Shown here piece after piece: positions 1 through 64,000 of a stretch of 64,000 nt of DNA. This DNA is from Streptacidiphilus sp. ASG 303. GTDB lineage: Bacteria > Actinomycetota > Actinomycetes > Streptomycetales > Streptomycetaceae. The notes below the pieces were generated by a model. The model was given only the letters and a program-made list of their open reading frames with translations, searched no databases and was not told where the DNA came from. A program made the translations under genes and the position numbers. Location: positions 1-64,000 of the forward strand of contig NZ_JAJLRA010000008.1 in the NCBI RefSeq assembly GCF_020991365.1, given 5' to 3'. The number at the start of each line of letters is the position of its first letter. The first letter of the stretch is position 1.

Positions 1-97
1 GGGTAAGGCTCCCAGTAGACGACTGGGTTGATAGGCCGGGTGTGGAAGCCGAGTGATCGGTGGAGCTGACCGGTACTAATAGGCCGAGGGCTTGTCC
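1..97 (+). rRNA. rrl: 23S ribosomal RNA, 3' end (partial)
   Basis: The first 97 bases match the conserved 3' terminal domain of actinobacterial 23S rRNA, including the final helix that ends in GGCTTGTCC. The gene begins outside the window. It is followed after about 80 bases by 5S rRNA in the same orientation, the usual 16S-23S-5S order, and no tRNA lies in the spacer. The mature end is placed from family knowledge. Confidence 0.95.
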
Positions 98-178
98 ATA
101 GTTGCTCCGCGTCCACTGTGTAGTTCTGAAACCACGACCGCATTGCCTGTGGCCGGGGGCGGTTGACAGTTTCATAGT

Positions 179-297
179 GTTTCGGTGGTCATAGCGTGAG
201 GGAAACGCCCGGTTACATTCCGAACCCGGAAGCTAAGCCTTACAGCGCCGATGGTACTGCAGGGGGGACCCTGTGGGAGAGTAGGACGCCGCCGAAC
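179..297 (+). rRNA. rrf: 5S ribosomal RNA
   Basis: A 119-base segment has the 5S signature: it opens with TTCGGTGGTCATAGCG, contains the loop motif CCGAACCCGGAAGC and closes with GACGCCGCCGAAC, which pairs with the 5' end. It is the last gene of the rRNA operon and is followed by a strong hairpin terminator. Both ends are accurate to one or two bases. Confidence 0.96.
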
Positions 298-310
298 AAT
301 TGTTGAGGGA

Positions 311-345
311 GGGCCCCGCAGCCGGGAACGGCAGCGGGGCCCTTT
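311..345 (+). terminator. rRNA operon terminator
   Basis: A 9-bp stem (GGGCCCCGC / GCGGGGCCC), with a 4-bp inner stem closed by a GGAA loop, is followed by TTT. It sits 14 bases after 5S rRNA and is a convincing intrinsic terminator for the rRNA operon. Confidence 0.9.
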
Positions 346-422
346 CGCATGTCCGCCCTCGGACGATCCGCTCAGGGCGGAACCCGATACAGGCCGGCGT
401 CCCGGCGGGGCAGGCTCGGCGC

Positions 423-1463
423 ATGCGCATTCTGGTGATCGGCGGGACGGAGTTCCTCGGGCGTGCCTTCGTGGCGCAGGTACTGGAGCGGGGTGACCGC
501 GTCACGACCTTCAACCGGGGCCTGTCAGGCCCCGACGCGCCCGGTGTCGAGACGGTGCGAGGCGACCGGGAGGTGGCGGGCGACCTCCGGGCCCTGGTGG
601 AGGGGCGCCGGTGGGACGCCGTGGTGGACACCCGCGGCGGGGTGCCGAAGGTGGTGGGGGAGACAACGCGGATCCTGTCGGGCCACGCGGACACCTACCT
701 CTTCGTCTCCTCCTGCCACGCCTACGCGGACTGGCCCGCCGAGCCGGTCGACGAGCGGTCCCCGCGACACCCGTGCCCTCCCGACGCCGAACGCGGCGAC
801 GTACCGCCCAACGCGCTGAAGGCCGGCTGCGAGCGCGCGGTCGAGCAGCACTTCGACGGCGGTGTCCTCATCGTCAACCCCGGCCTGATCGTCGGTCCGT
901 ACGACAACGTGGGCCGACTCCCCTGGTGGCTCGAGCGGATCGCCCGAGGCGGACGCGTCCTGGTCGGCGGCGCCCCGGACCGGGCGATGCAGTTGGTGGA
1001 CGTCCGCGACATCGCCGCGTTCATGCTGGGGGCGCTGTCGGAGAGGGCCACCGGGCGGTTCCTGGTGACGGGCGTCCGCTCCAACACCACCTGGGGCGAC
1101 CTGCTGCGCGACTGCACGGCGGTCACCGGCTCCGACGCGGAGCCCGTGTGGGTGGACGACGCCTTCCTGGCCGAGCGCGGGGTCGAGCCGTGGACGGAGC
1201 TGCCGCTGTGGATGCCTCTCGGGAAGGGCGGCGACGGTGTGTGGCTCGCGTCCTCGGCTGCGGCGAGGGAACGGGGGTTCCACTGCCGTCCGGTCGCCGA
1301 GACGGTGCGGGACACCTGGGAGTGGGTGCGCGGGCGGGGAGCGGATGCCGGGCCCTGGATGCAGGGGGAGACGCCGCTCGGGATCGACCCCGGGAAGGAG
1401 TCCCGTCTGCTCGCCGAGTGGGACGCAGCCGTGTCCGGACGGGCTGGCGACTCCAGGAGCTGA
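423..1463 (+). CDS. NAD-dependent epimerase/dehydratase family protein (SDR)
   Basis: A 346-residue protein starting MRILVIGGTEFLGRAF, a Rossmann nucleotide-binding motif of the extended short-chain dehydrogenase/reductase family. A VSSCHAYAD segment follows in the usual place of the serine strand, but no clean YxxxK catalytic pair is visible (the region reads PPNALKAGCE). The protein is therefore an atypical, reductase-like member and its substrate cannot be predicted. The ATG at 423 was chosen because the Rossmann strand begins there; the upstream in-frame extension lies inside the rRNA terminator. It is monocistronic and ends before a hairpin shared with the convergent hydrolase. Confidence 0.85.
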   Translation: MRILVIGGTEFLGRAFVAQVLERGDRVTTFNRGLSGPDAPGVETVRGDREVAGDLRALVEGRRWDAVVDTRGGVPKVVGETTRILSGHADTYLFVSSCHAYADWPAEPVDERSPRHPCPPDAERGDVPPNALKAGCERAVEQHFDGGVLIVNPGLIVGPYDNVGRLPWWLERIARGGRVLVGGAPDRAMQLVDVRDIAAFMLGALSERATGRFLVTGVRSNTTWGDLLRDCTAVTGSDAEPVWVDDAFLAERGVEPWTELPLWMPLGKGGDGVWLASSAAARERGFHCRPVAETVRDTWEWVRGRGADAGPWMQGETPLGIDPGKESRLLAEWDAAVSGRAGDSRS

Positions 1464-1475
1464 CACACCGGCGGT

Positions 1476-1495
1476 CGTACCCGCCGACGGGTACG
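1476..1495. terminator. hairpin between convergent genes
   Basis: A 7-bp inverted repeat (CGTACCC / GGGTACG, 6-base loop) lies just after the epimerase stop and before the 3' end of the opposite-strand hydrolase gene. There is no T-tract, so this is a plausible but weak bidirectional terminator. Confidence 0.4.
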
Positions 1496-1581
1496 GCGCG
1501 GCGCGGGCGCGGAGGCGCATGCGGGCGGACCGGGGGACGACCGCCGGAACCGACCCCCGGAACGGCCGCCGGATCCGGCGC

Positions 1582-2298
1582 TCAGATCCATCCGTCGAGC
1601 GAGGCGAGGAAACCGGGCAGGTCGTCGCGGTGGATGGTGTGTCCGGCACCGGCGACGACACGGACCTCAAAACCGCGGCGGGCCAGTTCCGCCGCGTGGG
1701 CGGGTCCGACGACGAAGCTCGGGTCGGCGAGCTGGACCAGCGAGGGCACGGCGGGCCGCTCCGGGAGGACGGCCCGCCCGGCCAGGTCGGAGAGCCCGCC
1801 GCCGGTGTCCGGGTCCCAGAGCGCGAGGGTGTCGAGTTCGATGTCGACGTCGGCCGCCTCCCACCGGGGGTTGAGGGCCGCGATCTGTTCGCGGGCCGCC
1901 GTGCGGAACCAGGCGAAGCCCTCCGGCCCCAGTCCGCGCCCCGGGCCGGGAATGCACCAGGCCGGGTCGGAGTAGACCGCGCGGCGCGGACGCAGCCTCT
2001 CGACGGCGAGGGAGAGGGCGAGGCCGCCCAGGGAGTGGCCGAGGGCGAGGTCGGCCCCGGCCGGCAGGGTGTCGACCAGGTCCTGGGCGAGGGCCTCGGC
2101 GCCGTAGCGCTCGGCCGGGGTGGCGCCGGTTCCGCGGGGACTGCGGCCGTGTCCGCGCAGATCCACGGCGATCACCCGGTACCCCCGGTCGGCGAGGGCC
2201 GGTCCGACCCGCCGCCAGCTGCGGTGGTCGGACATCATGCCGTGGACCAGCAGCGCGACGCGGTCCCCGGATCCCCAGGCGCGGGCGTGCAGTCTCAT
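1582..2298 (-). CDS. alpha/beta hydrolase
   Basis: A 238-residue alpha/beta hydrolase. LLVHGMMSDHRSW carries the oxyanion-hole HG motif, GHSLGG is the nucleophile elbow with the catalytic Ser, and GAGHTIHRD near the C-terminus holds the catalytic His. Length and motifs fit small esterases or haloperoxidase-like hydrolases; the substrate is unknown. The ATG at 2298 gives a family-length N-terminus, but it has no good ribosome-binding site, and in-frame GTG codons 15-30 bases upstream are possible starts. The following phosphoribosyltransferase gene is 122 bases upstream on the same strand. Confidence 0.85.
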   Translation of the reverse strand: MRLHARAWGSGDRVALLVHGMMSDHRSWRRVGPALADRGYRVIAVDLRGHGRSPRGTGATPAERYGAEALAQDLVDTLPAGADLALGHSLGGLALSLAVERLRPRRAVYSDPAWCIPGPGRGLGPEGFAWFRTAAREQIAALNPRWEAADVDIELDTLALWDPDTGGGLSDLAGRAVLPERPAVPSLVQLADPSFVVGPAHAAELARRGFEVRVVAGAGHTIHRDDLPGFLASLDGWI

Positions 2299-2420
2299 GA
2301 TCCGATGGAAGCGCACGGCCGCCGCCACGTCCTGTTCCCACGCGGGAGTCTGCGTGCGTGTGTGCGGGTGCGTATGTGCGGCTGCGTGCGGCGCCGGTCC
2401 GGCCGGGCAGGTGCGCGGAC

Positions 2421-3080
2421 TCAGCCGCCGCCGTCGCCGTGCAGCAGCCGCAGTGCCTCCTCGTCGTCGACCTGCCCGAAGTCCTCGTACCAGAGCCCGA
2501 CCGAGCCGAACGAGCGCGGTTCGTACAGGCACACCACCTCGTCGGCCTCCCGGCCCAGTGCCGCGACGGCCTCGCGTGAACCCACCGGTACGGCGAGGAC
2601 CAGGCGCGCCGGGTGGTGGACGCGCACCGAGCGCAGCGCGGCCCGCGCCGTGAAGCCCGTGGCCAGGCCGTCGTCGACGACCACGACGGTGCGGCCGGCC
2701 AGGTCGGGCACGGGCCGGCCCCGCCGGTAGAGGTCCTCGCGCCGCCGCAGTTCGCGGCGCTCCCGCTCGGCGAGGGGCGCCAGCTCCTCGGGGGTGGCCC
2801 GCAGCCAGGCCAGCGCCTCCCGGTCCCACAGGGGCGGGGCGTCGCCCGCGACGGCGCCGATGGCCAGTTCGGGCTGGCCGGGCGCGCCGATCTTGCGCGA
2901 GACCAGGGCCTCCAGGGGTGCGCCGAGGGCGTCGGCCACCTCGCGGGCGACCGGCAGGCCGCCGCGGGGCAGGCCGAACACCAGCGGGTCGGGCAGGGCG
3001 CCTGCCTCCTGCCGGGACAGCAGCTCCTCGCCGAGGGCGCGCCCCGCCTGCCGCCGGTCGCGGAAGCGCATCGGGGTCAT
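2421..3080 (-). CDS. phosphoribosyltransferase family protein
   Basis: A 219-residue type I phosphoribosyltransferase-like protein. VVVVDDGLATGFTA is the PRPP-binding loop, and the N-terminal FGLPRGGLPVAREVADAL matches the predicted phosphoribosyltransferases often fused to or found beside hydrolases in actinobacteria. The base acceptor is not known. The ATG at 3080 overlaps the stop of the upstream zinc-finger gene in an ATGA arrangement, which both supports the start and implies translational coupling. An internal ATG three codons later is possible but less likely. Confidence 0.85.
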   Translation of the reverse strand: MTPMRFRDRRQAGRALGEELLSRQEAGALPDPLVFGLPRGGLPVAREVADALGAPLEALVSRKIGAPGQPELAIGAVAGDAPPLWDREALAWLRATPEELAPLAERERRELRRREDLYRRGRPVPDLAGRTVVVVDDGLATGFTARAALRSVRVHHPARLVLAVPVGSREAVAALGREADEVVCLYEPRSFGSVGLWYEDFGQVDDEEALRLLHGDGGG

Positions 3081-3352
3081 GCGAACAGGTCGTCCACGTA
3101 GCACCACCGCCACTCCTCGCCCGGTTCGGCCGAACGGATGACGGGATGGCCCGTGCCGTGGAAGTGCGCCGTGGCGTGCCGACGCGGCGACGAGTCGCAG
3201 CACGCGACGCGACCGCAGGTCAGGCACTGCCTCAGGTGGACCCAGTCGTGCAGCCCCGCGGCCAGGCAGTCCTGGCAGCCCGGACCGCCGTCGGTGTCCT
3301 CGATGCCGGGGGGCTCCGTCGAGCCCGCCTCGGCCAGGTGTGCGCAGATCAT
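3077..3352 (-). CDS. UBP-type zinc finger protein
   Basis: A 91-residue protein made almost entirely of a UBP-type zinc finger. It has the Cys pair CQDC, then CLTCGRVACCD, then a His cluster (HATAHFHGTGHPVI), closing with EEWRWCYVDD, the aromatic tail typical of this domain. In eukaryotes the fold binds ubiquitin C-termini. Bacterial versions like this one are common in actinobacteria and their ligand is not established. Its stop overlaps the start of the phosphoribosyltransferase gene by four bases, so the two are probably co-translated. Confidence 0.9.
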   Translation of the reverse strand: MICAHLAEAGSTEPPGIEDTDGGPGCQDCLAAGLHDWVHLRQCLTCGRVACCDSSPRRHATAHFHGTGHPVIRSAEPGEEWRWCYVDDLFA

Positions 3353-3500
3353 CGTTGTGACTCCCGCGTCGGCGACGGTGCCAGCCTCTCACCCTCCGCC
3401 GTGCCCGGCATCTCTCCCAGCTCAGCGGCCCGGGCTCGGAGCCGGGCCGGCTCCGGGCGGTGCCGCCGCGACGGGCCGGGCGCGGCCGCGACGGGCCCGC

Positions 3501-4001
3501 TCAGCGCGGCCGGGCCGACAGGACGTAGCGGGTGGTGCCGTCGGTGACGGAGACGGCGTAGGGCTCGCCCCTGGCGAGGGCCGCGCGGGCCCGCCGGTGC
3601 TCGCGGTCGTCGGCGAGCCAGTGCCGGACCGGTCCGGCGAACGCGGGGCCGAACTGCTCGGCGACGTCCCGCGCACGGGCCCGCAGCCACCGCACGGCCA
3701 GCTCGGGGGTGTCCGCCTGCCGGGCCCCCAGCCGGAACTCCCGGGACAGGCCCGGGGTGCGGGCCGTGCACTCGCACCAGTAGCCGGACCGGGGCGGGAG
3801 GAGGACGCCGGGCCGGCCCGCCGTTCCCCCCGGGGCGGGACCGCCCCGCAGCAGGCAGCGGCAGCCCGGGAGGTGGGCCGCCGCCGCCGCCTCCGACGCC
3901 TTCACGGTCCCGGCCGGCAAGGCCCCACCGGGCGCGGGGACCGCCTCGCCTCCCGGGTGCCGTCCGCGCGCCTCCTGGGTCGTGTGTGTCATGGCGTCCA
4001 C
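3501..4001 (-). CDS. hypothetical protein with Cys cluster
   Basis: A 166-residue protein that I do not recognise. The middle has several cysteines (LPGCRCLLRGG and GYWCECTA), which could hold a metal. The second half is rich in Arg and Ala and probably helical, ending SVTDGTTRYVLSARPR. The GTG start at 4001 is preferred over the ATG at 3992 because GGAGG lies 7 bases upstream of the GTG but 16 upstream of the ATG. It is transcribed toward the zinc-finger gene, with about 150 bases between. Confidence 0.6.
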   Translation of the reverse strand: MDAMTHTTQEARGRHPGGEAVPAPGGALPAGTVKASEAAAAAHLPGCRCLLRGGPAPGGTAGRPGVLLPPRSGYWCECTARTPGLSREFRLGARQADTPELAVRWLRARARDVAEQFGPAFAGPVRHWLADDREHRRARAALARGEPYAVSVTDGTTRYVLSARPR

Positions 4002-4521
4002 GCCGCTCCCTCCGGTCGTACGGCCCGCTCCGGACCGTCCCGCCTCCGCCCGTGCGGGCGGGACCCCGCCCCCGCCGCCGTCCGCCCGGCGGACCGCCGG
4101 GCCGTGAGGGTCGGCAGCACGTGGTCTCCCCGCGCTGCACCGGAGGGCCGCCGGGGTCTGCGGCCCCTGGTCGTCGGCTCGTCCATGGCGGTGCCGCCTT
4201 CCTGCGAACGCCCCCCGGTCGATTGTGCGAGGGGACCGCTGCTGCTTCCCGCGCCGCAGGCAGGGCGCACGGCGGCATGTCCCCCGACCGGCCCTGCGGC
4301 GGCCCGCCCCTCCAGGGGAGTGCACGACCCGTGCCCGCCGCCCGCAAAACGGCCGCGTGTCATCCGATCGCGTGTCCCGCCGGACGTCCCGGGGACGCCG
4401 CTCCCGCCGGCGGCCGTGCGCTGCGGTCCCGGGACGTCCGGCGCTCCGTCCCGGCGACGGGTGGGACGAGGGCCGCGGACGGGGCGGTCCCGACGGCCGG
4501 CTCCGTCGGCTGCGGTCCCTG
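4002..4521. other. intergenic region, 520 bases
   Basis: No convincing gene on either strand. Open frames here continue from neighbours and lack the third-position GC pattern of coding DNA. The stretch should contain the promoter of the unknown gene ending at 3501 and the terminator of the ADP-ribosylglycohydrolase, but no clear element was recognised. Confidence 0.5.
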
Positions 4522-5436
4522 CTACGGCTGCGGCGTCCACTGGTCCGGGGCGGGGATGTCCTCCCGGGCCTCCCACCACGCCTCGGGGACGCCGCCGGTG
4601 CCGGTGCGGGCGGCGACGACGCCCGCGGCGATGGCGCAGGTCGTGTCGCGGTCGCCCCACCCGCCGACGGTCTGCCACAGGGCCTCGGGCAGGTCGTCCA
4701 GGTGGCCGGCGGCGGACCACAGGGCGAACGGCACCGTGTCCGGGGCCGAGACCCGGTGGCCCGAGCCCAGGACGGATGCGGCATGGCGCACCGACGTGCC
4801 CTCGGGGAGGCCTGCGGCGACCAGCAGCAGGGAGCGGACGTCGCTGTCCGGCAGGTGGGAGGCCGCCTCGCGCAGGAAGGCCCCGCGATCCGGCGCGTCC
4901 CCGCCCTCGCTGGAGGCCGCCAGCGCGGCGGCGACCGCCACGGCCACCGCACCTGCGACGGCCTCCGGGTGCGCGTGCGTGGTCAGCGCCGACAGCCGGG
5001 CCTGCTCGGCCGCCGCGTCCAGGTCGTCCTTGAACCAGGCCCCCAGCGGCGCGACCCGCATCGCGGCCCCGTTGCCGTACGAGCCCTGCCCGCCGAACTG
5101 CCCGGTCGTCACGGTCCGCCAGTGCTCGCCCTCCCCGATCCGGCGGAGCACGCCGTGCATCGACGGCCCGTACTTCCGCGCCGGGTCCCGCGCGTACTCG
5201 GCGGCGAACTCCGCGGCAAGGCCGTCCGGGCGGATCCCGCGGTTGCGCACGAGGTGGGAGAAGAGCACCAGGGCCATCGCCGAGTCGTCCGTCCACAGCC
5301 ACGGCGCGGGGCGCAGCCGCCGTGCGGCCCACAGCTCCTCCACGGGCTCGCCGGAGAGCGTGAACCAGCCGTCCCCGAAGGCGTCGCCGAGGACGAGCCC
5401 GTCCAGGCTGCTGCGTGCATGTCGCGGGTAGGTCAC
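4522..5436 (-). CDS. ADP-ribosylglycohydrolase family protein
   Basis: A 304-residue protein of the ADP-ribosylglycohydrolase/DraG fold. LDGLVLGDAFGDGWF forms the first helix, LWTDDSAMAL the first metal-binding motif (usually TDDT), and GGWGDRDTTCAIAAGVVAA the C-terminal metal motif (usually GGDTDT). Such enzymes remove ADP-ribose from proteins or related adducts using two magnesium ions. Ser replaces Thr in the first motif and Arg lies between the two Asp-containing elements of the second, so activity is likely but not certain. The GTG at 5436 is chosen because GGGAGG stands 6 bases upstream and the fold begins at once. Confidence 0.85.
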   Translation of the reverse strand: MTYPRHARSSLDGLVLGDAFGDGWFTLSGEPVEELWAARRLRPAPWLWTDDSAMALVLFSHLVRNRGIRPDGLAAEFAAEYARDPARKYGPSMHGVLRRIGEGEHWRTVTTGQFGGQGSYGNGAAMRVAPLGAWFKDDLDAAAEQARLSALTTHAHPEAVAGAVAVAVAAALAASSEGGDAPDRGAFLREAASHLPDSDVRSLLLVAAGLPEGTSVRHAASVLGSGHRVSAPDTVPFALWSAAGHLDDLPEALWQTVGGWGDRDTTCAIAAGVVAARTGTGGVPEAWWEAREDIPAPDQWTPQP

Positions 5437-5613
5437 GGCCGCCCTCCCGGAGGCTCGGGTCCCCGGCATTCTCGCCGCACGGCGGAGCCGGCCGCGAGCG
5501 GATTCCGCCCGGTGCCGCCCGGACGTCCGCGGAGGGCGGGCCGGGCCGGAGGGCCGGCCGCGGACGGGCGGCGCGGGGCTGTGGGGCGGGGTTCCCGCCG
5601 TGGGCGCACGCAC

Positions 5614-5651
5614 GGAGCGGGCCCCCTCGGCATGCCGAGGGGGCCCGCTCC
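5614..5651 (-). terminator. tRNA-Lys copy 1 terminator, perfect palindrome
   Basis: A 38-bp perfect inverted repeat (19-bp arms, no spacer, centre GGCATGCC) lies 17 bases downstream of the tRNA-Lys gene. As RNA it would form a very stable hairpin. It ends tRNA transcription and probably also blocks read-through from the other side. Confidence 0.8.
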
Positions 5652-5668
5652 GAACGGTGGTGCCCTTG

Positions 5669-5741
<73 letters not shown>

Positions 5742-5835
5742 CCGCTCAACGTACATCCTACCTGACCAGGAGGGGTGCTCCGCACCTCCGCGCACCCGTA
5801 CGGAGGGCTGCGTCCGGGCGCGCCGGGGGCCGGGG

Positions 5836-6516
5836 TCAGGCGCCCGAGCCGCTCGCGGCGGCGGACTCGTCGGACTGGAGGACGCGGCGGACGGCGTCGG
5901 CGATCGGTGTGGCGCGGACCAGCTCCCGGACGTGGCGGTGGACCGTGCGGGCGCCGGGCCCCCGGACGAGCCGACGGTCGAGGCGGGCCGCGCCCAGCAG
6001 CGCCGCGAGGTGCAGGTCCCGCAGGTCCGGCAGGTCGTGGGCGGCGGTGGGGCCGCCGGGTGCGTCGGCGGCCAGTCCGTGCAGCAGGTGCACGGCCCGC
6101 GCCTGGACCCCGGCGTGCCCGACGGCGGTGTACACCGTGGAGGGGAGGATCCCGAGGATGCGGCGGCGGCGGGCGGTGAGCAGGCCGCGGGCCTCCAGGG
6201 CGTCGAGGTGGGGCCGGTCGGCGCGGACGGACGCCCTGCGCACCCAGGGGTCGAGCCTCGGGCCCCGGCCGCGTTTGCCCCCGGCGGCCGAGAGGGCGGC
6301 GAGCAGGCCGTCGGCGGGTCCGCCGGTGGGGATCGGCCGGACCCCGGTGATCCGCCTGCCCTCGACGGTGACCGCCCCGGCGAGCAGCAGCTCCGCGAGG
6401 AGGGCCCCGCCGAGGACCCGGTTGAAGTTCCGCGGGCGGCGCAGGCGCCCCGAGACCGGGTCGGCGCAGAGCAGGAGCAGTTCCTCGGGCAGGGTGGGTC
6501 GGGGTCCTCCGTGCAC
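5836..6516 (-). CDS. GPP34 family phosphoprotein
   Basis: A 226-residue Golgi-phosphoprotein-3-like (GPP34) protein. It opens with LPEELLLLCADPVSGRL and has the hallmark LGGALLAELLLAGAVTVEGRRI near residues 35-55, followed by a largely helical body. Eukaryotic GOLPH3 binds phosphatidylinositol-4-phosphate; the role of the many actinobacterial copies is unknown. The GTG at 6516 is preceded at 7 bases by GGAGG and gives the family N-terminus. It lies just downstream of tRNA-Lys in transcription direction but has its own signals. Confidence 0.9.
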   Translation of the reverse strand: MHGGPRPTLPEELLLLCADPVSGRLRRPRNFNRVLGGALLAELLLAGAVTVEGRRITGVRPIPTGGPADGLLAALSAAGGKRGRGPRLDPWVRRASVRADRPHLDALEARGLLTARRRRILGILPSTVYTAVGHAGVQARAVHLLHGLAADAPGGPTAAHDLPDLRDLHLAALLGAARLDRRLVRGPGARTVHRHVRELVRATPIADAVRRVLQSDESAAASGSGA

Positions 6517-6692
6517 GGTCGTTCCTCCTTGCGGGGCGGGTCCGCCCCTCGCTCAGGGATGAGCACGCCGGACGGGCGGTCGGCGGTTGCGGGGACGGGC
6601 CAGGACGGTGTGCCGGGGGGGGCCGGTGTGCCGGGCCCCGGTGTGCCGGTGTGCGGGCGCGCCGTCCGTGCGGCCGGACGGCGGACGGTGCG

Positions 6693-7979
6693 TCAGCCGG
6701 TGCGGGCGGCGAGCGGATCGGGCGCGGGGCGCCAGGGGCGGCACAGCGCCAGGAAGGCCGCGGCCGACAGCAGGGCCATGGCCAGCATGGCGGCCGTCAT
6801 CGGCACGGCGGTCCGTCCGCCGCCCAGCCCGGACAGGACGGGGGAGAGCGCCCCGGCGGAGAACTGCAGGGTGCCGAGCAGCGCCGAGGCCGTGCCGGCG
6901 GCGCTCGGGGCGCGCTGCAGCGCCAGGGCGGTGGTGGTGGGGGAGACCAGGCCGACCGAGGAGGCGGTGGCGAAGAGCCCGGCGGCGATCCACGGCAGGC
7001 CGGCGTCGGTGAGGGAGGTCAGCAGGACCAGGGCGGTCGCGGCGGCGGTCAGCAGGACGGTGCCGGTGAGCAGGACGCGGTGGGCCCGGAACCGTCCCAG
7101 CAGGACCTTGCCGGTGAGCTGGCCGGCGGCCACCAGGCCGACGGAGTTGAGGCCGAAGAGGAGGCTGTAGGTCTGCGGGGACGCCCCGTACACCTGCTGG
7201 AGGGCGAACGACGAGCCGGAGATGTAGGCGAAGAGCGCCGCGAAGCCGAAGGCGCCGCACAGGACGTACCCGGCGAACGACGCGTCCCGCAGCAGGCCCC
7301 GCATGGTGCGCAGGGTGTCGGCCAGCCCGCCGCGGTGGCGGCGCCCCGGCGGCAGGGTCTCCTCCAGCAGCAGCGCCGCCGCGGCGAGGATCGCGGCCCC
7401 CAGCACGGCGAGGACCGCGAAGACGCCGCGCCACGAGGTGACGCGCAGCAGCTGGCCGCCCAGCATCGGCGCGAGGATCGGCGCGGTGCCCGACACCAGC
7501 ATCAGCGACGCGAAGAAGCGGGCCGCGGCCAGCCCGTCGAACAGGTCGCGGACCACGGCCCGCGCGATGACGATCCCGGCCGCGCCGGAGAGCCCCTGCA
7601 GCAGCCGGAAGGCGATGAGGAGGCGGGCGTCGGGCGCGGCGGCGCAGGCGGCCGTCGCGGCGGTGTACAGGGCCATGCCGGCCAGCAGCGGGCGACGGCG
7701 GCCCAGCGCGTCGCTGAGCGGGCCCGCCACGAGCTGCCCGGCGGCCAGGCCCAGCAGGCAGGCGGTGAGGGTGAGCTGGACGGTGCCGTCGCCGGTCGCG
7801 AGGTTCTCGGCGATGCGGGGGAGGCCCGGCAGGTAGAGGTCCATCGACAGCGGGGCGAGCGCGGTGAGCGAGCCGAGGACGAGGGTGAGCAGCAGCCCGG
7901 CGCGGTGGGGCGCGCTCCTCGCGGGGGCGCGGGGCGGGGCCGGGTCGGCGGGGGAGGCGGACGTGCGGGTGTCGTGCAT
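6693..7979 (-). CDS. Bcr/CflA family multidrug efflux MFS transporter
   Basis: A 428-residue inner-membrane transporter with about 12 predicted helices. TALAPLSMDLYLPGLPRIAENL in the first helix is the Bcr/CflA signature. GPLSDALGRRRPLLAGM is the MFS motif A in the loop between helices 2 and 3, and SGTAPILAPMLGG is the antiporter-type motif C. The family exports bicyclomycin, sulfonamides and other drugs by proton antiport; the substrate here is open. It is divergent from the LLM oxidoreductase gene across a 308-base spacer. Confidence 0.92.
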   Translation of the reverse strand: MHDTRTSASPADPAPPRAPARSAPHRAGLLLTLVLGSLTALAPLSMDLYLPGLPRIAENLATGDGTVQLTLTACLLGLAAGQLVAGPLSDALGRRRPLLAGMALYTAATAACAAAPDARLLIAFRLLQGLSGAAGIVIARAVVRDLFDGLAAARFFASLMLVSGTAPILAPMLGGQLLRVTSWRGVFAVLAVLGAAILAAAALLLEETLPPGRRHRGGLADTLRTMRGLLRDASFAGYVLCGAFGFAALFAYISGSSFALQQVYGASPQTYSLLFGLNSVGLVAAGQLTGKVLLGRFRAHRVLLTGTVLLTAAATALVLLTSLTDAGLPWIAAGLFATASSVGLVSPTTTALALQRAPSAAGTASALLGTLQFSAGALSPVLSGLGGGRTAVPMTAAMLAMALLSAAAFLALCRPWRPAPDPLAARTG

Positions 7980-8287
7980 GCCGGTCGGGGGCTCCTGGGC
8001 TGGGGTGGGCTGGTGCAGGCGGGTGCGGGTGGGTGCGGGTGGGGCGGGGCCGATCCGGCCGGGTCGGCTGCGGAACGGGACCGCTCGGGCCGGGGAGCGG
8101 GCGAGGTGCGGGTGGGGTGGGGTGGGGAGGGCGGACGGTCCCGGTCCCGGCCAGGGTAAGGGGCGCGTACCGCTGTGACGACTGACACCGTACGGCGCCC
8201 CCGCGGGCGGGAACAGCGCGTCCCGCCCGCGGGTTGCAGCCGTTCGGCACAGGAATGCGACACGGACGACCTGGAAGGGGCAGCGCA
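7980..8287. other. divergent intergenic region with G-rich repeats
   Basis: This 308-base spacer separates the divergent exporter and LLM oxidoreductase genes and must hold both promoters. On the plus strand it contains runs of GGGTGCGGGTGG and GGGGTGG type repeats (about 8020-8050 and 8110-8135). No open frame with coding bias was found, and no operator could be singled out. Confidence 0.45.
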
Positions 8288-9379
8288 GTGGCCGGCAGCG
8301 GGACCGCGGCGGAGCAGCACGAGGACCGGATCCGGGGCAGGGCGCGCGGGACGGCGCCCGCGCCGCTGTCGGTCCTGGACCTGGCGCCGGTCGGCGCCGG
8401 GTACACCCCTGGCGAGGCGCTGCGGGCCACCACCGAGCTGGCCCGGCGGACCGAGGAGTGGGGCTACCACCGCTTCTGGGTGGCCGAGCACCACGGCATG
8501 CCGGGTGTCGCCAGCTCCTCCCCGCCGGTGCTGATCGCGCACCTGGCGGCGGCCACCCGCACCCTGCGGCTGGGCTCGGGCGGCGTGATGCTGCCCAACC
8601 ACGCGCCGCTGGCCGTGGCCGAGCAGTTCGGCCTGCTCCACGCCCTGCACCCGGGCCGCATCGACCTGGGGCTGGGCCGGGCGCCGGGCACCGACCCGGC
8701 GACGGCGCGGGCGCTGCGCCGCGGGCTGGGCGGCGAGGGCGCCGACGACTTCCCGCAGCAGCTCGCCGAGCTGACGGCCTTCCTCGACGGCTCGTTCCCG
8801 CCCGGGCACCCGTACGAGCGGATCCGGGCCGTGCCGGGGCCGTCGGCCGACGGCGGGGGCCGCCCGCCGGTGTGGCTGCTGGGGTCGTCCGGCTTCAGCG
8901 CGCGGCTGGCGGGCGAGCTGGGGCTGCCGTTCGCGTTCGCGCACCACTTCAGCGCGGCGAACACGGTGCCGGCGCTGGACCTGTACCGGGCGGCGTTCCG
9001 GCCCTCGGAGGTGCTGGACGAGCCGTACGCGGTGATCGGCGTGAGCGCGGTCGCCGCGGACAGCGCGGCGGAGGCGCTGCGGCTGGCCCGCAGCGGCGGC
9101 CTGTCGATGCTGCGGCTGCGCCGCGGCAGCCCGGGTCCGATCCCCACGCCGGAGGAGGCGGAGGCGTACCCGTACAGCGACCTGGAGCGCGACTTCCTCG
9201 ACGACTGGCTGGGCAACGTGGTCCTCGGCGAGCCGGCGCGGGTCGCGGAGGGCCTGGAGGAGCTGCGGAAGCGGACGGGTGCGCAGGAGCTGATGGTGAC
9301 CTCGCACGTCCACGGGCACGAGGCGCGGATCGCCTCCTACGGGATGATCGCGGAGGCGTACGGGCTCACGGCGGGCTGA
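8288..9379 (+). CDS. LLM class flavin-dependent oxidoreductase
   Basis: A 363-residue luciferase-like monooxygenase of the MsnO8/alkanal monooxygenase-like subgroup. The N-terminus reads [19 protein letters not shown], then [22 protein letters not shown], a typical flavin-pocket region, and [14 protein letters not shown]. These enzymes use reduced FMN supplied by a partner and oxygen. Start: the GTG at 8288 follows GGAAGGGG by 7 bases; the in-frame ATG at 8234 has no such site. The natural substrate is unknown. Confidence 0.9.
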
Positions 9380-9687
9380 TCCGGAGGCGGGCCGGGCGGG
9401 GCTGGCGGGGGCCGGCCGGGCCGAGGCGGTCCGGGCACGGAACGGGTGCGGCCCCCCGGGGGTGCCGGTGCCGCGCCTTCCCCGGAGTGCCGGCCGGCCC
9501 TGCGGCGCAGCTGTCCTGACGGGGTGCCGGACCGGACCGGCCGGCCGCCGGACCGGCGCGGGGGCGCGCGGATCTCGGGGAGGAACGATTCCGTGCGCCT
9601 CTTGTGCACCCCCATGTGCGCCCCCGGCCGAGGGCATTCGCCTGTTCGGGAAGCGGAGGACTTTCCGGACGGGCGAGGGAGGCGGCC
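9380..9687. other. intergenic region before small zinc-ribbon gene
   Basis: No gene is seen. The last 120 bases include GGAA-CGA-TTCC, a small perfect inverted repeat at about 9581-9592, and an AT-richer patch that may be the promoter of the 66-residue protein. The ribosome-binding site of that gene, GAGGGAGG, ends just before 9688. Confidence 0.4.
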
Positions 9688-9888
9688 ATGAGCGAGAGCG
9701 TCATCGAGCGGGGTGTGGAGATGAGCCCGGGCGACCCGGCGTGCGAGCACGTCTACGGCACCGCGGCCGAGTTCGGCAACCTGTACGCCTGCAGCCGCTG
9801 CGGGCACACCAGCTGGGACGGTCCGGCGCTGCCCGCGGCCGCCGTGCCCTTCGTGCTGCGGCGGCCGATCGACGCGCTGGACGTCTAG
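9688..9888 (+). CDS. small Cys/His-rich protein (66 aa)
   Basis: A 66-residue cytoplasmic protein with ACEHVYGTAAEFGNLYACSRCGH: C-x-H followed by C-x2-C-G-H. This could bind one zinc ion in a ribbon or knuckle. The C-terminus (VPFVLRRPIDALDV) is hydrophobic. GAGGGAGG lies 5-6 bases upstream of the ATG. Similar short proteins occur in streptomycetes without known function. A long hairpin follows the stop. Confidence 0.7.
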   Translation: MSESVIERGVEMSPGDPACEHVYGTAAEFGNLYACSRCGHTSWDGPALPAAAVPFVLRRPIDALDV

Positions 9889-9913
9889 GCGGGGCGCCCG
9901 GAGCGGGCACGCA

Positions 9914-9958
9914 GGGGCTCCCGGGCCGCCGTCGACGGGACGGCGGCCCGGGAGCCCC
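9914..9958. terminator. bidirectional terminator
   Basis: A 20-bp perfect stem (arms 9914-9933 and 9939-9958) with a five-base loop sits between the small zinc-ribbon gene and the convergent amidohydrolase gene. It probably stops transcription from both sides. Confidence 0.85.
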
Positions 9959-9979
9959 CGTCTGTCCGGGGACGGGCTC

Positions 9980-11002
9980 TCAGCCCGCCGCGCCGCCCCG
10001 GCCCCCGTCCGGGTCGAGGCCGAACAGGCGGGCGGCGTTGCCGTGGCAGACCGCCCGCAGCCAGTCGTCGCCCAGGTCCAGGCGCGCCAGGGCGTGGAGC
10101 TGGTGGGCGTAGGGGTACGGGATGTTGGGGAAGTCGGTGCCGAGCAGGACCCGGTCCTGGAGGTCCTTCAGGCGCGGCAGCTCCGCCCGCGGGAAGGGCG
10201 CCTCCTGCTCGGCGAAGCCGGTGAACGCCATGGTGGTGTCCAGGCGGACGTGCCGGTGGCGGTCGGCCAGGTCCAGGAAGTCCGCGTACTCGGGCATGCC
10301 CATGTGCGCCACCACCAGCCGCAGCCGGGGGTGCCGGGCCAGCACCGCGCCGATCGGGCCCGGGCCGGTGTGCCGGCCCGGGGCCGGGCCCGACCCGCAG
10401 TGTGTGACGACCGGGACGCCGGCCTCGGCGAGCAGGCCCCACACCGGGTCCAGCAGCGGGTCGGCCGGGTCGTAGGCGCCGACCTGGACGTGCGCCTTGA
10501 AGACCCGGGCGCCGGCCTCCACCGCCGCGCGGACGTAGCCGGCGGCCTCCGGCTCGGGGAAGAACGTGGCGGTGTGCAGGCAGTCGGGGGTGCGGGCGGC
10601 GAAGTCGGCGGCCCAGGCGTTCAGCCAGGCCGCCATGCCGGGCCTGTGCGGGTACAGCAGCGCGGTGAACGCCCGGACGCCGAAGCCGCGCAGCACCGCC
10701 AGCCGCTCCTCCTCGGCCGTCCGGTAGGCGATCGGCCAGGGGCGGCCGGTGAGCGGTCCGGCGGAGTCGAAGTACGCCCACACCTTGTCCATGACCCGGG
10801 CCGGCATGAAGTGGGTGTGCACGTCGACGAGGCCGGGCAGGCCGAGGGCGCGGCGGAAGGCCGCGACCTCGGCCGCCTCGGCCGCCGGGTCCGTGCCCGG
10901 GCCTGCGCCGGCCGGTCCGCCGACCGCTCCCGTGCCGTCGCCCCCGCTCGCGCCGGCGGCCGCTCCCGGTCCGCCGCCGTCCGTGCCGCCGTTCCCGCTC
11001 AC
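9980..11002 (-). CDS. amidohydrolase family protein (metal-dependent hydrolase)
   Basis: A 340-residue TIM-barrel hydrolase of the amidohydrolase_2 type. VDVHTHFMP carries the first HxH metal motif, VVTHCGSG and VVAHMGMPEYADF carry further His ligands, and LLGTDFPNIPY carries the catalytic Asp. The family includes decarboxylases and lactonases (for example ACMSD-like enzymes); the substrate is unknown. The first 35 residues are Gly/Ala-rich and probably disordered. The GTG at 11002 overlaps the stop of the acyl-CoA dehydrogenase gene (GTGA), showing tight coupling. Confidence 0.87.
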   Translation of the reverse strand: MSGNGGTDGGGPGAAAGASGGDGTGAVGGPAGAGPGTDPAAEAAEVAAFRRALGLPGLVDVHTHFMPARVMDKVWAYFDSAGPLTGRPWPIAYRTAEEERLAVLRGFGVRAFTALLYPHRPGMAAWLNAWAADFAARTPDCLHTATFFPEPEAAGYVRAAVEAGARVFKAHVQVGAYDPADPLLDPVWGLLAEAGVPVVTHCGSGPAPGRHTGPGPIGAVLARHPRLRLVVAHMGMPEYADFLDLADRHRHVRLDTTMAFTGFAEQEAPFPRAELPRLKDLQDRVLLGTDFPNIPYPYAHQLHALARLDLGDDWLRAVCHGNAARLFGLDPDGGRGGAAG

Positions 11003-12633
11003 GCCGCCCCCGGCCGCGCCCGCTCCAGGATCGCGGCGGTGTCCGCGCCCGGCGGCAGGGTGCCGAACGCGCCGCCGCGGTCGCCGCCCAGCCGGGACGC
11101 GCAGAAGGCGTCGGCGACCGCCGGGTGCCCGTGCCGCACCAGCAGCGACCCCTGCAGGACCAGCACCATCGACTCCGCGAGGCGCCGGGTGCGGTACTCG
11201 GCGTCCGTGAGGTCGGCCAGCTCCTTCCGCAGGGCGTCGACGGCGGCGTCCAGGCGCCGGTCGGCGCCCGCCGCGAGCCCCACCTCGGCGAGGAAGGCCT
11301 CCACCGTCTCCGGCCTGCGCCCCATGGCGCGCAGCGCGTCCAGGGCGGCGACGTTGCCGGAGCCCTCCCAGATGGAGACCAGCGGCGCCTCCCGGTACAG
11401 GCGCGGCATGCCGGACTCCTCGACGTAGCCGTTGCCGCCCAGGCACTCCATGGCCTCGGCGGCGTGCGCCGGCCCGCGCTTGCACACCCAGTACTTGGAG
11501 ACGGCGAGCGCCAGGCGCCGCAGCAGCCCCTCGCCCTCGTCGCCCGCCGCGGCCCGGTCGGTCGCCCCGGCCAGGCGCATCGCGACGGCGGTCGCGGCCT
11601 CGGACTCCACGGCGAGGTCGGCCAGCACGTTGCGCATCAGCGGCTGGTCGAGCAGCGCCGCGCCGAACGCCCGCCGGTGGGCGGCGTGGTGGACGGCCCG
11701 CACGGTGCCGTACCGCATGGCGGAGGCGGCGCCGATCGTGCAGTCCAGGCGGGTCATGTTGACCATCCCGATGATGGTCGGCACCCCGCGGCCCTCCTCG
11801 CCGACGAGCCACCCCGTCGCGCCGTCGTACTCGATCTCGGCGGAGGCGTTGGAGTGGTTGCCCAGCTTGTCCTTGAGCCGCTGCAGGTGGATGCGGTTGC
11901 GCGAGCCGTCCGGCAGCACCCGCGGCAGCATCAGGCAGGAGAGGCCGCCCGGCGCCTGCGCCAGCGTCAGGAAGACGTCGGACATGGGCGCGGAGGTGAA
12001 CCACTTGTGGCCGGTGAGCCGGTACGTGCCGTCGCCGGCGGGCACCGCCCGGGTGGTGTTGGTCCGGACGTCGGAGCCGCCCTGCTTCTCCGTCATCGAC
12101 ATGCCCGCGACGAGCCCGCGCTTGGTGCGCGGGTCGCGCAGCCCGGGGTCGTACTCCCGGGAGGCCAGCAGCGGCTCCAGCCACGCCGCCAGCTCCGGCG
12201 CGGCCCGCAGCGCGGGCACGGACGCGTACGTCATGGAGACCGGGCAGGTGTGGCCGGCCTCCACCTGCCCCCACAGGAAGAACTTCGCGGCGCGCGCGGT
12301 GTGGGCGCCGGGCCGGCCGTCCCGCCAGGGCGCGGCGTGCAGGCCGTGGGAGACGGCCGTGCGCATCAGCTCGTGCCACGCCGGGTGGAACTCCACCTCG
12401 TCGATCCGGTGCCCGTACCGGTCGTGGGTGCGCAGCACCGGCCGGTTCTCGTTGGCCAGGCGGCCCCACTCGGCGGCCCGCTCCGACCCGGCGAGGACGC
12501 CCAGGGCGTGCAGCTCCGGCTCGGCCCAGCCCGCGCCCTCCCGGTGGAGGGCCTCCAGCAGCGCCGGGTCGTCGGCGGCGTCGTGGCCGTAGGGGTCGGG
12601 CACCTGGTTGGTGACCTCATGCGTCGGCGGCAT
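10999..12633 (-). CDS. acyl-CoA dehydrogenase, AidB-like
   Basis: A 544-residue flavoprotein with the AidB/DNA-alkylation-response layout: an extended N-terminus (THEVTNQVPDPYGHDAADDPALLEAL), the conserved TEKQGGSDVRTNTTRA, TGHKWFTSAPMSD, and ECLGGNGYVEESGMPRLYREAPL near the C-terminal third. The expected catalytic Glu region of true acyl-CoA dehydrogenases is replaced by an AidB-like sequence. E. coli AidB binds DNA and FAD, and many actinobacterial homologues are annotated only as acyl-CoA dehydrogenases. The gene overlaps the upstream TetR gene by 17 bases and the downstream amidohydrolase by 4, making a three-gene operon. Confidence 0.9.
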   Translation of the reverse strand: MPPTHEVTNQVPDPYGHDAADDPALLEALHREGAGWAEPELHALGVLAGSERAAEWGRLANENRPVLRTHDRYGHRIDEVEFHPAWHELMRTAVSHGLHAAPWRDGRPGAHTARAAKFFLWGQVEAGHTCPVSMTYASVPALRAAPELAAWLEPLLASREYDPGLRDPRTKRGLVAGMSMTEKQGGSDVRTNTTRAVPAGDGTYRLTGHKWFTSAPMSDVFLTLAQAPGGLSCLMLPRVLPDGSRNRIHLQRLKDKLGNHSNASAEIEYDGATGWLVGEEGRGVPTIIGMVNMTRLDCTIGAASAMRYGTVRAVHHAAHRRAFGAALLDQPLMRNVLADLAVESEAATAVAMRLAGATDRAAAGDEGEGLLRRLALAVSKYWVCKRGPAHAAEAMECLGGNGYVEESGMPRLYREAPLVSIWEGSGNVAALDALRAMGRRPETVEAFLAEVGLAAGADRRLDAAVDALRKELADLTDAEYRTRRLAESMVLVLQGSLLVRHGHPAVADAFCASRLGGDRGGAFGTLPPGADTAAILERARPGAA

Positions 12634-13231
12634 CGCGTCCTCCCAGGGCGCGCAGGGTGAAGGAGAGCAGGGCGGGGACCACGTCGGAGGGGTCCGAGCC
12701 GGCGGCGAGCGGGCCCACCAGCGCCTCGCCGACCGCGCCGACCAGGGCGGCGGCGGTCAGCGCGGGGTCCTGGGCGGGCAGCCGCCCGGCGGCCGTGCCC
12801 GCCGCCACCTGGGCGGCGATCACGTCGCGGAACGCCCGCCGGAAGACCAGCCGCTCGGCGTCCACGGCCGGGTCGACGGGTTCCGCGAGCAGGGCGTGGG
12901 CCAGGCGGGGGGCGCGCAGGGCGCGGACGGCGAAGGTCTCCACCACGGCCGCGACCCGCTGCTCCGGCTCCAGGCCGGGTGCGGCCGCGGCCGCCGCCAC
13001 CGCCTCGACCTCGCGGCCGACGACCGAGCGGAACAGCTCCACGGCGAGCTCGGCCTTGCCGGTGAAGTGCCGGTACACGCTGCCGGTGGCCATCCCGGCG
13101 CGCTCGGCCACGGCCGCCACCGAGCACCCGGCGTAGCCGCGGTCGGCGAGCAGGGCGGCGGCGGCCCGCAGCACGGCCTCGCGGCGGCCGTCCAGCCGGG
13201 CCTGCACGGCGGGGGTCCGTCGGTAGGGCAC
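12617..13231 (-). CDS. TetR family transcriptional regulator
   Basis: A 204-residue repressor. The N-terminal domain reads GYAGCSVAAVAERAGMATGSVYRHF, a standard TetR helix-turn-helix ending in the YRHF signature, and the remainder is a helical ligand-binding domain. It is the first gene of the operon with the AidB-like dehydrogenase and amidohydrolase. A 7-7-7 inverted repeat 11 bases upstream of its start is the likely autoregulatory operator. The inducer is unknown; a fatty or CoA-linked molecule would fit the neighbours. Confidence 0.92.
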   Translation of the reverse strand: MPYRRTPAVQARLDGRREAVLRAAAALLADRGYAGCSVAAVAERAGMATGSVYRHFTGKAELAVELFRSVVGREVEAVAAAAAAPGLEPEQRVAAVVETFAVRALRAPRLAHALLAEPVDPAVDAERLVFRRAFRDVIAAQVAAGTAAGRLPAQDPALTAAALVGAVGEALVGPLAAGSDPSDVVPALLSFTLRALGGRDAADA

Positions 13232-13241
13232 GGGAAGGATT

Positions 13242-13262
13242 GAAGCAGCGATTCACTGCTTC
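13242..13262. promoter_or_regulatory. putative TetR operator
   Basis: GAAGCAG-N7-CTGCTTC is a perfect 7-bp inverted repeat with a 7-base spacer, 11 bases upstream of the TetR start codon. Position, size and symmetry fit an operator that controls the TetR-AidB-amidohydrolase operon. Confidence 0.7.
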
Positions 13263-13353
13263 GTACAGAGGGGCGGACGGCGGGGTGCGGGCGCGCTGGT
13301 GCGGGGGTGCGGGGGTGCGGGGCGCAGGGGCGGGGCGCGGGTGCCGCACCGCA

Positions 13354-13364
13354 CTCCTTACGGG
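13354..13364 (+). promoter_or_regulatory. CTCCTTACGG regulon element, epimerase promoter
   Basis: CTCCTTACGGG lies 70 bases upstream of the epimerase ATG at 13424. The same element occurs 72 bases before the response regulator start (17812-17800, minus strand) and 71 bases before the GT87-like gene (24258). An imperfect copy (GTGACGGG) follows 11 bases downstream, the tandem spacing usual for OmpR-family regulators. Confidence 0.6.
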
Positions 13365-13423
13365 GCGGTGACGGGCCGCCTGTCGCGCGCCCCGCGACGC
13401 CCGCGCGGCCCTACCGTCGGGGC

Positions 13424-14497
13424 ATGGACATCCTGGTCACGGGCGGGGCGGGCTTCATCGGCGCACGGGTCGCGGCGCGGCTGGCGGCCGCCGGGCACCG
13501 GGTGCGGGTGCTGGACGCCCTGCTGCCCGCCGCGCACCCCGCCGGGCCGCCCGGCCCCGGCGCGCTGCCCGACGGCGTGGAGCTGCGGGTCGGGGACGTG
13601 CGCGACCGGGACGCCGTCGAGGACGCCCTGCGGGGCGCCGACGCCGTCTGCCACCAGGCCGCCATGGTCGGCCTCGGCGTCGACCTCGACGACGCGCCCG
13701 GCTACGTCGGCTGCAACGACCTGGGCACCGCCGTGCTGCTGGCGGCCATGGCCCGCGCCGGGGTGCGCCGCCTCGTCCTGGCCGGCTCCATGGTCGTGTA
13801 CGGGGAGGGCCGGTACCGCTGCGCCGGGCACGGCGACGTCGCCCCCGGCCCGCGCCGCCCCGCCGACCTCGACGCCGGGCTCTTCGAGCCGCCCTGCCCG
13901 CACTGCGGCGCGCCCCTCGCCCCGGACCTGGTCGACGAGTCCGCCCCGGCCGACCCGCGCAACGTGTACGCCGCCACCAAGCTCGCCCAGGAGCACCTGG
14001 CCGCCGCCTGGGCCCGGGCCTGCGGCGGCCGGGCCGTCTCGCTGCGCTACCACAACGTCTACGGGCCCGGCATGCCCCGCGACACCCCCTACGCGGGCGT
14101 CGCCTCGCTCTTCCGCTCCGCCCTCGCCCGCGGCGAGGCCCCCCGGGTCTACGAGGACGGCAGACAGCGGCGCGACTTCGTGCACGTCGACGACGTGGCG
14201 GCCGCCAACCTGGCGGTGCTGGAGGCCGACGGCGGCCACCCCTTCCGGGCGTACAACACCGGCAGCGGCGACGTGCACACGGTGGGGGAGATGGCGGCGG
14301 CGCTGGCGGAGGCGGCGGGCGGGCCGCGGCCCGTGGTCACCGGGCAGTACCGGCTGGGGGACGTCCGCCACGTGACGGCCGACTCCGGGCGGCTGCGCCG
14401 GGAGCTGGGCTGGCGGCCGCGGGTCGGCTTCGCCGAGGGCATGGCGGGGTTCGCCGCCGCCCCGCAGCGGGCGGGGGCCCCGGCGGGGGCCTCCTGA
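13424..14497 (+). CDS. NAD-dependent epimerase/dehydratase with CxxC insertion
   Basis: A 357-residue extended SDR: MDILVTGGAGFIGARVA is the NAD motif, VLAGSMVVYGEG holds the catalytic Ser region, and NVYAATKLAQEH the YxxxK pair. RYHNVYGPGMP and DFVHVDDVAAAN are typical of nucleotide-sugar epimerases and 4,6-dehydratases. Unusually, an insertion before the YxxxK motif contains PPCPHCGAPLAPDL, a CxxC pair that may bind a metal. It is probably leaderless: TACCGT lies 6 bases before the ATG and there is no Shine-Dalgarno sequence. A CTCCTTACGG element 70 bases upstream links it to the two-component regulon. Confidence 0.88.
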   Translation: MDILVTGGAGFIGARVAARLAAAGHRVRVLDALLPAAHPAGPPGPGALPDGVELRVGDVRDRDAVEDALRGADAVCHQAAMVGLGVDLDDAPGYVGCNDLGTAVLLAAMARAGVRRLVLAGSMVVYGEGRYRCAGHGDVAPGPRRPADLDAGLFEPPCPHCGAPLAPDLVDESAPADPRNVYAATKLAQEHLAAAWARACGGRAVSLRYHNVYGPGMPRDTPYAGVASLFRSALARGEAPRVYEDGRQRRDFVHVDDVAAANLAVLEADGGHPFRAYNTGSGDVHTVGEMAAALAEAAGGPRPVVTGQYRLGDVRHVTADSGRLRRELGWRPRVGFAEGMAGFAAAPQRAGAPAGAS

Positions 14498-14652
14498 CGG
14501 CGCGTCGGGCCGTCGGGCCGTCCGGTGGCGGCCCGCATCCCCGCATCCCCGCATCCCCGCGCGGGCCGCGGGACCGGGGCCGCCCGGACCCTGCGGACAT
14601 CCGTGCCCAAACGGCTGCGGGCCCTCCGACGGTGTCGTTACGCTCCCGGCCC

Positions 14653-15543
14653 ATGATCACCCATGCCGAGACCATCGACCGCGCCCTGGAGCGGATCACC
14701 GCCGGGTACGTCCTCCCCGAGCGGACCGCCGCGATCGAGTCCGCCCTCCGCGGCCGGCTCGCCTCCGGCGCGTACGACGCCCTGGACGGCCCGGCCTTCT
14801 GCGAGGCCGTCACCGCCGACCTCCAGGAGGCCTGCCCGGACCGCCACCTGCGGCTGCTCTGGAGCGACGAGCCGCAGTCCCTTGAACCGGAGGACGAGGA
14901 CGCGGGGCGTGCCGCCTTCCTCGCGCTGCAGCGCAGCAAGAACCAGGGGATCCGGCGCTTCGAGCACCTCGAGGGCGGCGTCGGGCTCGTCGACGTCTCC
15001 CTGATCGCCGACCCGGCCGAGGGCGCCCGTGCGGCCGGCGCCGCCATGGAGCTGGCCGCCGGCACCCGCGCCCTCCTCCTCGACCTGCGCCGCTGCCCCG
15101 GCGGATCGCCCGAGGGCGCCGCCCTGTGGTGCAGCTTCTTCTTCCCCGACGGCGGGGTGCACCTGAACGACATCCACGACCGCCCCGCCGGCACCACCCG
15201 CCAGTACTGGACCGCCTCCCACCTGCCCGGTCCGCGCTACCTCGACCGTCCGCTGCTCGTGCTCACGAGCGCCGCCACCTTCTCCGGCGCCGAGGACGTC
15301 GCCTACACCCTCCAGGCCCACGGGCGCGCCGTCGTCGTCGGCGAGACGACCCGCGGCGGCGCCCATCCCACCGACCGGTACCCCGTGACCGCGCACATCA
15401 CCGTCACCGTGCCCACCGCCCGCACCGTCAGCACCGTCACCGGCACCAACTGGGAGGGCGTGGGCGTGGTCCCGGACATCGCCGTCCCCGCGGAGGAGGC
15501 GCTGGAGACGGCGCGCCGGGAGGCCCTGCGGCGCCTGGCGTAG
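14653..15543 (+). CDS. S41 family peptidase
   Basis: A 296-residue protease of family S41 in the interphotoreceptor-retinoid-binding-protein-like (tail-specific protease) group. LLLDLRRCPGGSPEGAAL forms the core strand, LTSAATFSGAEDVAYTLQ carries the nucleophilic Ser, and VGETTRGGAHPTDRYPV the conserved following loop. There is no signal peptide or PDZ domain, so it is a minimal cytoplasmic form. The start lacks a ribosome-binding site but has TACGCT 8 bases upstream, suggesting a leaderless transcript. It lies between the epimerase and the convergent histidine kinase. Confidence 0.87.
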   Translation: MITHAETIDRALERITAGYVLPERTAAIESALRGRLASGAYDALDGPAFCEAVTADLQEACPDRHLRLLWSDEPQSLEPEDEDAGRAAFLALQRSKNQGIRRFEHLEGGVGLVDVSLIADPAEGARAAGAAMELAAGTRALLLDLRRCPGGSPEGAALWCSFFFPDGGVHLNDIHDRPAGTTRQYWTASHLPGPRYLDRPLLVLTSAATFSGAEDVAYTLQAHGRAVVVGETTRGGAHPTDRYPVTAHITVTVPTARTVSTVTGTNWEGVGVVPDIAVPAEEALETARREALRRLA

Positions 15544-15614
15544 CCCGGTCCCGGCGCGTCCCGCGGCCCAGGCGTTCCGCGGCCGAGGCGCCCCGGGACG
15601 GGCGGCCCGGGCGG

Positions 15615-16781
15615 TCAGGCGCTCCGGGCGGCACCGGCCGGCGCCGGCGCCGCGGGCAGGACGACCTCGAAGCAGCAGCCGCCCTGGACGTTGCGCACCG
15701 CCGCCCGCCCCGCGTGCGCCTCCACGATGCCCCGCACGATGGCCAGGCCCAGCCCCGCCCCGCTGTCGCCGTGGCTGTGCCCCCCGGGGGCGGCACGCGG
15801 CGTGCGGGCGGGGGCGCCGCGCCAGCCGGTGTCGAAGACCCGCGGCAGGTCCTGCTCGGGGATGCCGCCGCAGCCGTCGCTCACCGACAGCACCACGTCG
15901 CCGCCCTCCCGCCGCGCCCCGACCGCGACCGTGCCGTCGGCCGGCGTCGCCCGGATCGCGTTGACCAGCAGGTTCCCCAGCACCCGGGTCATCTCCCGGC
16001 CGTCGACCTCCACCGCCTCCGGCGCCACGCCGCCGCCGACCAGCCGCACGCCGTGCTCGCGGGCCAGCGGCTGCGCCCCCGCCAGGGCCTCGTCCACCAG
16101 GTCGTAGGCGGAGACCCGGGCCAGGGTGAGGGTGAGCGCCCCCGCGTGGATGCGGGAGAGCTCGAAGAGGTCGTCGACCATGCCCGTGAGCCGGTCCACC
16201 TCGACGCGGATGCGGCGGTGGTAGCGGGCCGGGTCCTCGGCCACGCCGTCCTCCAGGGACTCCGCCATCGCGCGCAGCCCGGCCAGCGGGGTCCGCAGGT
16301 CGTGGGAGATCCAGGCGATGAGCTCGCGGCGGGACGCCTCCAGGGCCCGCTCGCGGCGCTGCGACTCGGCGAGGCGGGCGCTGGTGCCCGCCAGCGCCTC
16401 GCCGAGGGCGGCCAGTTCGCTGGTGGGCGGGTCGGCGGGGGCGGTGAACCCCTCCTCGCTGCCCACCGTCGCCGCCGCGTCGACCAGCGCCCTGCTGCCC
16501 GCCACCACCCGGCGGCCGATCAGCAGCGCCGGCACCAGCGCCGCGACGGCGGACATCCCGACGACGGCCATGACCACGCCCAGGTCGTGGTCGGACAGGA
16601 ACATCGCCTGCGCCACGGTCACCGTGCCGGCCGTCATCGCCGCCACCGCGACCACGGCGACGGCGGAGAGGGAGGCCGCGACCGTGCGGCGGCGCAGCAG
16701 CCGGACGGCGGGGGCGGCCAGCAGGCCGACCGTGCCGGCGCCGAGGGCGGCCAGGGCGGCGATGAGCAGCAGGTCGTTCAC
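15615..16781 (-). CDS. two-component sensor histidine kinase
   Basis: A 388-residue membrane kinase. There are three or four transmembrane segments in residues 3-90 with almost no extracellular loop, then a linker, the H-box ISHDLRTPLAG (His160), N-box LGNLLVNAIRATP, and G-boxes SDGCGGIP and GAGLGLAIVRGIVEAHAG. The lack of a sensor domain suggests that it senses the membrane or a partner protein. Its GTG start overlaps the response regulator stop (GTGA), so the pair is coupled. Confidence 0.93.
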   Translation of the reverse strand: MNDLLLIAALAALGAGTVGLLAAPAVRLLRRRTVAASLSAVAVVAVAAMTAGTVTVAQAMFLSDHDLGVVMAVVGMSAVAALVPALLIGRRVVAGSRALVDAAATVGSEEGFTAPADPPTSELAALGEALAGTSARLAESQRRERALEASRRELIAWISHDLRTPLAGLRAMAESLEDGVAEDPARYHRRIRVEVDRLTGMVDDLFELSRIHAGALTLTLARVSAYDLVDEALAGAQPLAREHGVRLVGGGVAPEAVEVDGREMTRVLGNLLVNAIRATPADGTVAVGARREGGDVVLSVSDGCGGIPEQDLPRVFDTGWRGAPARTPRAAPGGHSHGDSGAGLGLAIVRGIVEAHAGRAAVRNVQGGCCFEVVLPAAPAPAGAARSA

Positions 16782-17740
16782 GGTGTGCCCCCGGGGGTGC
16801 GGTGCGGTCCGTCGTGGCGGGTGCGGGAGCCGTCCGGGGGCCGGCCGCCGCGCCGGGCGCGGGTGCCCGCGGTGTCCTGCGGGCCCTGCGGGCCCTGCGG
16901 GTCCTGCCGCGCGTACGGGCCCTGCTGCTCGTACGGGTCCTGCCGGTCCTGCGGGGGCCGTGCTGCGTCCGGCCCGCCGGCGGCGGCGCCGTGCGCGCCG
17001 CCGGGGCCGGGGTCGAAGCGGTAGCCGACGCCCCAGACGGTGGCGATCAGGCGCGGCCCGGCCGGGTCGTCCTCGACCTTCTCCCGCAGCCGCCGCACGT
17101 GGACGGTGACGGTCGACAGGTCCCCGAACTCCCACCCCCAGACCCGGCGCATCAGCTCCTCCCGGGAGAAGACCCGGCCCGGGTGCCGCAGCAGGAAGGA
17201 GAGGAGGTCGAACTCCCGCACGGTCAGGGCGAGTTCGCGCCCGTCGCGGAAGGCGCGGCGGGCCGCCGGGTCGACGGCCACGCCGCCCGCCGCCAGCAGC
17301 TGCGGGAGGGCGTCCGCCGCGGCGCGCGGCGCCGCCGTGCGCCGCAGCACCGACCCCACCCGCAGCACCAGCTCGCGCGGGCTGAACGGCTTGGTGACGT
17401 AGTCGTCGGCGCCCAGCTCCAGGCCGAGGATGCGGTCGGCCTCGTCGCCGCGCGCGGTCAGCATCACCACCGGCAGCGGCGGGCGGCCCCCATCCGCGTC
17501 CGCGGCGCGCAGCCTGCGGCAGACCTCCATGCCGTCCAGCCCGGGCAGCATCAGGTCCAGTACCACCAGCGACGGCCGTTGCGCGGCCGCGGCGGCGAGG
17601 GCGGCCGGTCCGTCGGCGGCCCGGTCGACGGTGTACCCGGCGCGGGCCAGGTAGCCGGCGACGACCTCCGCGACGGTGGGGTCGTCGTCGACGACCAGGA
17701 TCCGCGGGCCGGCGGCGCCGGGATCGCTCTGCTCGGTCAT
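16778..17740 (-). CDS. OmpR-family response regulator
   Basis: A 320-residue regulator. In the receiver domain ILVVDDD supplies the acidic pair, LDLMLPGLDG the phospho-acceptor (Asp62) and KPFSPREL the conserved Lys. It is followed by a winged-helix domain ending ATVWGVGYRF. A tail of about 70 residues, rich in Pro, Gln, Asp and Gly, is unusual for the family. There is no Shine-Dalgarno sequence; TAGACT lies 7 bases before the ATG, so the mRNA is probably leaderless. A CTCCTTACGGAAG element 72 bases upstream suggests autoregulation. Confidence 0.94.
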   Translation of the reverse strand: MTEQSDPGAAGPRILVVDDDPTVAEVVAGYLARAGYTVDRAADGPAALAAAAAQRPSLVVLDLMLPGLDGMEVCRRLRAADADGGRPPLPVVMLTARGDEADRILGLELGADDYVTKPFSPRELVLRVGSVLRRTAAPRAAADALPQLLAAGGVAVDPAARRAFRDGRELALTVREFDLLSFLLRHPGRVFSREELMRRVWGWEFGDLSTVTVHVRRLREKVEDDPAGPRLIATVWGVGYRFDPGPGGAHGAAAGGPDAARPPQDRQDPYEQQGPYARQDPQGPQGPQDTAGTRARRGGRPPDGSRTRHDGPHRTPGGTP

Positions 17741-17799
17741 GCGGCCGAGTCTAGGACGGGCCGTGTCCGGAAGATCCGGATTGGTCAGGACCGGTAGGA

Positions 17800-17812
17800 C
17801 TTCCGTAAGGAG
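17800..17812 (-). promoter_or_regulatory. CTCCTTACGGAAG regulon element, divergent promoter
   Basis: Read on the minus strand, CTCCTTACGGAAG begins 72 bases before the response regulator ATG and is followed 11 bases on by AGTCCTACCGG, an imperfect second copy. It sits between the response regulator and the divergent GT2-TIGR04282 gene (GTG at 17855) and could serve both. Confidence 0.65.
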
Positions 17813-17854
17813 TGGTGGCGGCTTTTGCGGCCTTTGCGCTCGTAGCGTGGCAGG

Positions 17855-19285
17855 GTGACCGCATCCCACCCGACCGGACCGGCCCCCGCGGCCCCGGTGG
17901 ACGTCGTCCTGCCCTGCCTCGACGAGGCCGGGGCGCTGCCGTGGGTCCTGGAGCGCATCCCCGCCGGCTGGCGGCCCCTCGTCGTCGACAACGGCTCCAC
18001 CGACGGCTCGGCCGCCCTCGCCCGCTCCCTCGGCGCCACCGTCGTCCACGAGCCCCGCCGCGGGTTCGGCGCCGCCTGCCACGCCGGGCTCCTGGCTGCC
18101 ACCGCCGACGTCGTCTGCTTCCTCGACTGCGACGCCTCCCTCGACCCCGGCCAGCTCCACCGGGTCGCCGACCCCGTCCGGGAGGGCCGCGCCGACCTCG
18201 TCCTCGGCCGCCGCGTCCCCGCCGGGCGCGGCGCCTGGCCCCTGCACGCCCGCCTCGCCAACGCCGAACTGGCCCGCCGGCTGCGCCGCCGCACCGGCGC
18301 GCCGCTCCGCGACCTCGGCCCGATGCGCGCCGCCCGCCGCGAGGCGCTGCTCGCCCTCGCCCAGCGCGACCGCCGCTCCGGCTACCCGCTGGAGACGGTC
18401 CTGTCCGCCGCCGCCCTCGGCTGGCGCATCGGCGAGGTGCCGGTCGACTACCGGCCGCGCGCCGGGCGCTCCAAGGTCACCGGCACCCTGCGCGGTACCC
18501 GGCAGGCCGTCGCCGACATGCGGCGGGTGCTCGCCCGCACCGGGCAGCCGCCCGTCACCGGCACCCTGCTGGTGGTCGCCAAGGAGCCGGTGCCGGGCCG
18601 GGTCAAGACCCGGCTCTGCCCGCCCTGCACCCCGGAGCAGGCCGCCCGCCTCGCCGCCGACGCCCTCGCCGACACCCTCGCCACCGGCCTGCGGCTGCCC
18701 GTGCGGCGCCGGGTGCTGGTGCTGGACGGCCGGCCCGGCCCGTGGCTGCCCGCCGGCTGGGAGGTCGTCCCCCAGTGCGGGGGCGGGCTCGACCGGCGGC
18801 TGGCCGCCGCGTTCGCCGCCGCCGACCCGGGGCTGCCGGCGCTGCTCGTCGGCATGGACACCCCCCAGCTCACCCCGGCCCTGCTCGCCCCCGCCCTCGG
18901 CCCGGAGGCGTGGCGGGACCGCGACGCCTGGTACGGGCCGGCGGCCGACGGCGGTTTCTGGGCGCTCGGCCTGGCCCGGCCGGACGCGGCGGCCGCCCGG
19001 CGGCTGCTGGAGGGCGTGCCGATGTCGGTGCCGGACACCGGCGCGGAGCTGCTGCGGCGGCTCGGCGGCGAGGGGCTGCGCACCGGACTGCTGCCGCAGC
19101 TGGCCGACGTGGACACCGCTGCGGAGGCGGAGGAGGTCGCGGCGCTGGCTCCCGGGACGCGGTTCGCCGCGGGCTGGCGCGGGCTGTGCGGTGCGCAGGC
19201 GGCGGACGGTCCGGCGGCGGGCCCTGCGGCGGCCGCGGGCCGTCCGGCGGTGCCGGCGGGTCCGGCGGGTCCGGGGAGCGGCTGA
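17855..19285 (+). CDS. GT2 glycosyltransferase - TIGR04282/DUF2064 fusion
   Basis: A 476-residue two-domain protein. Residues 15-225 form a GT-A family 2 glycosyltransferase: VVLPCLDEAGAL, DNGSTDGS and the metal motif CFLDCDAS. Residues from about 235 form a TIGR04282 (DUF2064) domain: LLVVAKEPVPGRVKTRL, LLVGMDTPQL and GPAADGGFWALGL. The first domain resembles polyprenyl-phosphate sugar transferases and the second resembles nucleotidyl- or glycosyltransferases from arsenosugar-type clusters. The last 35 residues are Ala/Gly/Pro-rich. It is probably leaderless, with TAGCGT 6 bases before the GTG. The next gene starts one base after its stop. Confidence 0.9.
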   Translation: MTASHPTGPAPAAPVDVVLPCLDEAGALPWVLERIPAGWRPLVVDNGSTDGSAALARSLGATVVHEPRRGFGAACHAGLLAATADVVCFLDCDASLDPGQLHRVADPVREGRADLVLGRRVPAGRGAWPLHARLANAELARRLRRRTGAPLRDLGPMRAARREALLALAQRDRRSGYPLETVLSAAALGWRIGEVPVDYRPRAGRSKVTGTLRGTRQAVADMRRVLARTGQPPVTGTLLVVAKEPVPGRVKTRLCPPCTPEQAARLAADALADTLATGLRLPVRRRVLVLDGRPGPWLPAGWEVVPQCGGGLDRRLAAAFAAADPGLPALLVGMDTPQLTPALLAPALGPEAWRDRDAWYGPAADGGFWALGLARPDAAAARRLLEGVPMSVPDTGAELLRRLGGEGLRTGLLPQLADVDTAAEAEEVAALAPGTRFAAGWRGLCGAQAADGPAAGPAAAAGRPAVPAGPAGPGSG

Positions 19286-19286
19286 G

Positions 19287-20048
19287 ATGGGGTGGACGGA
19301 CACGGGGGCGGACGCCGCCGGCGGCGGCCCCGCCGCGGGCGGACCGGGCGGGCCGGTACGGGTCCGGGCGGACGGCGGCGCGGACGGCGGGGCGGCCGCC
19401 CGGCCGCCCCGGCCCTGGATCGACGACCCGTTCGCCGCGGCCCTGCGGGCGGGCTGCGGCCCGCTCTGGCTGCGGCGCGCCGACGGCGGCCGCCACCGGC
19501 TGGAGGTGGAGCGCTGGTGCGCCCCGCCGGACGCCGCCGACCGGTCCGTCCTCGGCCGCTGCGCGGCCGGTCCCGGTCCGGTCCTGGACGTCGGGTGCGG
19601 GCCCGGGCGGCTCGTCGCGGAGCTCATGGCCTCGGGCGTCCCGGCGCTGGGCGTGGACGTGGTGCCGGCCGCCGTCGCGCGCACCCGCGGGCTCGGGGGC
19701 TCGGCGCTGCGGCGGTCGGTGTTCGACCGGCTGCCGGGGGAGGGCCGCTGGTCCGCGGTGCTGCTGATCGACGGCAACCTCGGCATCGGCGGCGACCCGG
19801 CCGCACTCCTCGGCCGCGGCGCGGCCCTGCTGGCCCCGGGCGGGCGGCTGATCGCCGAGGTGGACCGGTCGGACGCGGACGAGCGGGTCGAGGTGTGCGT
19901 CGAGGACGGGCAGGGACGCCGCGGCACCCCGTTCCGCTGGGCCCGGCTCGGACTGCGGGCGGCGGTGCGGGAGGGGGTCCGGGCGGGTCTGCGGGTGGCG
20001 GAGGCGTGGGACTGCGGTGCGCGGCGGTTCGTGACGCTGGAGCGGTGA
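19287..20048 (+). CDS. class I SAM-dependent methyltransferase
   Basis: A 253-residue protein with a low-complexity Gly/Ala N-terminus of about 45 residues. A methyltransferase domain follows: VLDVGCGPGRLVAELMASG is the SAM-binding motif I, then VDVVPAA and VLLIDGNLGIGGDPAALL. The acceptor is unknown. GGGGAG lies 8 bases before the ATG. It follows the fusion glycosyltransferase by one base and is surely co-transcribed, so it may methylate the product of that pathway. Confidence 0.9.
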   Translation: MGWTDTGADAAGGGPAAGGPGGPVRVRADGGADGGAAARPPRPWIDDPFAAALRAGCGPLWLRRADGGRHRLEVERWCAPPDAADRSVLGRCAAGPGPVLDVGCGPGRLVAELMASGVPALGVDVVPAAVARTRGLGGSALRRSVFDRLPGEGRWSAVLLIDGNLGIGGDPAALLGRGAALLAPGGRLIAEVDRSDADERVEVCVEDGQGRRGTPFRWARLGLRAAVREGVRAGLRVAEAWDCGARRFVTLER

Positions 20049-20170
20049 CGCGGCGAGCGGTGAAGGGGCGAGCGGCGACGGGCCGAACGATGGCGGGGCG
20101 GCGGGGCCGCGCGGGGTGACGCGGGGCCGGGACGGGGGCCGGCGCGGGTCGGCGGCGCGTACGGCGGCGG

Positions 20171-20205
20171 CCGCCCGCGCGCCCCGGGTCGGGGTGCGCG
20201 GGCGG
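20171..20205. terminator. hairpin between convergent genes
   Basis: A 15-bp stem with one mismatch (arms 20171-20185 and 20191-20205, loop GGGTC) lies between the methyltransferase and the convergent MFS transporter genes and should terminate both transcripts. Confidence 0.7.
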
Positions 20206-20279
20206 TCGGTGGGGGTGCCGGCCCGGAGCGGTCCGGGCGGCGCGAGGCCGGGACGGGGGCCGGTGCGGGCCGGTCCGTG

Positions 20280-21506
20280 TCAGCGGCGGGCGCCGGTGAG
20301 GGGGGCGTCCGGCACGGGGTGGTCGGCGACCGGTGCGACGGCGGCGGCGCGGCGGGTGCGGCGGGTGCGGCGCTCCAGTCCGGCGGAGACCGCCGTGGCG
20401 GCCAGGGCCGCGACGGCGAGGGCGGCGCCGATCCAGTTGGGCGAGGTGTACCCGTGGCCGCCCTCGATGGCGAGGCCGCCGAGGTAGGCGCCGCCCGCGT
20501 TGCCGAGGTTGAAGGCGGCGATGTTGGCCGCGGAGGCGAGGGTGGGGGCGCCCTCGGCCTGCTGCATCACCCGGGTCTGCAGCGGTGGCACGGTGGCGAA
20601 GCCGGCTGCGCCGAAGAACAGGATGGTGACGGCGGCGAGCGGCTTGCTGTGGGCGGTGGCGGTGAAGACGACGAGGATCACGGCGAGGGCGCTCAGCACC
20701 ACGTACAGGGTGGGCATCAGCGCGCGGTCCGCGGCGCGGCCGCCGGCCAGGTTGCCCGCGAACAGGCCGACGCCGAACAGGACCAGCAGCCAGGTCACGG
20801 TGGACGGGGCGAAGCCGGTGACGTCGGTCATCATCGGGGCGATGTAGGTGAAGGAGGCGAAGACGCCGCCGAAGCCGAGCGCGGTCATCGCCAGCGCCAG
20901 CCACACCTGGGGGCGCCGGAAGGCCGCCAGTTCGCGGCGCAGCCGGGCGTCGGGGTCGCCGGGGCTGTTCGGCACGAGGGCGGCGATGCCCGCGAGGCCG
21001 ACCACGCCGAGCCCGGCGACGACCCAGAAGGTCGAGCGCCAGCCGAGGTGCTGGCCGAGCAGGGTGCCCATCGGCACGCCCAGGACGTTGGCGACGGTGA
21101 GGCCGGTGAACATCAGGGCGATGGCGCCGGCCCGCTTGGCGGGGGCGACCAGGTCGGCGGCGACGACCGCGCCGACGCCGAAGAACGCGCCGTGGGAGAG
21201 GGCGGCGACGACCCGGCCCGCCATGAGCAGCCCGTAGGTCGGGGCGAGGGCGGAGAGCAGGTTGCCGGCGATGAAGAGGACCATCAGCCCGAGCAGGACG
21301 TGCTTGCGGGGCCGCCGGGTCACCAGGGCGGTGAGCAGCGGCGCGCCGACGACCACGCCGAGGGCGTAGCCGGAGATCAGGAGCCCGGCGGTCGGGATGG
21401 AGACCGCGAAGTCGCCGGCCACCTCCGGCAGCAGGCCCATGATGACGAACTCGGTGGTGCCGATGCCGAAGGCGCTGATGGCCAGCGCCAGCAGGGCGAG
21501 AGGCAT
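20280..21506 (-). CDS. MFS transporter, AraJ/PbuE-like
   Basis: A 408-residue transporter with 12 predicted helices. LALAISAFGIGTTEFVIMGLLPEVA is the typical opening of the AraJ/YdhP-like drug exporter group, and LAGGRAADRALMP is a motif-A-like loop. The start at 21506 (MPLALLAL) is preferred over the upstream ATG because GGAAGG lies 9 bases before it. The gene is divergent from a MarR regulator with a perfect inverted repeat between them, which suggests inducible efflux. Confidence 0.92.
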   Translation of the reverse strand: MPLALLALAISAFGIGTTEFVIMGLLPEVAGDFAVSIPTAGLLISGYALGVVVGAPLLTALVTRRPRKHVLLGLMVLFIAGNLLSALAPTYGLLMAGRVVAALSHGAFFGVGAVVAADLVAPAKRAGAIALMFTGLTVANVLGVPMGTLLGQHLGWRSTFWVVAGLGVVGLAGIAALVPNSPGDPDARLRRELAAFRRPQVWLALAMTALGFGGVFASFTYIAPMMTDVTGFAPSTVTWLLVLFGVGLFAGNLAGGRAADRALMPTLYVVLSALAVILVVFTATAHSKPLAAVTILFFGAAGFATVPPLQTRVMQQAEGAPTLASAANIAAFNLGNAGGAYLGGLAIEGGHGYTSPNWIGAALAVAALAATAVSAGLERRTRRTRRAAAVAPVADHPVPDAPLTGARR

Positions 21507-21561
21507 GGGGTGGGACCTTCCGTGGGGGTGCATCGGGTTTTTCGAAAGCGTCTAAGGCGCT

Positions 21562-21578
21562 TCTGCAATAGTTGCAGA
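21562..21578. promoter_or_regulatory. MarR operator
   Basis: TCTGCAA-TAG-TTGCAGA is a perfect 7-bp inverted repeat with a 3-base spacer, between the divergent MFS and MarR genes. It has the size and TTGCA half-site typical of MarR-family operators and probably controls both promoters. Confidence 0.8.
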
Positions 21579-21631
21579 CGCGTTCTATGTAAGCACGCGG
21601 GTAAGCTGGACGCAAAGGGAGGAGGATGCAG

Positions 21632-22165
21632 ATGGGCATCGCCGACGACGCGGCCGAGGTCCGCGCCCAGGGGTGGCGCACCCTCGCCGCACTGCACGGC
21701 CGGATCGAGGACGCGCTGGAGAAGGCCCTGCAGCGCGCCCACGACCTGTCCGTCGTGGAGTACACCGTGCTGGACGCCCTCGGCCGCCAGGACGGCTGGC
21801 ACATGCGCATGCAGCAGCTCGCCCGCGCCGTGGTGCTCAGCCAGAGCGCCACCACCCGCCTGGTCACCCGGCTGGAGGACCGCGGCCTGCTCGCCCGCTA
21901 CCTGTGCGACACCGACCGCCGCGGCATCTACACCGAGGTCACCGAGGCCGGGCGCGCCCTGCTGGAGGCCGCCCGCCCCACCCACGACGACGCGCTCGCC
22001 CGCGCCCTCGCCGACGCCGCCGACCTGCCCGAGCTGGCGCCCCTGGTCGACGCGCTCGCCGCCCTGCCCGCGGTCCCCGCGGTCCCCGCGGCATCGGCGT
22101 CCGGAGTTGGGGCGTCCGGGGCCGGGGGGTCCCGGCCGGCAGGGGCTTCCGCGGCGACCCGCTGA
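21632..22165 (+). CDS. MarR family transcriptional regulator
   Basis: A 177-residue regulator. LSVVEYTVLDALGR, then MQQLARAVVLSQSATTRLVTRLEDRGLLARY, form the winged helix-turn-helix, and the wing carries DRRGIYTEVTEAGR. The last 35 residues are low-complexity Ala/Gly. The second ATG (21632) is favoured because GGGAGGAGG lies 6 bases upstream; an ATG at 21626 abuts that site. It probably represses itself and the divergent exporter through the 21562-21578 palindrome. Confidence 0.93.
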   Translation: MGIADDAAEVRAQGWRTLAALHGRIEDALEKALQRAHDLSVVEYTVLDALGRQDGWHMRMQQLARAVVLSQSATTRLVTRLEDRGLLARYLCDTDRRGIYTEVTEAGRALLEAARPTHDDALARALADAADLPELAPLVDALAALPAVPAVPAASASGVGASGAGGSRPAGASAATR

Positions 22166-22177
22166 GCGGCCGCGGAG

Positions 22178-22213
22178 CCGGGGGGCTCTGCGTGGCCGGG
22201 GGGCTCTGCGTGG
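22178..22213 (+). repeat. 18-bp tandem repeat, two copies
   Basis: CCGGGGGGCTCTGCGTGG occurs twice in perfect tandem just after the MarR stop codon and directly before a hairpin. It is non-coding and was probably made by slippage. Confidence 0.85.
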
Positions 22214-22244
22214 CCTGGGGCGTCCCGCTGCGGGGCGCCCCAGG
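22214..22244. terminator. hairpin between convergent genes
   Basis: A 9-bp stem CCTGGGGCG / CGCCCCAGG, with further pairing possible inside the loop, lies between the MarR gene and the convergent membrane protein gene. It is a likely bidirectional terminator. Confidence 0.6.
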
Positions 22245-22350
22245 CGTTGCGCGGCGGCGGGCCCGGGCCCTGTGCCCCGCGGGCGGCGGCGCGCCGCCCC
22301 GGCGGACGGCGTCCCGTGCCCGACCGCCCCGGCGGGCGGCCGACCCCGCG

Positions 22351-23061
22351 TCAGTCCGTGCGGCGGCGCCCGCCCGCCCCTGCCGCGCCGCGCCGGGCCG
22401 CGCCCCGGCGGCGCACCGCCCGCAGCAGGACCACGGCGGCGGTCGCCGCCGCCACCGCGGCCAGGCAGGCCAGCCACCCGCGCAGGTAGTCCAGCGGCAG
22501 CAGCGACGGATTGCCGTGGTCCTCGCCGCTGCGCAGCAGCACCGGCAGCGCGACGGCGGTGAGGGCGGCGGCCGTCAGCAGCCCCGCCCGCACCGGGCCG
22601 CGCAGCCACGGCGGCAGCAGGCGACCGGTGGCCAGGCCCGCGAGCAGCACCAGCGGCACCCACACGCCGTCGTGCAGCACCACGGCGGCCACCGCCCAGC
22701 GGACGACGCCGAGCGGCTCGTGGACGTACGGGTCGCCCAGCAGCCCGGCCACGCCGTAGCCGGTCACGGCCAGTCCGGCCGCGCCCACTGCGGCGCGCAG
22801 CGCACGGGCCGCGGGGCCGGCGGGCCGGCCGTGGACGGCCGGGGCGCGGCCGGGTTCCCGCTCGTCGGCCTGCCCGTGTGCGTGGGTGCGTGCCTGCTCG
22901 CGTGCCCGTACCCGTGCCCGTGCCCGTTCCTGGTCCCGTGCCTGGGCGGGTCCGGTCCCGGGGGATCCGGCGGGCCGTCCCGGCCGGGCGGCCGGGTCCG
23001 CGGGGTGCGGACGGTCCGGCTCCGGCCCGGGCCCCGGCGGGTCCGGGCGTCCGGTGCTCAC
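22351..23061 (-). CDS. hypothetical membrane protein
   Basis: A 236-residue protein. The first 75 residues are hydrophilic and rich in Pro, Arg, Gln and Glu. Four hydrophobic segments follow, among them LRAAVGAAGLAVTGYGVAGL, VLLAGLATGRLL and LACLAAVAAATAAVVLLRAV. No family is recognised. Its GTG overlaps the stop of the molybdopterin oxidoreductase gene (GTGA), so the two products are made together and this may be a membrane partner of that enzyme. Confidence 0.75.
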   Translation of the reverse strand: MSTGRPDPPGPGPEPDRPHPADPAARPGRPAGSPGTGPAQARDQERARARVRAREQARTHAHGQADEREPGRAPAVHGRPAGPAARALRAAVGAAGLAVTGYGVAGLLGDPYVHEPLGVVRWAVAAVVLHDGVWVPLVLLAGLATGRLLPPWLRGPVRAGLLTAAALTAVALPVLLRSGEDHGNPSLLPLDYLRGWLACLAAVAAATAAVVLLRAVRRRGAARRGAAGAGGRRRTD

Positions 23062-24215
23062 GACAGGACCTCCAGACGGGTGACCCACTTGGTCTGCAGC
23101 ACGCCCGGCCGGTTCGGCGCGATGAGCCGCGCGGGCCGGCCGTGGTCGGCGGCCAGGTCCTCGCCGTCGATGCGCAGCGCCAGCAGGGTCAGCGGGTCGC
23201 TGGCGTAGTGCGGGCCCAGCTCGGTCACGCCGTACGGGCCGCGGTCCGGCGAGACCACCCGCACCCGGGACGACGCGGGCGCCCCGGCCCGCTCCAGCAG
23301 GTCGCGCACCCGCACCCCGGACCAGCGCGCGGACGCGCTCCACCCCTCCACGCAGGCGATCGGCAGCTCGGCCTCGTACTGCGGCATCGCCCGCAGCTCC
23401 GCGAGCGTCACCTCGTACGGCCGCGGCCCCAGCACCCGCAGCCGCCAGGCGGCGGTGTCCACGGACGCGGTGCCGGCCTGGGCCGCGGTGCGGTTCACCG
23501 GCAGGCCCTGCGGGCCGATGTCCGGCCGGCGCGGGGCCAGCAGGTCGAGCCGCCGCAGCCCGGGGACGGTCTGGCCCGCCGTCACGGCGGTGACCGCGCC
23601 GACCGCCGCCCCCACGGCCAGCAGGAACCGCCGCCGGTCCGCGCCCCCGTCCCGCGGCGACGGCCGCCGCCAGTGCGCGGCGATCAGCGGTGCCTTGGCG
23701 GCGACGTGCAGCAGCAGGCCGCCGATCGCGATCCACGCCGCCCAGTAGTGCGTCTGCCGGAACGGGAACGGCCACGGGTACCACTGCGCCGTGTTGAGCA
23801 GCCCGGTGAAGAGCTCCAGCAGTGCGGCGGCGACCAGCAGGCCGACGCCCAGCCGCTCCGCCGCCTGTACCGGGCCGCGGGCCGGCGGCCAGGCGAACAG
23901 CCGCGGGTAGACCGTCCACAGCTTGGCGCCGAGCAGCGGGATCGCGGCGATGCCGCTGACCACGTGCAGGCCCTGGGTGATCCGGTACCCCTGGACGGGA
24001 CGGCTCGGCAGGCCGTCGCGCAGCCAGTCCGGCGGCTGCTGGAGCACGTGGCTGAGCAGTCCGGTGGCGAAGCAGACGGTGAAGGCCGCCGCCAGCCACC
24101 GGCCCAGCACGACGGCGGTGCGCGGGTCGTGCAGCCGCTCGCTGAAGGCGCCCTCCCGGAACGGGCCGCGGCGCAGCCGCCCGGGAGGGGCCGGCATCCG
24201 GAGGTCGAGTCGCAT
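23058..24215 (-). CDS. molybdopterin oxidoreductase with cytochrome-b-like membrane domain
   Basis: A 385-residue fusion. Residues 33-180 hold four transmembrane helices with histidines at 56, 84, 156 and 170 that could bind b-type haem. Residues 194-199 (RRRFLL), followed by a hydrophobic stretch, look like an internal twin-arginine signal and fifth helix. Residues 225-385 form a sulfite-oxidase-type molybdopterin domain with IACVEGWSASARWSGV, where Cys288 should bind molybdenum. The protein would pass electrons between the membrane and an outer-face active site, much as MsrP and MsrQ do as two proteins. TGTGAT lies 6 bases before the ATG. Confidence 0.9.
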   Translation of the reverse strand: MRLDLRMPAPPGRLRRGPFREGAFSERLHDPRTAVVLGRWLAAAFTVCFATGLLSHVLQQPPDWLRDGLPSRPVQGYRITQGLHVVSGIAAIPLLGAKLWTVYPRLFAWPPARGPVQAAERLGVGLLVAAALLELFTGLLNTAQWYPWPFPFRQTHYWAAWIAIGGLLLHVAAKAPLIAAHWRRPSPRDGGADRRRFLLAVGAAVGAVTAVTAGQTVPGLRRLDLLAPRRPDIGPQGLPVNRTAAQAGTASVDTAAWRLRVLGPRPYEVTLAELRAMPQYEAELPIACVEGWSASARWSGVRVRDLLERAGAPASSRVRVVSPDRGPYGVTELGPHYASDPLTLLALRIDGEDLAADHGRPARLIAPNRPGVLQTKWVTRLEVLS

Positions 24216-24257
24216 GGGTCCATCACACCGCCGCGCGGTGCGAAAAGGGCGATGCGG

Positions 24258-24270
24258 CACCTTACGGAAT
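24258..24270 (+). promoter_or_regulatory. CACCTTACGGAAT regulon element
   Basis: CACCTTACGGAAT begins 71 bases before the ATG of the GT87-like gene and 43 bases before the start of the divergent molybdopterin oxidoreductase. It shares CCTTACGGAA exactly with the element at the response regulator promoter. Confidence 0.62.
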
Positions 24271-24328
24271 GCGGACACCGCGCCGCGCCGGGGACCCGGC
24301 CGGCGTGCACGGTGCGAGGGTGGTGGCC

Positions 24329-26023
24329 ATGCCCGACGCCGTCCGCCCCGCCGCGCCCTCCGCCCCCGGCCCGGGACCGGCCCCCGGGTCCGGCCCGGAG
24401 CCCGGCCCCGGCCTCGGCGCTTCCGCCGGCCCGGGGGAGCCGCATCCCGCGGCCGGGCCCGCCGGCGCCGCCGGTGGGCCCGCCGGCCCGCCCGTCCCCG
24501 CCGCCGGCCCGCCCGTCCCCGCCGCCGGCCCCGGCGGGCCGGCCGGCGCCCGCGGCGGCCTCGCGCCGACCGCCGCCTGCGCGGCGCTGCTCCTGCTGCT
24601 GGCGGCCTGCCTCGCCGCGGCCGTCCGGTGGGGCGGCGACTTCGGCCGCACGCACGCCCTCCTCGCCTGGTACGCCGCCTGCTGGGCGCTCTTCGCCGCC
24701 GCCGTCGCCCTGCTGCGCCGGGTCCCCGCCCGGCGGGTGGTGCCGCTGGTCGCCGCCGGGGGGCTGCTGCTGGCCGCCACCGGCCTCGTCGCGCCGCCCC
24801 GCACCAGCGACGACTCCTACCGCTACGCCTGGGACGGCCGGGTGCAGGCCGCCGGCGTCTCCCCGTACCGCCACGCCCCGCTGGACCCCGCGCTCGCCCC
24901 GCTGCGCGACCCGTGGCTCTTCCCCCGCGGCACCTCCTGCCGGGGCTGGGACCTGCGCCGCGCCGACGGCGTCTGCACCCGCATCAACCGGCCCGCCGTC
25001 CACACCATCTACCCGCCGGTGGCGGAGGGCTGGTTCGCCGCGCTGCACCTGGCCGCCCCGGCCGGCGCCCGCCACAAGACCGCCCAGGTGGGCGGCCTGC
25101 TGGCGGCCTGCGCCACCACGGGGGTCCTGCTCGCCGTGCTGCGCCGCCGCCCCGGGCCCGACCGCCGCCGGCGGGCGGCGCTGTGGGCCTGGTGCCCGGC
25201 CGTGCCGCTGGAGGCCGTGAACAACGCCCACGTCGACACGGTGGGCGCGCTGCTGGCGGTGGCGGGCCTGGGACTGGCCGCCGTACCGCCGGGGGCGCTG
25301 CGGCGGGGGGCGGGGACCGGGACCGGGGCCGGGGCCGGGGCCGGGGCCGGAGTGCTGCTCGGCCTGGCCACGGCGGTGAAGCTGCTGCCCGGGCTCGCGG
25401 TGCCCGGCGTGCTCGCGGGCGTCCTGCGCCGGGGCGCGTCCCGCCGGCGGCGCGCGCTGCTCGCCGCGGGCGCCGCCGTGGCCGCCTTCGCGCTGGTGTA
25501 CCTGCCGTACGCCGTCTCCGACGGTGCCGCGGTGCTGGGCTACCTGCCCGGCTACCTGCACGAGGAGGGCTACGACGACGAGCGGCTGCAGCGGTTCGGC
25601 CTGCTGCGCCTGGTCCTGCCCGACGCGGCGGCCCAGGCCGCCGCCGCCCTGGCGGTCGCGGCGGCGGTCGTCCTGGTCCTGCTGCGCGGCGACCCGGCGC
25701 GGCCCTGGCGGGGGGCCCTGCTGGTGACCGGCACGGCCTTCCTGGCGCTCTGCCCCGGCTACCCCTGGTACGGGCTGCTGGTGGTGGCGCTGGTCGCACT
25801 GGACGGCCGAGGGGAGTGGCTGGCCGTCCCGGGGGCGGCCGCCGTGCTGTACCTCGCGCACGGGGGGCCGCCGTGGCTGCAGCCGTCCGTGTACGGCGCC
25901 GCGCTGGCGGCGGTGGTCGCGGGGGCGGTGCTGCGGCGGTCCGACGGGCCGGGGCGTGCGGGCGGACCACCGCGTACCGGCGGGCCGGGCTGGGCCGGCG
26001 GCGGTCCGGCCCGAGTGGTGTAG
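24329..26023 (+). CDS. GT87-like polytopic glycosyltransferase (mannosyltransferase family)
   Basis: A 564-residue integral membrane protein with about 11 helices. SDDSYRYAWDGRVQAAGVSPY carries the acidic pair and YRYxWDGR signature of polyprenol-phosphate-dependent GT-C enzymes (GT87 and related mannosyltransferases), and INRPAVHTIYPPVAE is the next conserved loop. Such enzymes use lipid-linked sugars on the outer face. The first 80 residues are Pro/Gly/Ala repeats and probably disordered in the cytoplasm. The ATG at 24329 is chosen for its 71-base distance to the regulon element; an in-frame ATG at 24269 overlaps that element. Confidence 0.87.
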   Translation: MPDAVRPAAPSAPGPGPAPGSGPEPGPGLGASAGPGEPHPAAGPAGAAGGPAGPPVPAAGPPVPAAGPGGPAGARGGLAPTAACAALLLLLAACLAAAVRWGGDFGRTHALLAWYAACWALFAAAVALLRRVPARRVVPLVAAGGLLLAATGLVAPPRTSDDSYRYAWDGRVQAAGVSPYRHAPLDPALAPLRDPWLFPRGTSCRGWDLRRADGVCTRINRPAVHTIYPPVAEGWFAALHLAAPAGARHKTAQVGGLLAACATTGVLLAVLRRRPGPDRRRRAALWAWCPAVPLEAVNNAHVDTVGALLAVAGLGLAAVPPGALRRGAGTGTGAGAGAGAGVLLGLATAVKLLPGLAVPGVLAGVLRRGASRRRRALLAAGAAVAAFALVYLPYAVSDGAAVLGYLPGYLHEEGYDDERLQRFGLLRLVLPDAAAQAAAALAVAAAVVLVLLRGDPARPWRGALLVTGTAFLALCPGYPWYGLLVVALVALDGRGEWLAVPGAAAVLYLAHGGPPWLQPSVYGAALAAVVAGAVLRRSDGPGRAGGPPRTGGPGWAGGGPARVV

Positions 26024-26041
26024 ACCTAGGTCTAGTCCAAT
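26014..26041. promoter_or_regulatory. two overlapping DasR-like (dre) sites
   Basis: AGTGGTGTAGACCTAG and TAGGTCTAGTCCAA both resemble the DasR consensus ACTGGTCTAGACCACT and overlap around the perfect palindrome TAGACCTAGGTCTA (26021-26034). They lie about 120 bases before the chitinase start and just upstream of a TTGACG -35 hexamer at 26045. DasR, the GlcNAc-responsive repressor, is known to control Streptomyces chitinase genes. Confidence 0.7.
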
Positions 26042-26156
26042 CCATTGACGTGGTCCCGACACGCGGTCACGCTGGTGCCCGGCGCCCCGCCGTGCCCCTC
26101 CCCCGGAGCGCCGGGCGGGCGCGCACCCCCGCCGGCCCTCTCCCAGGAGGCACCCC

Positions 26157-27707
26157 GTGCCGCACACCCCGCGCACCCCCCGGCCCCCGGTCCACCGCCC
26201 CCCGCGCCTGCGGGCACGGCGCCCCCGGCCCCAGGACCCCCGGCTGCAGGACCCCCCGCCGCCGCGCCTCCGCCGTGCGGCCGCCGTCGGCGCCGCCGCG
26301 CTCCTCGCCGCCGCCGGCCTCCTCGCCGCATCCCCGAGCGGATCCGCCCGGGCCGCCACCGGCACGGCCGCCGCCCTCGACTCCCGCTGGTACGCCGCCG
26401 CGCCCTACCTGATGCCGCGCGACAACAACCCGCCCGACGCGACCGCGATCATGTCCGCCACCGGCCTGAAGGCCGTCCAGCTCGCCTTCGTCCTGGCCCC
26501 CGACGGCGGCGGCTGCACGCCCACCTGGGACGGCGGGGCCGCCGTCTCCACCGACACCCAGGTCGCCGCCGTGGTCGACGCCGTCCGTGCGGCCGGCGGC
26601 GACGTCTCCGTCTCCGCCGGCGGCTACGGCGGCACCAAGCTCGGCCAGGTCTGCGGCACCCCGGAGGCCACCGCCGCCGCCTACCAGCAGGTGGTGGACC
26701 GCTACCGGCTCAGGGCCGTCGACTTCGACCTGGAGGAGCCCGAGTACGAGAACGCCGCGGCGATCCGCAACGAGATCGGCGCGGCCAGGATCCTGCAGGG
26801 CGCCAACCCCGGCCTGTACGTCTCCGTCACCACCGCGGGCACGGCCGACGGCACCGGCTGGTTCGGCCGGCAGATGCTGGCCGAGGCCAAGGCGCAGGGC
26901 TTCACCCCCGCCAACTTCTCGATCATGCCGTTCGACGGCGGCTTCAACGGCGCGGCGGCGCAGATCTCCGCCCTGGAGAACTTCAACGGCGTGCTCCGCT
27001 CCACCTTCGGCTGGGACGCGGCCACCGCCTACGCCCACGAGGGCGTCTCGATGATGAACGGCCGCAGCGACACCGGCGAGTACTTCCGCCAGGACGACTT
27101 CCGGCAGGTCCTGGACTACGCCACGGCGCACGGCCTGGCCCGGTACACCTTCTGGTCGCTCAACCGCGACCGGCAGTGCGCCGTCCCGGACAACAACGGG
27201 CAGACCTCCGGCAGCTGCAGCAGCGTCACCCAGCAGCCGTGGGACTTCGCCCGGTACTCCGTGCGCTTCGCCGGCGCGACCCCGCCGCCGACCCCGTCCC
27301 CCACCCCCACGTCCCCGACGCCGACGCCGACGGTGCCCACTGGGTGTGCGGCGCCGGCGTGGAGTGCGGCGACCGCGTACAGCGGGGGTGCGGTGGTGTC
27401 GTACGGCGGGCACGTGTGGACGGCGAAGTGGTGGACGCAGGGCGACATCCCGGGCAGCAACGCCCAGGACGTCTGGACCGACGGCGGCGCCTGCAGCGGC
27501 GGCACGGGCTCCCCGACGCAGACGCAGACGCCGTCCCCGACGGTGCCGGGCGGGTGTGCGGCGCCGGCGTGGAGTGCGGCGACCGCGTACACCGGGGGTG
27601 CGGTGGTGTCGTACGGCGGGCACGTGTGGACGGCGAAATGGTGGACGCAGGGCGACACCCCGGGCAGCAACGCCCAGGACGTCTGGACCGACGGCGGCGC
27701 CTGCTGA
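26157..27707 (+). CDS. secreted GH18 chitinase with two C-terminal chitin-binding modules
   Basis: A 516-residue exported protein. The long Arg-rich n-region ends in RRAAAVGAAALLAAAGLLAA and a cleavage region near ARAA (residue 68). The GH18 domain spans about 75-375 and carries SAGGYGG and AVDFDLEEPE, where Glu193 is the expected proton donor; the first Asp of the usual DxxDxDxE is Arg here. A Pro/Thr linker leads to two CBM5/12-type modules (396-446 and 466-516) that are almost identical. The GTG follows AGGAGG by 6 bases. It hydrolyses chitin outside the cell, and DasR-like sites upstream fit regulation by GlcNAc. Confidence 0.92.
   Translation: MPHTPRTPRPPVHRPPRLRARRPRPQDPRLQDPPPPRLRRAAAVGAAALLAAAGLLAASPSGSARAATGTAAALDSRWYAAAPYLMPRDNNPPDATAIMSATGLKAVQLAFVLAPDGGGCTPTWDGGAAVSTDTQVAAVVDAVRAAGGDVSVSAGGYGGTKLGQVCGTPEATAAAYQQVVDRYRLRAVDFDLEEPEYENAAAIRNEIGAARILQGANPGLYVSVTTAGTADGTGWFGRQMLAEAKAQGFTPANFSIMPFDGGFNGAAAQISALENFNGVLRSTFGWDAATAYAHEGVSMMNGRSDTGEYFRQDDFRQVLDYATAHGLARYTFWSLNRDRQCAVPDNNGQTSGSCSSVTQQPWDFARYSVRFAGATPPPTPSPTPTSPTPTPTVPTGCAAPAWSAATAYSGGAVVSYGGHVWTAKWWTQGDIPGSNAQDVWTDGGACSGGTGSPTQTQTPSPTVPGGCAAPAWSAATAYTGGAVVSYGGHVWTAKWWTQGDTPGSNAQDVWTDGGAC
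27342..27494 (+). repeat. chitin-binding module, DNA repeat copy 1
   Basis: This 153-base segment encodes the first CBM5/12 module and matches the segment 27552-27704 at 150 of 153 positions by my count. The copies are separated by a 57-base Gly/Ser/Thr linker. Confidence 0.9.
27552..27704 (+). repeat. chitin-binding module, DNA repeat copy 2
   Basis: The second copy of the 153-base module ends immediately before the stop codon. The three differences from copy 1 change Ser to Thr, Ile to Thr and one silent Lys codon (AAG to AAA), as expected of a recent duplication or gene conversion. Confidence 0.9.
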
Positions 27708-27718
27708 ACCCTCCGGCC

Positions 27719-27751
27719 GCGGCGGGCCGGGACCGAGACCCGGCCCGCCGC
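27719..27751. terminator. bidirectional terminator
   Basis: A 13-bp perfect stem (GCGGCGGGCCGGG / CCCGGCCCGCCGC, 7-base loop) lies between the chitinase gene and the convergent GGDEF-EAL gene. Confidence 0.8.
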
Positions 27752-27783
27752 ACCGCTCCCGGCCCGGCCGGGACCCGGTCCGC

Positions 27784-29616
27784 CTACGCCGGAGCGCCGG
27801 GGCCCGCCCGCCCCGGCAGCGCCCCGCCCGCCGCCCGGGGGCCCTCGCGCAGCATCCGGGCCACCCGGTGCGGCGGTCCGGGCCGGGCGAAGTACCAGCC
27901 CTGGGCGGTGTCGCAGCCGGTGGCGCGCAGCCGCTCCGCCTGCGCCGCGTTCTCGACCCCCTCGGCCGTCACCGACAGGCCCAGCGCATGGGCCAGCCGC
28001 ACCATCGCGGTCACGATCTTCTCGTCGGCCTCCCGCCGGTCGCCGCCCGGGTCGCGGAAGCCCTCCACGAAGGACCCGTCCAGCTTCAGCGCGTGCACCG
28101 GCAGCCGGGAGAGGTACGCGAGGTTGGAGTAGCCGGTGCCGAAGTCGTCGATGGCGATCCGCACCCCCATCTCGGCGAGCGCCTGCAGCGCCTGCAGCGG
28201 GCGGCCCGCCGGGCCCATCACCGCGCTCTCGGTCAGCTCCAGCTGGAGCAGCCGGGGCGGCAGCCCGGTCCGTTCCAGGACGCCGGCCACGTCGGCGACC
28301 ACGTCGGAGTCCCAGACCTGGCGCACCGCCAGGTTGACGCTCACGAAGACCTCCGCGTCAGGGAACTCCTCCAGCCAGCGCCGGGCCTGGCGGCAGGACT
28401 CCTCCAGCACCCACTTGCCCAGCGGCACGATCGCCCCGGTCTCCTCCGCCAGCGGGATGAACCGGTCCGGCGACAGCGTCCCGAAGCGCGGGTGCCGCCA
28501 CCGCACCAGCGCCTCCGCCCCGTGCACCCGGCCCTCCTCCAGGCCCACCAGGGGTTGGAACTCCACCGCGAACTCGCCGCGTTCCAGCGCCGGGCGCAGC
28601 GCCGTCGCCAGCAGCTGGCGGGTCATCTGGTGGGCGCCCCGGTCCGGGTCGTACAGCGTCCAGCGGGCCCGGCCGTCCGCCTTGGACCAGTACAGGGTGG
28701 CGTCCGCGTCCTTGACCAGCTCGGTCGGCGTGGTGCCCCGCACCGGCCGCTCCACCACGCCGACGCTGGCGGTGACCGCCAGGCGGTGCCCCGACACCTC
28801 GAACGGCTCCTCCAGGACCCGCAGCAGCTCCTCCGCCAGCCCGGTCAGCTGGTCGCCGCCCTCGCTGTCCGGGACCAGCAGGGCGAACTCGTCGCCGCCG
28901 AGCCGTGCCACCAGCCGCCCGCCGCCGGTGAACCGCTCCCGCAGCCGGGCGGCCACCGCCACCAGCAGCCGGTCGCCGACGTGGTGGCCCAGGGTGTCGT
29001 TGACGGCTGCGAAGCCGTCCAGGTCGACGTAGCAGAGCCCCACCCGGCGGCGCCCGTCGTCCGCGGCGTCGCAGGCGGCGGCGAGGCGTTCGAAGAAGCA
29101 GGCACGGTTGGGGAGCCGGGTCAGCGGGTCGTGCATCGACTGGTACTGCAGCCGGTCGCCGAGGCGGCGCTGCTCGCTGACGTCCTCCACCATGGCCAGG
29201 GTGCAGAGCGGCCGGCCCTCGCCGTCCCGGATCAGGGAGACGGTGATGTTGGTCCACACCGTGCCGCCGTCGCGGTGCCGCAGCCGCTTCTCCAGGCGCA
29301 GCCGCTCGCGTTCCCCGGACACCAGCTCCAGGTAGAGGCGGCGCGCGGACTCCTCCGGGTCGATGAAGGCGTGGATGTGCATCCGCACCAGCTCGGACAC
29401 GTCCCGGCCGACCATGGCGCCCAGTGCCGGGTTGGCCTCGATGATGCAGTCGTCGGCGTCGACCAGCGCCATGCCGATCCCGGCGTCGGCGAAGGCGGCG
29501 CGGAAGCGGGACTCGCTCGTCCGCAGGGCGTCCTGCAGGCGTTCGGCCACGCCGTGCAGGGGGGCCTCGCAGGAGGGGCAGACGATCTCGGCCGGGAGGT
29601 GTCCCGGAGGTGTCAT
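27784..29616 (-). CDS. PAS-GGDEF-EAL cyclic-di-GMP protein
   Basis: A 610-residue soluble protein. A short CPSC motif comes first, then a PAS domain (SRFRAAFADAGIGMALVDADD) with its C-terminal motif. A GGDEF domain has the intact active site ARLGGDEFALLV, and an EAL domain has the intact motifs GAEALVRW, LTESAVM, IDDFGTGYSNL and ENAAQAERL. Both synthesis and hydrolysis of cyclic-di-GMP are therefore possible; in Streptomyces this messenger controls BldD and development. The ATG at 29616 lacks a ribosome-binding site. The frame continues upstream, but third-position GC drops there, so a longer N-terminus is doubtful. Confidence 0.88.
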   Translation of the reverse strand: MTPPGHLPAEIVCPSCEAPLHGVAERLQDALRTSESRFRAAFADAGIGMALVDADDCIIEANPALGAMVGRDVSELVRMHIHAFIDPEESARRLYLELVSGERERLRLEKRLRHRDGGTVWTNITVSLIRDGEGRPLCTLAMVEDVSEQRRLGDRLQYQSMHDPLTRLPNRACFFERLAAACDAADDGRRRVGLCYVDLDGFAAVNDTLGHHVGDRLLVAVAARLRERFTGGGRLVARLGGDEFALLVPDSEGGDQLTGLAEELLRVLEEPFEVSGHRLAVTASVGVVERPVRGTTPTELVKDADATLYWSKADGRARWTLYDPDRGAHQMTRQLLATALRPALERGEFAVEFQPLVGLEEGRVHGAEALVRWRHPRFGTLSPDRFIPLAEETGAIVPLGKWVLEESCRQARRWLEEFPDAEVFVSVNLAVRQVWDSDVVADVAGVLERTGLPPRLLQLELTESAVMGPAGRPLQALQALAEMGVRIAIDDFGTGYSNLAYLSRLPVHALKLDGSFVEGFRDPGGDRREADEKIVTAMVRLAHALGLSVTAEGVENAAQAERLRATGCDTAQGWYFARPGPPHRVARMLREGPRAAGGALPGRAGPGAPA

Positions 29617-30362
29617 GGACGGTGCGGCGGCCGGTGCGGCCGCCACCGCCGGTGTCATCGCCGGCGTCACCGCCGTCGCCTCTGCCCGCGTCCCGGCGTG
29701 GGCCACGGAGGGGACCGCGGCAGGTGGCGCGGTCGGTTGCGAGGCCGGTGGTGCGGTCGGTGGTGCGGTCGGTGCCGTGACCGGGTTCCCGGCCGGTGCC
29801 GTGTGGGACGCCGCCCGGGAGGTGCCCGGCCGCTCCGGTGGAGGGGAGCCGCGGCCCGTGCGCTCCCCGGGGCGGTCGTGCCCGTCCCGTACCCGGCGTT
29901 CCTGGTGTCCCTGGTGTCCCTGGTGTCCTGCGTGGACACCGGCCCCGTCGTCCATGTCGGTCCCGTCGTGCGCTTCGGTCCCCCGGGTGTGCGTCCGCCC
30001 CCGGTGTGCACCGGTCCGCCGACGGGCCTCCGGTCGCCGGTGCCCCGGGGCCTCCGGCCGGTCCGGTGCGGCAGACCCGGCCCCCGGCGCCGGTCCTGCC
30101 GGGTCTCTGCAGTCAGGACCGGGACCGGGACCGGTCCCGCCTCCGCGGCCGCGGGTGTGCGGTGGCCCGCGGACCGGGAGGCCGGCCGGTGCGGGGTGCA
30201 CCGCTGCGGTCCGCGTCCGCGCGCACGCACCCGGCGTGGAGCCCGGGGTTCACGCCGGGTGCGTGCGCACGGTCACGCCTGCGGTCCGGCCTGCGGTCCG
30301 GGTGCGCCCGCCCGGTGGGCACGGGCGCGTCGTACCGGTCCGCCGGACACGGGACCGTGCCC
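29617..30362. other. repeat-rich region upstream of GGDEF-EAL gene
   Basis: This 746-base stretch has no convincing gene. The minus-strand frame of the GGDEF-EAL gene stays open through most of it but shows weak codon bias. It contains short tandem repeats: CCTGGTGTC three times at 29901-29927, and two copies of GGTGGTGCGGTC near 29755-29780. It may be a long leader or promoter region for the downstream gene, or an alternative repetitive N-terminus. Confidence 0.45.
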
Positions 30363-30788
30363 TCAGGCCAGGCGGGCGGTGAGGGTGATGGTCGTGCCCG
30401 ACAGCGCCTGGCTGACGGGGCAGTTGGCCTTGGCGTCCTCGGCGGCCTTGGCGAAGCCCGCCTCGTCCAGCCCCGGCACCTGCCCGGTCACCGTGAGGTG
30501 GATTCCCGTGATGCCGGTGCCCGGCTGGAAGGTCACCTCGGCCTCGGTGTCGAGCCGGGTGGGCGGGGTGCCCGCACCGGACAGGCCGTGCGAGAGGGCC
30601 ATCGAGAAGCACGCCGAGTGGGCGCCCGCGATCAGCTCCTCCGGGCTGGTCTTCCCGTTCGGCTCCTCGGCGCGCGACGGCCAGGACACGGGGAACTCCC
30701 CGATGCCCGAGGAGGCGAAGGCCACCTGCCCCCTGCCCTCCAGGAGGTTGCCCTCCCAGGCCGTACGCGCGATTCGCTTGGTTGCCAC
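30363..30788 (-). CDS. OsmC family peroxiredoxin
   Basis: A 141-residue OsmC/Ohr-family thiol peroxidase. SACFSMALSHGL and ANCPVSQALSG carry the two redox cysteines in their usual positions, and SPEELIAGAHSACF matches the OsmC rather than the Ohr subgroup. It reduces organic hydroperoxides in the cytoplasm as a dimer. The GTG at 30788 follows AGGAGG by 8 bases. The upstream VOC gene is about 100 bases away, so they may share a transcript. Confidence 0.93.
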   Translation of the reverse strand: MATKRIARTAWEGNLLEGRGQVAFASSGIGEFPVSWPSRAEEPNGKTSPEELIAGAHSACFSMALSHGLSGAGTPPTRLDTEAEVTFQPGTGITGIHLTVTGQVPGLDEAGFAKAAEDAKANCPVSQALSGTTITLTARLA

Positions 30789-30889
30789 GATCCGTTCCTC
30801 CTGTGCTGGGCTGTGCTGGACTGGGCTGTGCTGGGATCCGCATCCGGTCGACCTCACCCTATGCCGGTGATTCCGCCGGACCTCTGACG

Positions 30890-31657
30890 TCAGGGCAGGC
30901 GACACAGCGTCAGCCGGGCGCCCGCCGGGTCGGCGCAGGGCACCATCCGGCCGTGCGGGGAGTCGAACGGGTCCACCAGCACCTGCCCGCCGAGCCGCTG
31001 CACCGCCTCCGCCGCCGCGTCGGCGTCCGGCACGGCCAGGTACACCGACCAGCGGGGCTCCGACGTACCGGTCCGGTGGCGCCCGCACACGGGCGAGTCG
31101 CCCCCGCCGGGCACCTTCCACGCCGTGTAGTCGAACTCGCGCCCGTCCCCGATCTGCTCCTGCTCGTACGGGAAGAGCGTGCGGTAGAAGGCGTCCGCCT
31201 CCGCGCCCTCCGACGTCTCCAGCTCGTACCAGCACGGCGCGCCCGGCTCGCCGACCAGCTCCGCGCCGGTGTGGCCGCCCGCCTGCCACAGCCCGAAGGA
31301 CGCCCCCGCGGGGTCGAAGGCGTACGCCATGCGCCCCGCGCCGGGCACGTCGTGCGGCCCCATCACGGGCTTGCCGTCCGCTGCGGCGACCCTGCCGTAC
31401 ACCGCGTCCACGTCGGAGGCCGCGAGGTAGACGTTCCACATCGACGGCATGCCCTCGCCGCCCGGCGGCGGGGGCATCAGGCCGGCCACCCGCCGCCCGC
31501 CGCTGCGGCACATCGTGTAGCCGTTCATGGCCGGGCCGAGGTCCTCGAACTCCCACCCCATCACCTGGCCGTAGAAGGCGCGGGCGGCCTGCGGGTCGGG
31601 CGTGGTCAGGTCGGCCCAGCAGGGGGCGCCGTCCGGGTACGAGTCGCGTGGGGGCAT
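30890..31657 (-). CDS. VOC family protein (two glyoxalase-like domains)
   Basis: A 255-residue protein with two vicinal-oxygen-chelate modules. The first starts APCWADLTTPDPQAARAFYGQVMGWEFEDL, and the second APCWYELETSEGAEADAFYRTLFPYEQEQ. Each shows the beta-alpha-beta-beta-beta pattern and an AFDPAGASFGLWQ-type strand. Such actinobacterial proteins are often called hydrolases or glyoxalase-like, but the reaction is unknown. GAGGAAGAG lies a few bases upstream of the ATG at 31657. Confidence 0.88.
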   Translation of the reverse strand: MPPRDSYPDGAPCWADLTTPDPQAARAFYGQVMGWEFEDLGPAMNGYTMCRSGGRRVAGLMPPPPGGEGMPSMWNVYLAASDVDAVYGRVAAADGKPVMGPHDVPGAGRMAYAFDPAGASFGLWQAGGHTGAELVGEPGAPCWYELETSEGAEADAFYRTLFPYEQEQIGDGREFDYTAWKVPGGGDSPVCGRHRTGTSEPRWSVYLAVPDADAAAEAVQRLGGQVLVDPFDSPHGRMVPCADPAGARLTLCRLP

Positions 31658-32022
31658 GGAGTCTCTTCCTCGCTGCTCCGGTCTTCCGCGCCCGGGGAGG
31701 GTCGCTCCCCGCAGGCGTGTGCGGTCGCTCCGCGTGCCCAGAATCCGGCCGTCGGCAGCGGCCCGCAACCGCTCCGCCGCCGACCGTGGACGGCCAGCCG
31801 GGGCGGGTGCCCCGGGAGGCGCGGAGGGGGGCCGGGAACCCGTCGTCGCGGCTGTTCCGTCCCGCCTGCCCCCTCCCCGCCTGCCCCCCCGCCCGGCCGC
31901 TCGGCCCCTGTGTCGTGCGCACCGCCCCTTCCGCCCGGCCTGCGGCAGCGCTTTTCCCCGGCAGGCAGCCGCCCTCACGACCCTGGGCGGGCCTGCCGGT
32001 CAGGTCGGCCCCGGAGCCGGCC
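31658..32022. other. intergenic region without recognised gene
   Basis: The 365 bases upstream of the VOC gene hold its promoter, which was not resolved. No frame shows coding bias on either strand. A GC-rich tandem repeat follows directly. Confidence 0.4.
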
Positions 32023-32140
32023 GGCCCTGGCCCTGGCCGGCCCGAGGCCCGGTCGGCCCCGGCCCTGGCCCTGGCCGGCCCTGGCCCTGGCCGGCCCTGG
32101 CCCTGGCCGGCCCCGGCCCTGGCCGGCCCCGGCCCTGCTC
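32023..32140. repeat. 16-bp GGCCCTGG-type tandem repeat
   Basis: The unit GGCCCTGGCCCTGGCC occurs at 32023 and then in perfect tandem at 32061, 32077 and 32093, followed by two variant units at 32109 and 32125. The last variant runs into the stop codon of the lactonase gene (32139-32141). Between the first and second copies lies a near-duplicate of the 3' end of that gene. Confidence 0.85.
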
Positions 32141-33197
32141 AGCCCGAGGCCCGGCCGGCCTCCGGCAGGGGAACCACGGCCACCGCGCGCTCCACCAGCG
32201 AGCCCAGGTAGAGCCGCCCGTCGTGCTCGCAGACCCCCGTCACCTGGCTGAAGCGGTCACCCGGCCCCTGCAGGTCGTGCACGACACGCCCGTCGGCGTC
32301 GACACCGATCACCCATACGGTGCGTTCGGGGGCCGGCTGCAGCCGCGGCGGCAGCGCCCACACGGCGCGGCGCACCGCCGGGTGCGTCCGGTGCAGCAGG
32401 TCCAGGACCGGGTCCCGGTGGCTCGGCATGGCGATCCAGACCACCCCGGACGGGCCGGTGGACATGTTGTCCGGGAACCCGGGCAGCTCCACCAGCACGT
32501 CGCGGTCGCCGGCCCGCCCACCGGCCAGCCACAGCCGGGACACCCGGTACGCCCCGGTCTCCGCCACCGCCACCCAGACCTCGTCCGGCCCCAGTACCAC
32601 CCCGTTGGCGAACTGCAGTCCCTCCAGCAGCACCTCCGGCTCGCCGCCGTCCGGACCCACGCGCAGCAGCCGTCCGGTGCCCGAGTGCTCCAGGATGTCG
32701 GCCTTCCAGTCGTCGATCGTCCAGCGGCGGCTGGACTCGGTGAAGTAGACCGTGCCGTCGGCGGCCGTGACGGCGTTGCTGCAGAACCTCAGCGGCTCGC
32801 CGTCCATGCTGTCCGCGAGCACCTCCACGGCGCCCTTCCGGTCCGCCGTACCGACCGCCGCGCCGGCCGCCGGGTCGACGCGCAGCAGCCGGCCCAGCCG
32901 GGCGTCGCAGACCAGGAGCCGTCCGTCGGGCAGCGGCTGGAGCCCGGCGGGGCGTCCCGGAGCGATGTCGGCGACGGTCTCCGCCACCGAACCGTCCGGG
33001 CCGAGCCGCAGGATCCGGCCGTCCGCCACCCCGCACAGCAGGCGTCCCTCCGCGTCCACCACCACGTCCTCCGGGCCCTCGCCGCTGATCGGCAGCAGCT
33101 CCGGCGGCGGCATAGTGGGCGGCCCCTTTCGCTCCCGGGCGCGCCCGGTGGGGGCGGGCGGCTTCCACACGACCGGCTGCAGCGCGGTACGGGGCAC
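32139..33197 (-). CDS. SMP-30/gluconolactonase/strictosidine-synthase-like protein
   Basis: A 352-residue beta-propeller lactonase-like protein. ISGEGPEDVVVDAEGRLLCG opens the propeller, NAVTAADGTVYFTESSRRW, LQFANGVVLGPDEVWVAV and LPGFPDNMSTGPSGVVWIAMPSHRDP are the conserved metal-site blades of the SMP-30/strictosidine synthase family, and CEHDGRLYLGSLVERAVAVVPL ends it. The substrate is probably a lactone or ester. The GTG at 33197 is chosen because AGGAG lies 6 bases before it and LQPVVWKPP is a common N-terminus of these proteins. There is no signal peptide. Confidence 0.88.
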   Translation of the reverse strand: MPRTALQPVVWKPPAPTGRARERKGPPTMPPPELLPISGEGPEDVVVDAEGRLLCGVADGRILRLGPDGSVAETVADIAPGRPAGLQPLPDGRLLVCDARLGRLLRVDPAAGAAVGTADRKGAVEVLADSMDGEPLRFCSNAVTAADGTVYFTESSRRWTIDDWKADILEHSGTGRLLRVGPDGGEPEVLLEGLQFANGVVLGPDEVWVAVAETGAYRVSRLWLAGGRAGDRDVLVELPGFPDNMSTGPSGVVWIAMPSHRDPVLDLLHRTHPAVRRAVWALPPRLQPAPERTVWVIGVDADGRVVHDLQGPGDRFSQVTGVCEHDGRLYLGSLVERAVAVVPLPEAGRASG

Positions 33198-33338
33198 GAC
33201 GGGCTCCTCTCGGCGGGCGTATCGGCCGGCGCCCAGACTACGGACGGCCGGGCCGGGCGACGAGATGCTTGTTACTGTGGCGTTCGCCCACCCGTCCATT
33301 ACCGGCCGGCGAAAGCCCCGACGCCCGGAGAGGCCCCG

Positions 33339-33689
33339 ATGACGGACCAGCCCACCACCGCCCCCGCCGACAGCACGGAGAAGACCGGGGCCGGCGTGGC
33401 GGACCCGGCGGTGCGGGCGGAGCTCGAGCGACTGCGGCAGTCCATCGACAACATCGACGCCGCCGTCGTCCACATGCTCGCCGAGCGGTTCAAGTGCACG
33501 CAGCAGGTCGGCCGCCTCAAGGCCGAGCACCGGCTGCCCCCGGCCGACCCGGACCGCGAGCGGCGGCAGATCGAGCGTCTGCGCGGCCTGGCCGCCGACG
33601 CCCATCTGGACCCGGTCTTCGCGGAGAAGTTCCTCACCTTCATCATCGCCGAGGTCATCCGCCACCACGAGGACATCGCCCGCTCCTGA
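33339..33689 (+). CDS. chorismate mutase (AroQ type)
   Basis: A 116-residue AroQ-fold chorismate mutase. LERLRQSIDNIDAAVVHMLAERFKCTQQVGRLKAEH holds the Arg, Lys and acidic residues of helix 1, DRERRQIERLRGLA helix 2, and FLTFIIAEVIRHHEDIA helix 3. It converts chorismate to prephenate for Phe and Tyr synthesis. The 20-residue N-terminal tail is disordered. GGAGAGG lies 5 bases before the ATG at 33339. It is divergent from the lactonase gene and monocistronic. Confidence 0.93.
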   Translation: MTDQPTTAPADSTEKTGAGVADPAVRAELERLRQSIDNIDAAVVHMLAERFKCTQQVGRLKAEHRLPPADPDRERRQIERLRGLAADAHLDPVFAEKFLTFIIAEVIRHHEDIARS

Positions 33690-34216
33690 TGCGCGGCCCG
33701 GGTCCGCTCGCAGGCACTGCTCGGGCCCTGGCCCCGGCCCCGTCCTCAGCCCGGGCCTCGGGCCTGCGGGCAGCCGGCTGCCCGGGCGCGCTGTGGCACG
33801 GACGCCGGGTCGGAAGGTGCGTGAGGTCCGCCGGTCCGCGATCGCGACGCGCTGGCGGCTGCCGTGGTGTCCGGCGGCGGCTGCCGGGTTTCCTCCTGCC
33901 GCTGGGCCCGTAGGGCCCGCTGCGCCTGCCGGGATCGCTCCCCGGTCGCGGCGTGAGCGTCCCGGCGCTGTCGCCGCGCACCGGGAGGACGTGGTGACCG
34001 ATGCCCGGAGTCGGCCCGGTTATGACGATGCATACGTGCGCACTGCACCGGAACCGTGTCTGTGGTGTTTCGGGCTGCCAGGACGGGCCCTCGTCCGGTA
34101 CGTCCGGCGCGCTCGTACTGTCGGGCTGCTGGAATCTGGCGGCGGTCCGGGGGTGCGGCAGGCGGAGGGGCCGCCGCCTGGTTCCGCCGGTCCTGGCGTG
34201 CTCGGAGGGCCGACGC
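33690..34216. other. intergenic region, 527 bases
   Basis: It lies between the chorismate mutase and the 3' end of the parB-like gene. No frame has convincing coding bias. A short stretch near 34010-34060 is AT-richer than its surroundings. Nothing else was recognised. Confidence 0.4.
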
Positions 34217-34241
34217 GGGGCCCGGCGGTGTGCCGGGCCCC
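34217..34241 (-). terminator. terminator of parAB-like operon
   Basis: A perfect 10-bp stem (GGGGCCCGGC / GCCGGGCCCC, loop GGTGT) lies 26 bases downstream of the parB-like stop codon. Confidence 0.65.
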
Positions 34242-34266
34242 GGGGCTGCGGATGCTTCTGCGGAGG

Positions 34267-35100
34267 TCAGCCGTCGGCGAGCAGGACGATCAGACGGTCC
34301 AGCAGGCGCGGGGTGAGGTGGCGGCGCAGGGCCGCGGCGATGTTCTCGGGTGTGTCCAGGGTGATTACGGCGTAATCGCCCTGCGGGGCCGGGGGAGAGG
34401 CCGTCGGACGGCGGGAGCGTTGGGCGGGCGCTGCCGGAGTCGGCAGGGTCTGCTGCTCCTGGGGGAGCCGTGCGATCCGCCGGGCGTCCTCCACACCGAG
34501 GGCGCCCTCCGCGAGTGCCTGCTGGAGTTCGGGCCGCAGCCGCAGCAGGGCGAGCCGCTGCGAGATGAACCCCTGGGACTTTCCCAACCGGGCGGCGAGC
34601 TCCCGTTGCGAGTACGCGTAGCCGTCGACCAGCCGTTGGATCGCGCGGGCCTGTTCCAGCTCGGTGAGGTCGTCCCGCTGAACGTTCTCGATCAGCGCGT
34701 CCTCACCCGAGTGGAGCGCGTCCCCCCGTACGTGCACCGGTACCTCGGTCAGCCCGGCCATCCGGGCGGCGGCCAGCCGCCGGTGCCCGTGCAGCACGAC
34801 GTACGGCGCGTCACCCACCGCACGGCGGTGCTGGGGGTAGTGGAGGAGGAACGCCTCGCGGGTCACCACGCCGAGCGGCTGGAGCACACCGCGTTCCCGC
34901 ACGGTGTCGGCCAGGCCCTCCAGGTCGCGCAGCTCCTCGCGCGGGTTGTCGGGGTTCTCGGCCAGGGCGGTGAGCGGCAGCACGGTGGGGCGGGCGTCCA
35001 CCGTGGCCGTGGTCGTAGCTGCGGCTGCGGTCGTGGCCGGGACCAGGACTGCCGTGGCCCCGGGCGTGAGCAGGGTGGCGAGGTCGATGCGGCGCCCCAT
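34267..35100 (-). CDS. ParB/RepB/Spo0J family partition protein
   Basis: A 277-residue ParB-type protein. LPLTALAENPDNPREEL is the typical strand entering the N-terminal domain. VVLHGHRRLAAARMAGLTEVPVHV carries the GxRR-type CTP-binding motif (here GHRR), and ENVQRDDLTELEQARAIQRLVD follows. YSQRELAARLGKSQGFISQRLALLRL is the helix-turn-helix that binds parS. The ATG overlaps the parA stop (TGATG). No chromosomal parS palindrome was seen nearby, so this pair probably recognises a different site from the oriC ParABS system. Confidence 0.92.
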   Translation of the reverse strand: MGRRIDLATLLTPGATAVLVPATTAAAATTTATVDARPTVLPLTALAENPDNPREELRDLEGLADTVRERGVLQPLGVVTREAFLLHYPQHRRAVGDAPYVVLHGHRRLAAARMAGLTEVPVHVRGDALHSGEDALIENVQRDDLTELEQARAIQRLVDGYAYSQRELAARLGKSQGFISQRLALLRLRPELQQALAEGALGVEDARRIARLPQEQQTLPTPAAPAQRSRRPTASPPAPQGDYAVITLDTPENIAAALRRHLTPRLLDRLIVLLADG

Positions 35101-36167
35101 CACCGGCCTCCCTTCCGGGCGGCGGCTGCCTGCTTCCGCCGTCCCCTCGGCCGCGGCGGCCTGCCGTTCACGGGCTCGGCCGGTGTGACGACCGGTGTGA
35201 CGACCGGTGCGGCTGCCGATGTGACAGCCGGTGCCGCCGTGGTCCCGCCGGCCAGGGACGCCGGGGCGGTCGTGGCTGCGGACGTGGCCGGGTCCGCGCC
35301 CGCTGTGCCGGGCGTGCGCTGCGACGCCTGCGCGTTCCGCCCGCTCCGTACGCCCTTCCCGCTCCGCCCGCCCCGGCCGTCGGCCGGCGCGGGAATGCCG
35401 CCGACCACCGCCGCCGGTCCCGCCGCTGCCGATGCTGCCGCGGCCACGGGTTCGGCGGCGCCGAGGCCGACCTCCAGGGCGAGCCGGAAGAAGTCCTCCC
35501 GGGCCTGCAGGGCGACCCGGTTGCCGCCGTACTGGGTGACGACCAGTCCGTCGGCCGAGGCGCGGGTGTGGAGCTTGTAGTGCCGGACCACGGTACGGGC
35601 CACCGGCCACCCCTGGGCCTCGACGAAGGCCCGGGTCTGCTCCAGGTCCGCCCGTCCGTCGCGCGGGTCCCAGTTGTTGACCACGACCCGGAACGGCAGC
35701 CCGCGCGGCTTCACCACCCGCTCGATCGTGCGCTGGGTCGGTTCGAAGCCCAGCGGTTCCGGCTCGATGGGCACGATCACGTCGTGGGCGTGGTCGAGGA
35801 CGGCCCGCAGCGCCTCCGCGGCGGGCCCCTCGCCCAGGGGGCACCGCTCACCCGGGTCGGTGCGCCCGGAGAGGTCGAGCCAGCCGGGGGTGTCGACGAA
35901 GACGTGCCGGGCCGAGGGGATCAGGTGGAGCGCCGCGAGCCCGGCGGGGTCGTCGTGCGCCTGGACGAAGTCGAAGGGCAACCCGTCGCCCACCCGCTCC
36001 GACCACCACACGGCGGAGCCCTGCGGGTCGATGGAGACCGCGACGACCGGCGGGTCCTCGCCGGCGGTCCCGCCGAGGACGTCGGCGGTGACGGCGGCGA
36101 GGTTGACGGTGAGGGTGGACTTCCCCACGCCGCCCTTCTGGTTGAGGATCACGTGCACCTGGGCCAT
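35100..36167 (-). CDS. ParA family ATPase
   Basis: A 355-residue Walker-type ATPase. HVILNQKGGVGKSTLTVNLA is the deviant Walker A motif (residues 6-25), SIDPQGSAVWW motif A', and HVFVDTPGWLDL the Walker B region. The final 95 residues are a low-complexity Ala/Pro/Thr/Val tail ending in a basic cluster (RPRGRRKQAAAARKGGR) that could contact DNA. The ATG at 36167 directly precedes the ATPase fold. It is first gene of the pair with the ParB-type protein, and a 16-bp inverted repeat lies 17 bases upstream. Confidence 0.93.
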   Translation of the reverse strand: MAQVHVILNQKGGVGKSTLTVNLAAVTADVLGGTAGEDPPVVAVSIDPQGSAVWWSERVGDGLPFDFVQAHDDPAGLAALHLIPSARHVFVDTPGWLDLSGRTDPGERCPLGEGPAAEALRAVLDHAHDVIVPIEPEPLGFEPTQRTIERVVKPRGLPFRVVVNNWDPRDGRADLEQTRAFVEAQGWPVARTVVRHYKLHTRASADGLVVTQYGGNRVALQAREDFFRLALEVGLGAAEPVAAAASAAAGPAAVVGGIPAPADGRGGRSGKGVRSGRNAQASQRTPGTAGADPATSAATTAPASLAGGTTAAPAVTSAAAPVVTPVVTPAEPVNGRPPRPRGRRKQAAAARKGGR

Positions 36168-36183
36168 GGACCGTCCCTGGGGT

Positions 36184-36199
36184 ATGTCGAATCGGACAT
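36184..36199. promoter_or_regulatory. inverted repeat upstream of parA, possible operator or parS-like site
   Basis: ATGTC-GAATCG-GACAT is a 5-bp perfect inverted repeat with a 6-base centre, 17 bases before the parA start. Plasmid-type ParA or ParB proteins often bind such a site for autoregulation or as a centromere. Confidence 0.5.
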
Positions 36200-36392
36200 T
36201 CAGGATGTACGGCCACTCTGACAGTGCCACCGGCGCGCACCCCGCACCCGCGCCCGGTGTCGTGGTGCACGCCCCCGTTCACGCCCCTCGTTCGGCCCTC
36301 GGCCGAGGGCGGGGCCAACGTCCTTTCCGGAAGCAGGACTTGGCGGCCCACCGGTGGCCGCGTCACGGTCCGGGAGCCGCGCCGATGCGTGC

Positions 36393-36416
36393 CGGAGGGC
36401 CCGGCCGGGCCCTCCG
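36393..36416 (-). terminator. acetyltransferase terminator
   Basis: A perfect 10-bp stem (CGGAGGGCCC / GGGCCCTCCG, loop GGCC) lies 41 bases downstream of the acetyltransferase stop. Confidence 0.65.
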
Positions 36417-36456
36417 CGCCCCCGGACGCGGGCCGCCGCACGTCACCGCGGCCCGG

Positions 36457-36948
36457 TCAGGCGCCCGCGCCGAGCTCCTTGCCGTACCAGACCTCCATGT
36501 ACGGGCCCGTGCAGTATGCCGGGATCTCGGCGTAACCGTGGCGTGCGTACAGTGCGCGGGCCTCGACCAGGTCGAGGCGGGTGTTCAGGACCATCCGGCG
36601 GGCGCCGAGCGTGCGCGCCTCGTGCTCCAGCGCCTCCAGCAGGAGGCCCGCGCCCCCGCGGCCGCGGAAGGCGGGCCGCAGGTAGACGCGGGTGAGTTCG
36701 GCGCGTCCGTCGTCCAGCATCAGGACCCCGCCGCAGGCGGCGGCCTCACCGCCGCGGCGTCCGACCACGAACTGCCCGGTGGGCGGGGCGAGGAGTTCGG
36801 CACCGTCCCCGGCCAGGCCCCGGTCGACCTCCTCGGGCGTTGCGGGCCGTCTCCAGTAGCGGCTCGCCACCTCGTCGTAGTAGGCGCGGCGCAGACCGGT
36901 CGCGTCGGGGGAGTCGAAGGCCTCGGGGGCCAGGGTCCAGGACGTCAT
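36457..36948 (-). CDS. GNAT family N-acetyltransferase
   Basis: A 163-residue acetyltransferase. VVGRRGGEAAACGGVLMLDDGRAELTRVYLRPAFRGRGGAGLLL holds the central strand and the R-G-x-G-G/A acetyl-CoA loop, followed by LNTRLDLVEARALYARHGYAEI, the classic C-terminal strand and Tyr. It transfers acetyl from acetyl-CoA to an unknown amine. GGAG lies 8 bases before the ATG at 36948. Confidence 0.92.
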   Translation of the reverse strand: MTSWTLAPEAFDSPDATGLRRAYYDEVASRYWRRPATPEEVDRGLAGDGAELLAPPTGQFVVGRRGGEAAACGGVLMLDDGRAELTRVYLRPAFRGRGGAGLLLEALEHEARTLGARRMVLNTRLDLVEARALYARHGYAEIPAYCTGPYMEVWYGKELGAGA

Positions 36949-37015
36949 GACGCACTCTCCTACCCGAGGCGGCCGGGGACCGGCCAGCGCATTTCGGCGG
37001 GCCCGGGGGCCGCCC

Positions 37016-38119
37016 TCAGAGCCGCCGTCCGGCCCGGCCCTCCCGGCCGTCCGCCCCGGTGCAGGCATCTGCCCCGGTGCAGGCCTCCGCCCCCGGGGTC
37101 GGCCCGCCGTCCGCCGGCACCGACGCCACCGGCATCCCCTCCGGCGCCCCCGGCACCGGCACCGGCACCGGCGGCGCCGACGAGGCCGACGAGGCCGAGG
37201 TCTGCGCGATGAACGCGCCCGCCAGCACCAGCAGCCCGCCGAGCACCTGGGGCACCCCCAGGTGCTCGTCCAGCAGGACCCACGCCGCGACCGTGGCGAC
37301 CACCGCCTCCAGGCAGGCCACCACCCCTGCCACCGGAGGCGACAGGCGACGCACCGCCACCACGCCGGTCAGGTACGCCAGGACGGTCGCCACCAGCACC
37401 ACCCAGGCCACCAGCAGCAGGGCCGGAACCCGTTCGCCGCCCATCGCCACCGAGCCGCCCAGCACGTGCCACTCCGTCTGCCACGGACGCGCCACCGCGG
37501 TCAGCGCCACCGCGCCCACCAGCAGCCCGTACGCGCTGACGGCCAGCGGGTCCACGGGCTCGCCGCCGCCGCTCCCGGCGTCCGAGAGCACGAAGTACCC
37601 GACCTGGCAGCAGGCCGCCCCCAGCGCCAGCAGCACCCCGAGCGGGTCGAAGCCCAGACCGGACCAGACCTCGACCACGCACCCCAGGCCGCCCACCGCC
37701 AGCACCGCGCCGAGCGCGGCCGCCCGGGTGACCGGCCTCCGCTGGACGAACCGCACCCACCCCAGGAGCAGCGGCGGCCCCAGGTACTCGATCAGGAGGG
37801 CCACCCCGACCGGGATCCGGGAGATGGACGCGAAGTAGAACGCCTGGACGCCGGCCACCCCCAGCAGTCCGAACCCGACCAGCAGCCCGGGCCGCCGCCG
37901 CAGTTCGCCCCGGTGCCGCACCGCGACCGGCAGCAGCACCAGGGCCGCACCGGCCACCCGCAGCCACACCACGTGGAGGGGGTCGAGGCCCGCGGAGATC
38001 AGCGGCTTCGCCGCCGTCCCCGAACCGCCGAAGGCGAACGCGGACAGCAGGGCGAGGGCGAGTCCGCCGGCTCTGCCGGAGTGCGGCGCGGACCCGCCGT
38101 GTGTCTCTGAATCGGGCAT
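37016..38119 (-). CDS. EamA family (DMT) transporter
   Basis: A 367-residue inner-membrane protein with ten predicted helices in two EamA repeats. Repeat one covers LALALLSAFAFGGSGTAAKPLI to IEYLGPPLLLGWV, and repeat two ends at LSPPVAGVVACLEAVVATVAAWVLLDEHLG. This Glu-containing helix is typical of RhtA/YdcZ-like metabolite exporters. The last 60 residues are Pro/Ala/Gly-rich and cytoplasmic. No clear ribosome-binding site is seen; an AGAAT hexamer close to the ATG suggests a short or absent leader. The substrate is unknown. Confidence 0.9.
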   Translation of the reverse strand: MPDSETHGGSAPHSGRAGGLALALLSAFAFGGSGTAAKPLISAGLDPLHVVWLRVAGAALVLLPVAVRHRGELRRRPGLLVGFGLLGVAGVQAFYFASISRIPVGVALLIEYLGPPLLLGWVRFVQRRPVTRAAALGAVLAVGGLGCVVEVWSGLGFDPLGVLLALGAACCQVGYFVLSDAGSGGGEPVDPLAVSAYGLLVGAVALTAVARPWQTEWHVLGGSVAMGGERVPALLLVAWVVLVATVLAYLTGVVAVRRLSPPVAGVVACLEAVVATVAAWVLLDEHLGVPQVLGGLLVLAGAFIAQTSASSASSAPPVPVPVPGAPEGMPVASVPADGGPTPGAEACTGADACTGADGREGRAGRRL

Positions 38120-38323
38120 CCGGCCATTCTGGCAGGGGCGTGCTGCGGGCTGCTTCGCAGGTCAGGATGGATGCGGCGGTGTTCCCCGCGGCACCGTCGG
38201 GCTCCCGTCGGTCCACCCGCCAGCCGGATACGGCCCGTCGGACGCGGCCCGTCGGGCGCCGACGGTCGTGGGCGGCGGCACCGCGCGGTACGGCCGCCGC
38301 CCGCTCCCCGCCGCCCGGAGACG

Positions 38324-38361
38324 CCGAGGGCCCCTCCGTGTCTCCACGGAGGGGCCCTCGG
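38324..38361 (-). terminator. tRNA-Lys copy 2 terminator
   Basis: A 17-bp perfect stem (arms 38324-38340 and 38345-38361, loop TCTC) ends 9 bases from the tRNA 3' end. Confidence 0.85.
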
Positions 38362-38370
38362 TACCGCATG

Positions 38371-38443
38371 TGCGCCGCCAGGGACTCGAACCCCGAACCC
38401 GCTGGTTAAGAGCCAGCTGCTCTGCCAGTTGAGCTAGCGGCGC
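38371..38443 (-). tRNA. tRNA-Lys (CUU), copy 2
   Basis: This is the same 73-base cloverleaf as copies 3 and 4, with anticodon loop CTCTTAA and a G-C pair at 31-39. CCA is not encoded. It is followed at once by its own hairpin terminator. Confidence 0.97.
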
Positions 38444-38487
38444 TCACCTGCGGGAAGAACTCTACCGCATCCGGCGGGTGCTCCCGT

Positions 38488-39261
38488 TCACGGCCGGTCG
38501 GCCAGGAAGGCCGTGGTCCGCGCCCGGTCGTCGCACTCCGCGAAGAGCCCGCCGTCCGCCATCCCCACCTGGATCCCGCCGCCCGGGACCCCCAGCACGA
38601 GCGAGGGCGGTGCCACCGGGGTCGCGCCTGACGCGCAGTAGCCGTCGCCCTCGCCCAGCACCGACACCAGGGTGACCCGCACCCAGGCCCTGCCGCCCGG
38701 GGCCAGCCGCACCGGCCGCGCCGCCCCTTCGCGGACGGTCCGCAGCGGACGGTTGCGGCGCGGGTCGCCCTGCCCGGCGACCGCGACGGAGGGGAAGCCC
38801 TGCAGCACGCAGGAGCCGGGCCCGCGGTTGGTGAGGGAGACCAGCACCGCGTAGGTCCCGTCGGGGTTGGAGGGCTCCAGCCGCCGGGCGCCGGAGGCGG
38901 CGAGCCCGCCGGGGGAGCAGGCGGCCGAGGCGGTCCCGCCGGGGGCCGGGCGGCCCGACGCGCCGTCCGCCGGCCCCTGGGACGCGGGCGCCGACGGCAC
39001 GGGCGCCGACGGTGCGGACGCCGACGGTGCGGGAGCAGCAGGGCGCGACGCCGGGCCGCCGGGCTCCGCGGTGCCCGAGGGGCGTCCCGAGGGGGCCGGG
39101 GAGGCGGACGCCGCACGCGACGGAGCCGCCGTACCCGGGGCGGCCGCCCCGACCGTCCCCGGACCGCACGCCGTCAGGAGCCCGCCCGCCGCCGCCAGCA
39201 CCGCGGCCCCCCGGACCGCCCCCAGACCCCGGACCGCCCCGTACCCTCGAGTCCTCGCCAT
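38488..39261 (-). CDS. DUF4232 domain lipoprotein
   Basis: A 257-residue exported lipoprotein. The signal peptide ends LAAAGGLLTACGPG, with LTAC as lipobox. A linker of about 80 residues rich in Ala, Pro and Ser leads to a DUF4232 domain: LVSLTNRGPGSCVLQGFPSVAVAG, then VRLAPGGRAWVRVTL, with the conserved Cys pair CVLQ and YCASG. The domain is common in actinobacterial surface proteins and its role is unknown. The ATG follows AGGGGG by 8 bases. Confidence 0.88.
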   Translation of the reverse strand: MARTRGYGAVRGLGAVRGAAVLAAAGGLLTACGPGTVGAAAPGTAAPSRAASASPAPSGRPSGTAEPGGPASRPAAPAPSASAPSAPVPSAPASQGPADGASGRPAPGGTASAACSPGGLAASGARRLEPSNPDGTYAVLVSLTNRGPGSCVLQGFPSVAVAGQGDPRRNRPLRTVREGAARPVRLAPGGRAWVRVTLVSVLGEGDGYCASGATPVAPPSLVLGVPGGGIQVGMADGGLFAECDDRARTTAFLADRP

Positions 39262-39468
39262 GACCGCGTCCCCCTGTCGTCCGTCCTCCGGCGGCCGCTC
39301 CGGCCGTCGTCCGCATCCACGCGGCCGCCGCCGGGCGGGTTGCGGCCGTGCCGGGCTGTGACACGGCGGTGACCGGCCCGTCGCGCCCCGCGCCCGGTGC
39401 CGCGCCCGCGCTGCTCCCGGCGCCCGCCGCCGGTCGCGCGGCGCGTCCGGCTGCCGCATCCTGGGTGC

Positions 39469-39834
39469 ATGGACAGCGGTGGCGCAGGTCGGATGCAGGA
39501 GTCCTTCGAGGGCTGGCTGCGCGGTCACGGCTGGAAGATCCTGGACGAGCACTGCGACCACGACTGCGTCGACGTCGAGGCGTGGCACGCCGACGGCGCG
39601 CGCCTGCTGGCGGAGGTTCAGGAGGACACCGCCGACGCGGACCGCGACCTCGACACCGCCTACGGCCGGCTGCTGCGCCGGATGGACGACAACCCGGGCA
39701 CCCGGTACGCCGTCGTCGTCCCGGAGGGCGCGGTGGAGGCGGCCCTGCGGGTCTCCGCGCGGGTCCGCGGACTGCTGGGGGTCGACCTGTACGCGGTCGG
39801 CGCGGGCGGTGCGGTCCGCCGCCTCGACGGCTGA
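39469..39834 (+). CDS. small protein with endonuclease-like fold (hypothetical)
   Basis: A 121-residue protein. VDVEAWHADGARLLAEVQEDT has the D...E-x-Q spacing of the PD-(D/E)XK core with Gln in place of Lys, and LDTAYGRLLRRMDDNPGTRYAVVVPE resembles the following helix and strand of restriction-endonuclease-like proteins. A HCDHDC cluster precedes it. No family was firmly recognised and nuclease activity is only a guess. The start lacks a ribosome-binding site; CATCCT lies 6 bases upstream, so it may be leaderless. Confidence 0.7.
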   Translation: MDSGGAGRMQESFEGWLRGHGWKILDEHCDHDCVDVEAWHADGARLLAEVQEDTADADRDLDTAYGRLLRRMDDNPGTRYAVVVPEGAVEAALRVSARVRGLLGVDLYAVGAGGAVRRLDG

Positions 39835-40273
39835 CGGGACTCCCGGTCCGCATCCTGCCGCTCCCGGCCTCGCCCGCCGCGGCCCCGTCCACCGCGCCCC
39901 CGTCCACCGCTGCCGTGCACGTCGGCGGGTGACCGGCGGCCGGTTTCCCGACCCCGGGCCCCCTGCAGCCGTCGGCCCCCGGTGCCCTGCCGACCCCACG
40001 GCCCGGGCCGGGCCGGGCCGGTGCCGAGGGCCCGTCCGACGGCACCCCGGCCCCGCACCCCGGCCCCGCACCCCCCTCGGCACCCGGACCGCCCGGCCCG
40101 GCGCGGATCCCGCCCGACGCGCCGTCATGTCCGCCACCCGGCGGTCACCTCCTGCGCCCGGAGGGTGACAGCGCGTGCGCGACCTGTGCGCCCTGCGTAG
40201 CTTCGACCGGGTGCGGGTGCTCCGGCCCGCAGCCGGCAGCGGGCCACACACCAGGGGAAGCAGGTCACCACCG
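39835..40273. other. intergenic region with promoter of beta-helix gene
   Basis: 439 bases without a gene. It contains a tandem CCCCGGCCCCGCA pair near 40056-40078. Close to the downstream gene, GGGTGACAGCGCG and TAGCTT (about 40196) could be -35 and -10 elements, with a 70-base leader to the ATG at 40274. Confidence 0.4.
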
Positions 40274-41350
40274 ATGCGCCTACGAAAGCTCACACACCTC
40301 CGCGGGGCCTGCGGCCCCGTCGCCCTCGCCGTCCTCGCCGCGGTGGGCGCCGCCGCGCCCGCACCCGCGCGCGCCTCGACGGTGCTGGTGGTCCGGCCGG
40401 GGGAGACGGTCCAGCAGACGGTGGACCGGGCCGCCCCCGGGGACATCGTCTTCGTGCCGGCGGGCGTCTACCGGGGGAGCGTCGACATCCGCACCGACGG
40501 CGTGACCCTCGTGGGCTCCGGCCCGGCCACCCGCTTCGTGCCCGCTGCGGCGGCGGGCACCGGCGCATGTGCCGCAGCAGGGCACGGCGTCTGCGTCACC
40601 GGAACCCCCGGGCACCCCCTGGCGGGCGTCCGCCTCCGGTCGTTCTCCGTCTCCGGTTTCACCAAGGACGGCGTCATGGCGACCTGGACCGACGGCCTGT
40701 CGGTGCGCGGCGTCGTCTCGCGCGGCAACGGCGAGCACGGCATCCGTCAGGACCGGTCGGTGCGCGGCGTCTTCCGGGACAACACCGCCGCTGACAACGC
40801 GGAGACCGGCATCTTCCTCGCCAACACGGTGACCGAGGAGGGCGGCGCCACCGACGCGGAGGGCGCGGTGGTGAGCGGCAACCGGCTCTCGGGCAACCGT
40901 GTGGGCATCACCGTGCGGCGCCTGCAGGACCTCGTGGTGGAGCGCAACGCCGTCATCGGCAACTGCGCCGGGATCTTCGTCGTCGGCGACGAGGGCATCC
41001 CCCGGGCCGGGAAGCTGGCGGTGCGCTCCAACCGGGTCTGGGAGAACAACCGCTACTGCCCGTCGACCGCCCGGCTCCCCGTGATGCAGGGCGCCGGCAT
41101 CGTCCTCACGGGCGTGGAGGAGGTGCGGGTCGTCGGCAACGACGTCCGGGACAACCGCGGCGCGTCCCCGCTCTCCGGCGGCATCGTGCTCTTCCCGAGC
41201 TTCGTCGGGGTGGCCAGCTCGCGGAACACGATCGGCGGCAACACGGCCACCGGCAACCAGCCGGCCGACCTCGCCGACCGCGACAAGGGCACGGACAACG
41301 TCTTCGACGACAACCGGTGCGAGGTGTCGCAGCCCGCCGGGCGCTGCTGA
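40274..41350 (+). CDS. secreted right-handed beta-helix repeat protein
   Basis: A 358-residue exported protein. The signal peptide spans residues 1-34 (LAVLAAVGAAAPAPARA). VRPGETVQQTVDRAAPGDIVFVPAGVYRG is the usual N-terminal cap of pectate-lyase-like parallel beta-helices, followed by NxxxxN-type coils such as NTAADNAETGIFLANT, GNRLSGNRVGITV and NDVRDNRGASP. Such proteins bind or cleave polysaccharides; no catalytic set is obvious. GGGGAAGCAGG lies upstream of the ATG. Confidence 0.88.
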   Translation: MRLRKLTHLRGACGPVALAVLAAVGAAAPAPARASTVLVVRPGETVQQTVDRAAPGDIVFVPAGVYRGSVDIRTDGVTLVGSGPATRFVPAAAAGTGACAAAGHGVCVTGTPGHPLAGVRLRSFSVSGFTKDGVMATWTDGLSVRGVVSRGNGEHGIRQDRSVRGVFRDNTAADNAETGIFLANTVTEEGGATDAEGAVVSGNRLSGNRVGITVRRLQDLVVERNAVIGNCAGIFVVGDEGIPRAGKLAVRSNRVWENNRYCPSTARLPVMQGAGIVLTGVEEVRVVGNDVRDNRGASPLSGGIVLFPSFVGVASSRNTIGGNTATGNQPADLADRDKGTDNVFDDNRCEVSQPAGRC

Positions 41351-41564
41351 CGCGGGCTCACCGGTCCCGGCCCGCAGCCCGGCCCGCCCGGACCCGCCCG
41401 GACCCGCAGCCGGGGCGCGCACGCCCGGTGCCCCGCCGCCGCGGTGCCGGGCGGGCCCCGGCGGCGGAAGGCGGCGTCGCCCCGCGTCCCGGCCGCTCCC
41501 GGCGCTCCCGGACCGGCCCGCGCCACCGGGACGGCGGGCGCGCGGGCTGCGGCCTCCGACACGA

Positions 41565-41599
41565 CGAGGGCCCTTCCCCGTGACGGGGAAGGGCCCTCG
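41565..41599 (-). terminator. tRNA-Lys copy 3 terminator
   Basis: A 16-bp perfect stem (arms 41565-41580 and 41584-41599, loop TGA) ends 11 bases from the tRNA. Its CGAGGGCCC core is shared with the copy 2 terminator. Confidence 0.85.
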
Positions 41600-41610
41600 G
41601 TCCTGCACAG

Positions 41611-41683
41611 TGCGCCGCCAGGGACTCGAACCCCGAACCCGCTGGTTAAGAGCCAGCTGCTCTGCCAGTTGAGCTAGCGGCGC
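41611..41683 (-). tRNA. tRNA-Lys (CUU), copy 3
   Basis: A 73-base cloverleaf identical to copies 2 and 4. Anticodon CUU, no encoded CCA, own terminator. Confidence 0.97.
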
Positions 41684-41848
41684 CCGCTGACCAGGAGACT
41701 GTACACGGTGCCGCGGCGGATCGCCGAATCGGCCCGCCCCTCGACGCACGGCCGCCGACCTGCGAGCGTGGCCCCCGGGCCGCCCGGCACGCTGCCGGCC
41801 CGCCCGTCACCGCCCGCCACCGCCGCCCGTCCCCCGGAGGAGCCGCCC

Positions 41849-43045
41849 ATGAGCGCCGCGCCCGCCCCCCTTCCGCCCTTCGACCCCCGCGACCCGCTCG
41901 GGGTGGACGACCTGCTCGACGAGGAGGAGCGGGCGGTCCGGGACACCGTGCGCCGCTGGTGCGCCGACCGCGTGGCCCCGTACGTCGCCGACTGGTACGA
42001 GCGCGGCGAGCTGCCCGGGGTCCGCGAGCTGGCGAAGGAGCTGGGCGCGCTCGGCGCCCTCGGCATGCACCTGGAGGGGTACGGCTGCGCGGGCGCCTCC
42101 GCCGTGCAGTACGGCCTGGCCTGCCTGGAGCTGGAGGCGTGCGACTCCGGCATCCGCTCCCTGGTGTCGGTGCAGGGCTCGCTGGCCATGTACGCGATCC
42201 ACCGGTGGGGGTCGGAGGAGCAGAAGCAGCGGTGGCTGCCCGGCATGGCGGCCGGCGAGGTGATCGGCTGCTTCGGCCTCACCGAGCCCGACCACGGCTC
42301 CGACCCCGCCTCGATGCGGACCCGGGCCCGCCGCGACGCGGGCGGCGACTGGGTGCTCGACGGCCGCAAGATGTGGATCACCAACGGCTCGGTGGCCGGG
42401 GTGGCGGTCGTGTGGGCGCAGACCGACGAGGGCGTCCGGGGCTTCCTGGTCCCCGCGGGCACCCCCGGCTTCTCCGCCCCGGAGATCAGGCACAAGGCGT
42501 CGCTGCGCGCCTCCGTCACCAGCGAGCTGGTCCTCGACGGGGTGCGGCTGCCCGCCGACGCGGTCCTCCCCGGCGTCACCGGGCTCCGCGGGCCGCTCGG
42601 CTGCCTCAACCAGGCCCGCTACGGCATCGTCTGGGGCGCGGTGGGCGCCGGCCGCAGCTGCTTCGAGGCCGCGCTGGACTACGCGGGCAGCCGGGTGCAG
42701 TTCGGCAGGCCGATCGGCGGCTTCCAGCTGACCCAGGCCAAGCTCGCCGACATGTCCCTGGAACTGCAGAAGGCCCTGCTGCTCGCCCTCCACCTCGGGC
42801 GCCGGATGGACGCGGGGCGGCTGCGTGCCGAGCAGGTCAGCTACGGCAAGCTCAACAACGTCCGGGAGGCGATGGGCATCGCCCGGACCGCCCGCACGAT
42901 CCTGGGGGCCAACGGCATCAGCCTGGAGTACCCGGTGATGCGGCACGCCGCCAACCTGGAGTCCGTGCTGACCTACGAGGGCACCGTGGAGATGCACCAG
43001 CTGATCGTCGGCAAGGCCCTCACCGGGCTCGACGCCTTCCACTGA
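41849..43045 (+). CDS. gcdH: glutaryl-CoA dehydrogenase (acyl-CoA dehydrogenase family)
   Basis: A 398-residue FAD enzyme with glutaryl-CoA dehydrogenase traits. SGIRSLVSVQGSLAMYAI carries the Arg that binds the substrate carboxylate, CFGLTEPDHGSDPASM and KMWITNGSVAGVAVVWA line the flavin site, and LESVLTYEGTVEMHQLIVGKALTG holds the catalytic Glu and C-terminal helix. It oxidises and decarboxylates glutaryl-CoA to crotonyl-CoA in lysine and tryptophan breakdown. GGAGGAG lies upstream of the ATG at 41849. It sits between two tRNA-Lys genes that run the other way. Confidence 0.9.
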   Translation: MSAAPAPLPPFDPRDPLGVDDLLDEEERAVRDTVRRWCADRVAPYVADWYERGELPGVRELAKELGALGALGMHLEGYGCAGASAVQYGLACLELEACDSGIRSLVSVQGSLAMYAIHRWGSEEQKQRWLPGMAAGEVIGCFGLTEPDHGSDPASMRTRARRDAGGDWVLDGRKMWITNGSVAGVAVVWAQTDEGVRGFLVPAGTPGFSAPEIRHKASLRASVTSELVLDGVRLPADAVLPGVTGLRGPLGCLNQARYGIVWGAVGAGRSCFEAALDYAGSRVQFGRPIGGFQLTQAKLADMSLELQKALLLALHLGRRMDAGRLRAEQVSYGKLNNVREAMGIARTARTILGANGISLEYPVMRHAANLESVLTYEGTVEMHQLIVGKALTGLDAFH

Positions 43046-43102
43046 GGTCCGGGCGGCGGGCCGCCGGCCCGCCGCCTCCCCGGCCCGCCCCCGATGCACG
43101 GA

Positions 43103-43134
43103 GAAGGGCGCCCCCCGTGAGGAGGACGCCCTTC
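43103..43134 (-). terminator. tRNA-Lys copy 4 terminator
   Basis: An 8-bp stem (GAAGGGCG / CGCCCTTC) with a 16-base loop that can pair partly; it lies 9 bases from the tRNA 3' end and also faces the convergent gcdH. Confidence 0.7.
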
Positions 43135-43142
43135 CCGTTGTG

Positions 43143-43215
43143 TGCGCCGCCAGGGACTCGAACCCCGAACCCGCTGGTTAAGAGCCAGCTGCTCTGCCAG
43201 TTGAGCTAGCGGCGC
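43143..43215 (-). tRNA. tRNA-Lys (CUU), copy 4
   Basis: A 73-base cloverleaf identical to copies 2 and 3. Anticodon CUU, no encoded CCA. A minus-strand gene of unknown function ends 19 bases upstream of it in transcription order. Confidence 0.97.
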
Positions 43216-43233
43216 TCACCGACACCGCAGACT

Positions 43234-43812
43234 CTAGCAGTCGGCCCCCTCCGACTGAAATCGGTTCTCCCCGCGCGCCGGGAGCATGCGCTCCCGGGCC
43301 GTGCGCCGGGCGGCGCGCATGCAGGCGCGCAGCAGCACCCCCGCGTCCGGGAGCCACGGCTCCCGCTGGTCCGGGGCGACGATCCAGCGCCCCGAGCCGA
43401 GCCCGGGGGAGTCGGGGGCGTCGACCATGCGCTGCAGCGGGGGCACGGTCACGGCGTCGCCCGCACCGTGGCAGAGCGCCGCGGGAGTGCCGGGGCCCCA
43501 CTCCTCCCAGCGCAGCAGCGGGCTCAGCCGCTCGGCGGTGCCGGGCCGGGCGAAGAGCAGCAGCCGGCCCCGGTAGGAGGCGGCGGGTCCGCATCCGGGC
43601 CCGGTCGTCCACAGCTCCTCGAGGACACGCCGCCCCGGCAGCCCCGGCAGGCTGACCACGTCGAAGACGCGGCCGCAGGGCAGGACGGTGGCGGCCCAGG
43701 GGCGTTCCCGCCACAGGGCCTGGATGCTGCGCGGGTACTCGCTCGCGGACGCCAGCCAGGCCTCTCCGGCCACGGTGACGTACTCCACGGATTCATACGT
43801 CCAGATGTCCAC
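43234..43812 (-). CDS. primase/polymerase N-terminal-like protein (hypothetical)
   Basis: A 192-residue protein. WLASASEYPRSIQALWRERPWAATVLPCGRVFDVVSLPGLPGRRVLEEL, GRLLLFARPGTAERL and LCHGAGDAVTVPPL follow the order of segments seen in Streptomyces proteins annotated as bifunctional DNA primase/polymerase N-terminal domain. The catalytic acidic residues are not evident, so it may be a degenerate, regulatory version. The GTG at 43812 (VDIWTYESVEYV) is chosen for a TACATC hexamer shortly upstream and the loss of codon bias before it. The start is uncertain. Confidence 0.6.
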   Translation of the reverse strand: MDIWTYESVEYVTVAGEAWLASASEYPRSIQALWRERPWAATVLPCGRVFDVVSLPGLPGRRVLEELWTTGPGCGPAASYRGRLLLFARPGTAERLSPLLRWEEWGPGTPAALCHGAGDAVTVPPLQRMVDAPDSPGLGSGRWIVAPDQREPWLPDAGVLLRACMRAARRTARERMLPARGENRFQSEGADC

Positions 43813-44125
43813 GGACAGCAGATGTACCGGCCGTGCCGTTCGTGTGCGGCGGGAAGCGGGGTTTGCCGGACAGGACCCCCGGGCGCGGCGTACCCTTCCA
43901 CCCGCATATGCCGGAGGTCGGCGGCCGCGGGACGTCCACCGGCCGCCGCGACCCCGCGCCGGAGGGGCGCCCGCAGGCCGGGGCCCGGCGGGCGGACCCG
44001 CACGGACGCCCCTCGCACCGCTCACTCCGCAGGGGCCGCCGGGAGGGCCGTGCCCGGGGCTCCGGCCGTCCTCGCGGGCACCGCCGTCCTCACCGTCCTC
44101 GCCGTGCTCACGGCCCCCGCGGTCC
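43813..44125. other. intergenic region, 313 bases
   Basis: No supported gene. A plus-strand frame from an ATG at about 43908 has good codon bias for some 45 codons, then loses it and runs antisense into the next gene. The 3' part contains GTCCTCACCGTCCTCGC-type repeats (44085-44130). Confidence 0.4.
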
Positions 44126-44497
44126 TCACTCCGCCGTGCGCCCCTGCTTCTGCAGGACGCGCCCGTACTCGACCATCTTGGCGGCGTAGTCCGGCGTCCA
44201 GTCCGCGCGGTCGGCGATCTCGGCGCAGCTCAGCGCGTCGAAGCGGCGCGGGTCGGCCAGTTCGGCGGCGGCCACCGCCTGGAAGTCGGTGGCCCGCTCC
44301 GCCGCGGCCCGGAAGGCGAGGGCCAGTTCGGTCGAGCGGCGTAGCAGCTCCCCCGGGTCCTCGATCGACTCCAGGTCGAAGAAGTGCTCGGCCTCGGCCT
44401 CGCCCGCGCGCGGTTCGAAGAGCAGCGGGGCCGGGCGGAACCGCCGGGCGGCTCCTGCGCCCTCCGCAGAGCGCTGGCGGTCGGCCGGGTCGGACAT
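44126..44497 (-). CDS. hypothetical protein (123 aa)
   Basis: A 123-residue soluble protein without recognised family. After a disordered start it reads HFFDLESIEDPGELLRRSTELALAFRAAAERATDFQAVAAAELADPRRFD, which should be long amphipathic helices, and ends DWTPDYAAKMVEYGRVLQKQGRTAE. GGAGG lies 5 bases before the ATG. It does not overlap its neighbours. Confidence 0.65.
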   Translation of the reverse strand: MSDPADRQRSAEGAGAARRFRPAPLLFEPRAGEAEAEHFFDLESIEDPGELLRRSTELALAFRAAAERATDFQAVAAAELADPRRFDALSCAEIADRADWTPDYAAKMVEYGRVLQKQGRTAE

Positions 44498-44762
44498 GGG
44501 CACCTCCATGGGGTGGCGGGGCGGGTTCCTGCGGACACGTCGAGTGGCCGATCCGCCGGACGTGCCTGATCCGGCGTCGGCCGTGACGCGCAGGGGCGAC
44601 GCAGGCACAACGGCTCACCCCCACGGTGGTATTCCTCGCCGGGTGCCGCCGTATGCGCGGCGCGCGCCGGTACGGCGGGCGGCCCGGCGCACAGGGCCTC
44701 CCGGCGCGCGGGGGAGCGGCGCCCGCCCCGCCCCCACCCGCCCCGCCGCCCCGCCGCCCGGC

Positions 44763-46115
44763 TCACCGCAGGCCGACGCGGTGCTCGGCCAGGTGTGCCA
44801 GGACGGCGTGGTTCGCCTCCCAGCCGTCGGGGAACTTCACGCTCACGCCCAGCTGCACCGGCTCGGTCGACGGGTGCTCGTCCAGCAGTTCGGCGATGCC
44901 GGCCCGTGCCACCACGATGCAGGCGTGCCGGTGCCGGGAGGCCAGCACGCACAGCCGCCCCGTCTCCAGGTGGAAGGCGGTGGCGTCCGGGCGGCCGGAC
45001 AGCGGGTGCAGCACCACGGTCACGTCGTACTCGCGCCCCTGGAGCCGGTTGGCGGTGTCCACGGTGACGGCGGGGCCCGGCGACCCGTCGACGGGGACGC
45101 CCAGGCCGGTCAGGGCGGCCCGGACGGCGGCGGCCTGGTCCCGGTGGGCGGTGCCGACCGCGATCCGGTCGGCGGTGACCGGCGCCGTGCCCTTCTCGGA
45201 GACGGCGGCCAGGCCGCGGTCCAGCAGCCGCCGCACGGTCCGCGCCACGACGTGCACGGCCTCGGGGTCGGTCCGCACGGTGTGCCGGGCAGGAAGCTCC
45301 AGCAGCCCCCAGCCCGACTCGGCGGCCTCGTCGATCACCGCGTCCACCGGCCCGCCGTCGCCCGCCGCGCCCACGGTGAGGCGCCGGTCGCCCTCGCCGG
45401 TGCCGGAGCGGAACGGCGTGAACGGGTAGAACGCCCGCGAGACCAGCCCCGCCGCCGAGTACGGCAGCCGCCAGGAGACCGGCAGGTTGTGCGGGCGGAT
45501 GCCGGGGTTGTGGTCGAGGAGCGCGGTGACCGCACTGCGCGAGGGGTCCCAGGACAGGCCCGCCCACTGGTCGGTGCCGACCACGGTGAACGGGTCGAGC
45601 TGCCCGGGGTCGCCCACGAACAGCGCCCGCTCGAAGAGCCGCGCCACGGCCAGCAGCGCGTCGGACCGCATCTGGTACGCCTCGTCGACGATGGCGTGCC
45701 GCCACGGATCGACGTCCTTGACCCACTGCCACTTGGCGGCGGTGGAGACCACCACCTGCTGCTCGGCGAGGTCGCCGATCCGGGGCGAGGCGGTGACCCC
45801 CGCGTGCCGCAGCGCCTCCGGCGCGGGCCGGCCGTCGCTGCTGTGCAGGCGGCCCACCGGCAGGTCGGGGGCGGCCGTGGCGAGCCGGTCCACCAGGTCG
45901 TCGACCTGGCTGTTGGTCTGCGCCACGATCATCAGCCGCTCGCCGGCGGCGACCAGCTCGCGGGCCGCACGCACGACGAGGGTGGACTTGCCGGCGCCGG
46001 GCGGGGAGTCGACCACCACGCCGCGCTCGGTGCCGGAGAGCACGGCGGCGAGGATCTCGGCGGTGACCCGGTCGGCGGCCGCCCCGGGGGAGGCGGTGGG
46101 GTCGGCGGGGTTCAC
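44763..46115 (-). CDS. SF1 (Upf1/Dna2-like) AAA helicase
   Basis: A 450-residue superfamily 1 helicase. VVVDSPPGAGKSTLVVRAA is Walker A, MIVAQTNSQVDDLVDRLA motif Ia, HAIVDEAYQM Walker B (DEAY), ALFVGDPGQLDPF motif III, VTVDTANRLQGREYDVTVVL motif V and LASRHRHACIVVA motif VI. The order matches Upf1/Dna2-type SF1B helicases, but motifs II and VI are atypical. The GTG at 46115 lies 7 bases after the stop of the upstream unknown gene, preceded by GGGAG. It is last in the operon with that gene and the RecB-type nuclease. Confidence 0.88.
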   Translation of the reverse strand: MNPADPTASPGAAADRVTAEILAAVLSGTERGVVVDSPPGAGKSTLVVRAARELVAAGERLMIVAQTNSQVDDLVDRLATAAPDLPVGRLHSSDGRPAPEALRHAGVTASPRIGDLAEQQVVVSTAAKWQWVKDVDPWRHAIVDEAYQMRSDALLAVARLFERALFVGDPGQLDPFTVVGTDQWAGLSWDPSRSAVTALLDHNPGIRPHNLPVSWRLPYSAAGLVSRAFYPFTPFRSGTGEGDRRLTVGAAGDGGPVDAVIDEAAESGWGLLELPARHTVRTDPEAVHVVARTVRRLLDRGLAAVSEKGTAPVTADRIAVGTAHRDQAAAVRAALTGLGVPVDGSPGPAVTVDTANRLQGREYDVTVVLHPLSGRPDATAFHLETGRLCVLASRHRHACIVVARAGIAELLDEHPSTEPVQLGVSVKFPDGWEANHAVLAHLAEHRVGLR

Positions 46116-46122
46116 GGTCGGG

Positions 46123-47793
46123 CTACTCCCATTCCTCGTCGGCCGCGGCGGCCGCGGCCGGACCGCCGGTGTGCGGACCGCCGGTGTGCGGCCCGCCGGG
46201 GCGCGGGCCGGGCACGGCGGAGGCCGAGCCGGGCGGACCGCCGTGCGTCCAGGGGGTGTTTTGCGGGTCGGGCAGCGGCGCGGCCTGCCGCACGGAGAGC
46301 TCGAACAGGGTGAAGCAGACCCGGTCGCCGGGCTGCGGCACCGTGCCCGGCTCGGGCTCCCTCCGCCGCCCCATCCCCGAGGTGAGGCGCAGCACGACGG
46401 TGCCCTCGGCGGGGTCGTGCCGCACGACCTCGGCCTTCTGCGCGGCGGGCGCCGCCCCGTCCTCGCCCGGCGGCCCCCACACCCGGTGCACCTCCCGGCC
46501 GGGGTCGGCGTGCGGGCGGTCGCCGGTGCGCACGGTGACCAGCGGCCGGGGCTTGGGGGTGCGGCCCGAGGTGTCGTACGCCGCCTCGACGGCCTCCACG
46601 GTCCCGGCGAAGGCCTCGCCGGAGAGGCGGTGCTCGGCCATCGCCAGCGGGTCGTCCAGGGCCTCCTGGAGGTCCAGCCTCGCCTGCTCGCGCTCGCGCT
46701 GCGCCAGCTTGCGGGCGGCGGTGACCGCGTCGTCGAACCGGGGCTGCGGCGGCTCCCCGGCGGCGAGCCGCTCGCGGTGGCCGGTGTAGGACCAGCGGTC
46801 GCCCTCCCACCGCTCCGCCACACGGGCGCCGGGCGGCAGCGCGCGCAGCAGGTCGAGGCCCCGCCAGACCTGGTCCCAGGTGGGCCGCAGCACCTGCTCC
46901 AGGAGGCCGCGGACCTCGTCGGCGGTCCGCCGCACGTGGGCCTCCGCCCGTGCCGCCTCACCGGGCGGGGCCGCGCGCAGGGCCGCACGGGCGGCGTCGT
47001 GGCGGGCGACGGCGGGGCCGAGCAGCTTCTCGTCGAAGCGGGGGTCGGTGGCCGGTCCGGCGGGCGGGCAGTGCAGCTGTCCGCGCCCGTCGCGGGCGGA
47101 CTCGGCGTACCGGGCGGCCTCGGCGCCGCCCAGACCGGGCGGCGGGGCGATCCAGGCGAGCAGGGCGCCCAGGTGCTGGTCCTCCAGGTGGGACTGGCCG
47201 GTGGCCCAGTGGCGGCCGAGCAGCGCCGTCATGGCGAGCAGCATCGAGGAGCCGGGCACCTCGGCGCGCTCCCGCAGGTGGGTGAGCCAGCGGCCGAGCA
47301 GCGGCACCCGGCTCGGCACGGGGTAGGGCCCGGCGTCCGCGTCGTCGGCGGTGCGGCGGAACCGCGTGGAGCGGCCGAGCAGGCCCAGGTGGTGGACGCC
47401 CGCGCTGTTGGGGACGACCAGCTGCGGGGCGTCCGCGCACAGCTCGCGCACCACGGGGAGCCGCTCCCCGGTCTCCGGGTCCTTCTCGGTGCCCTCGACC
47501 TGCTCGGTCTCCTCGCCGTAGCCCTCCAGGTAGGGCAGCAGGTCGCCGGCGAGCGCCGCGAGGAAGGCGAAGCGCTGGTCGCGGTCGAGGGGCTGCGGCA
47601 CCACGTGGAGCCGCGGTGCGTCGCGGTCGGTGCCGAGCATGGCCGCGAGCGGTGCGCCGTCCTCGCCGGCGGCGGCGAGCGGCACGACGACCATGGGGCG
47701 GTCGGAGAGGTGGCGGTGCCGGACGGTCGCCAGCGGCTGCGCCCGGTCCTGGTGCACGGCCTCCAGCCGGGCGAGGGTGGTCAGGAGGCTCAC
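46123..47793 (-). CDS. unknown protein of nuclease-helicase operon (556 aa)
   Basis: A 556-residue protein with no family that I can name. The N-terminal half is globular (LLTTLARLEAVHQDRAQPLATV, DRDQRFAFLAALAGDLLPYLEGY, SSMLLAMTALLGRHWATG). The middle has long charged helices (FDDAVTAARKLAQREREQARLDLQEAL) that may be coiled coil. The C-terminal part has strands such as EVVRHDPAEGTVVLRLTSGMGRR, resembling a small beta-barrel. It overlaps the nuclease gene by four bases (GTGA) and sits 7 bases before the helicase, so it is probably the third subunit of the same machine. Confidence 0.75.
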   Translation of the reverse strand: MSLLTTLARLEAVHQDRAQPLATVRHRHLSDRPMVVVPLAAAGEDGAPLAAMLGTDRDAPRLHVVPQPLDRDQRFAFLAALAGDLLPYLEGYGEETEQVEGTEKDPETGERLPVVRELCADAPQLVVPNSAGVHHLGLLGRSTRFRRTADDADAGPYPVPSRVPLLGRWLTHLRERAEVPGSSMLLAMTALLGRHWATGQSHLEDQHLGALLAWIAPPPGLGGAEAARYAESARDGRGQLHCPPAGPATDPRFDEKLLGPAVARHDAARAALRAAPPGEAARAEAHVRRTADEVRGLLEQVLRPTWDQVWRGLDLLRALPPGARVAERWEGDRWSYTGHRERLAAGEPPQPRFDDAVTAARKLAQREREQARLDLQEALDDPLAMAEHRLSGEAFAGTVEAVEAAYDTSGRTPKPRPLVTVRTGDRPHADPGREVHRVWGPPGEDGAAPAAQKAEVVRHDPAEGTVVLRLTSGMGRRREPEPGTVPQPGDRVCFTLFELSVRQAAPLPDPQNTPWTHGGPPGSASAVPGPRPGGPHTGGPHTGGPAAAAAADEEWE

Positions 47794-49076
47794 GGGCGCA
47801 GGCCCCCCTCGGCGAGGGCCTCGGCGCGCAGCGCGGCCGCCCGGGCGAGGCGGGCGGCGGCCTCGTCCACGGCGTCCGCCGGACCGCCGGCGCCGCCGTC
47901 GGCCGGGCCGCCGTCGTGGGCCGGGCCGCCGCCGTCCCGGGCGCCGCGGCCCGGGACGCCGCCCGCCGCCGCGGCCAGGGCCCCGCCGACGGTCCGCAGG
48001 GAGCCCAGCTCGCCGCGGACGGAGCGGCCCAGCTGTCCGACCGCGTCCGCGCAGCGGGCCTCCCGGCGGCAGTGGAAGCCCAGTTCGCAGGTGGACAGGC
48101 AGTCGGGGGCGTAGGCGGCGGGCACGGCGGCGACCGCGTCGGCGAGCTGCCCGTCGGTGCGGGCGGGCGTGCCGTCGTCGGCGGTGGACAGGTCGAAGCC
48201 CGCGTCGGCGGGGAGCGCGTCGAGGATGCGGTCGATGCGGGTCATCCGCCGCAGCTGGCGGCGGGTGACCGCCAGCTCCCGGCGGACGTCGACGACGGCG
48301 GCGGTGGGCCGGTTGGAGAAGTCCCGGGGGCAGACCAGCAGCACCGTGGGGTCGGGCGCCGCGGCCGGGCCCTCGGGCTCGTCGTAGGGGCCGTCCCCCG
48401 GCTTGACGCCGGCCAGCTCGGCCGCGGCCTCGCGCAGCGCCAGGACGTACACGGCCGCCTGGCGGGCCGCCGCGCCGACCTTGGCGGGGTCGGCGGAGCC
48501 GTCCAGGATCGGGAAGGACTTGATCTCCACGACCGTCCAGCGGCCGTCGGGGCGCACCACCACGGCGTCGGGCTCCAGGTGGGCGGGGGAGCCGGCGACG
48601 TCCAGGCGGAGCATGGGGTGGTCCAGCAGCGTCCAGCGGCCGGGCCGGGCGGCGGCCTCGGCCAGCGCCTGCCGGGTCCGCTCGGCCCGCACCGCCGTAC
48701 CGGCCCGCGGCAGCAGGTCCGGTACGGCGACCCCGTCCGCGTCCGGCTCCGGCAGGCCGAGGTGGCGCTGGAGGAGGAGCAGCAGCTCGGCGTACCCGTC
48801 GGCCTTGACCCGGGCCTCGAAGACGTTGCCGCGGGCGATGGCGAACGGCGACCGGCCGAAGGGCGCGGGACTGCCCAGGCGCTCGGCGAGGACCGTCTTG
48901 TCGACCCCGGCGGCGTCCAGCAGGGCGCGGCGGCGGCAGCCGGGGTTGGCGGCGAGCGCGGCGAGGGCGCGGGCGTCGAGGCTGCGCTGCGGCGCGGGGC
49001 CGCGCAGCCCGGCGAGCCGCTGCGCGGGGGGCTCGGCGGACCCGTGGGACGCGTACCCGGGGTGCGAGTCGTTCAT
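47790..49076 (-). CDS. RecB/Cas4-type PD-(D/E)XK nuclease with Cys cluster
   Basis: A 428-residue nuclease. ARGNVFEARV (residues 81-90) is the helix common to Cas4/RecB nucleases. HLEPDAVVV (Asp170), TVVEIKSF (Glu184, Lys186) and RQAAVY (Gln206, Tyr210) make the active site and QxxxY motif. CLSTCELGFHCRREARC near residue 350, plus Cys47, resembles the 4Fe-4S clamp of AddB, Cas4 and Dna2. It should be a DNA exonuclease or flap nuclease working with the helicase downstream. AAGACT lies 10 bases before the ATG, with no ribosome-binding site. Confidence 0.87.
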   Translation of the reverse strand: MNDSHPGYASHGSAEPPAQRLAGLRGPAPQRSLDARALAALAANPGCRRRALLDAAGVDKTVLAERLGSPAPFGRSPFAIARGNVFEARVKADGYAELLLLLQRHLGLPEPDADGVAVPDLLPRAGTAVRAERTRQALAEAAARPGRWTLLDHPMLRLDVAGSPAHLEPDAVVVRPDGRWTVVEIKSFPILDGSADPAKVGAAARQAAVYVLALREAAAELAGVKPGDGPYDEPEGPAAAPDPTVLLVCPRDFSNRPTAAVVDVRRELAVTRRQLRRMTRIDRILDALPADAGFDLSTADDGTPARTDGQLADAVAAVPAAYAPDCLSTCELGFHCRREARCADAVGQLGRSVRGELGSLRTVGGALAAAAGGVPGRGARDGGGPAHDGGPADGGAGGPADAVDEAAARLARAAALRAEALAEGGLRP

Positions 49077-49354
49077 GGTGCGCGCCAGTCTTGCATCCGC
49101 CGCCGACAAACGGGCGCGGCGGCCCGGATCCGGCCCGTTCCCGCGGCAGGGCACGGCAGTTACCGCCCGGGCGTGCCGTCCGCCACCGGGCCGGGGGGCC
49201 GGCCGGCGGGCCGTCTGACGGTCCGTCCCGTCCGCGCGCCGCGCCGGACGGCCGTGTCCCCTGACGGGTCGGCGGTTTGCCCCCGTCGTCCGCTCCTCGC
49301 TTTGATGCCGGGGGCGGCGGGTCGCCGTCCCGTGCGGCGAGGAATGCGGTGGAC

Positions 49355-50614
49355 ATGAGGGGCAGGCGGGCGCTGGGGCGCCGGTTCGGGTGTCTGTGGG
49401 CGGCGTACGCGGTCAGCTCGTACGGCTCGGGGCTCGGGTTCGGCGCGTTCCCCCTGATCGCGGTCCTGGTGCTGCACTGCGGGCCGGCCCAGGTGGCGGC
49501 GCTGTCCTCCGCCGGGCGGGCCGTCGGCGCCCTGGTCGCGCTGCCGCTCGGCCCCTGGGTGGAGTTCCGCCGCAAGCGGCCGGTCATGGTGGCGATGGAC
49601 CTGACCCGGTTCGCGGCGTTGGCGACCGTCCCCGTCGCGTTCGCGCTCGGCCGGCTCGGCTTCGCCCAGCTCCTCCTCGTGTCCGTCGTCACGGCCGCGG
49701 CCGACATCGCCTTCAGGGCGGCCTGCGGCGCGTACCTGAAGGCGCTGGTGCCGGCGGAGGACCTGCTGGTCGCGAACAGCCGGTTCGAGTCCACGATGTG
49801 GACCTCGACCACGGTCGGACCGCCGCTGGGCGGGGCCGCGATCGGGCTGCTCGGCCCGATGGCCACGGTGGTGGCCGACGCGGTCAGCTACCTGCTCTCG
49901 GCGCTCGGCGTCCGGGCCGTCGGCGGGACGGAGGCGCCCCCCGCGCGCACCGGTGCACCGCGGCTGCGGGCGGGCGACCTGCTCGAGGGCTGGCGCCACA
50001 TCCTGGCCCACCCCGTGCTGCGCCCGCTGTTCCTCAACGCGGTCGTCGTCAACGGCCTGATCATGGCCTCCGAACCGCTGCTCGCGGTACTCCTGCTGGG
50101 CCGCCTCGGGTTCGCACCCTGGCAGTACGGCCTCGTGTTCGCGGCCCCCTGCGTCGGCGGGCTGATCGGCTCACGGCTCGCGCGCCCGCTCGCGGCGCGG
50201 TTCGGCCGCCACCGGGTGATGCTCACCGCCGGGGTGCTGCGGGCGTGCTGGCCCGTCGGGCTGGCCCTCGTCCGGCCCGGCGCCCCCGGGATCGTCCTCG
50301 TCGTCGCCGTCCAGCTCGGCCTGGTGACCTGCTGCGGCCTCTTCAACCCGCTGCTGGCCACCTACCGGCTCGACCGCACCGCCCCCGGCCTGGTCGCCCG
50401 CACCCTGTCCGCGTGGTCGGTCGGCAGCAGCGCCGCCATCGCGGCCCTGACCGCCCTGTGGGGCCTGCTGGCCGCCGTCACCGGCCCCCGAACCGCGATC
50501 GCCGCCGCCGGCGTCCTCCTCCTGGCCACCCCGCTGCTGCTCCCCCGCCGCGGGGACGCGCCCCGGGGCGGGCCCGCCGGTGCCGGGGTTCCGGAGGCCG
50601 CCGGCCGGGTCTGA
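49355..50614 (+). CDS. MFS transporter
   Basis: A 419-residue major facilitator with 12 predicted helices and no large loops. FGCLWAAYAVSSYGSGLGFGAFPLIAVLVL is helix 1, LPLGPWVEFRRKRPVMVAMD the motif-A loop, and LVANSRFESTMWTSTTVGPPLGGAAIGL the family motif of the MFS_3/enterobactin exporter-like group. It may export a siderophore or drug. A GTG at 49349 has better spacing (6 bases) to GAGG and could be the true start. It is divergent from the nuclease operon and monocistronic. Confidence 0.88.
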   Translation: MRGRRALGRRFGCLWAAYAVSSYGSGLGFGAFPLIAVLVLHCGPAQVAALSSAGRAVGALVALPLGPWVEFRRKRPVMVAMDLTRFAALATVPVAFALGRLGFAQLLLVSVVTAAADIAFRAACGAYLKALVPAEDLLVANSRFESTMWTSTTVGPPLGGAAIGLLGPMATVVADAVSYLLSALGVRAVGGTEAPPARTGAPRLRAGDLLEGWRHILAHPVLRPLFLNAVVVNGLIMASEPLLAVLLLGRLGFAPWQYGLVFAAPCVGGLIGSRLARPLAARFGRHRVMLTAGVLRACWPVGLALVRPGAPGIVLVVAVQLGLVTCCGLFNPLLATYRLDRTAPGLVARTLSAWSVGSSAAIAALTALWGLLAAVTGPRTAIAAAGVLLLATPLLLPRRGDAPRGGPAGAGVPEAAGRV

Positions 50615-50735
50615 GGCCGCGGCCCGGCGCCGGCCCCGCCCGCCCGACCAGTGGCGGCCGCGGCGCTCGGCGCGGGGCGGAGGCCCTGCCCGCCGGGCGG
50701 CACCGGGGACAACCGCCCTGCCCGGCCGCCGCGCC

Positions 50736-51671
50736 TCAGCGGGCGGGGACCGGCGGCCGGGAGGCCGGCGGTGCGTCGGCCCCGGCCCCCGGCGCCGCGC
50801 CGCCCCGGGGCCTCGCCGCGCCGTCCCCGGGCCTGGCCGGGGCGGGGACGAAGGCCGCCGGTGCGGGGGCCGGCCCGGCGGCCGCGGCCGCGCCCCGCCC
50901 ACCGGCGCCCGCGCCGCGCCGCAGGCGGTCGGCGAGGCGCAGCGCGGGCCCGGCCAGCAGGGCGCCCGCGCCCATCACGGCGCAGCCGGCCACCGCGTCC
51001 AGCAGGTAGTGGTTGGCGGTGCCCATCACGACCACGGCGATCAGCACGGGGTACAGCAGTCCGGCGATCCGCACGGCGGTCCGGTCGGCGCACCGCCAGA
51101 CCAGGACGCCGCACCACAGGGCCCAGCCCACGTGCAGGCTGGGCATGGCGGCGAACTCGTTGGTGAGGTGGCCGAGCCCCTTGGGCGCGCTCGCGTCCGC
51201 GCCCCACCAGCCGACGGCGGCGTGCTGCCGCATGGAGTCGGTGAAGCCGTACGAGGCCTCCAGCAGCCGGGGCGGGGCGGTCGGCAGGAGGGTGAAGCCG
51301 GCGAGTCCGAGCACCGTCGAGACGCCGAGCCAGGTGCGGGCGTGCCGGTAGCGGCCGCGGTGCCGGTGCCACAGCCAGGCCAGGACCAGCGGGGTGACCA
51401 GGTAGTGGAGCGAGGCGTAGGCGAAGTCGGCGGGGACGGCCAGCCAGGCGTGGCGGGTGAAGGCGGTGTTCAGCAGGTGCTCGGGCGACAGGCGCAGCCG
51501 GGCTTCCGCGGACAGCAGGGCGTGGCCGTTGCGCAGGGCCCGGGGGAGGCTCCCGGCGACCAGCAGCCGGCTGCCGTCGTAGGCGGCGTAGATCAGCGCG
51601 AGCAGGAGCAGCTCCCGCCACCAGTGGCGGGGGACGCCTGCGGCGGCGGGGGGTGCGGACGGCGACGACAT
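50736..51671 (-). CDS. PAP2 family phosphatase (Aur1/Ipt1-like)
   Basis: A 311-residue membrane protein with six helices. TNEFAAMPSLHVGWALWCGVLVWR is the PSLH motif and VVMGTANHYLLDAVAGC the following His/Asp motif of PAP2 phosphatases. The N-terminal part (LNTAFTRHAWLAVPADFAYASLHYLVTPLVLAWLW) places it with the inositolphosphorylceramide-synthase-like group of actinobacteria. The substrate is probably a lipid phosphate. The last 60 residues are Ala/Gly/Pro-rich. It is divergent from a TetR gene with a palindrome between them. Confidence 0.9.
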   Translation of the reverse strand: MSSPSAPPAAAGVPRHWWRELLLLALIYAAYDGSRLLVAGSLPRALRNGHALLSAEARLRLSPEHLLNTAFTRHAWLAVPADFAYASLHYLVTPLVLAWLWHRHRGRYRHARTWLGVSTVLGLAGFTLLPTAPPRLLEASYGFTDSMRQHAAVGWWGADASAPKGLGHLTNEFAAMPSLHVGWALWCGVLVWRCADRTAVRIAGLLYPVLIAVVVMGTANHYLLDAVAGCAVMGAGALLAGPALRLADRLRRGAGAGGRGAAAAAGPAPAPAAFVPAPARPGDGAARPRGGAAPGAGADAPPASRPPVPAR

Positions 51672-51697
51672 GCGGGTGAACTCCGGGTGGCGAACGG

Positions 51698-51717
51698 GCG
51701 TACGTCATACCGTACGC
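51698..51717. promoter_or_regulatory. putative TetR operator
   Basis: GCGTACG-TCATAC-CGTACGC is a perfect 7-bp inverted repeat with a 6-base centre, between the divergent PAP2 and TetR genes. A further GTACG half-site follows at 51719. It probably mediates TetR control of both genes. Confidence 0.75.
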
Positions 51718-51816
51718 TGTACGTTGGCAGAAGGCGCAGGCGGCCCGGATTCGGTGTCCGGGAACGGGGGAGGCGCCCGGCGCCACCGTCGACCGCGACC
51801 CGCCGTGACAGGACAG

Positions 51817-52698
51817 ATGCACCCGGAACCCGCCCGTCTCCCGCAGAACGGCCCGCTGCCCGGCCCGGAGCGGAGCCCCGAGGGCGCTCACGCCGCCGGC
51901 TCCGGGCCCGCCCCCGGCGAGGGGGGCCGCACCGGCCGGGACCTCCCCCGGCAGGACCGCCCCTCCCGCCGCCCCCGCGCGCCCCGCCACACCCTCAGCG
52001 CCGAGCGCATCCTCGACACCGCCCTGCGGCTGCTCGACGAGCGGGGCATCGACGTCTTCTCGATGCGCGCCCTCGCCGAGGAGCTCGGGGTGGGCACCAT
52101 GGCGCTGTACACCTACTTCCGCTCCAAGGAGGAGCTCTTCGGCGCCGCACGCGAACGCGTGTTCGCCGAGCACGCGCCCCCGGCCCGCACCGACGCGCCC
52201 TGGCACGACCAGCTCCGGGACTCCTGCCTCGCCCTCTACCGGCTCTTCACCGGGCGCCCCGCCGTCCTGCAGCTCCTGGCGGAGCAGCACCGCGCCGAGC
52301 AGCACCGCGCCGGACCCCCGGCCGACCGGGTGCCGACCACGGGCGCCGTCGGCGCCATGGAGCACATGCTGGGGCTGATGCGCGGCGCGGGCCTCGGCCG
52401 GGAGGAGGCCGCCCGCGCCCAGACCGCGCTGATGCAGTACACCGTCGGCGCGGCGCTGCGGGCCGGCCGCGCCTGCGGCGACGCCGAGGCCCGGCGGCGC
52501 TTCCGGGCCCGCCTGGAGTCGCTGCCCGCGCGCGACTTCCCGCTGGTCGTCGACCTGGCGCCGGAGCTCGCCGAGGCCCAGGAGAGCGCGGCCCAGTACG
52601 CCTTCGGGCTGGACCTGATCCTCGCCGGCCTGCGGGCTGGGGGATCATGGGAGGCAGTGGGCCGCGACGACGGGGCCCGGCCCGAACGGCCCAGCTGA
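51817..52698 (+). CDS. TetR family transcriptional regulator
   Basis: A 293-residue repressor with a disordered 60-residue N-terminal extension. The DNA-binding domain reads LSAERILDTALRLLDERGIDVFSMRALAEELGVGTMALYTYFRSKEEL, and the C-terminal domain resembles the tetracycline-repressor type. The start is uncertain: the ATG at 51817 follows AGGACAG, and a GTG at 51805 is also possible. It probably represses the divergent PAP2 phosphatase gene. Confidence 0.87.
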   Translation: MHPEPARLPQNGPLPGPERSPEGAHAAGSGPAPGEGGRTGRDLPRQDRPSRRPRAPRHTLSAERILDTALRLLDERGIDVFSMRALAEELGVGTMALYTYFRSKEELFGAARERVFAEHAPPARTDAPWHDQLRDSCLALYRLFTGRPAVLQLLAEQHRAEQHRAGPPADRVPTTGAVGAMEHMLGLMRGAGLGREEAARAQTALMQYTVGAALRAGRACGDAEARRRFRARLESLPARDFPLVVDLAPELAEAQESAAQYAFGLDLILAGLRAGGSWEAVGRDDGARPERPS

Positions 52699-52713
52699 GG
52701 AGGCACGGCTCCC

Positions 52714-53352
52714 ATGCCCGCCCGCATCCTGATCGTCCGGCACGGCGAGACCGAGTGGTCCGCCACCGGCCGCCACACCGGACGTACCGACATCCCGCTC
52801 ACCGAGGAGGGCCGCCACATGGCGCGCGCCCTGGGCGAGCGCCTCAAGCGCGCGCCCTGGGACGGCCTGCCCGGCGCCCGCGTCCTCACCAGCCCGCTGG
52901 CGCGGGCCCGGGAGACCTGCGAGCTGGCGGGGCTCGGGGACCGCGCGGTCCCGGCCCCCGAGCTCATGGAGTGGGACTACGGGGCGTACGAGGGCCGCAC
53001 CGGCGACGCCATCCGCGCCGACGGCCACCCGGGGTGGGTGATCTGGCGCGACGGCGTCCCCGGCGGCGAGACCCTCGCCGACGTGTCCGCCCGCGTCGAC
53101 GCCTTCCTCGCCCGGATCGACGAGGAGCACGGCCGCCCCCACCAAGCCACGGTGACCATGGACTGCGCCGACTGCACGGTGGTCCTCTTCGCCCACGGCC
53201 ACCTGCTGCGGATCCTCACCGCCCGCTGGCTCGGGCTGCCGCCGGAGTACGGGCAGCGCTTCAAGCTGCGCCCCGCCTCGCTGGGCGTGCTCGGCTGGGA
53301 GTACGCGGAGCCCGCCGTGGAGCTGTGGAACGACACGGCCCACCTGGCCTGA
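52714..53352 (+). CDS. histidine phosphatase family protein
   Basis: A 212-residue phosphatase of the phosphoglycerate-mutase-like branch. [30 protein letters not shown] has the phospho-accepting His and Arg, [17 protein letters not shown] the second Arg, [15 protein letters not shown] the acid/base Glu region, and [18 protein letters not shown] the second catalytic His. The substrate is unknown. GAGGAGG lies 11 bases upstream. It follows the TetR gene by 15 bases. Its last codons and stop fall in the first unit of a 19-bp tandem repeat. Confidence 0.93.
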
Positions 53353-53400
53353 CGCGGCCCGCCTGGCCTGACACGGCCCACCTGGCCTGACGCGGCCCTG
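53333..53400 (+). repeat. 19-bp tandem repeat at gene end
   Basis: Three full units of ACRCGGCCCRCCTGGCCTG, plus 11 bases of a fourth, start inside the last codons of the phosphatase gene. Units 1 and 3 are identical and unit 2 differs at two positions. The stop TGA lies at the junction of units 1 and 2. Confidence 0.9.
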
Positions 53401-53441
53401 CGGCCCGGACCGCCCGGCACGGCCCGCCCGCGGTGCGGCCC

Positions 53442-53480
53442 GCGGCGCGTCCGCGGGCGGTCCGGCCGCGGACGCGCCGC
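53442..53480. terminator. bidirectional terminator
   Basis: A perfect 15-bp stem (arms 53442-53456 and 53466-53480, 9-base loop) touches the stop codon of the minus-strand regulator gene and faces the phosphatase gene. Confidence 0.85.
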
Positions 53481-54908
53481 TCACCCCGCCAGGTCGTAGC
53501 GCTCCACGAAGGCCGCCACCTCCGGCACGTCCCGGTGGGGCCGCAGCAGGGCCGCCGTGCCGGCCAGCATGGAGCGGATCCGCGCCGAGCGGACCTCCTG
53601 CAGCAGGTGCAGCGCCTGCGTACCGCCGGCCGCGGCGGCCGCGAGGTCGCCGCGGCCCAGCCGGCAGTGGGCGAGCTCCGCCGTGTAGAGGGCCCGGTTG
53701 CGGACGAAGTGCGGCTCCTGCAGCTCCACCGCCCGCCGGGCCAGGTCGGCGGCGCGGTCCCAGTCGCCCAGCGCGGACCGGCACTGCGCCTCCAGCCCGG
53801 TGATCTCCGCCGGGCCGTAGAAGGACATCCACTCCGGGTCGGCGTCGCGTCCGCCCCGCTCCAGCAGCCGGTGGGCCCGCAGCAGCGCCCGCTCGCAGGC
53901 GCGGCGCTCGTGCAGCACCGCCCAGCCCCCGGCCTCCCGCATGGCCAGCAGCGACAGCAGCCGGTCGGACCCCACCCGCTCCGCCGCGTGCTGCCCCGCC
54001 TGCGCGGCGCGGACCGCCTCCCGGGGCCGCCCCGCGTCGCGGGCGAGGAAGGCGCTGTTGCAGAACGCGTGGGCCTCCAGCGCCGGGTCGCCCGCCATGC
54101 GTGCGGTGGCCAGCGCCTCCGAGTAGAAGGAGCGCGCGTCGGCGAGGCGGCCCGAGTCGTGGGCCAGCCAGCCGACGGAGATCGCCAGCTCGCCCGCGCC
54201 CGCCTGCAGGCGGCGCTCGGTGGCCGCGCTGTAGCTGCCGGTGTTCAGCAGCAGGTAGGCGCCGCGCAGGGAGCGGCCGGCGGACTCGAAGAGGGCGTCG
54301 GCGCCCTGCCGGTCGTCCAGCACCCTGATCCGGCGGACGGCCTGCTCGACGCCCTCGGCCTCCTCGGCGCCGACCCGGCGGGGGGTGTCCGGCCCGGCCC
54401 ACGCCGGCCGGTCCAGGCCGAGCGCCGTCACCAGGGCGGCCGGGCCGCCCGCCATGAACGTGCGGCGGTGCACGTCGTCGTTCTCCTTGCCGCTGGTGGT
54501 GCCGGTCGTACGTGTCGTACCCGTCGCACTCGTCGTACCTGTCGTGCCTGTCGTGCCGGCGCCGTCGGCGCCGGTGTCCCGACGCCCGCCCCCGGATACG
54601 CGGGCGGAGCGGGACGGGTTCGCCCGGCCCCGCACCGAACCGCGCGGGGCGAACCCCAGGTCGGTCAGGGACAGGTCCGGGAACATGTGGCGGAACACAC
54701 GCTCGTAGGCGTAGTTGGGACAGCGGATCTCGCCCGCCTCCACGCGCCCGATGTACCGGGCGTCGCACGAGACGTGCTCGCCGATCTCCCGGCCCGCCCG
54801 CCGCACCCGGGCTGCGAACTCCCCGGGGGAGAGTCCGCCGCGCAGGGCGCGCATCGCGCTGTTGGCCGGGGGCCGGTCCGACGGGTCGAGGGGTCGGCTG
54901 GGTGCCAT
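53481..54908 (-). CDS. XRE-type regulator with TPR-like domain
   Basis: A 475-residue regulator. LRGGLSPGEFAARVRRAGREIGEHVSCDARYIGRVEAGEIRCPNYAYERVF is a lambda-repressor-like helix-turn-helix. A Gly/Thr repeat linker (residues 115-150, ATGTTGTT-like) follows, then RRTFMAGGPAALVTAL, and from about 190 on helical repeats such as LADARSFYSEALATARMAGDPALEAHAFCNSAFLARDAGRPREAV that look like TPRs. This layout is common in Streptomyces regulators of development and antibiotics. GGGGAG lies 8 bases before the ATG. Confidence 0.88.
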   Translation of the reverse strand: MAPSRPLDPSDRPPANSAMRALRGGLSPGEFAARVRRAGREIGEHVSCDARYIGRVEAGEIRCPNYAYERVFRHMFPDLSLTDLGFAPRGSVRGRANPSRSARVSGGGRRDTGADGAGTTGTTGTTSATGTTRTTGTTSGKENDDVHRRTFMAGGPAALVTALGLDRPAWAGPDTPRRVGAEEAEGVEQAVRRIRVLDDRQGADALFESAGRSLRGAYLLLNTGSYSAATERRLQAGAGELAISVGWLAHDSGRLADARSFYSEALATARMAGDPALEAHAFCNSAFLARDAGRPREAVRAAQAGQHAAERVGSDRLLSLLAMREAGGWAVLHERRACERALLRAHRLLERGGRDADPEWMSFYGPAEITGLEAQCRSALGDWDRAADLARRAVELQEPHFVRNRALYTAELAHCRLGRGDLAAAAAGGTQALHLLQEVRSARIRSMLAGTAALLRPHRDVPEVAAFVERYDLAG

Positions 54909-55145
54909 GGCTCTGCTCCCCGGGTGGCTCCTGGGTCCCCCGTGGCCGCCGGTGCGGCTGCAGGGGACGCACCGACAGTACCGGGAGTGCCGATGCGAAC
55001 ACGCAGAGTTTCCGCCCAAAGCGGACACGCCCGCGCGGATCCGCCATGAAATGCCACGGCCCGCCCGCATCCTGCCCGTGGCCTGCGCCCCTCCCCGGCG
55101 TTGTGCTGGTCGGGAGACCGTCCCGCCGACAGCTGTGAGGTGCGC

Positions 55146-55583
55146 ATGGACGCCGGAGTGCCGCAGTCAGTGCCCCGAGCGGGCGGCGCCCTGCTGCCGC
55201 CGGCCGTGGTGGACGGGCTGCGCGCCGCCGTCAGGCGCGTTCCCGAGGCCGCCGAGGCGCTGCCCTTCGACACCGTCGCCGTCCCGCTCCGCCACGGACT
55301 GGAGGCCGCGGACATCCTGCGGCTGCGCGGCGTCTGCGGCGCGGTGCTGAGCGACTCCGGCGGCACCCGCCTCCTCTTCCTGGTGCCGCCCGGCACGAGC
55401 GAGCGCTGGCACCTGGCCGGCAGCTCCTGCACGCCCGGCGCGGCGGCCGCCCCCGGCGCCGGCTGGCTCGTCGGCACGCTCGGCGCGGGCGCTGCCCTGC
55501 GCGCCACCGACCCCTGGGTCCTGCGCGCCGTGCTCTGCGAGGCCGCCGGGACGCTCATGGCGGGCGGCTTCGGCCCCTACTGA
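55146..55583 (+). CDS. hypothetical protein (145 aa)
   Basis: A 145-residue protein. VVDGLRAAVRRVPEAAEALPFDTVAVPLRHGLEAADILRLRGVCGAVLSD, LLFLVPPGTSERWHLAGSSCTP and LVGTLGAGAALRATDPWVLRAVLCEAAGTL suggest a compact alpha/beta domain. It resembles in style the primase/polymerase-like protein at 43234 but shares no clear motif. GAGG lies 5 bases before the ATG. It is divergent from the XRE regulator gene. Confidence 0.65.
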   Translation: MDAGVPQSVPRAGGALLPPAVVDGLRAAVRRVPEAAEALPFDTVAVPLRHGLEAADILRLRGVCGAVLSDSGGTRLLFLVPPGTSERWHLAGSSCTPGAAAAPGAGWLVGTLGAGAALRATDPWVLRAVLCEAAGTLMAGGFGPY

Positions 55584-55709
55584 GCACGCCGCCCGGCCCC
55601 CCTCCGCCCGGTCCCCTCCGGCGGGCGTCTCCGCCCGGTCCCCGCCGCACGGACCCCCGGCAGGTCCCCTCCGGCGGGCGCCTCCGGTCGGCTCCTCATA
55701 CTGGTCGCC

Positions 55710-56588
55710 ATGGGACGCAGCAGCCGAGGACCGGACCACCGCACCCGCGAGCGGATCGCCCGCCGCACGGCCACCGGCCTCGCCGAACTCGTCCCCGACC
55801 GCGACCGCCCCCGCGGATGGACGCTCCTCCTCGACGGCGCCCCGCAGTCGTACGTCGACCTCGACGACCCCGCGCACCTCTCCTTCGAGTACCAGCGGCG
55901 GCTCGGCCACGTCGCCGACCTGGCCGCACCGCCCGGCAGGCCGCTGACCGCGCTCCACCTCGGCGGCGGCGCCCTCACCCTCCCCCGGTACGTCGCCGCC
56001 ACCCGCCCCCGCTCCCGGCAGCAGGTCGCCGAGATCGACACGGACCTCACCGGGCTGGTCCGGGCCGAGCTGCCGCTGGACCGCGGCTGGCAGGTCCGGG
56101 TGCGCGGCGGCGACGCCCGCGCCGTGCTGGAGCGCGCGCCCGAGGGGGCCGCCGACCTGGTGGTGGCCGACGTGTTCAGCGGCGCCCGGGTACCGGCGCA
56201 CTGCGCCACCGCCGAGTTCGCGGCCCTCGCCCTGCGCGCCCTCGCCCCGGGCGGCCTGTACGCGGCGAACATCGCGGACGGCGCGCCGCTCGCCTTCGCC
56301 CGCTCCCAGGTCGCCACCCTGCTGGGGCTCTTCCCCGAGGTGTGCCTGATCGGCGATCCGGCGGTGCTGCGCGGCCGCCGCTTCGGCAACCTGCTGCTGG
56401 TCGCCGGCCGGCTTCCCCTGCCGCTGGCCGAGCTGACGCGGCGCACCGGCGCCGACCCCTTCCCGGGGCGGGTCGACCACGGCCGGGCGCTGGCCGACTT
56501 CACCGGCGGCGCGGCCCCCGCCACCGACGCGACCGCCGCGCCCTCCCCGGCGCCGCCCCCGGGCGTCTTCCGCGACGCCGCCCGCTGA
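55710..56588 (+). CDS. spermidine synthase-like protein
   Basis: A 292-residue Rossmann-fold protein. LHLGGGALTLPRYVAATRPRSRQQVAEIDTDL is the SAM-pocket strand-loop with the acidic residue, and ADLVVADVFSGARVPAHCATAEFAALALRALAPGGLYAANIAD the conserved region of spermidine synthase-like proteins. The true polyamine-synthase Asp gatekeeper is replaced (VADVFSG), so the reaction may be different. CATACT lies 7 bases before the ATG with no ribosome-binding site, hence a likely leaderless transcript. Confidence 0.87.
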   Translation: MGRSSRGPDHRTRERIARRTATGLAELVPDRDRPRGWTLLLDGAPQSYVDLDDPAHLSFEYQRRLGHVADLAAPPGRPLTALHLGGGALTLPRYVAATRPRSRQQVAEIDTDLTGLVRAELPLDRGWQVRVRGGDARAVLERAPEGAADLVVADVFSGARVPAHCATAEFAALALRALAPGGLYAANIADGAPLAFARSQVATLLGLFPEVCLIGDPAVLRGRRFGNLLLVAGRLPLPLAELTRRTGADPFPGRVDHGRALADFTGGAAPATDATAAPSPAPPPGVFRDAAR

Positions 56589-56778
56589 CCGGCACGCCCG
56601 GGCCGTGACCGGGACAGGACCGGTGCGGGACCGCGGCGCGTGCCCGGCCGGCGGATGCGCCGGTCCGGCGCACGGGGGTGCACCCCGGCGCGCCGTGCAC
56701 CCGGTACGCCCCGGCGTGCGGCGCGCTCCGGCCCGTCGCAGCCGCGCCGGGTGCGCCCGGCGCCGCGGCCCGCGGCCG

Positions 56779-57093
56779 TCAGTGGCCGCCCGGCAGCCCG
56801 CGGCGGCGCCAGACGGCCAGGCCGGTGAGCAGCAGTCCGGCGGTGATCGGCGCGATCACCGCGGCGCCCGTCCCCGAGGGCGCCCGCGGCAGCCGGGACG
56901 AGGCGTCGGCGGCCCGGTGCCCCGGAGCCGCGGCCCGCGCAGGCGCCGGGTCCCGGACGGATCCGGCGGGCCCGCCGGCGCTCCCTGCGGCGGAGGCGTC
57001 CTGACCGGTCGTCATGAAGGAGGCCGCGAGCAGCAGCGCCCCGGCGGCGGTGGTCCTGCGGCGGGCGCCGCACGCCCGGTGAATGTCGTGCAC
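56779..57093 (-). CDS. small secreted or membrane-anchored protein (hypothetical)
   Basis: A 104-residue protein. RRRTTAAGALLLAASFMTTGQDASA could be a signal peptide, and TGAAVIAPITAGLLLTGLAVWRRRG is a C-terminal transmembrane helix with a positive tail. The region between is Ala/Gly/Pro-rich. This resembles sortase-type or tail-anchored surface proteins, but no LPxTG motif is seen. The GTG at 57093 has no ribosome-binding site, so the start and even the gene are uncertain. Confidence 0.5.
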   Translation of the reverse strand: MHDIHRACGARRRTTAAGALLLAASFMTTGQDASAAGSAGGPAGSVRDPAPARAAAPGHRAADASSRLPRAPSGTGAAVIAPITAGLLLTGLAVWRRRGLPGGH

Positions 57094-57250
57094 GTCAGGG
57101 GAGAACGACCGTCGGCCGAACGGGTCACGACCGGCCGTGCGCCCCGCCTCCCCGCCCCTCCGCCCCTCCGACTCCCTGACGGCCCGTCGGCCCGCCGTGC
57201 TGCCGGCCCCCGGGCGGGACCACGCGCCGCGCGCCGCGCGCCACGCGTGA

Positions 57251-57288
57251 CGCCGCGCCGGACCCGGCACTCCCGGTCCGGCGCGGCG
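57251..57288 (-). terminator. bglC terminator
   Basis: A perfect 14-bp stem (CGCCGCGCCGGACC / GGTCCGGCGCGGCG, 10-base loop) lies 94 bases after the bglC stop. Confidence 0.75.
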
Positions 57289-57381
57289 CGGCGGGTGCGG
57301 CGGCCCCCTCACAAGCCGCCGCGCCCGCCCTGCGGCGGGGTGCCTGCCCTCCGGGGCCCCCGCCGGTCCTGCCCTCCCCGG

Positions 57382-58860
57382 CTACGCCCGGCCGTCGGCC
57401 GCGGGGAGGCCGTGGCGCCGGATCACGTCCGCGTACCAGTGCGCGCTGCTCTTCGGGATGCGCCGCTGGGTGGCGTAGTCGACGTAGACCGCCCCGAAGC
57501 GGCGGCCGTAGCCGTGGGCCCACTCGAAGTTGTCCATCAGCGACCACAGGAAGTAGCCGCGCACGTCGACCCCGTCGGCGATCGCCCGGTGCACGGCCGA
57601 CAGGTGTCCGTGCAGGTAGGCGATCCGCTCGGGGTCGTTGACGGCGCCCTCGGGGTTGACGTAGTCGTCGAAGGCCGCCCCGTTCTCGGTGACCATCAGC
57701 GGCAGGCCGGGGTGCTCGCGGGCGGTGTCGCGCAGCAGGTCGTACAGGCCGCTGTCGTCGATCGCCCAGCCCATCGCGGTCGTCTCACCCGGCGGCAGGT
57801 GGAAGACGACCTGCTCGGAGCCGGGCCAGGGGGAGTGGTCGCTCTTCCCGTGGGCGTCGTTGCGGGAGGCCTCGCCGGCGGTGGCGGACGGGTCCGGGGC
57901 GGACACCAGGGTCGGGGTGTAGTAGTTGATGCCCAGCAGGTCGACGGGCCGGGAGATCTCCGCCAGGTCCCCGTCGCGGACCAGGTCGTCCCAGTCGACC
58001 AGGTGGGCGGTGTCCTCCAGGAGGTCGGCCGGGTAGGCGCCGTGCAGGACCGGGCCGGTGAAGATCCGGTTGCCCACGGCGTCGATGCGGCGGGCCGCCT
58101 CCAGGTCGCCGGCGGAGGCGGTCAGCGGCCTGACCTGGTGGAGGTTGAGGGTGATCGAGGTCCGCGCGGACGCGGGGACGGTGGAGCGCAGGACCCCGAT
58201 CGCCCGTCCGTGGGCGAGGTTGAGGTGGTGGGCGGCCCGCAGGGCGGCTTCGGGCTCGGTGCGGCCGGGGGCGTGCACACCGGACCCGTAGCCCAGGAAG
58301 GCCGAGCACCACGGCTCGTTGAAGGTCGTCCAGATCTTGATCCGGTCGCCGAGCGCCTCGGCGACCAGGGCGGTGTAGTCGGCGAACCGCTCGGCGGTGT
58401 CGCGCGCGGGCCAGCCGCCCGCGTCCTCCAGCTCCTGGGGGAGGTCCCAGTGGTAGAGGGTGGCGACCGGGGTGATGCCCTTCTCCAGCAGCTCGTCGGC
58501 GAGGGCGCGGTAGAAGTCGAGGCCGCGCTCGACGGCGGGGCCGCGGCCGGTGGGCTGGACCCGGGGCCACGAGACGGAGAACCGGTAGGCGTCCAGGCCG
58601 AGGTCGGCCATGAGGGCGACGTCGTCGCGGAAGCGGTGGTAGTGGTCGGCGGCGATGTCGCCGGTGTCGCCGTTGCGGACCCTGCCCGGCGTGCGGCTGA
58701 AGGTGTCCCAGATGGAGGGGGTGCGGCCGTCCTCGGCCGCGGCGCCCTCGATCTGGTAGGCGGCGGTGGCCGCGCCCCAGGTGAAGCCGGGCGGGAAGGA
58801 CAGCGCGGCGGCCTGGTGGGGCAGGGTGCCGGTCAGGGGCTCGGATCGTACGGCTGTCAT
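57382..58860 (-). CDS. bglC: GH1 beta-glucosidase (cellobiose hydrolase)
   Basis: A 492-residue family 1 glycoside hydrolase without signal peptide. [15 protein letters not shown] starts the TIM barrel, IWTTFNEPW holds the acid/base Glu, [14 protein letters not shown] the nucleophile Glu, and [22 protein letters not shown] is the conserved C-terminal signature. It hydrolyses cellobiose inside the cell. In Streptomyces this gene follows cebEFG and is repressed by CebR. Here a near-perfect CebR box ends one base before the ATG and overlaps the presumed ribosome-binding site. Confidence 0.96.
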
Positions 58861-58861
58861 G

Positions 58862-58875
58862 CGGGAGCGCTCCCA
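58862..58875. promoter_or_regulatory. CebR box at bglC, one mismatch
   Basis: CGGGAGCGCTCCCA matches the CebR consensus TGGGAGCGCTCCCA at 13 of 14 bases. It lies one base from the bglC ATG, and GGGAG within it is the only Shine-Dalgarno-like sequence. Confidence 0.85.
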
Positions 58876-59004
58876 GGATGGTGAGGGCGGGTGGGGGTCG
58901 GCGGGCGGGGGTCGTTCCTTCCGTACGGCCGCGGCCGGTGCGGCGGCCGTACGGAAGGTGCCGGTGCGGCCGTGCGTGCGGCGGGCGGCCGGGCCGGGGG
59001 GGGG

Positions 59005-59034
59005 GGCCGCGGCCCTGCCGGAGGGGCCGCGGCC
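59005..59034 (-). terminator. hairpin between cebG and bglC
   Basis: An 11-bp stem GGCCGCGGCCC / GGGCCGCGGCC (8-base loop) lies 29 bases after the cebG stop. In the RNA it is followed by a run of C's encoded by the G11 tract at 58996-59006. It may end the cebEFG mRNA or protect its 3' end. Confidence 0.65.
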
Positions 59035-59062
59035 GTGCGGGAGGGGCTGCGGGACGGCGCGG

Positions 59063-59992
59063 TCAGCTCTTGACCGCGCCCGCGGTGATGCCGCCCACGA
59101 TGTGCTTGCCGAGCACGGCGAAGACCACCAGCAGCGGCAGCGTGGCGACCAGGGCCCCGGTGATGATGACGGCGTGGTCGGTGGTGTGGGCGCCGGCGCC
59201 GAGGCCGGCGAGCGCCACCTGGACGGTCGGGTTCTGCTGGCTCAGCGCGATGAAGGGCCAGAAGAAGTCGTTCCAGGACTGGACGAAGACCAGCATGCCG
59301 AGCACCGCCATCGCGGGCCGGGCGACCGGGAACACCACGTGCCAGACCACCCGCAGCGAGTGGGCGCCGTCGACCCGGGCGGCCTCGATCAGCTCCATCG
59401 GCAGCGCCTCCACCAGGAACTGCCGCATGAAGAAGACGCCGAAGGCGGCCACCAGCGACGGCAGGATCACCGACTGCAGCCGGTCGCCCCAGTTCAGCTT
59501 CGTCATGATCTGGTACAGCGGGATCACGCTGAGCTGCGGCGGGATGGTCATCGTGGCGACGACCAGGGCCAGCAGCGCGTTGCGGCCCCGGAAGCGCAGC
59601 TTGGCGAAGGCGAACCCGGCCAGGGTGGAGAAGAGCACGGTCGAGACGGTGACGCAGGCCGACACGATCGTGGAGTTGAGGAGCGCGTCCCCCATGTGGA
59701 CTTCGTTCCACACGACGTTCAGGTTGTGGAAGAGCTGGCTGCCGGGCAGCAGCGGTGTCGGCGGCTGCACGACCTCGGTGTCGGTGTGGGAGGCCGCGAC
59801 CACGGTCCAGTACAGCGGGAAGAGCGAGACCAGTGCGGCCACGACCAGCACGGCGTACGTGAACGGGCCGGCGCGGTGGGTCTGCCCGGCTCCGCCGCCC
59901 AGGCGCCGGGGCCGGCCGGTGCGGTGCTTCTGCGGGGCGCGGGGCGCGGCCGCGGGCGGCGGGACCGGCGCGGCGGTGGAGGAGAGGGTCAT
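59063..59992 (-). CDS. cebG: cellobiose ABC transporter permease CebG
   Basis: A 309-residue inner-membrane permease with six helices. [27 protein letters not shown] is the EAA loop that docks the ATPase, and [18 protein letters not shown] is typical of MalG-like subunits. The first 40 residues are Pro/Ala-rich. It forms the channel with CebF; no ATPase gene is present here, and in Streptomyces the shared ATPase MsiK is known to energise such systems. The start lies 5 bases after the cebF stop. Confidence 0.95.
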
Positions 59993-59997
59993 GGCGG

Positions 59998-60999
59998 TCA
60001 GGCCCCCAGCTTCTTGCGGTTGGCGCGGGCGACGGCCGCCTGCACGGCCCCGATGAGCAGCAGGAGCAGGAGCATGACCCAGGCGACCGCGGCCGCCCGA
60101 CCGAGCTGGCCGTTGGGCCAGCCGAGCTCGTACAGGTACAGGCTCAGCGTCTGGTACTGGTGCGCCGAGCCGCCGCTGACGCCGACGCCGCCGCCGAAGA
60201 GCAGCGGCTCGCCGAAGAGCTGGGTGGCGCCGATGGTGGAGACCACGATGGTGAAGAGGATGGTCGGCCGGATCGACGGGATCGTCACGCTGACGAACTG
60301 CCGCCAGCGGGAGGCGCCGTCGATGGCCGCGGCCTCGTAGAGGTCGCCGGGGACGGCCTGCATGGCGGCCAGGTAGATCAGGGCGTTGTAGCCGGTCCAC
60401 CGCCAGGTCACGATGGCCGAGATGGCGATCTGGGCCGGCCACTTGCCCGCCTGCCAGTCGACCTTGCCGAAGCCGAACCAGCCCAGCACCTCGTTGACGA
60501 TGCCGGCGTCGTAGCCGAAGAGCTGCACGAAGACCAGCGAGGCGGCGGCGATGGAGGTCGCGTACGGGGCCAGGATCGCCACCCGGAAGAAGGTGCGGGC
60601 CCGCAGCTGGTAGTTGAGCAGGTGGGCGAGGCCCAGCGCCATCATCAGCTGCGGGACGGTGGAGATCACACCCAGGGTGAAGGTGTTGGCCAGCGCCCCC
60701 CAGAACTGGTCGCTGTCCCAGAGCCGGGTGTAGTTGTCGAAGCCCCGCCAGTCGCCCGTTCCGCTCTCGCCGAGGGAGAGCCGGTGCAGGGAGATCCAGC
60801 CGGTGTAGATCAGGGGGAACAGGCCGAAGGCCGCGAAGCAGGCGAAGAAGGGGGCGACGTACGCGTAGGGCGACGCCTTGAGGTCGAGGCGGTAGAGCCT
60901 GCTGCGCCACGACGGCCCCGGTGAGGGCGGGGCGGGGCGGTGGGCGGCGGGCGGGGTCTGCGGCGGGCCGCCGCCTGCCGTCGTCACGGAGGTGGCCAC
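59998..60999 (-). CDS. cebF: cellobiose ABC transporter permease CebF
   Basis: A 333-residue MalF-like permease. SPYAYVAPFFACFAAFGLFPLIYTGWISLHRLSL is helix 1, and DLYEAAAIDGASRWRQFVSVTIPSIRP the EAA loop. The GTG at 60999 is chosen because GGAAGGA lies 9 bases before it; the open frame continues upstream through a hairpin and is not used. It pairs with CebG. A large hairpin separates it from cebE, and both permease genes are tightly spaced. Confidence 0.94.
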   Translation of the reverse strand: MATSVTTAGGGPPQTPPAAHRPAPPSPGPSWRSRLYRLDLKASPYAYVAPFFACFAAFGLFPLIYTGWISLHRLSLGESGTGDWRGFDNYTRLWDSDQFWGALANTFTLGVISTVPQLMMALGLAHLLNYQLRARTFFRVAILAPYATSIAAASLVFVQLFGYDAGIVNEVLGWFGFGKVDWQAGKWPAQIAISAIVTWRWTGYNALIYLAAMQAVPGDLYEAAAIDGASRWRQFVSVTIPSIRPTILFTIVVSTIGATQLFGEPLLFGGGVGVSGGSAHQYQTLSLYLYELGWPNGQLGRAAAVAWVMLLLLLLIGAVQAAVARANRKKLGA

Positions 61000-61109
61000 G
61001 AGTGGCGTCCTTCCCGGGCGTGTCGGTCCGGGCGTCGAGGGCCCGGACGGGTCTGGCGGTGCGTCGGGTCCGGCGGTGGGCCGGCCCCGGCGGTGCGTCG
61101 GCGGGGGCG

Positions 61110-61148
61110 GGCCGCCCGGCCGGGGACGTGCGCCCCGGCCGGGCGGCC
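61110..61148 (-). terminator. cebE-cebF intergenic hairpin (attenuator or mRNA stabiliser)
   Basis: A perfect 16-bp stem (arms 61110-61125 and 61133-61148, 7-base loop) stands in the 193-base gap after the cebE stop. There is no T-run. It may be a partial terminator or a 3' block against decay, giving more binding protein than permease. Confidence 0.8.
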
Positions 61149-61192
61149 TCCTCACCGCCTGCGGCTGCGGCGGGTGAGGGCCTGCCCGCCGG

Positions 61193-62533
61193 CTAGCTGT
61201 CGGTCTTCTCCTTGACGTTCGACACGACGTTCTCCCAGGCCTTGGCCGGGTCGGTGCCGTGCTGCTCGATGTCCAGCAGGCCGTTCTTGGTGATGATGTC
61301 CTTCACCTGGCCGTCCCACGGGCCGACGGGCGCCGGGGTCACGGACTTGGCGATCTCGGAGTAGATCTTCCCGGTGGGCGCGTTGCCGAAGTACGGCTGC
61401 GTGGCGTTCTGCACCTCGGGGGAGTCCAGGCCCGCCTTGGTGGAGGGGATGTTGCCGAACTTGGCGAAGATCTTCGCCTGCTGCTCGGGCGCGGTGAGCC
61501 ACGCGGCGAGCTTGGTCGCCTCCTCCTGGTGCTGGCCCGCCTTCGGCACGCCGAGGAAGGAGCCGCCCCAGTTGGCGGGGACGGGCGCCGCCGCGATGTC
61601 CCACTTCCCCTTGCCGGTGTCGCCGGCGTTCGTCTGGATGATGCCGGTCATCCAGCTGGGGCAGGAGATGGTGGCGAACTTGCCGTTCTTGAAGCCCGCC
61701 GCCCAGGTGCCGCCCTCGTCGAACTGCTGCAGGCGGGCGCTCAGCCCGTCCTTGATGGTCTGGACCGCGGTGTCCCAGGCCAGCTTCACGCCGGGGCTGT
61801 CCTTGTAGACGAGGTTGCCCTGGCCGTCGGAGTACTGCTGCGGCTGGCTGGAGACCACGGCGTTGAAGACGCCGCCGGAGGAGTCCACGAACTTGCTGCC
61901 CGCCGGGGCCTTCGCCTGGAACTGCCGGCCCACCGCGAGGTACTTCTCCCAGCTGCCGGCCCACAGCTTGCCGACGGCCTCGCGGTCGGTGGGCAGCCCG
62001 GCCTTGGCGAAGAGGTCCTTGCGGTAGCAGACCGCCATCGGGCCCACGTCGGTGCCCAGGCCGATGGTCTGGCCGCCGCTGGTGGTGGCCTGCTTCCACT
62101 TGTAGTCGACCCAGGTGGAGGGGGAGACACCCGGCGCCTTGCTCAGGTCCGTGAACTTGTCGTACAGCTTCGAGGTGGCCTCGGCGATGTAGCCGACCTC
62201 GATGGCCTGGATGTCGTCCACGCCGCTGCCGCTCGCCAGGTGCAGCTTGAGGGCGTCCCAGTACTTCTGTGCGTCGGTGTTGTTGTCCTGGACGATCTTG
62301 ATGTTGGGGTGGGCCTTCATGTACTCGTCGTACAGGCCCGCCTCGGCGTAGCCGAACTGGCCGAAGGTGCCGATGCGCAGCGTCATGGCGCCGCCGCTGC
62401 TCCCGCCGCCCTTGGGGTCGCCGCCCTTGTCGCCGCTGCTGCCGCAGCCGGTGGCCAGGGCCGCGCAGGCCGTGAGTCCCGCGACCGCGGCCAGCAGGGT
62501 TCTGCGGCTGCGGGGGCTGCTTGTGGTGCGCAT
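61193..62533 (-). CDS. cebE: cellobiose-binding lipoprotein CebE
   Basis: A 446-residue solute-binding protein. A Tat- or Sec-type signal (SSPRSRRTLLAAVAGLTACA) ends in the lipobox LATGC with Cys30. The mature part has the family 1 binding-protein fold, with YDEYMKAHPNIKIVQDNN, TIGLGTDVGPMAVCYRKDLF and TAPEQQAKIFAKFGNIPSTK. It captures cello-oligosaccharides at the membrane and delivers them to CebFG. It is first gene of the operon, and a perfect CebR box lies 136 bases upstream. Confidence 0.96.
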   Translation of the reverse strand: MRTTSSPRSRRTLLAAVAGLTACAALATGCGSSGDKGGDPKGGGSSGGAMTLRIGTFGQFGYAEAGLYDEYMKAHPNIKIVQDNNTDAQKYWDALKLHLASGSGVDDIQAIEVGYIAEATSKLYDKFTDLSKAPGVSPSTWVDYKWKQATTSGGQTIGLGTDVGPMAVCYRKDLFAKAGLPTDREAVGKLWAGSWEKYLAVGRQFQAKAPAGSKFVDSSGGVFNAVVSSQPQQYSDGQGNLVYKDSPGVKLAWDTAVQTIKDGLSARLQQFDEGGTWAAGFKNGKFATISCPSWMTGIIQTNAGDTGKGKWDIAAAPVPANWGGSFLGVPKAGQHQEEATKLAAWLTAPEQQAKIFAKFGNIPSTKAGLDSPEVQNATQPYFGNAPTGKIYSEIAKSVTPAPVGPWDGQVKDIITKNGLLDIEQHGTDPAKAWENVVSNVKEKTDS

Positions 62534-62668
62534 TCCACTCTCCTAGGTCCAGGGTGGGTCCGGGGTGCGCCACAACGGCCCGGAGGCCGTGCGGATCGTG
62601 GCGTGACGGGATGGTGCGGAGGAAGGGTGCTGTCGGCGCTGTCCTCGCGGTCGTTTCACCGCTAGTGT

Positions 62669-62684
62669 GTGGGAGCGCTCCCAC
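62669..62684. promoter_or_regulatory. CebR box at cebE, perfect palindrome
   Basis: GTGGGAGCGCTCCCAC contains the exact 14-bp CebR operator TGGGAGCGCTCCCA (62670-62683). It is 136 bases before cebE and 282 before cebR, so it controls the transporter operon and possibly cebR. Confidence 0.95.
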
Positions 62685-62965
62685 GAGGCATGTCGGAAGA
62701 CTCCTGCCTCGGGGGGGTGGGTGTCAAGGGTTGGCGTCGCTTCCGTTGCGCGAGCGTGTCCGGCACGTCACGCGTCCGTGTCCCGCCGAGGGCCTGCCGA
62801 CGGCCTGTCGCGGGCCCGCCGGCCGGGGCGGCCCGTGCCGGAACCCCCGGCCGCGGCCGCCGCCGCGCAGCTCAGGGCGGCGGTCCGGGGCAGGAGCGGC
62901 GACATCCGTTCGCGGACCGGCCACAATGAGGCCAGCCCGCGTCCGCCGAGTCCGAGAGGTGAACC
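62685..62965. other. cebE-cebR divergent region, cebR promoter side
   Basis: 281 bases without a gene. A CACAAT hexamer near 62921-62926 is a possible -10 element for cebR, about 40 bases before its ATG. GAGAGGTGAACC precedes the ATG as ribosome-binding site. Confidence 0.45.
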
Positions 62966-64000
62966 ATGAGTCATGCCGCGCAGCGTCCCGCGGGCCCTGC
63001 GGTGAGGGGCGGCGGCCGCCCCACCCTGGAGGCCGTGGCCGCCCTGGCCGGCGTGGGCCGCGGGACCGTCTCCCGCGTCATCAACGGCTCCCCCCGGGTG
63101 AGCGACCGGGCGCGCGAGGCGGTGGAGCAGGCCATCGCCGAACTCGGCTACGTCCCCAACCGGGCCGCCCGCACCCTCGTCACCTCCCGCACCGACTCCA
63201 TCGCCCTCGTGATCCCGGAGACCGAGACCCGCCTCTCCTCCGAGCCGTTCTTCAACGACATCATCCGCGGCGTCTCCGCCGAGCTGGCCGACACCGACAT
63301 GCAGCTGCTGCTCATCCTCGTCCGCACCGACAAGGAGCGGGACCGGCTGGCCACCTACCTGGCCGCCCACCGGGTCGACGGCGTCCTGATGGTCTCCGTC
63401 CACGAGGACGACCCCATCCCCGGCCTGCTGGAGCGCATCGACATGCCGTCCGTGCTCGTCGGCCGCCGCTCCGAGCTGGAACCGCTGTCGTACGTCGACG
63501 CCGACAACGCCGGGGGCGCCCGCATGGCGGTGCGGCACCTGCTGCGGCGCGGCTGCACCCGGATCGCCACCGTCACCGGCCCCCTCGACATGGAACCCGC
63601 CCGCGCCCGCCTCGCCGGCTACCGCAAGGCGCTGGAGGAGGCCGGCCTCGGCGGCGACGAGGACCTGGTCGGCCGCGCCGACTTCACCGAGAGCGGCGGC
63701 CGGGAGGCGATGCGCGGCCTGCTCGGGCGGCGGCCGGACCTCGACGCCGTCTTCTGCGCCTCGGACGTGATGGCCGCCGGCGCCCTCCAGGTGCTGCGCG
63801 AGGCCGGGCGGCGGGTGCCGGAGGACGTGGCGGTGATCGGCTTCGACGACTCGATCATCGCCCGGCACACCGACCCCCCGCTGACCAGCGTCCGCCAGCC
63901 GATCGAGGAGATGGGCCGCACCATGGCCCGGCTGCTGCTGGAGGAGGTCTCCGAGGAGGGGCGGGCCCGGCGGCAGGTGGTGCTGGCGACCGAGCTGGTG
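62966..64000 (+). CDS. cebR: LacI family repressor CebR (3' end outside window)
   Basis: The first 345 codons of a LacI-family repressor, which runs off the window. TLEAVAALAGVGRGTVSRVINGS (from residue 20) is the helix-turn-helix, and YVPNRAARTLVTSRT is the hinge. Periplasmic-binding-like lobes follow: DSIALVIPETETR, GVLMVSVHEDD, AVFCASDVMAAGALQVLREAG and VIGFDDSIIARHTDPPLTSVRQP. It represses cebEFG and bglC by binding the two TGGGAGCGCTCCCA-type boxes and is released by cellobiose. GAGAGG lies 6 bases before the ATG. Confidence 0.96.
   Translation, partial: MSHAAQRPAGPAVRGGGRPTLEAVAALAGVGRGTVSRVINGSPRVSDRAREAVEQAIAELGYVPNRAARTLVTSRTDSIALVIPETETRLSSEPFFNDIIRGVSAELADTDMQLLLILVRTDKERDRLATYLAAHRVDGVLMVSVHEDDPIPGLLERIDMPSVLVGRRSELEPLSYVDADNAGGARMAVRHLLRRGCTRIATVTGPLDMEPARARLAGYRKALEEAGLGGDEDLVGRADFTESGGREAMRGLLGRRPDLDAVFCASDVMAAGALQVLREAGRRVPEDVAVIGFDDSIIARHTDPPLTSVRQPIEEMGRTMARLLLEEVSEEGRARRQVVLATELV

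Follow-up and report, generated by a model that had tools for sequence, protein, structure and literature searches.

Three tightly coupled genes on a contig of Streptacidiphilus sp. ASG 303 (GCF_020991365.1, NZ_JAJLRA010000008.1) raise the question of which machine they encode and whether it serves genome maintenance, defence or both. The window analysed here comprises positions 1–64,000 of this contig; all features described below lie on its minus strand, and the genes run from 49076 to 44763 in the order nuclease (47790..49076; 428 aa, ATG start), middle or linker subunit (46123..47793; 556 aa, GTG start) and helicase (44763..46115; 450 aa, GTG start). The nuclease and middle ORFs overlap by 4 nt, the middle and helicase ORFs are spaced by 7 nt, and a codon-bias gene caller chose the identical three genes; this arrangement bears out an earlier interpretation of the letters by themselves (the sequence-only reading) in which the genes form one unit. 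We put the probability at about two in three that the product is a Dna2-like helicase-nuclease of three subunits, with a core copy that acts in damage-induced end repair and accessory copies that process ends beside SbcCD. Motifs, domain resemblance, colinearity, obligate co-occurrence, a promoter motif and gene contexts were established by computation; complex formation, the iron cluster, polarity, substrate, inducibility and phenotype are inferred. Streptomyces and related soil bacteria appear to carry a Dna2-like enzyme as three separate neighbouring genes; a literature search, which reached neither preprints nor most subscription papers, found no description of the trio.

The first subunit carries the PD-(D/E)XK active site D170...E184-x-K186...Q206xxxY210 (48447..48569) just as the sequence-only reading had set it out (Asp170, Glu184, Lys186 and a QxxxY formed by Gln206 and Tyr210). 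The site is intact in 121 of the 130 distinct nuclease rows on which conservation counts for this subunit are based, and so is kept overall, although the catalytic Glu has been lost in two lineages. A conserved Fe-S cluster is predicted from C47 near the N-terminus (48936..48938; 128/130 rows, the exceptions being one gap and one X) together with C326-x3-C330-x5-C336 near the C-terminus (48069..48101; 126/130, the four exceptions all gapped in that region). The cluster had been proposed as C-x3-C-x5-C-x5-C with an upstream Cys: its first three cysteines hold, but the fourth, C342, is kept in only 40 of the 130 rows, and the N-terminal partner exists as C47, C249 being present in 113 rows and not universal. 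When the nuclease model was compared with known folds, it matched Cas4 (7mi4, Z 10.8), EXO5 (9.4), AdnA (8.4), AddB (7.6) and Dna2 (7.1), with the AddA nuclease domain inside the AdnA/AddA/AddB range of Z 7.6–8.4; the cluster-free lambda-exonuclease and RecE types score Z 8.6–9.1 against the same model, about level with EXO5 and above AddB and Dna2. Foldseek returned no match reaching E 0.001 for this model, a PDB sequence search found only designed or unrelated proteins, and the family libraries yield no name (Pfam gives nothing beyond PDDEXK_1, at E 0.026, and NCBIfam gives no match). Membership of the Cas4 family was rejected, as no Cas4 family model matched and the likeness is one of fold only. 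An N-terminal OB domain before the nuclease was not recognised (residues 1–11 of the model have pLDDT < 50).

The 556-residue middle protein had been described as having no recognisable family, and the libraries are indeed empty: no Pfam or NCBIfam model scores above cut-off, searches of PHROGs (E 0.01) and PADLOC (E 1) are negative, and a PDB sequence search brought up nothing credible. Its model, however, resembles known folds. Residues 31–332 (46798..47703) are predicted to adopt an RNase H/DEDD-exonuclease-like fold, comparable to the exonuclease domain of family-B polymerases (VIA Z up to 9.1, identity 4–8%); a catalytic DxE is not recognisable in this domain, where the listed sequence patterns read V-P-L-A or V-P-L-T at residues 37–40. 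Residues 353–515 (46249..46737) are predicted to form the stalk and 1B beta-barrel of a Upf1-like helicase, aligning on IGHMBP2 5–159 (4b3f, Z 10.2, rmsd 6.4), with residues 373–498 on Dna2 460–567 (Z 7.7), in a comparison in which unrelated barrels score Z 8.1–8.4; SETX and Sen1 also match this region. The Foldseek list for the model is topped by ferredoxin-reductase and siderophore-protein barrels and contains no match reaching E 0.001, and a viral fold library gave nothing at E 0.001. The middle protein is predicted to supply, after a degenerate exonuclease-like domain, the stalk and beta-barrel that are absent from the 450-aa helicase. A TPWTHGGPP tail at residues 513–521 (46231..46257), invariant in a 31-row alignment, is a possible docking peptide.

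The third subunit is an SF1B, Dna2/Upf1-like RecA1-RecA2 motor with a Walker A motif PPGAGKST (45981..46004; G40, G42, K43 and T45 in 127/127 rows) and a Walker B motif DEAY (45675..45686), the box singled out earlier as unusual and now confirmed as invariant in all 127 helicase rows. Searched as a profile against the PDB, the helicase found DNA2 best (8e-11; profile positions 38–395 of 445 on DNA2 648–1014), followed by IGHMBP2 and UPF1, and in Pfam it matched AAA_11 at 4e-11 vs only E 0.16 for UvrD-helicase; a UvrD-type SF1A motor was rejected on these grounds. The same values bear on the idea that the trio resects double-strand breaks in the manner of AddAB/AdnAB, as a motor-nuclease of UvrD type divided among several chains. 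AddAB and AdnAB have UvrD-type motors. Such a complex would agree with the fold matches to the AdnA, AddA and AddB nuclease domains and with an AddB-type cysteine layout, but the motor here is Dna2/Upf1-like, the trio has only one nuclease, and barrel and stalk typify the Upf1 branch (PMC4716839); we accord this idea very little probability. Of the label "AddAB-like" given to the operon, the nuclease fold is the part that survives and the motor the part that does not.

The operon is colinear with a Dna2 split in three, the nuclease (125–412), barrel (460–567) and motor (648–1014) of the Dna2 chain following one another as the three genes do. PMC4716839 places the stalk and barrel of Dna2 between nuclease and helicase and describes the N- and C-terminal extensions of its nuclease as stapled by an Fe-S cluster. 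The two enzymes are alike in the order nuclease, stalk/barrel (predicted here) and SF1B motor, in an Fe-S-type nuclease with cysteine-bearing N- and C-terminal ends, and in the best helicase sequence match, so that "split Dna2-like" has held up, and with more behind it than the letters by themselves could offer; for the nuclease and the middle protein the likeness to Dna2 is structural only. They differ in that three polypeptides replace a single chain, an extra predicted RNase H-like domain lies between nuclease and stalk, Walker B reads DEAY, and the OB domain ahead of the nuclease is not recognised here; among the ORFs scanned at the loci, there was no fused version of the trio. IGHMBP2, UPF1 and Senataxin share the motor and the predicted stalk and 1B barrel with the trio, but they are single chains not known to have a nuclease gene encoded alongside. 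AddB, AdnA, Cas4 and EXO5 are among the closest nuclease folds and have a similar Fe-S cysteine layout; Cas4, however, has Cas1-Cas2 as partners and EXO5 acts without a motor. Similar in overall idea and motor family is the TM0106 family (TIGR03491), whose fusions run RecB-like, RNase H-like, helicase. Descent of the trio from such fusions by splitting would fit the same order of domain types and the match between the helicases (8e-15, hhalign 98%), but the nuclease and middle profiles are unmatched (hmmsearch reaches no better than E 0.0058 and 0.6, and hhalign gives a probability <1%), and TIGR03491 (cut-off 97.45 bits) matched none of the three proteins and nothing in the whole genome of the window, making this origin highly improbable.

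The trio is an obligate set, because nuclease, middle protein and helicase share one set of 48 genomes among the 296 of the class. Within one Streptomyces-type genus the middle protein is found in 141 of 150 genomes with conserved synteny; it is missing from nine, eight of them rated at least 90% complete, and is therefore dispensable. The neighbours of the core copy are likewise conserved: downstream of the helicase lie a 127-aa gene with no Pfam match (44126..44509; matched in 62/70 loci) and a Prim-Pol-domain gene (PF09250, 9e-9; 43234..43788; 60/70), either of which may or may not belong to the operon, and a phosphatase gene upstream and a TPR gene were each matched in 62 of 70 loci. Located 33 nt before the nuclease ATG is a RecA-NDp/PafBC-like promoter element, TTGTCGGCG-N8-AAGACT (49087..49109), that agrees at 10 of 12 positions with the consensus tTGTCRgtg-8nt-TannnT (PMC5656591). 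With a threshold of at least 10 of 12, 61 of 91 core loci qualify (scores of 10 or 11) vs none of the 39 non-core and accessory loci, and base shuffles reach it at 0.26%; all 61 lack the first T of the −10, as does the element of the window, and 26 of the 30 lower-scoring core loci have recognisable variants. Stricter patterns before hyp0 (the fourth gene of the accessory group described below) or the nuclease were lacking in all 42 of the 43 listed loci that could be scored, some of which repeat one place. A scan of the window's genome gave 42 matches vs 5 in a reversed control, and the motif there also precedes recA, uvrB, polA and a dnaN homologue. In the 400 nt before the window's nuclease, two simple patterns for a LexA-type box had no match. 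DNA damage probably turns the trio on, and the core copy, judged by its conserved neighbours and damage-type promoter motif, looks like genome maintenance. The promoter result bears on whether a damage response independent of RecA/LexA exists in Streptomyces, a question posed for S. venezuelae in a study whose initial search did not find the mycobacterial PafBC motif conserved (PMC9380542).

In the Dna2-like reading, a single strand would thread through the Fe-S-stapled nuclease of Cas4/AddB/Dna2 type; the middle protein would connect the parts through its degenerate RNase H-like domain and then the helical stalk and barrel, which precede the motor in Dna2 and IGHMBP2; and the motor is predicted to travel along ssDNA in the 5'-3' direction. 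The core copy, made upon DNA damage from its RecA-NDp/PafBC-type promoter, would trim or resect DNA ends and flaps for repair, and accessory copies, a reuse of the enzyme in defence islands, would process ends in a similar way next to SbcCD (Mre11-Rad50), in some cases once Wadjet has cut. Streptomyces chromosomes are linear and their ends unstable; a near-universal Dna2-like machine in this genus would supply a missing piece of bacterial end processing, a natural three-part version would allow the nuclease, scaffold and motor of Dna2 to be studied apart, and the trio would illustrate how a single end processor serves both repair and defence.

The sequence-only reading had left repair, recombination and defence side by side and had asked whether the genes sit in defence islands. 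The core copy looks maintenance-like, and spare copies of the trio do adjoin other DNA-break and defence genes, namely SbcCD, Wadjet and pPIWI-RE genes. SbcCD adjoins 11/11 loci of one accessory clade, three of which (L128, L129, L168) lie directly before Wadjet JetA-D, and in this group the trio is accompanied by hyp0, which has no Pfam or PADLOC match and was not found in 8 of 11 genomes tested, that of the window among them. Mre11-Rad50 stands beside a helicase-nuclease in archaeal Mre11-Rad50-HerA-NurA and in eukaryotic Mre11-Rad50 with Dna2; the accessory group resembles both, except that its helicase-nuclease is a split Dna2-like trio with a fourth gene. Tentatively, and with less than even confidence, the whole may be viewed as an actinobacterial counterpart of eukaryotic Mre11-Rad50 and Dna2 resection, consisting of a PafBC-controlled three-subunit core Dna2 and a mobile cassette of SbcCD, fourth subunit and split Dna2 that would degrade DNA ends on behalf of Wadjet and of other defence islands. 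A primarily defensive trio, destroying invading phage or plasmid DNA with the core copy as a fixed defence locus, would explain the position before Wadjet, the pPIWI-RE island genes next to accessory copies whose nuclease site is mutated (5/5 near-identical LR-mutant loci) and the weak similarity that the helicase shows to MkoA, a Mokosh protein, and to the PLuB helicase. It is unlikely in view of the conserved neighbours, near-universal presence and damage-type promoter of the core copy, and neither the middle protein nor the helicase had a relative in the viral contigs searched; only 3 of 72,556 plasmid records contain the middle protein. The pPIWI-RE neighbourhood of that one lineage also touches on RNA or R-loop processing by an RNA helicase of the Upf1 type working with a nuclease, as would the presence of IGHMBP2, Senataxin, Sen1 and UPF1 among the best matches; the pPIWI-RE system has been proposed to act on R-loops (PMC3702460). 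Such a role has only a slim chance of being correct, for by sequence the trio matches DNA2 best, the nuclease fold group consists mostly of DNA-end nucleases, and both the core promoter and the SbcCD association point to DNA ends.

The nuclease (49076–47790; 428 aa, re-derived from the sequence), middle (47793–46123; 556 aa) and helicase (46115–44763; 450 aa) genes lie on the minus strand, and the same three genes were picked by a codon-bias gene caller. The tight coupling described in the sequence-only reading was recovered as a 4-nt overlap between the nuclease and middle genes and a 7-nt gap before the helicase gene. Scanning genome contigs with the middle protein yielded 70 loci, mostly from Kitasatospora, Streptomyces or Streptacidiphilus, with one record named Saccharothrix, two Streptosporangiaceae (Sinosporangium and Acrocarpospora) and one actinobacterial MAG. 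The window proteins were matched at 70/70 (middle), 68/70 (nuclease) and 67/70 (helicase) loci, the missing partners being located where the contig breaks off. Gene order is constant, and the genes usually overlap by 4 to 13 nt or are separated by very short gaps; larger gaps are partly due to automatic start-codon choice. The trio is a real, conserved, unnamed machine, which we read, with a probability of about two in three, as a damage-inducible, split Dna2-like end processor; its domain reading is firmer than its physiology.

In the nuclease, 121 of 130 distinct rows retain all of the PD-(D/E)XK residues recognized earlier (D170, E184, K186, Q206, and Y210). The proposed cysteine cluster stood in part: C326, C330, and C336 are present in 126/130 rows (the other four are gapped), C342 is found in 40/130, and the N-terminal partner is C47 (128/130); C249 (113/130), like C342, is not universal. 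This one-plus-three layout is that of AddB/Dna2-type nucleases. The nine active-site exceptions form two groups, each on one side of a well-supported tree branch. In the first, five accessory copies (extra trio sets) carry L184 and R186; in the second, four rows (Sinosporangium, Acrocarpospora, a MAG and genome G275; loci L063, L064, L071, and L107) have A or T in place of Glu184, and Sinosporangium has also lost D170. Three of these four carry Glu in place of Gln206, so that the active-site acid may have been lost or may have moved. All nine exceptions retain the four cysteines, so constraint is stronger on the presumed Fe-S cluster than on catalysis. For the nuclease, the AlphaFold model (pLDDT 84.8) gave no Foldseek match at E 0.001; VIA-align placed Cas4 first (Z 10.8, 199 residues, 4.2 Å) and EXO5 second (9.4), with cluster-free lambda-exonuclease and RecE types at 8.6–9.1, AdnA at 8.4, AddA at 8.3, AddB at 7.6, and Dna2 at 7.1. 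Because cluster-free types score alike, the fold alone cannot single out Fe-S members; the cysteines do. Model residues 32–345 aligned on Dna2 125–412 (5eax), and C47 and C326–C336 lie at the two ends of this range, consistent with the stapling of extensions 122–154 and 384–412 by the Fe-S cluster described for Dna2 (PMC4716839).

The helicase belongs to Pfam AAA_11/AAA_12, and a profile of 14 sequences found DNA2 as its best PDB match (8e-11, profile positions 38–395 of 445), followed by IGHMBP2 and UPF1. Its DEAY box, earlier singled out as unusual, is invariant (127/127 rows), and Walker A starts at residue 38, leaving little chain ahead of the motor. The middle protein, as had been claimed, matched no family by sequence, but its confident predicted model (pLDDT 86.1) resembles known folds, namely a stalk/barrel and an exonuclease domain. 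Residues 353–515 match IGHMBP2 5–159 (Z 10.2, rmsd 6.4 over 132; with 4b3g, Z 9.3 and 2.3 Å over 87), and this stalk-and-barrel region scores 8.4 with SETX, 8.1 with Sen1, and 7.7 with Dna2 460–567. Foldseek alone ranked ferredoxin-reductase-type barrels at the top, and unrelated barrels score Z 8.1–8.4 in the comparison that gave 10.2 for IGHMBP2; a predicted stalk and barrel is favoured because the match takes in the stalk helices, because of the gene order and because the neighbouring motor lacks a barrel. For residues 31–332 the resemblance is to family-B polymerases, in their 3′–5′ exonuclease domain (Z up to 9.1, 4–8% identity); in the alignment patterns displayed, V-P-L-A or V-P-L-T stands at the expected DxE site, and E204 and D205 are conserved at the expected third motif in the register that we read. 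From the model, this domain is taken as a degenerate exonuclease fold.

Dna2 segments 125–412 (nuclease), 460–567 (barrel), and 648–1014 (motor) fall, in that order, on the nuclease, middle, and helicase genes. Given this colinearity, the most fitting description of the trio is a Dna2-like enzyme divided into three proteins and holding an RNase H-like domain in addition. Dna2 is a single chain, whereas the trio comprises three, and it is therefore classed as a variant working like Dna2, not as Dna2.

Searched singly (E limits of 1e-5 for the middle protein, 1e-60 for the helicase and 1e-20 for the nuclease), the three proteins occurred in the same 48/296 class genomes, and four genomes with two middle proteins had two of each partner. 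Matches were found in 14/396 genomes of a phylum sample, none outside the class, and in 141/150 genomes of a genus taken to be Streptomyces, where eight of the nine lacking a match were rated at least 90% complete. Of 72,556 plasmid records, three encode the middle protein, including one of 11.9 Mb. At loci L112 and L114, from two genomes of a single genus, the nuclease and middle genes lie together and the helicase is still present, about 36 and 49 kb away; in one of these genomes, G196, the interval also contains a short, broken helicase-like fragment. At four loci (L118–L121), the middle-gene match is interrupted near model positions 95–119 by about 140–215 unmatched bases. Within the fetched stretch, the helicase is followed on the same strand by a 127-aa gene without family (44126–44509, minus strand; 62/70 loci) and a short Prim-Pol-domain gene (43234–43788, minus strand; 60/70), both of which may serve the same process as the trio; two upstream genes were matched at 62/70 loci each. 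Such conserved neighbors make it unlikely that the core copy is a defence-island gene.

TTGTC[AG]G was present in 67/139 upstream stretches, 66 of these matches being one motif ahead of the start (33 nt in the window) and the other, at locus L040, unrelated. The published RecA-NDp/PafBC consensus is tTGTCRgtg-8nt-TannnT (PMC5656591). Scored against this consensus only, 61/91 core loci reached 10 or 11 of 12, vs. 0/39 other loci and 0.26% of base shuffles; among the other 30 core loci, 26 have a recognisable variant scoring 7–9, and the first T of the −10 element is missing in all 61 high-scoring promoters. Third codon positions seldom hold A/T in these genomes, and its occurrence there would argue against coding conservation as the source. 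In the window's own genome, the motif occurs 42 times, including the trio's own, vs. 5 in a reversed control (about eightfold). Twenty of the 42 places (the better-looking ones) and 10 of the 20 downstream proteins were chosen by hand for scanning, so the four repair proteins found, RecA, UvrB, a DNA polymerase I, and a beta-clamp homologue, are examples of what can follow the motif and no measure of frequency; the others were a sigma factor, an ABC transporter, a MoxR-type ATPase, a DUF4241 protein, and two proteins without family. The 42 places mark a candidate LexA-independent damage regulon of this Streptomycetaceae genome, and the trio is putatively regulated by the RecA-NDp/PafBC-like motif. 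Promoters of the RecA-NDp type have been described ahead of a UV-inducible gene in Streptomyces (PMC5087735); a LexA study of S. venezuelae, in a first search, found no conservation of the mycobacterial PafBC motif and did not settle the matter (PMC9380542).

In one accessory group, a divergent SbcD gene and hyp0, a fourth gene ahead of the nuclease gene, are present at 11/11 loci, with SbcC where the stretch allows; SbcD was nearby at no other locus among 175 sequences compared. A tree branch (97/91) sets the group apart together with row L116, which has hyp0 and no SbcD in its stretch. hyp0 (L128:10721–11563 and orthologues) is conserved and has no Pfam family; its N-terminus looks coiled-coil-like by eye, and it contains a conserved SLRRDE...RPYY stretch. 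In the genomes tested it occurred nowhere but beside the trio, with no match in 8 of 11, including all four Streptomycetaceae tested without a second copy; it likewise lies ahead of the trio in Nonomuraea and in genomes from families f17 and f4. Three of the 11 SbcCD loci (L128, L129, and L168) run on into JetA–D, and JetA, JetC, and JetD of L128 match PADLOC type I models. The NBC_01244 trio copy lies about 13 kb from a linear-plasmid end, and at L167 the middle gene is about 7 kb away from one end of an 8.3-Mb genome assembled as a single contig. In Streptomyces, enrichment towards the ends of the chromosome has been reported for Wadjet and Lamassu systems (PMC10482375). The second accessory group, with the L184/R186 nucleases, has homologues of pPIWI-RE REase and the pPIWI-RE domain-Z protein on the other strand at 5/5 loci, which are hardly independent since these homologues are 92–97% identical; no pPIWI-RE gene as such appeared there, and L162, the single such locus run against Pfam, also encodes another PD-(D/E)XK protein.

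The window also carries four minus-strand tRNA-Lys(CTT) genes (5668–5741, 38370–38443, 41610–41683, and 43142–43215); three of these, at 38 to 43 kb, share one identical sequence and have visible G+C-rich inverted repeats immediately beyond them.
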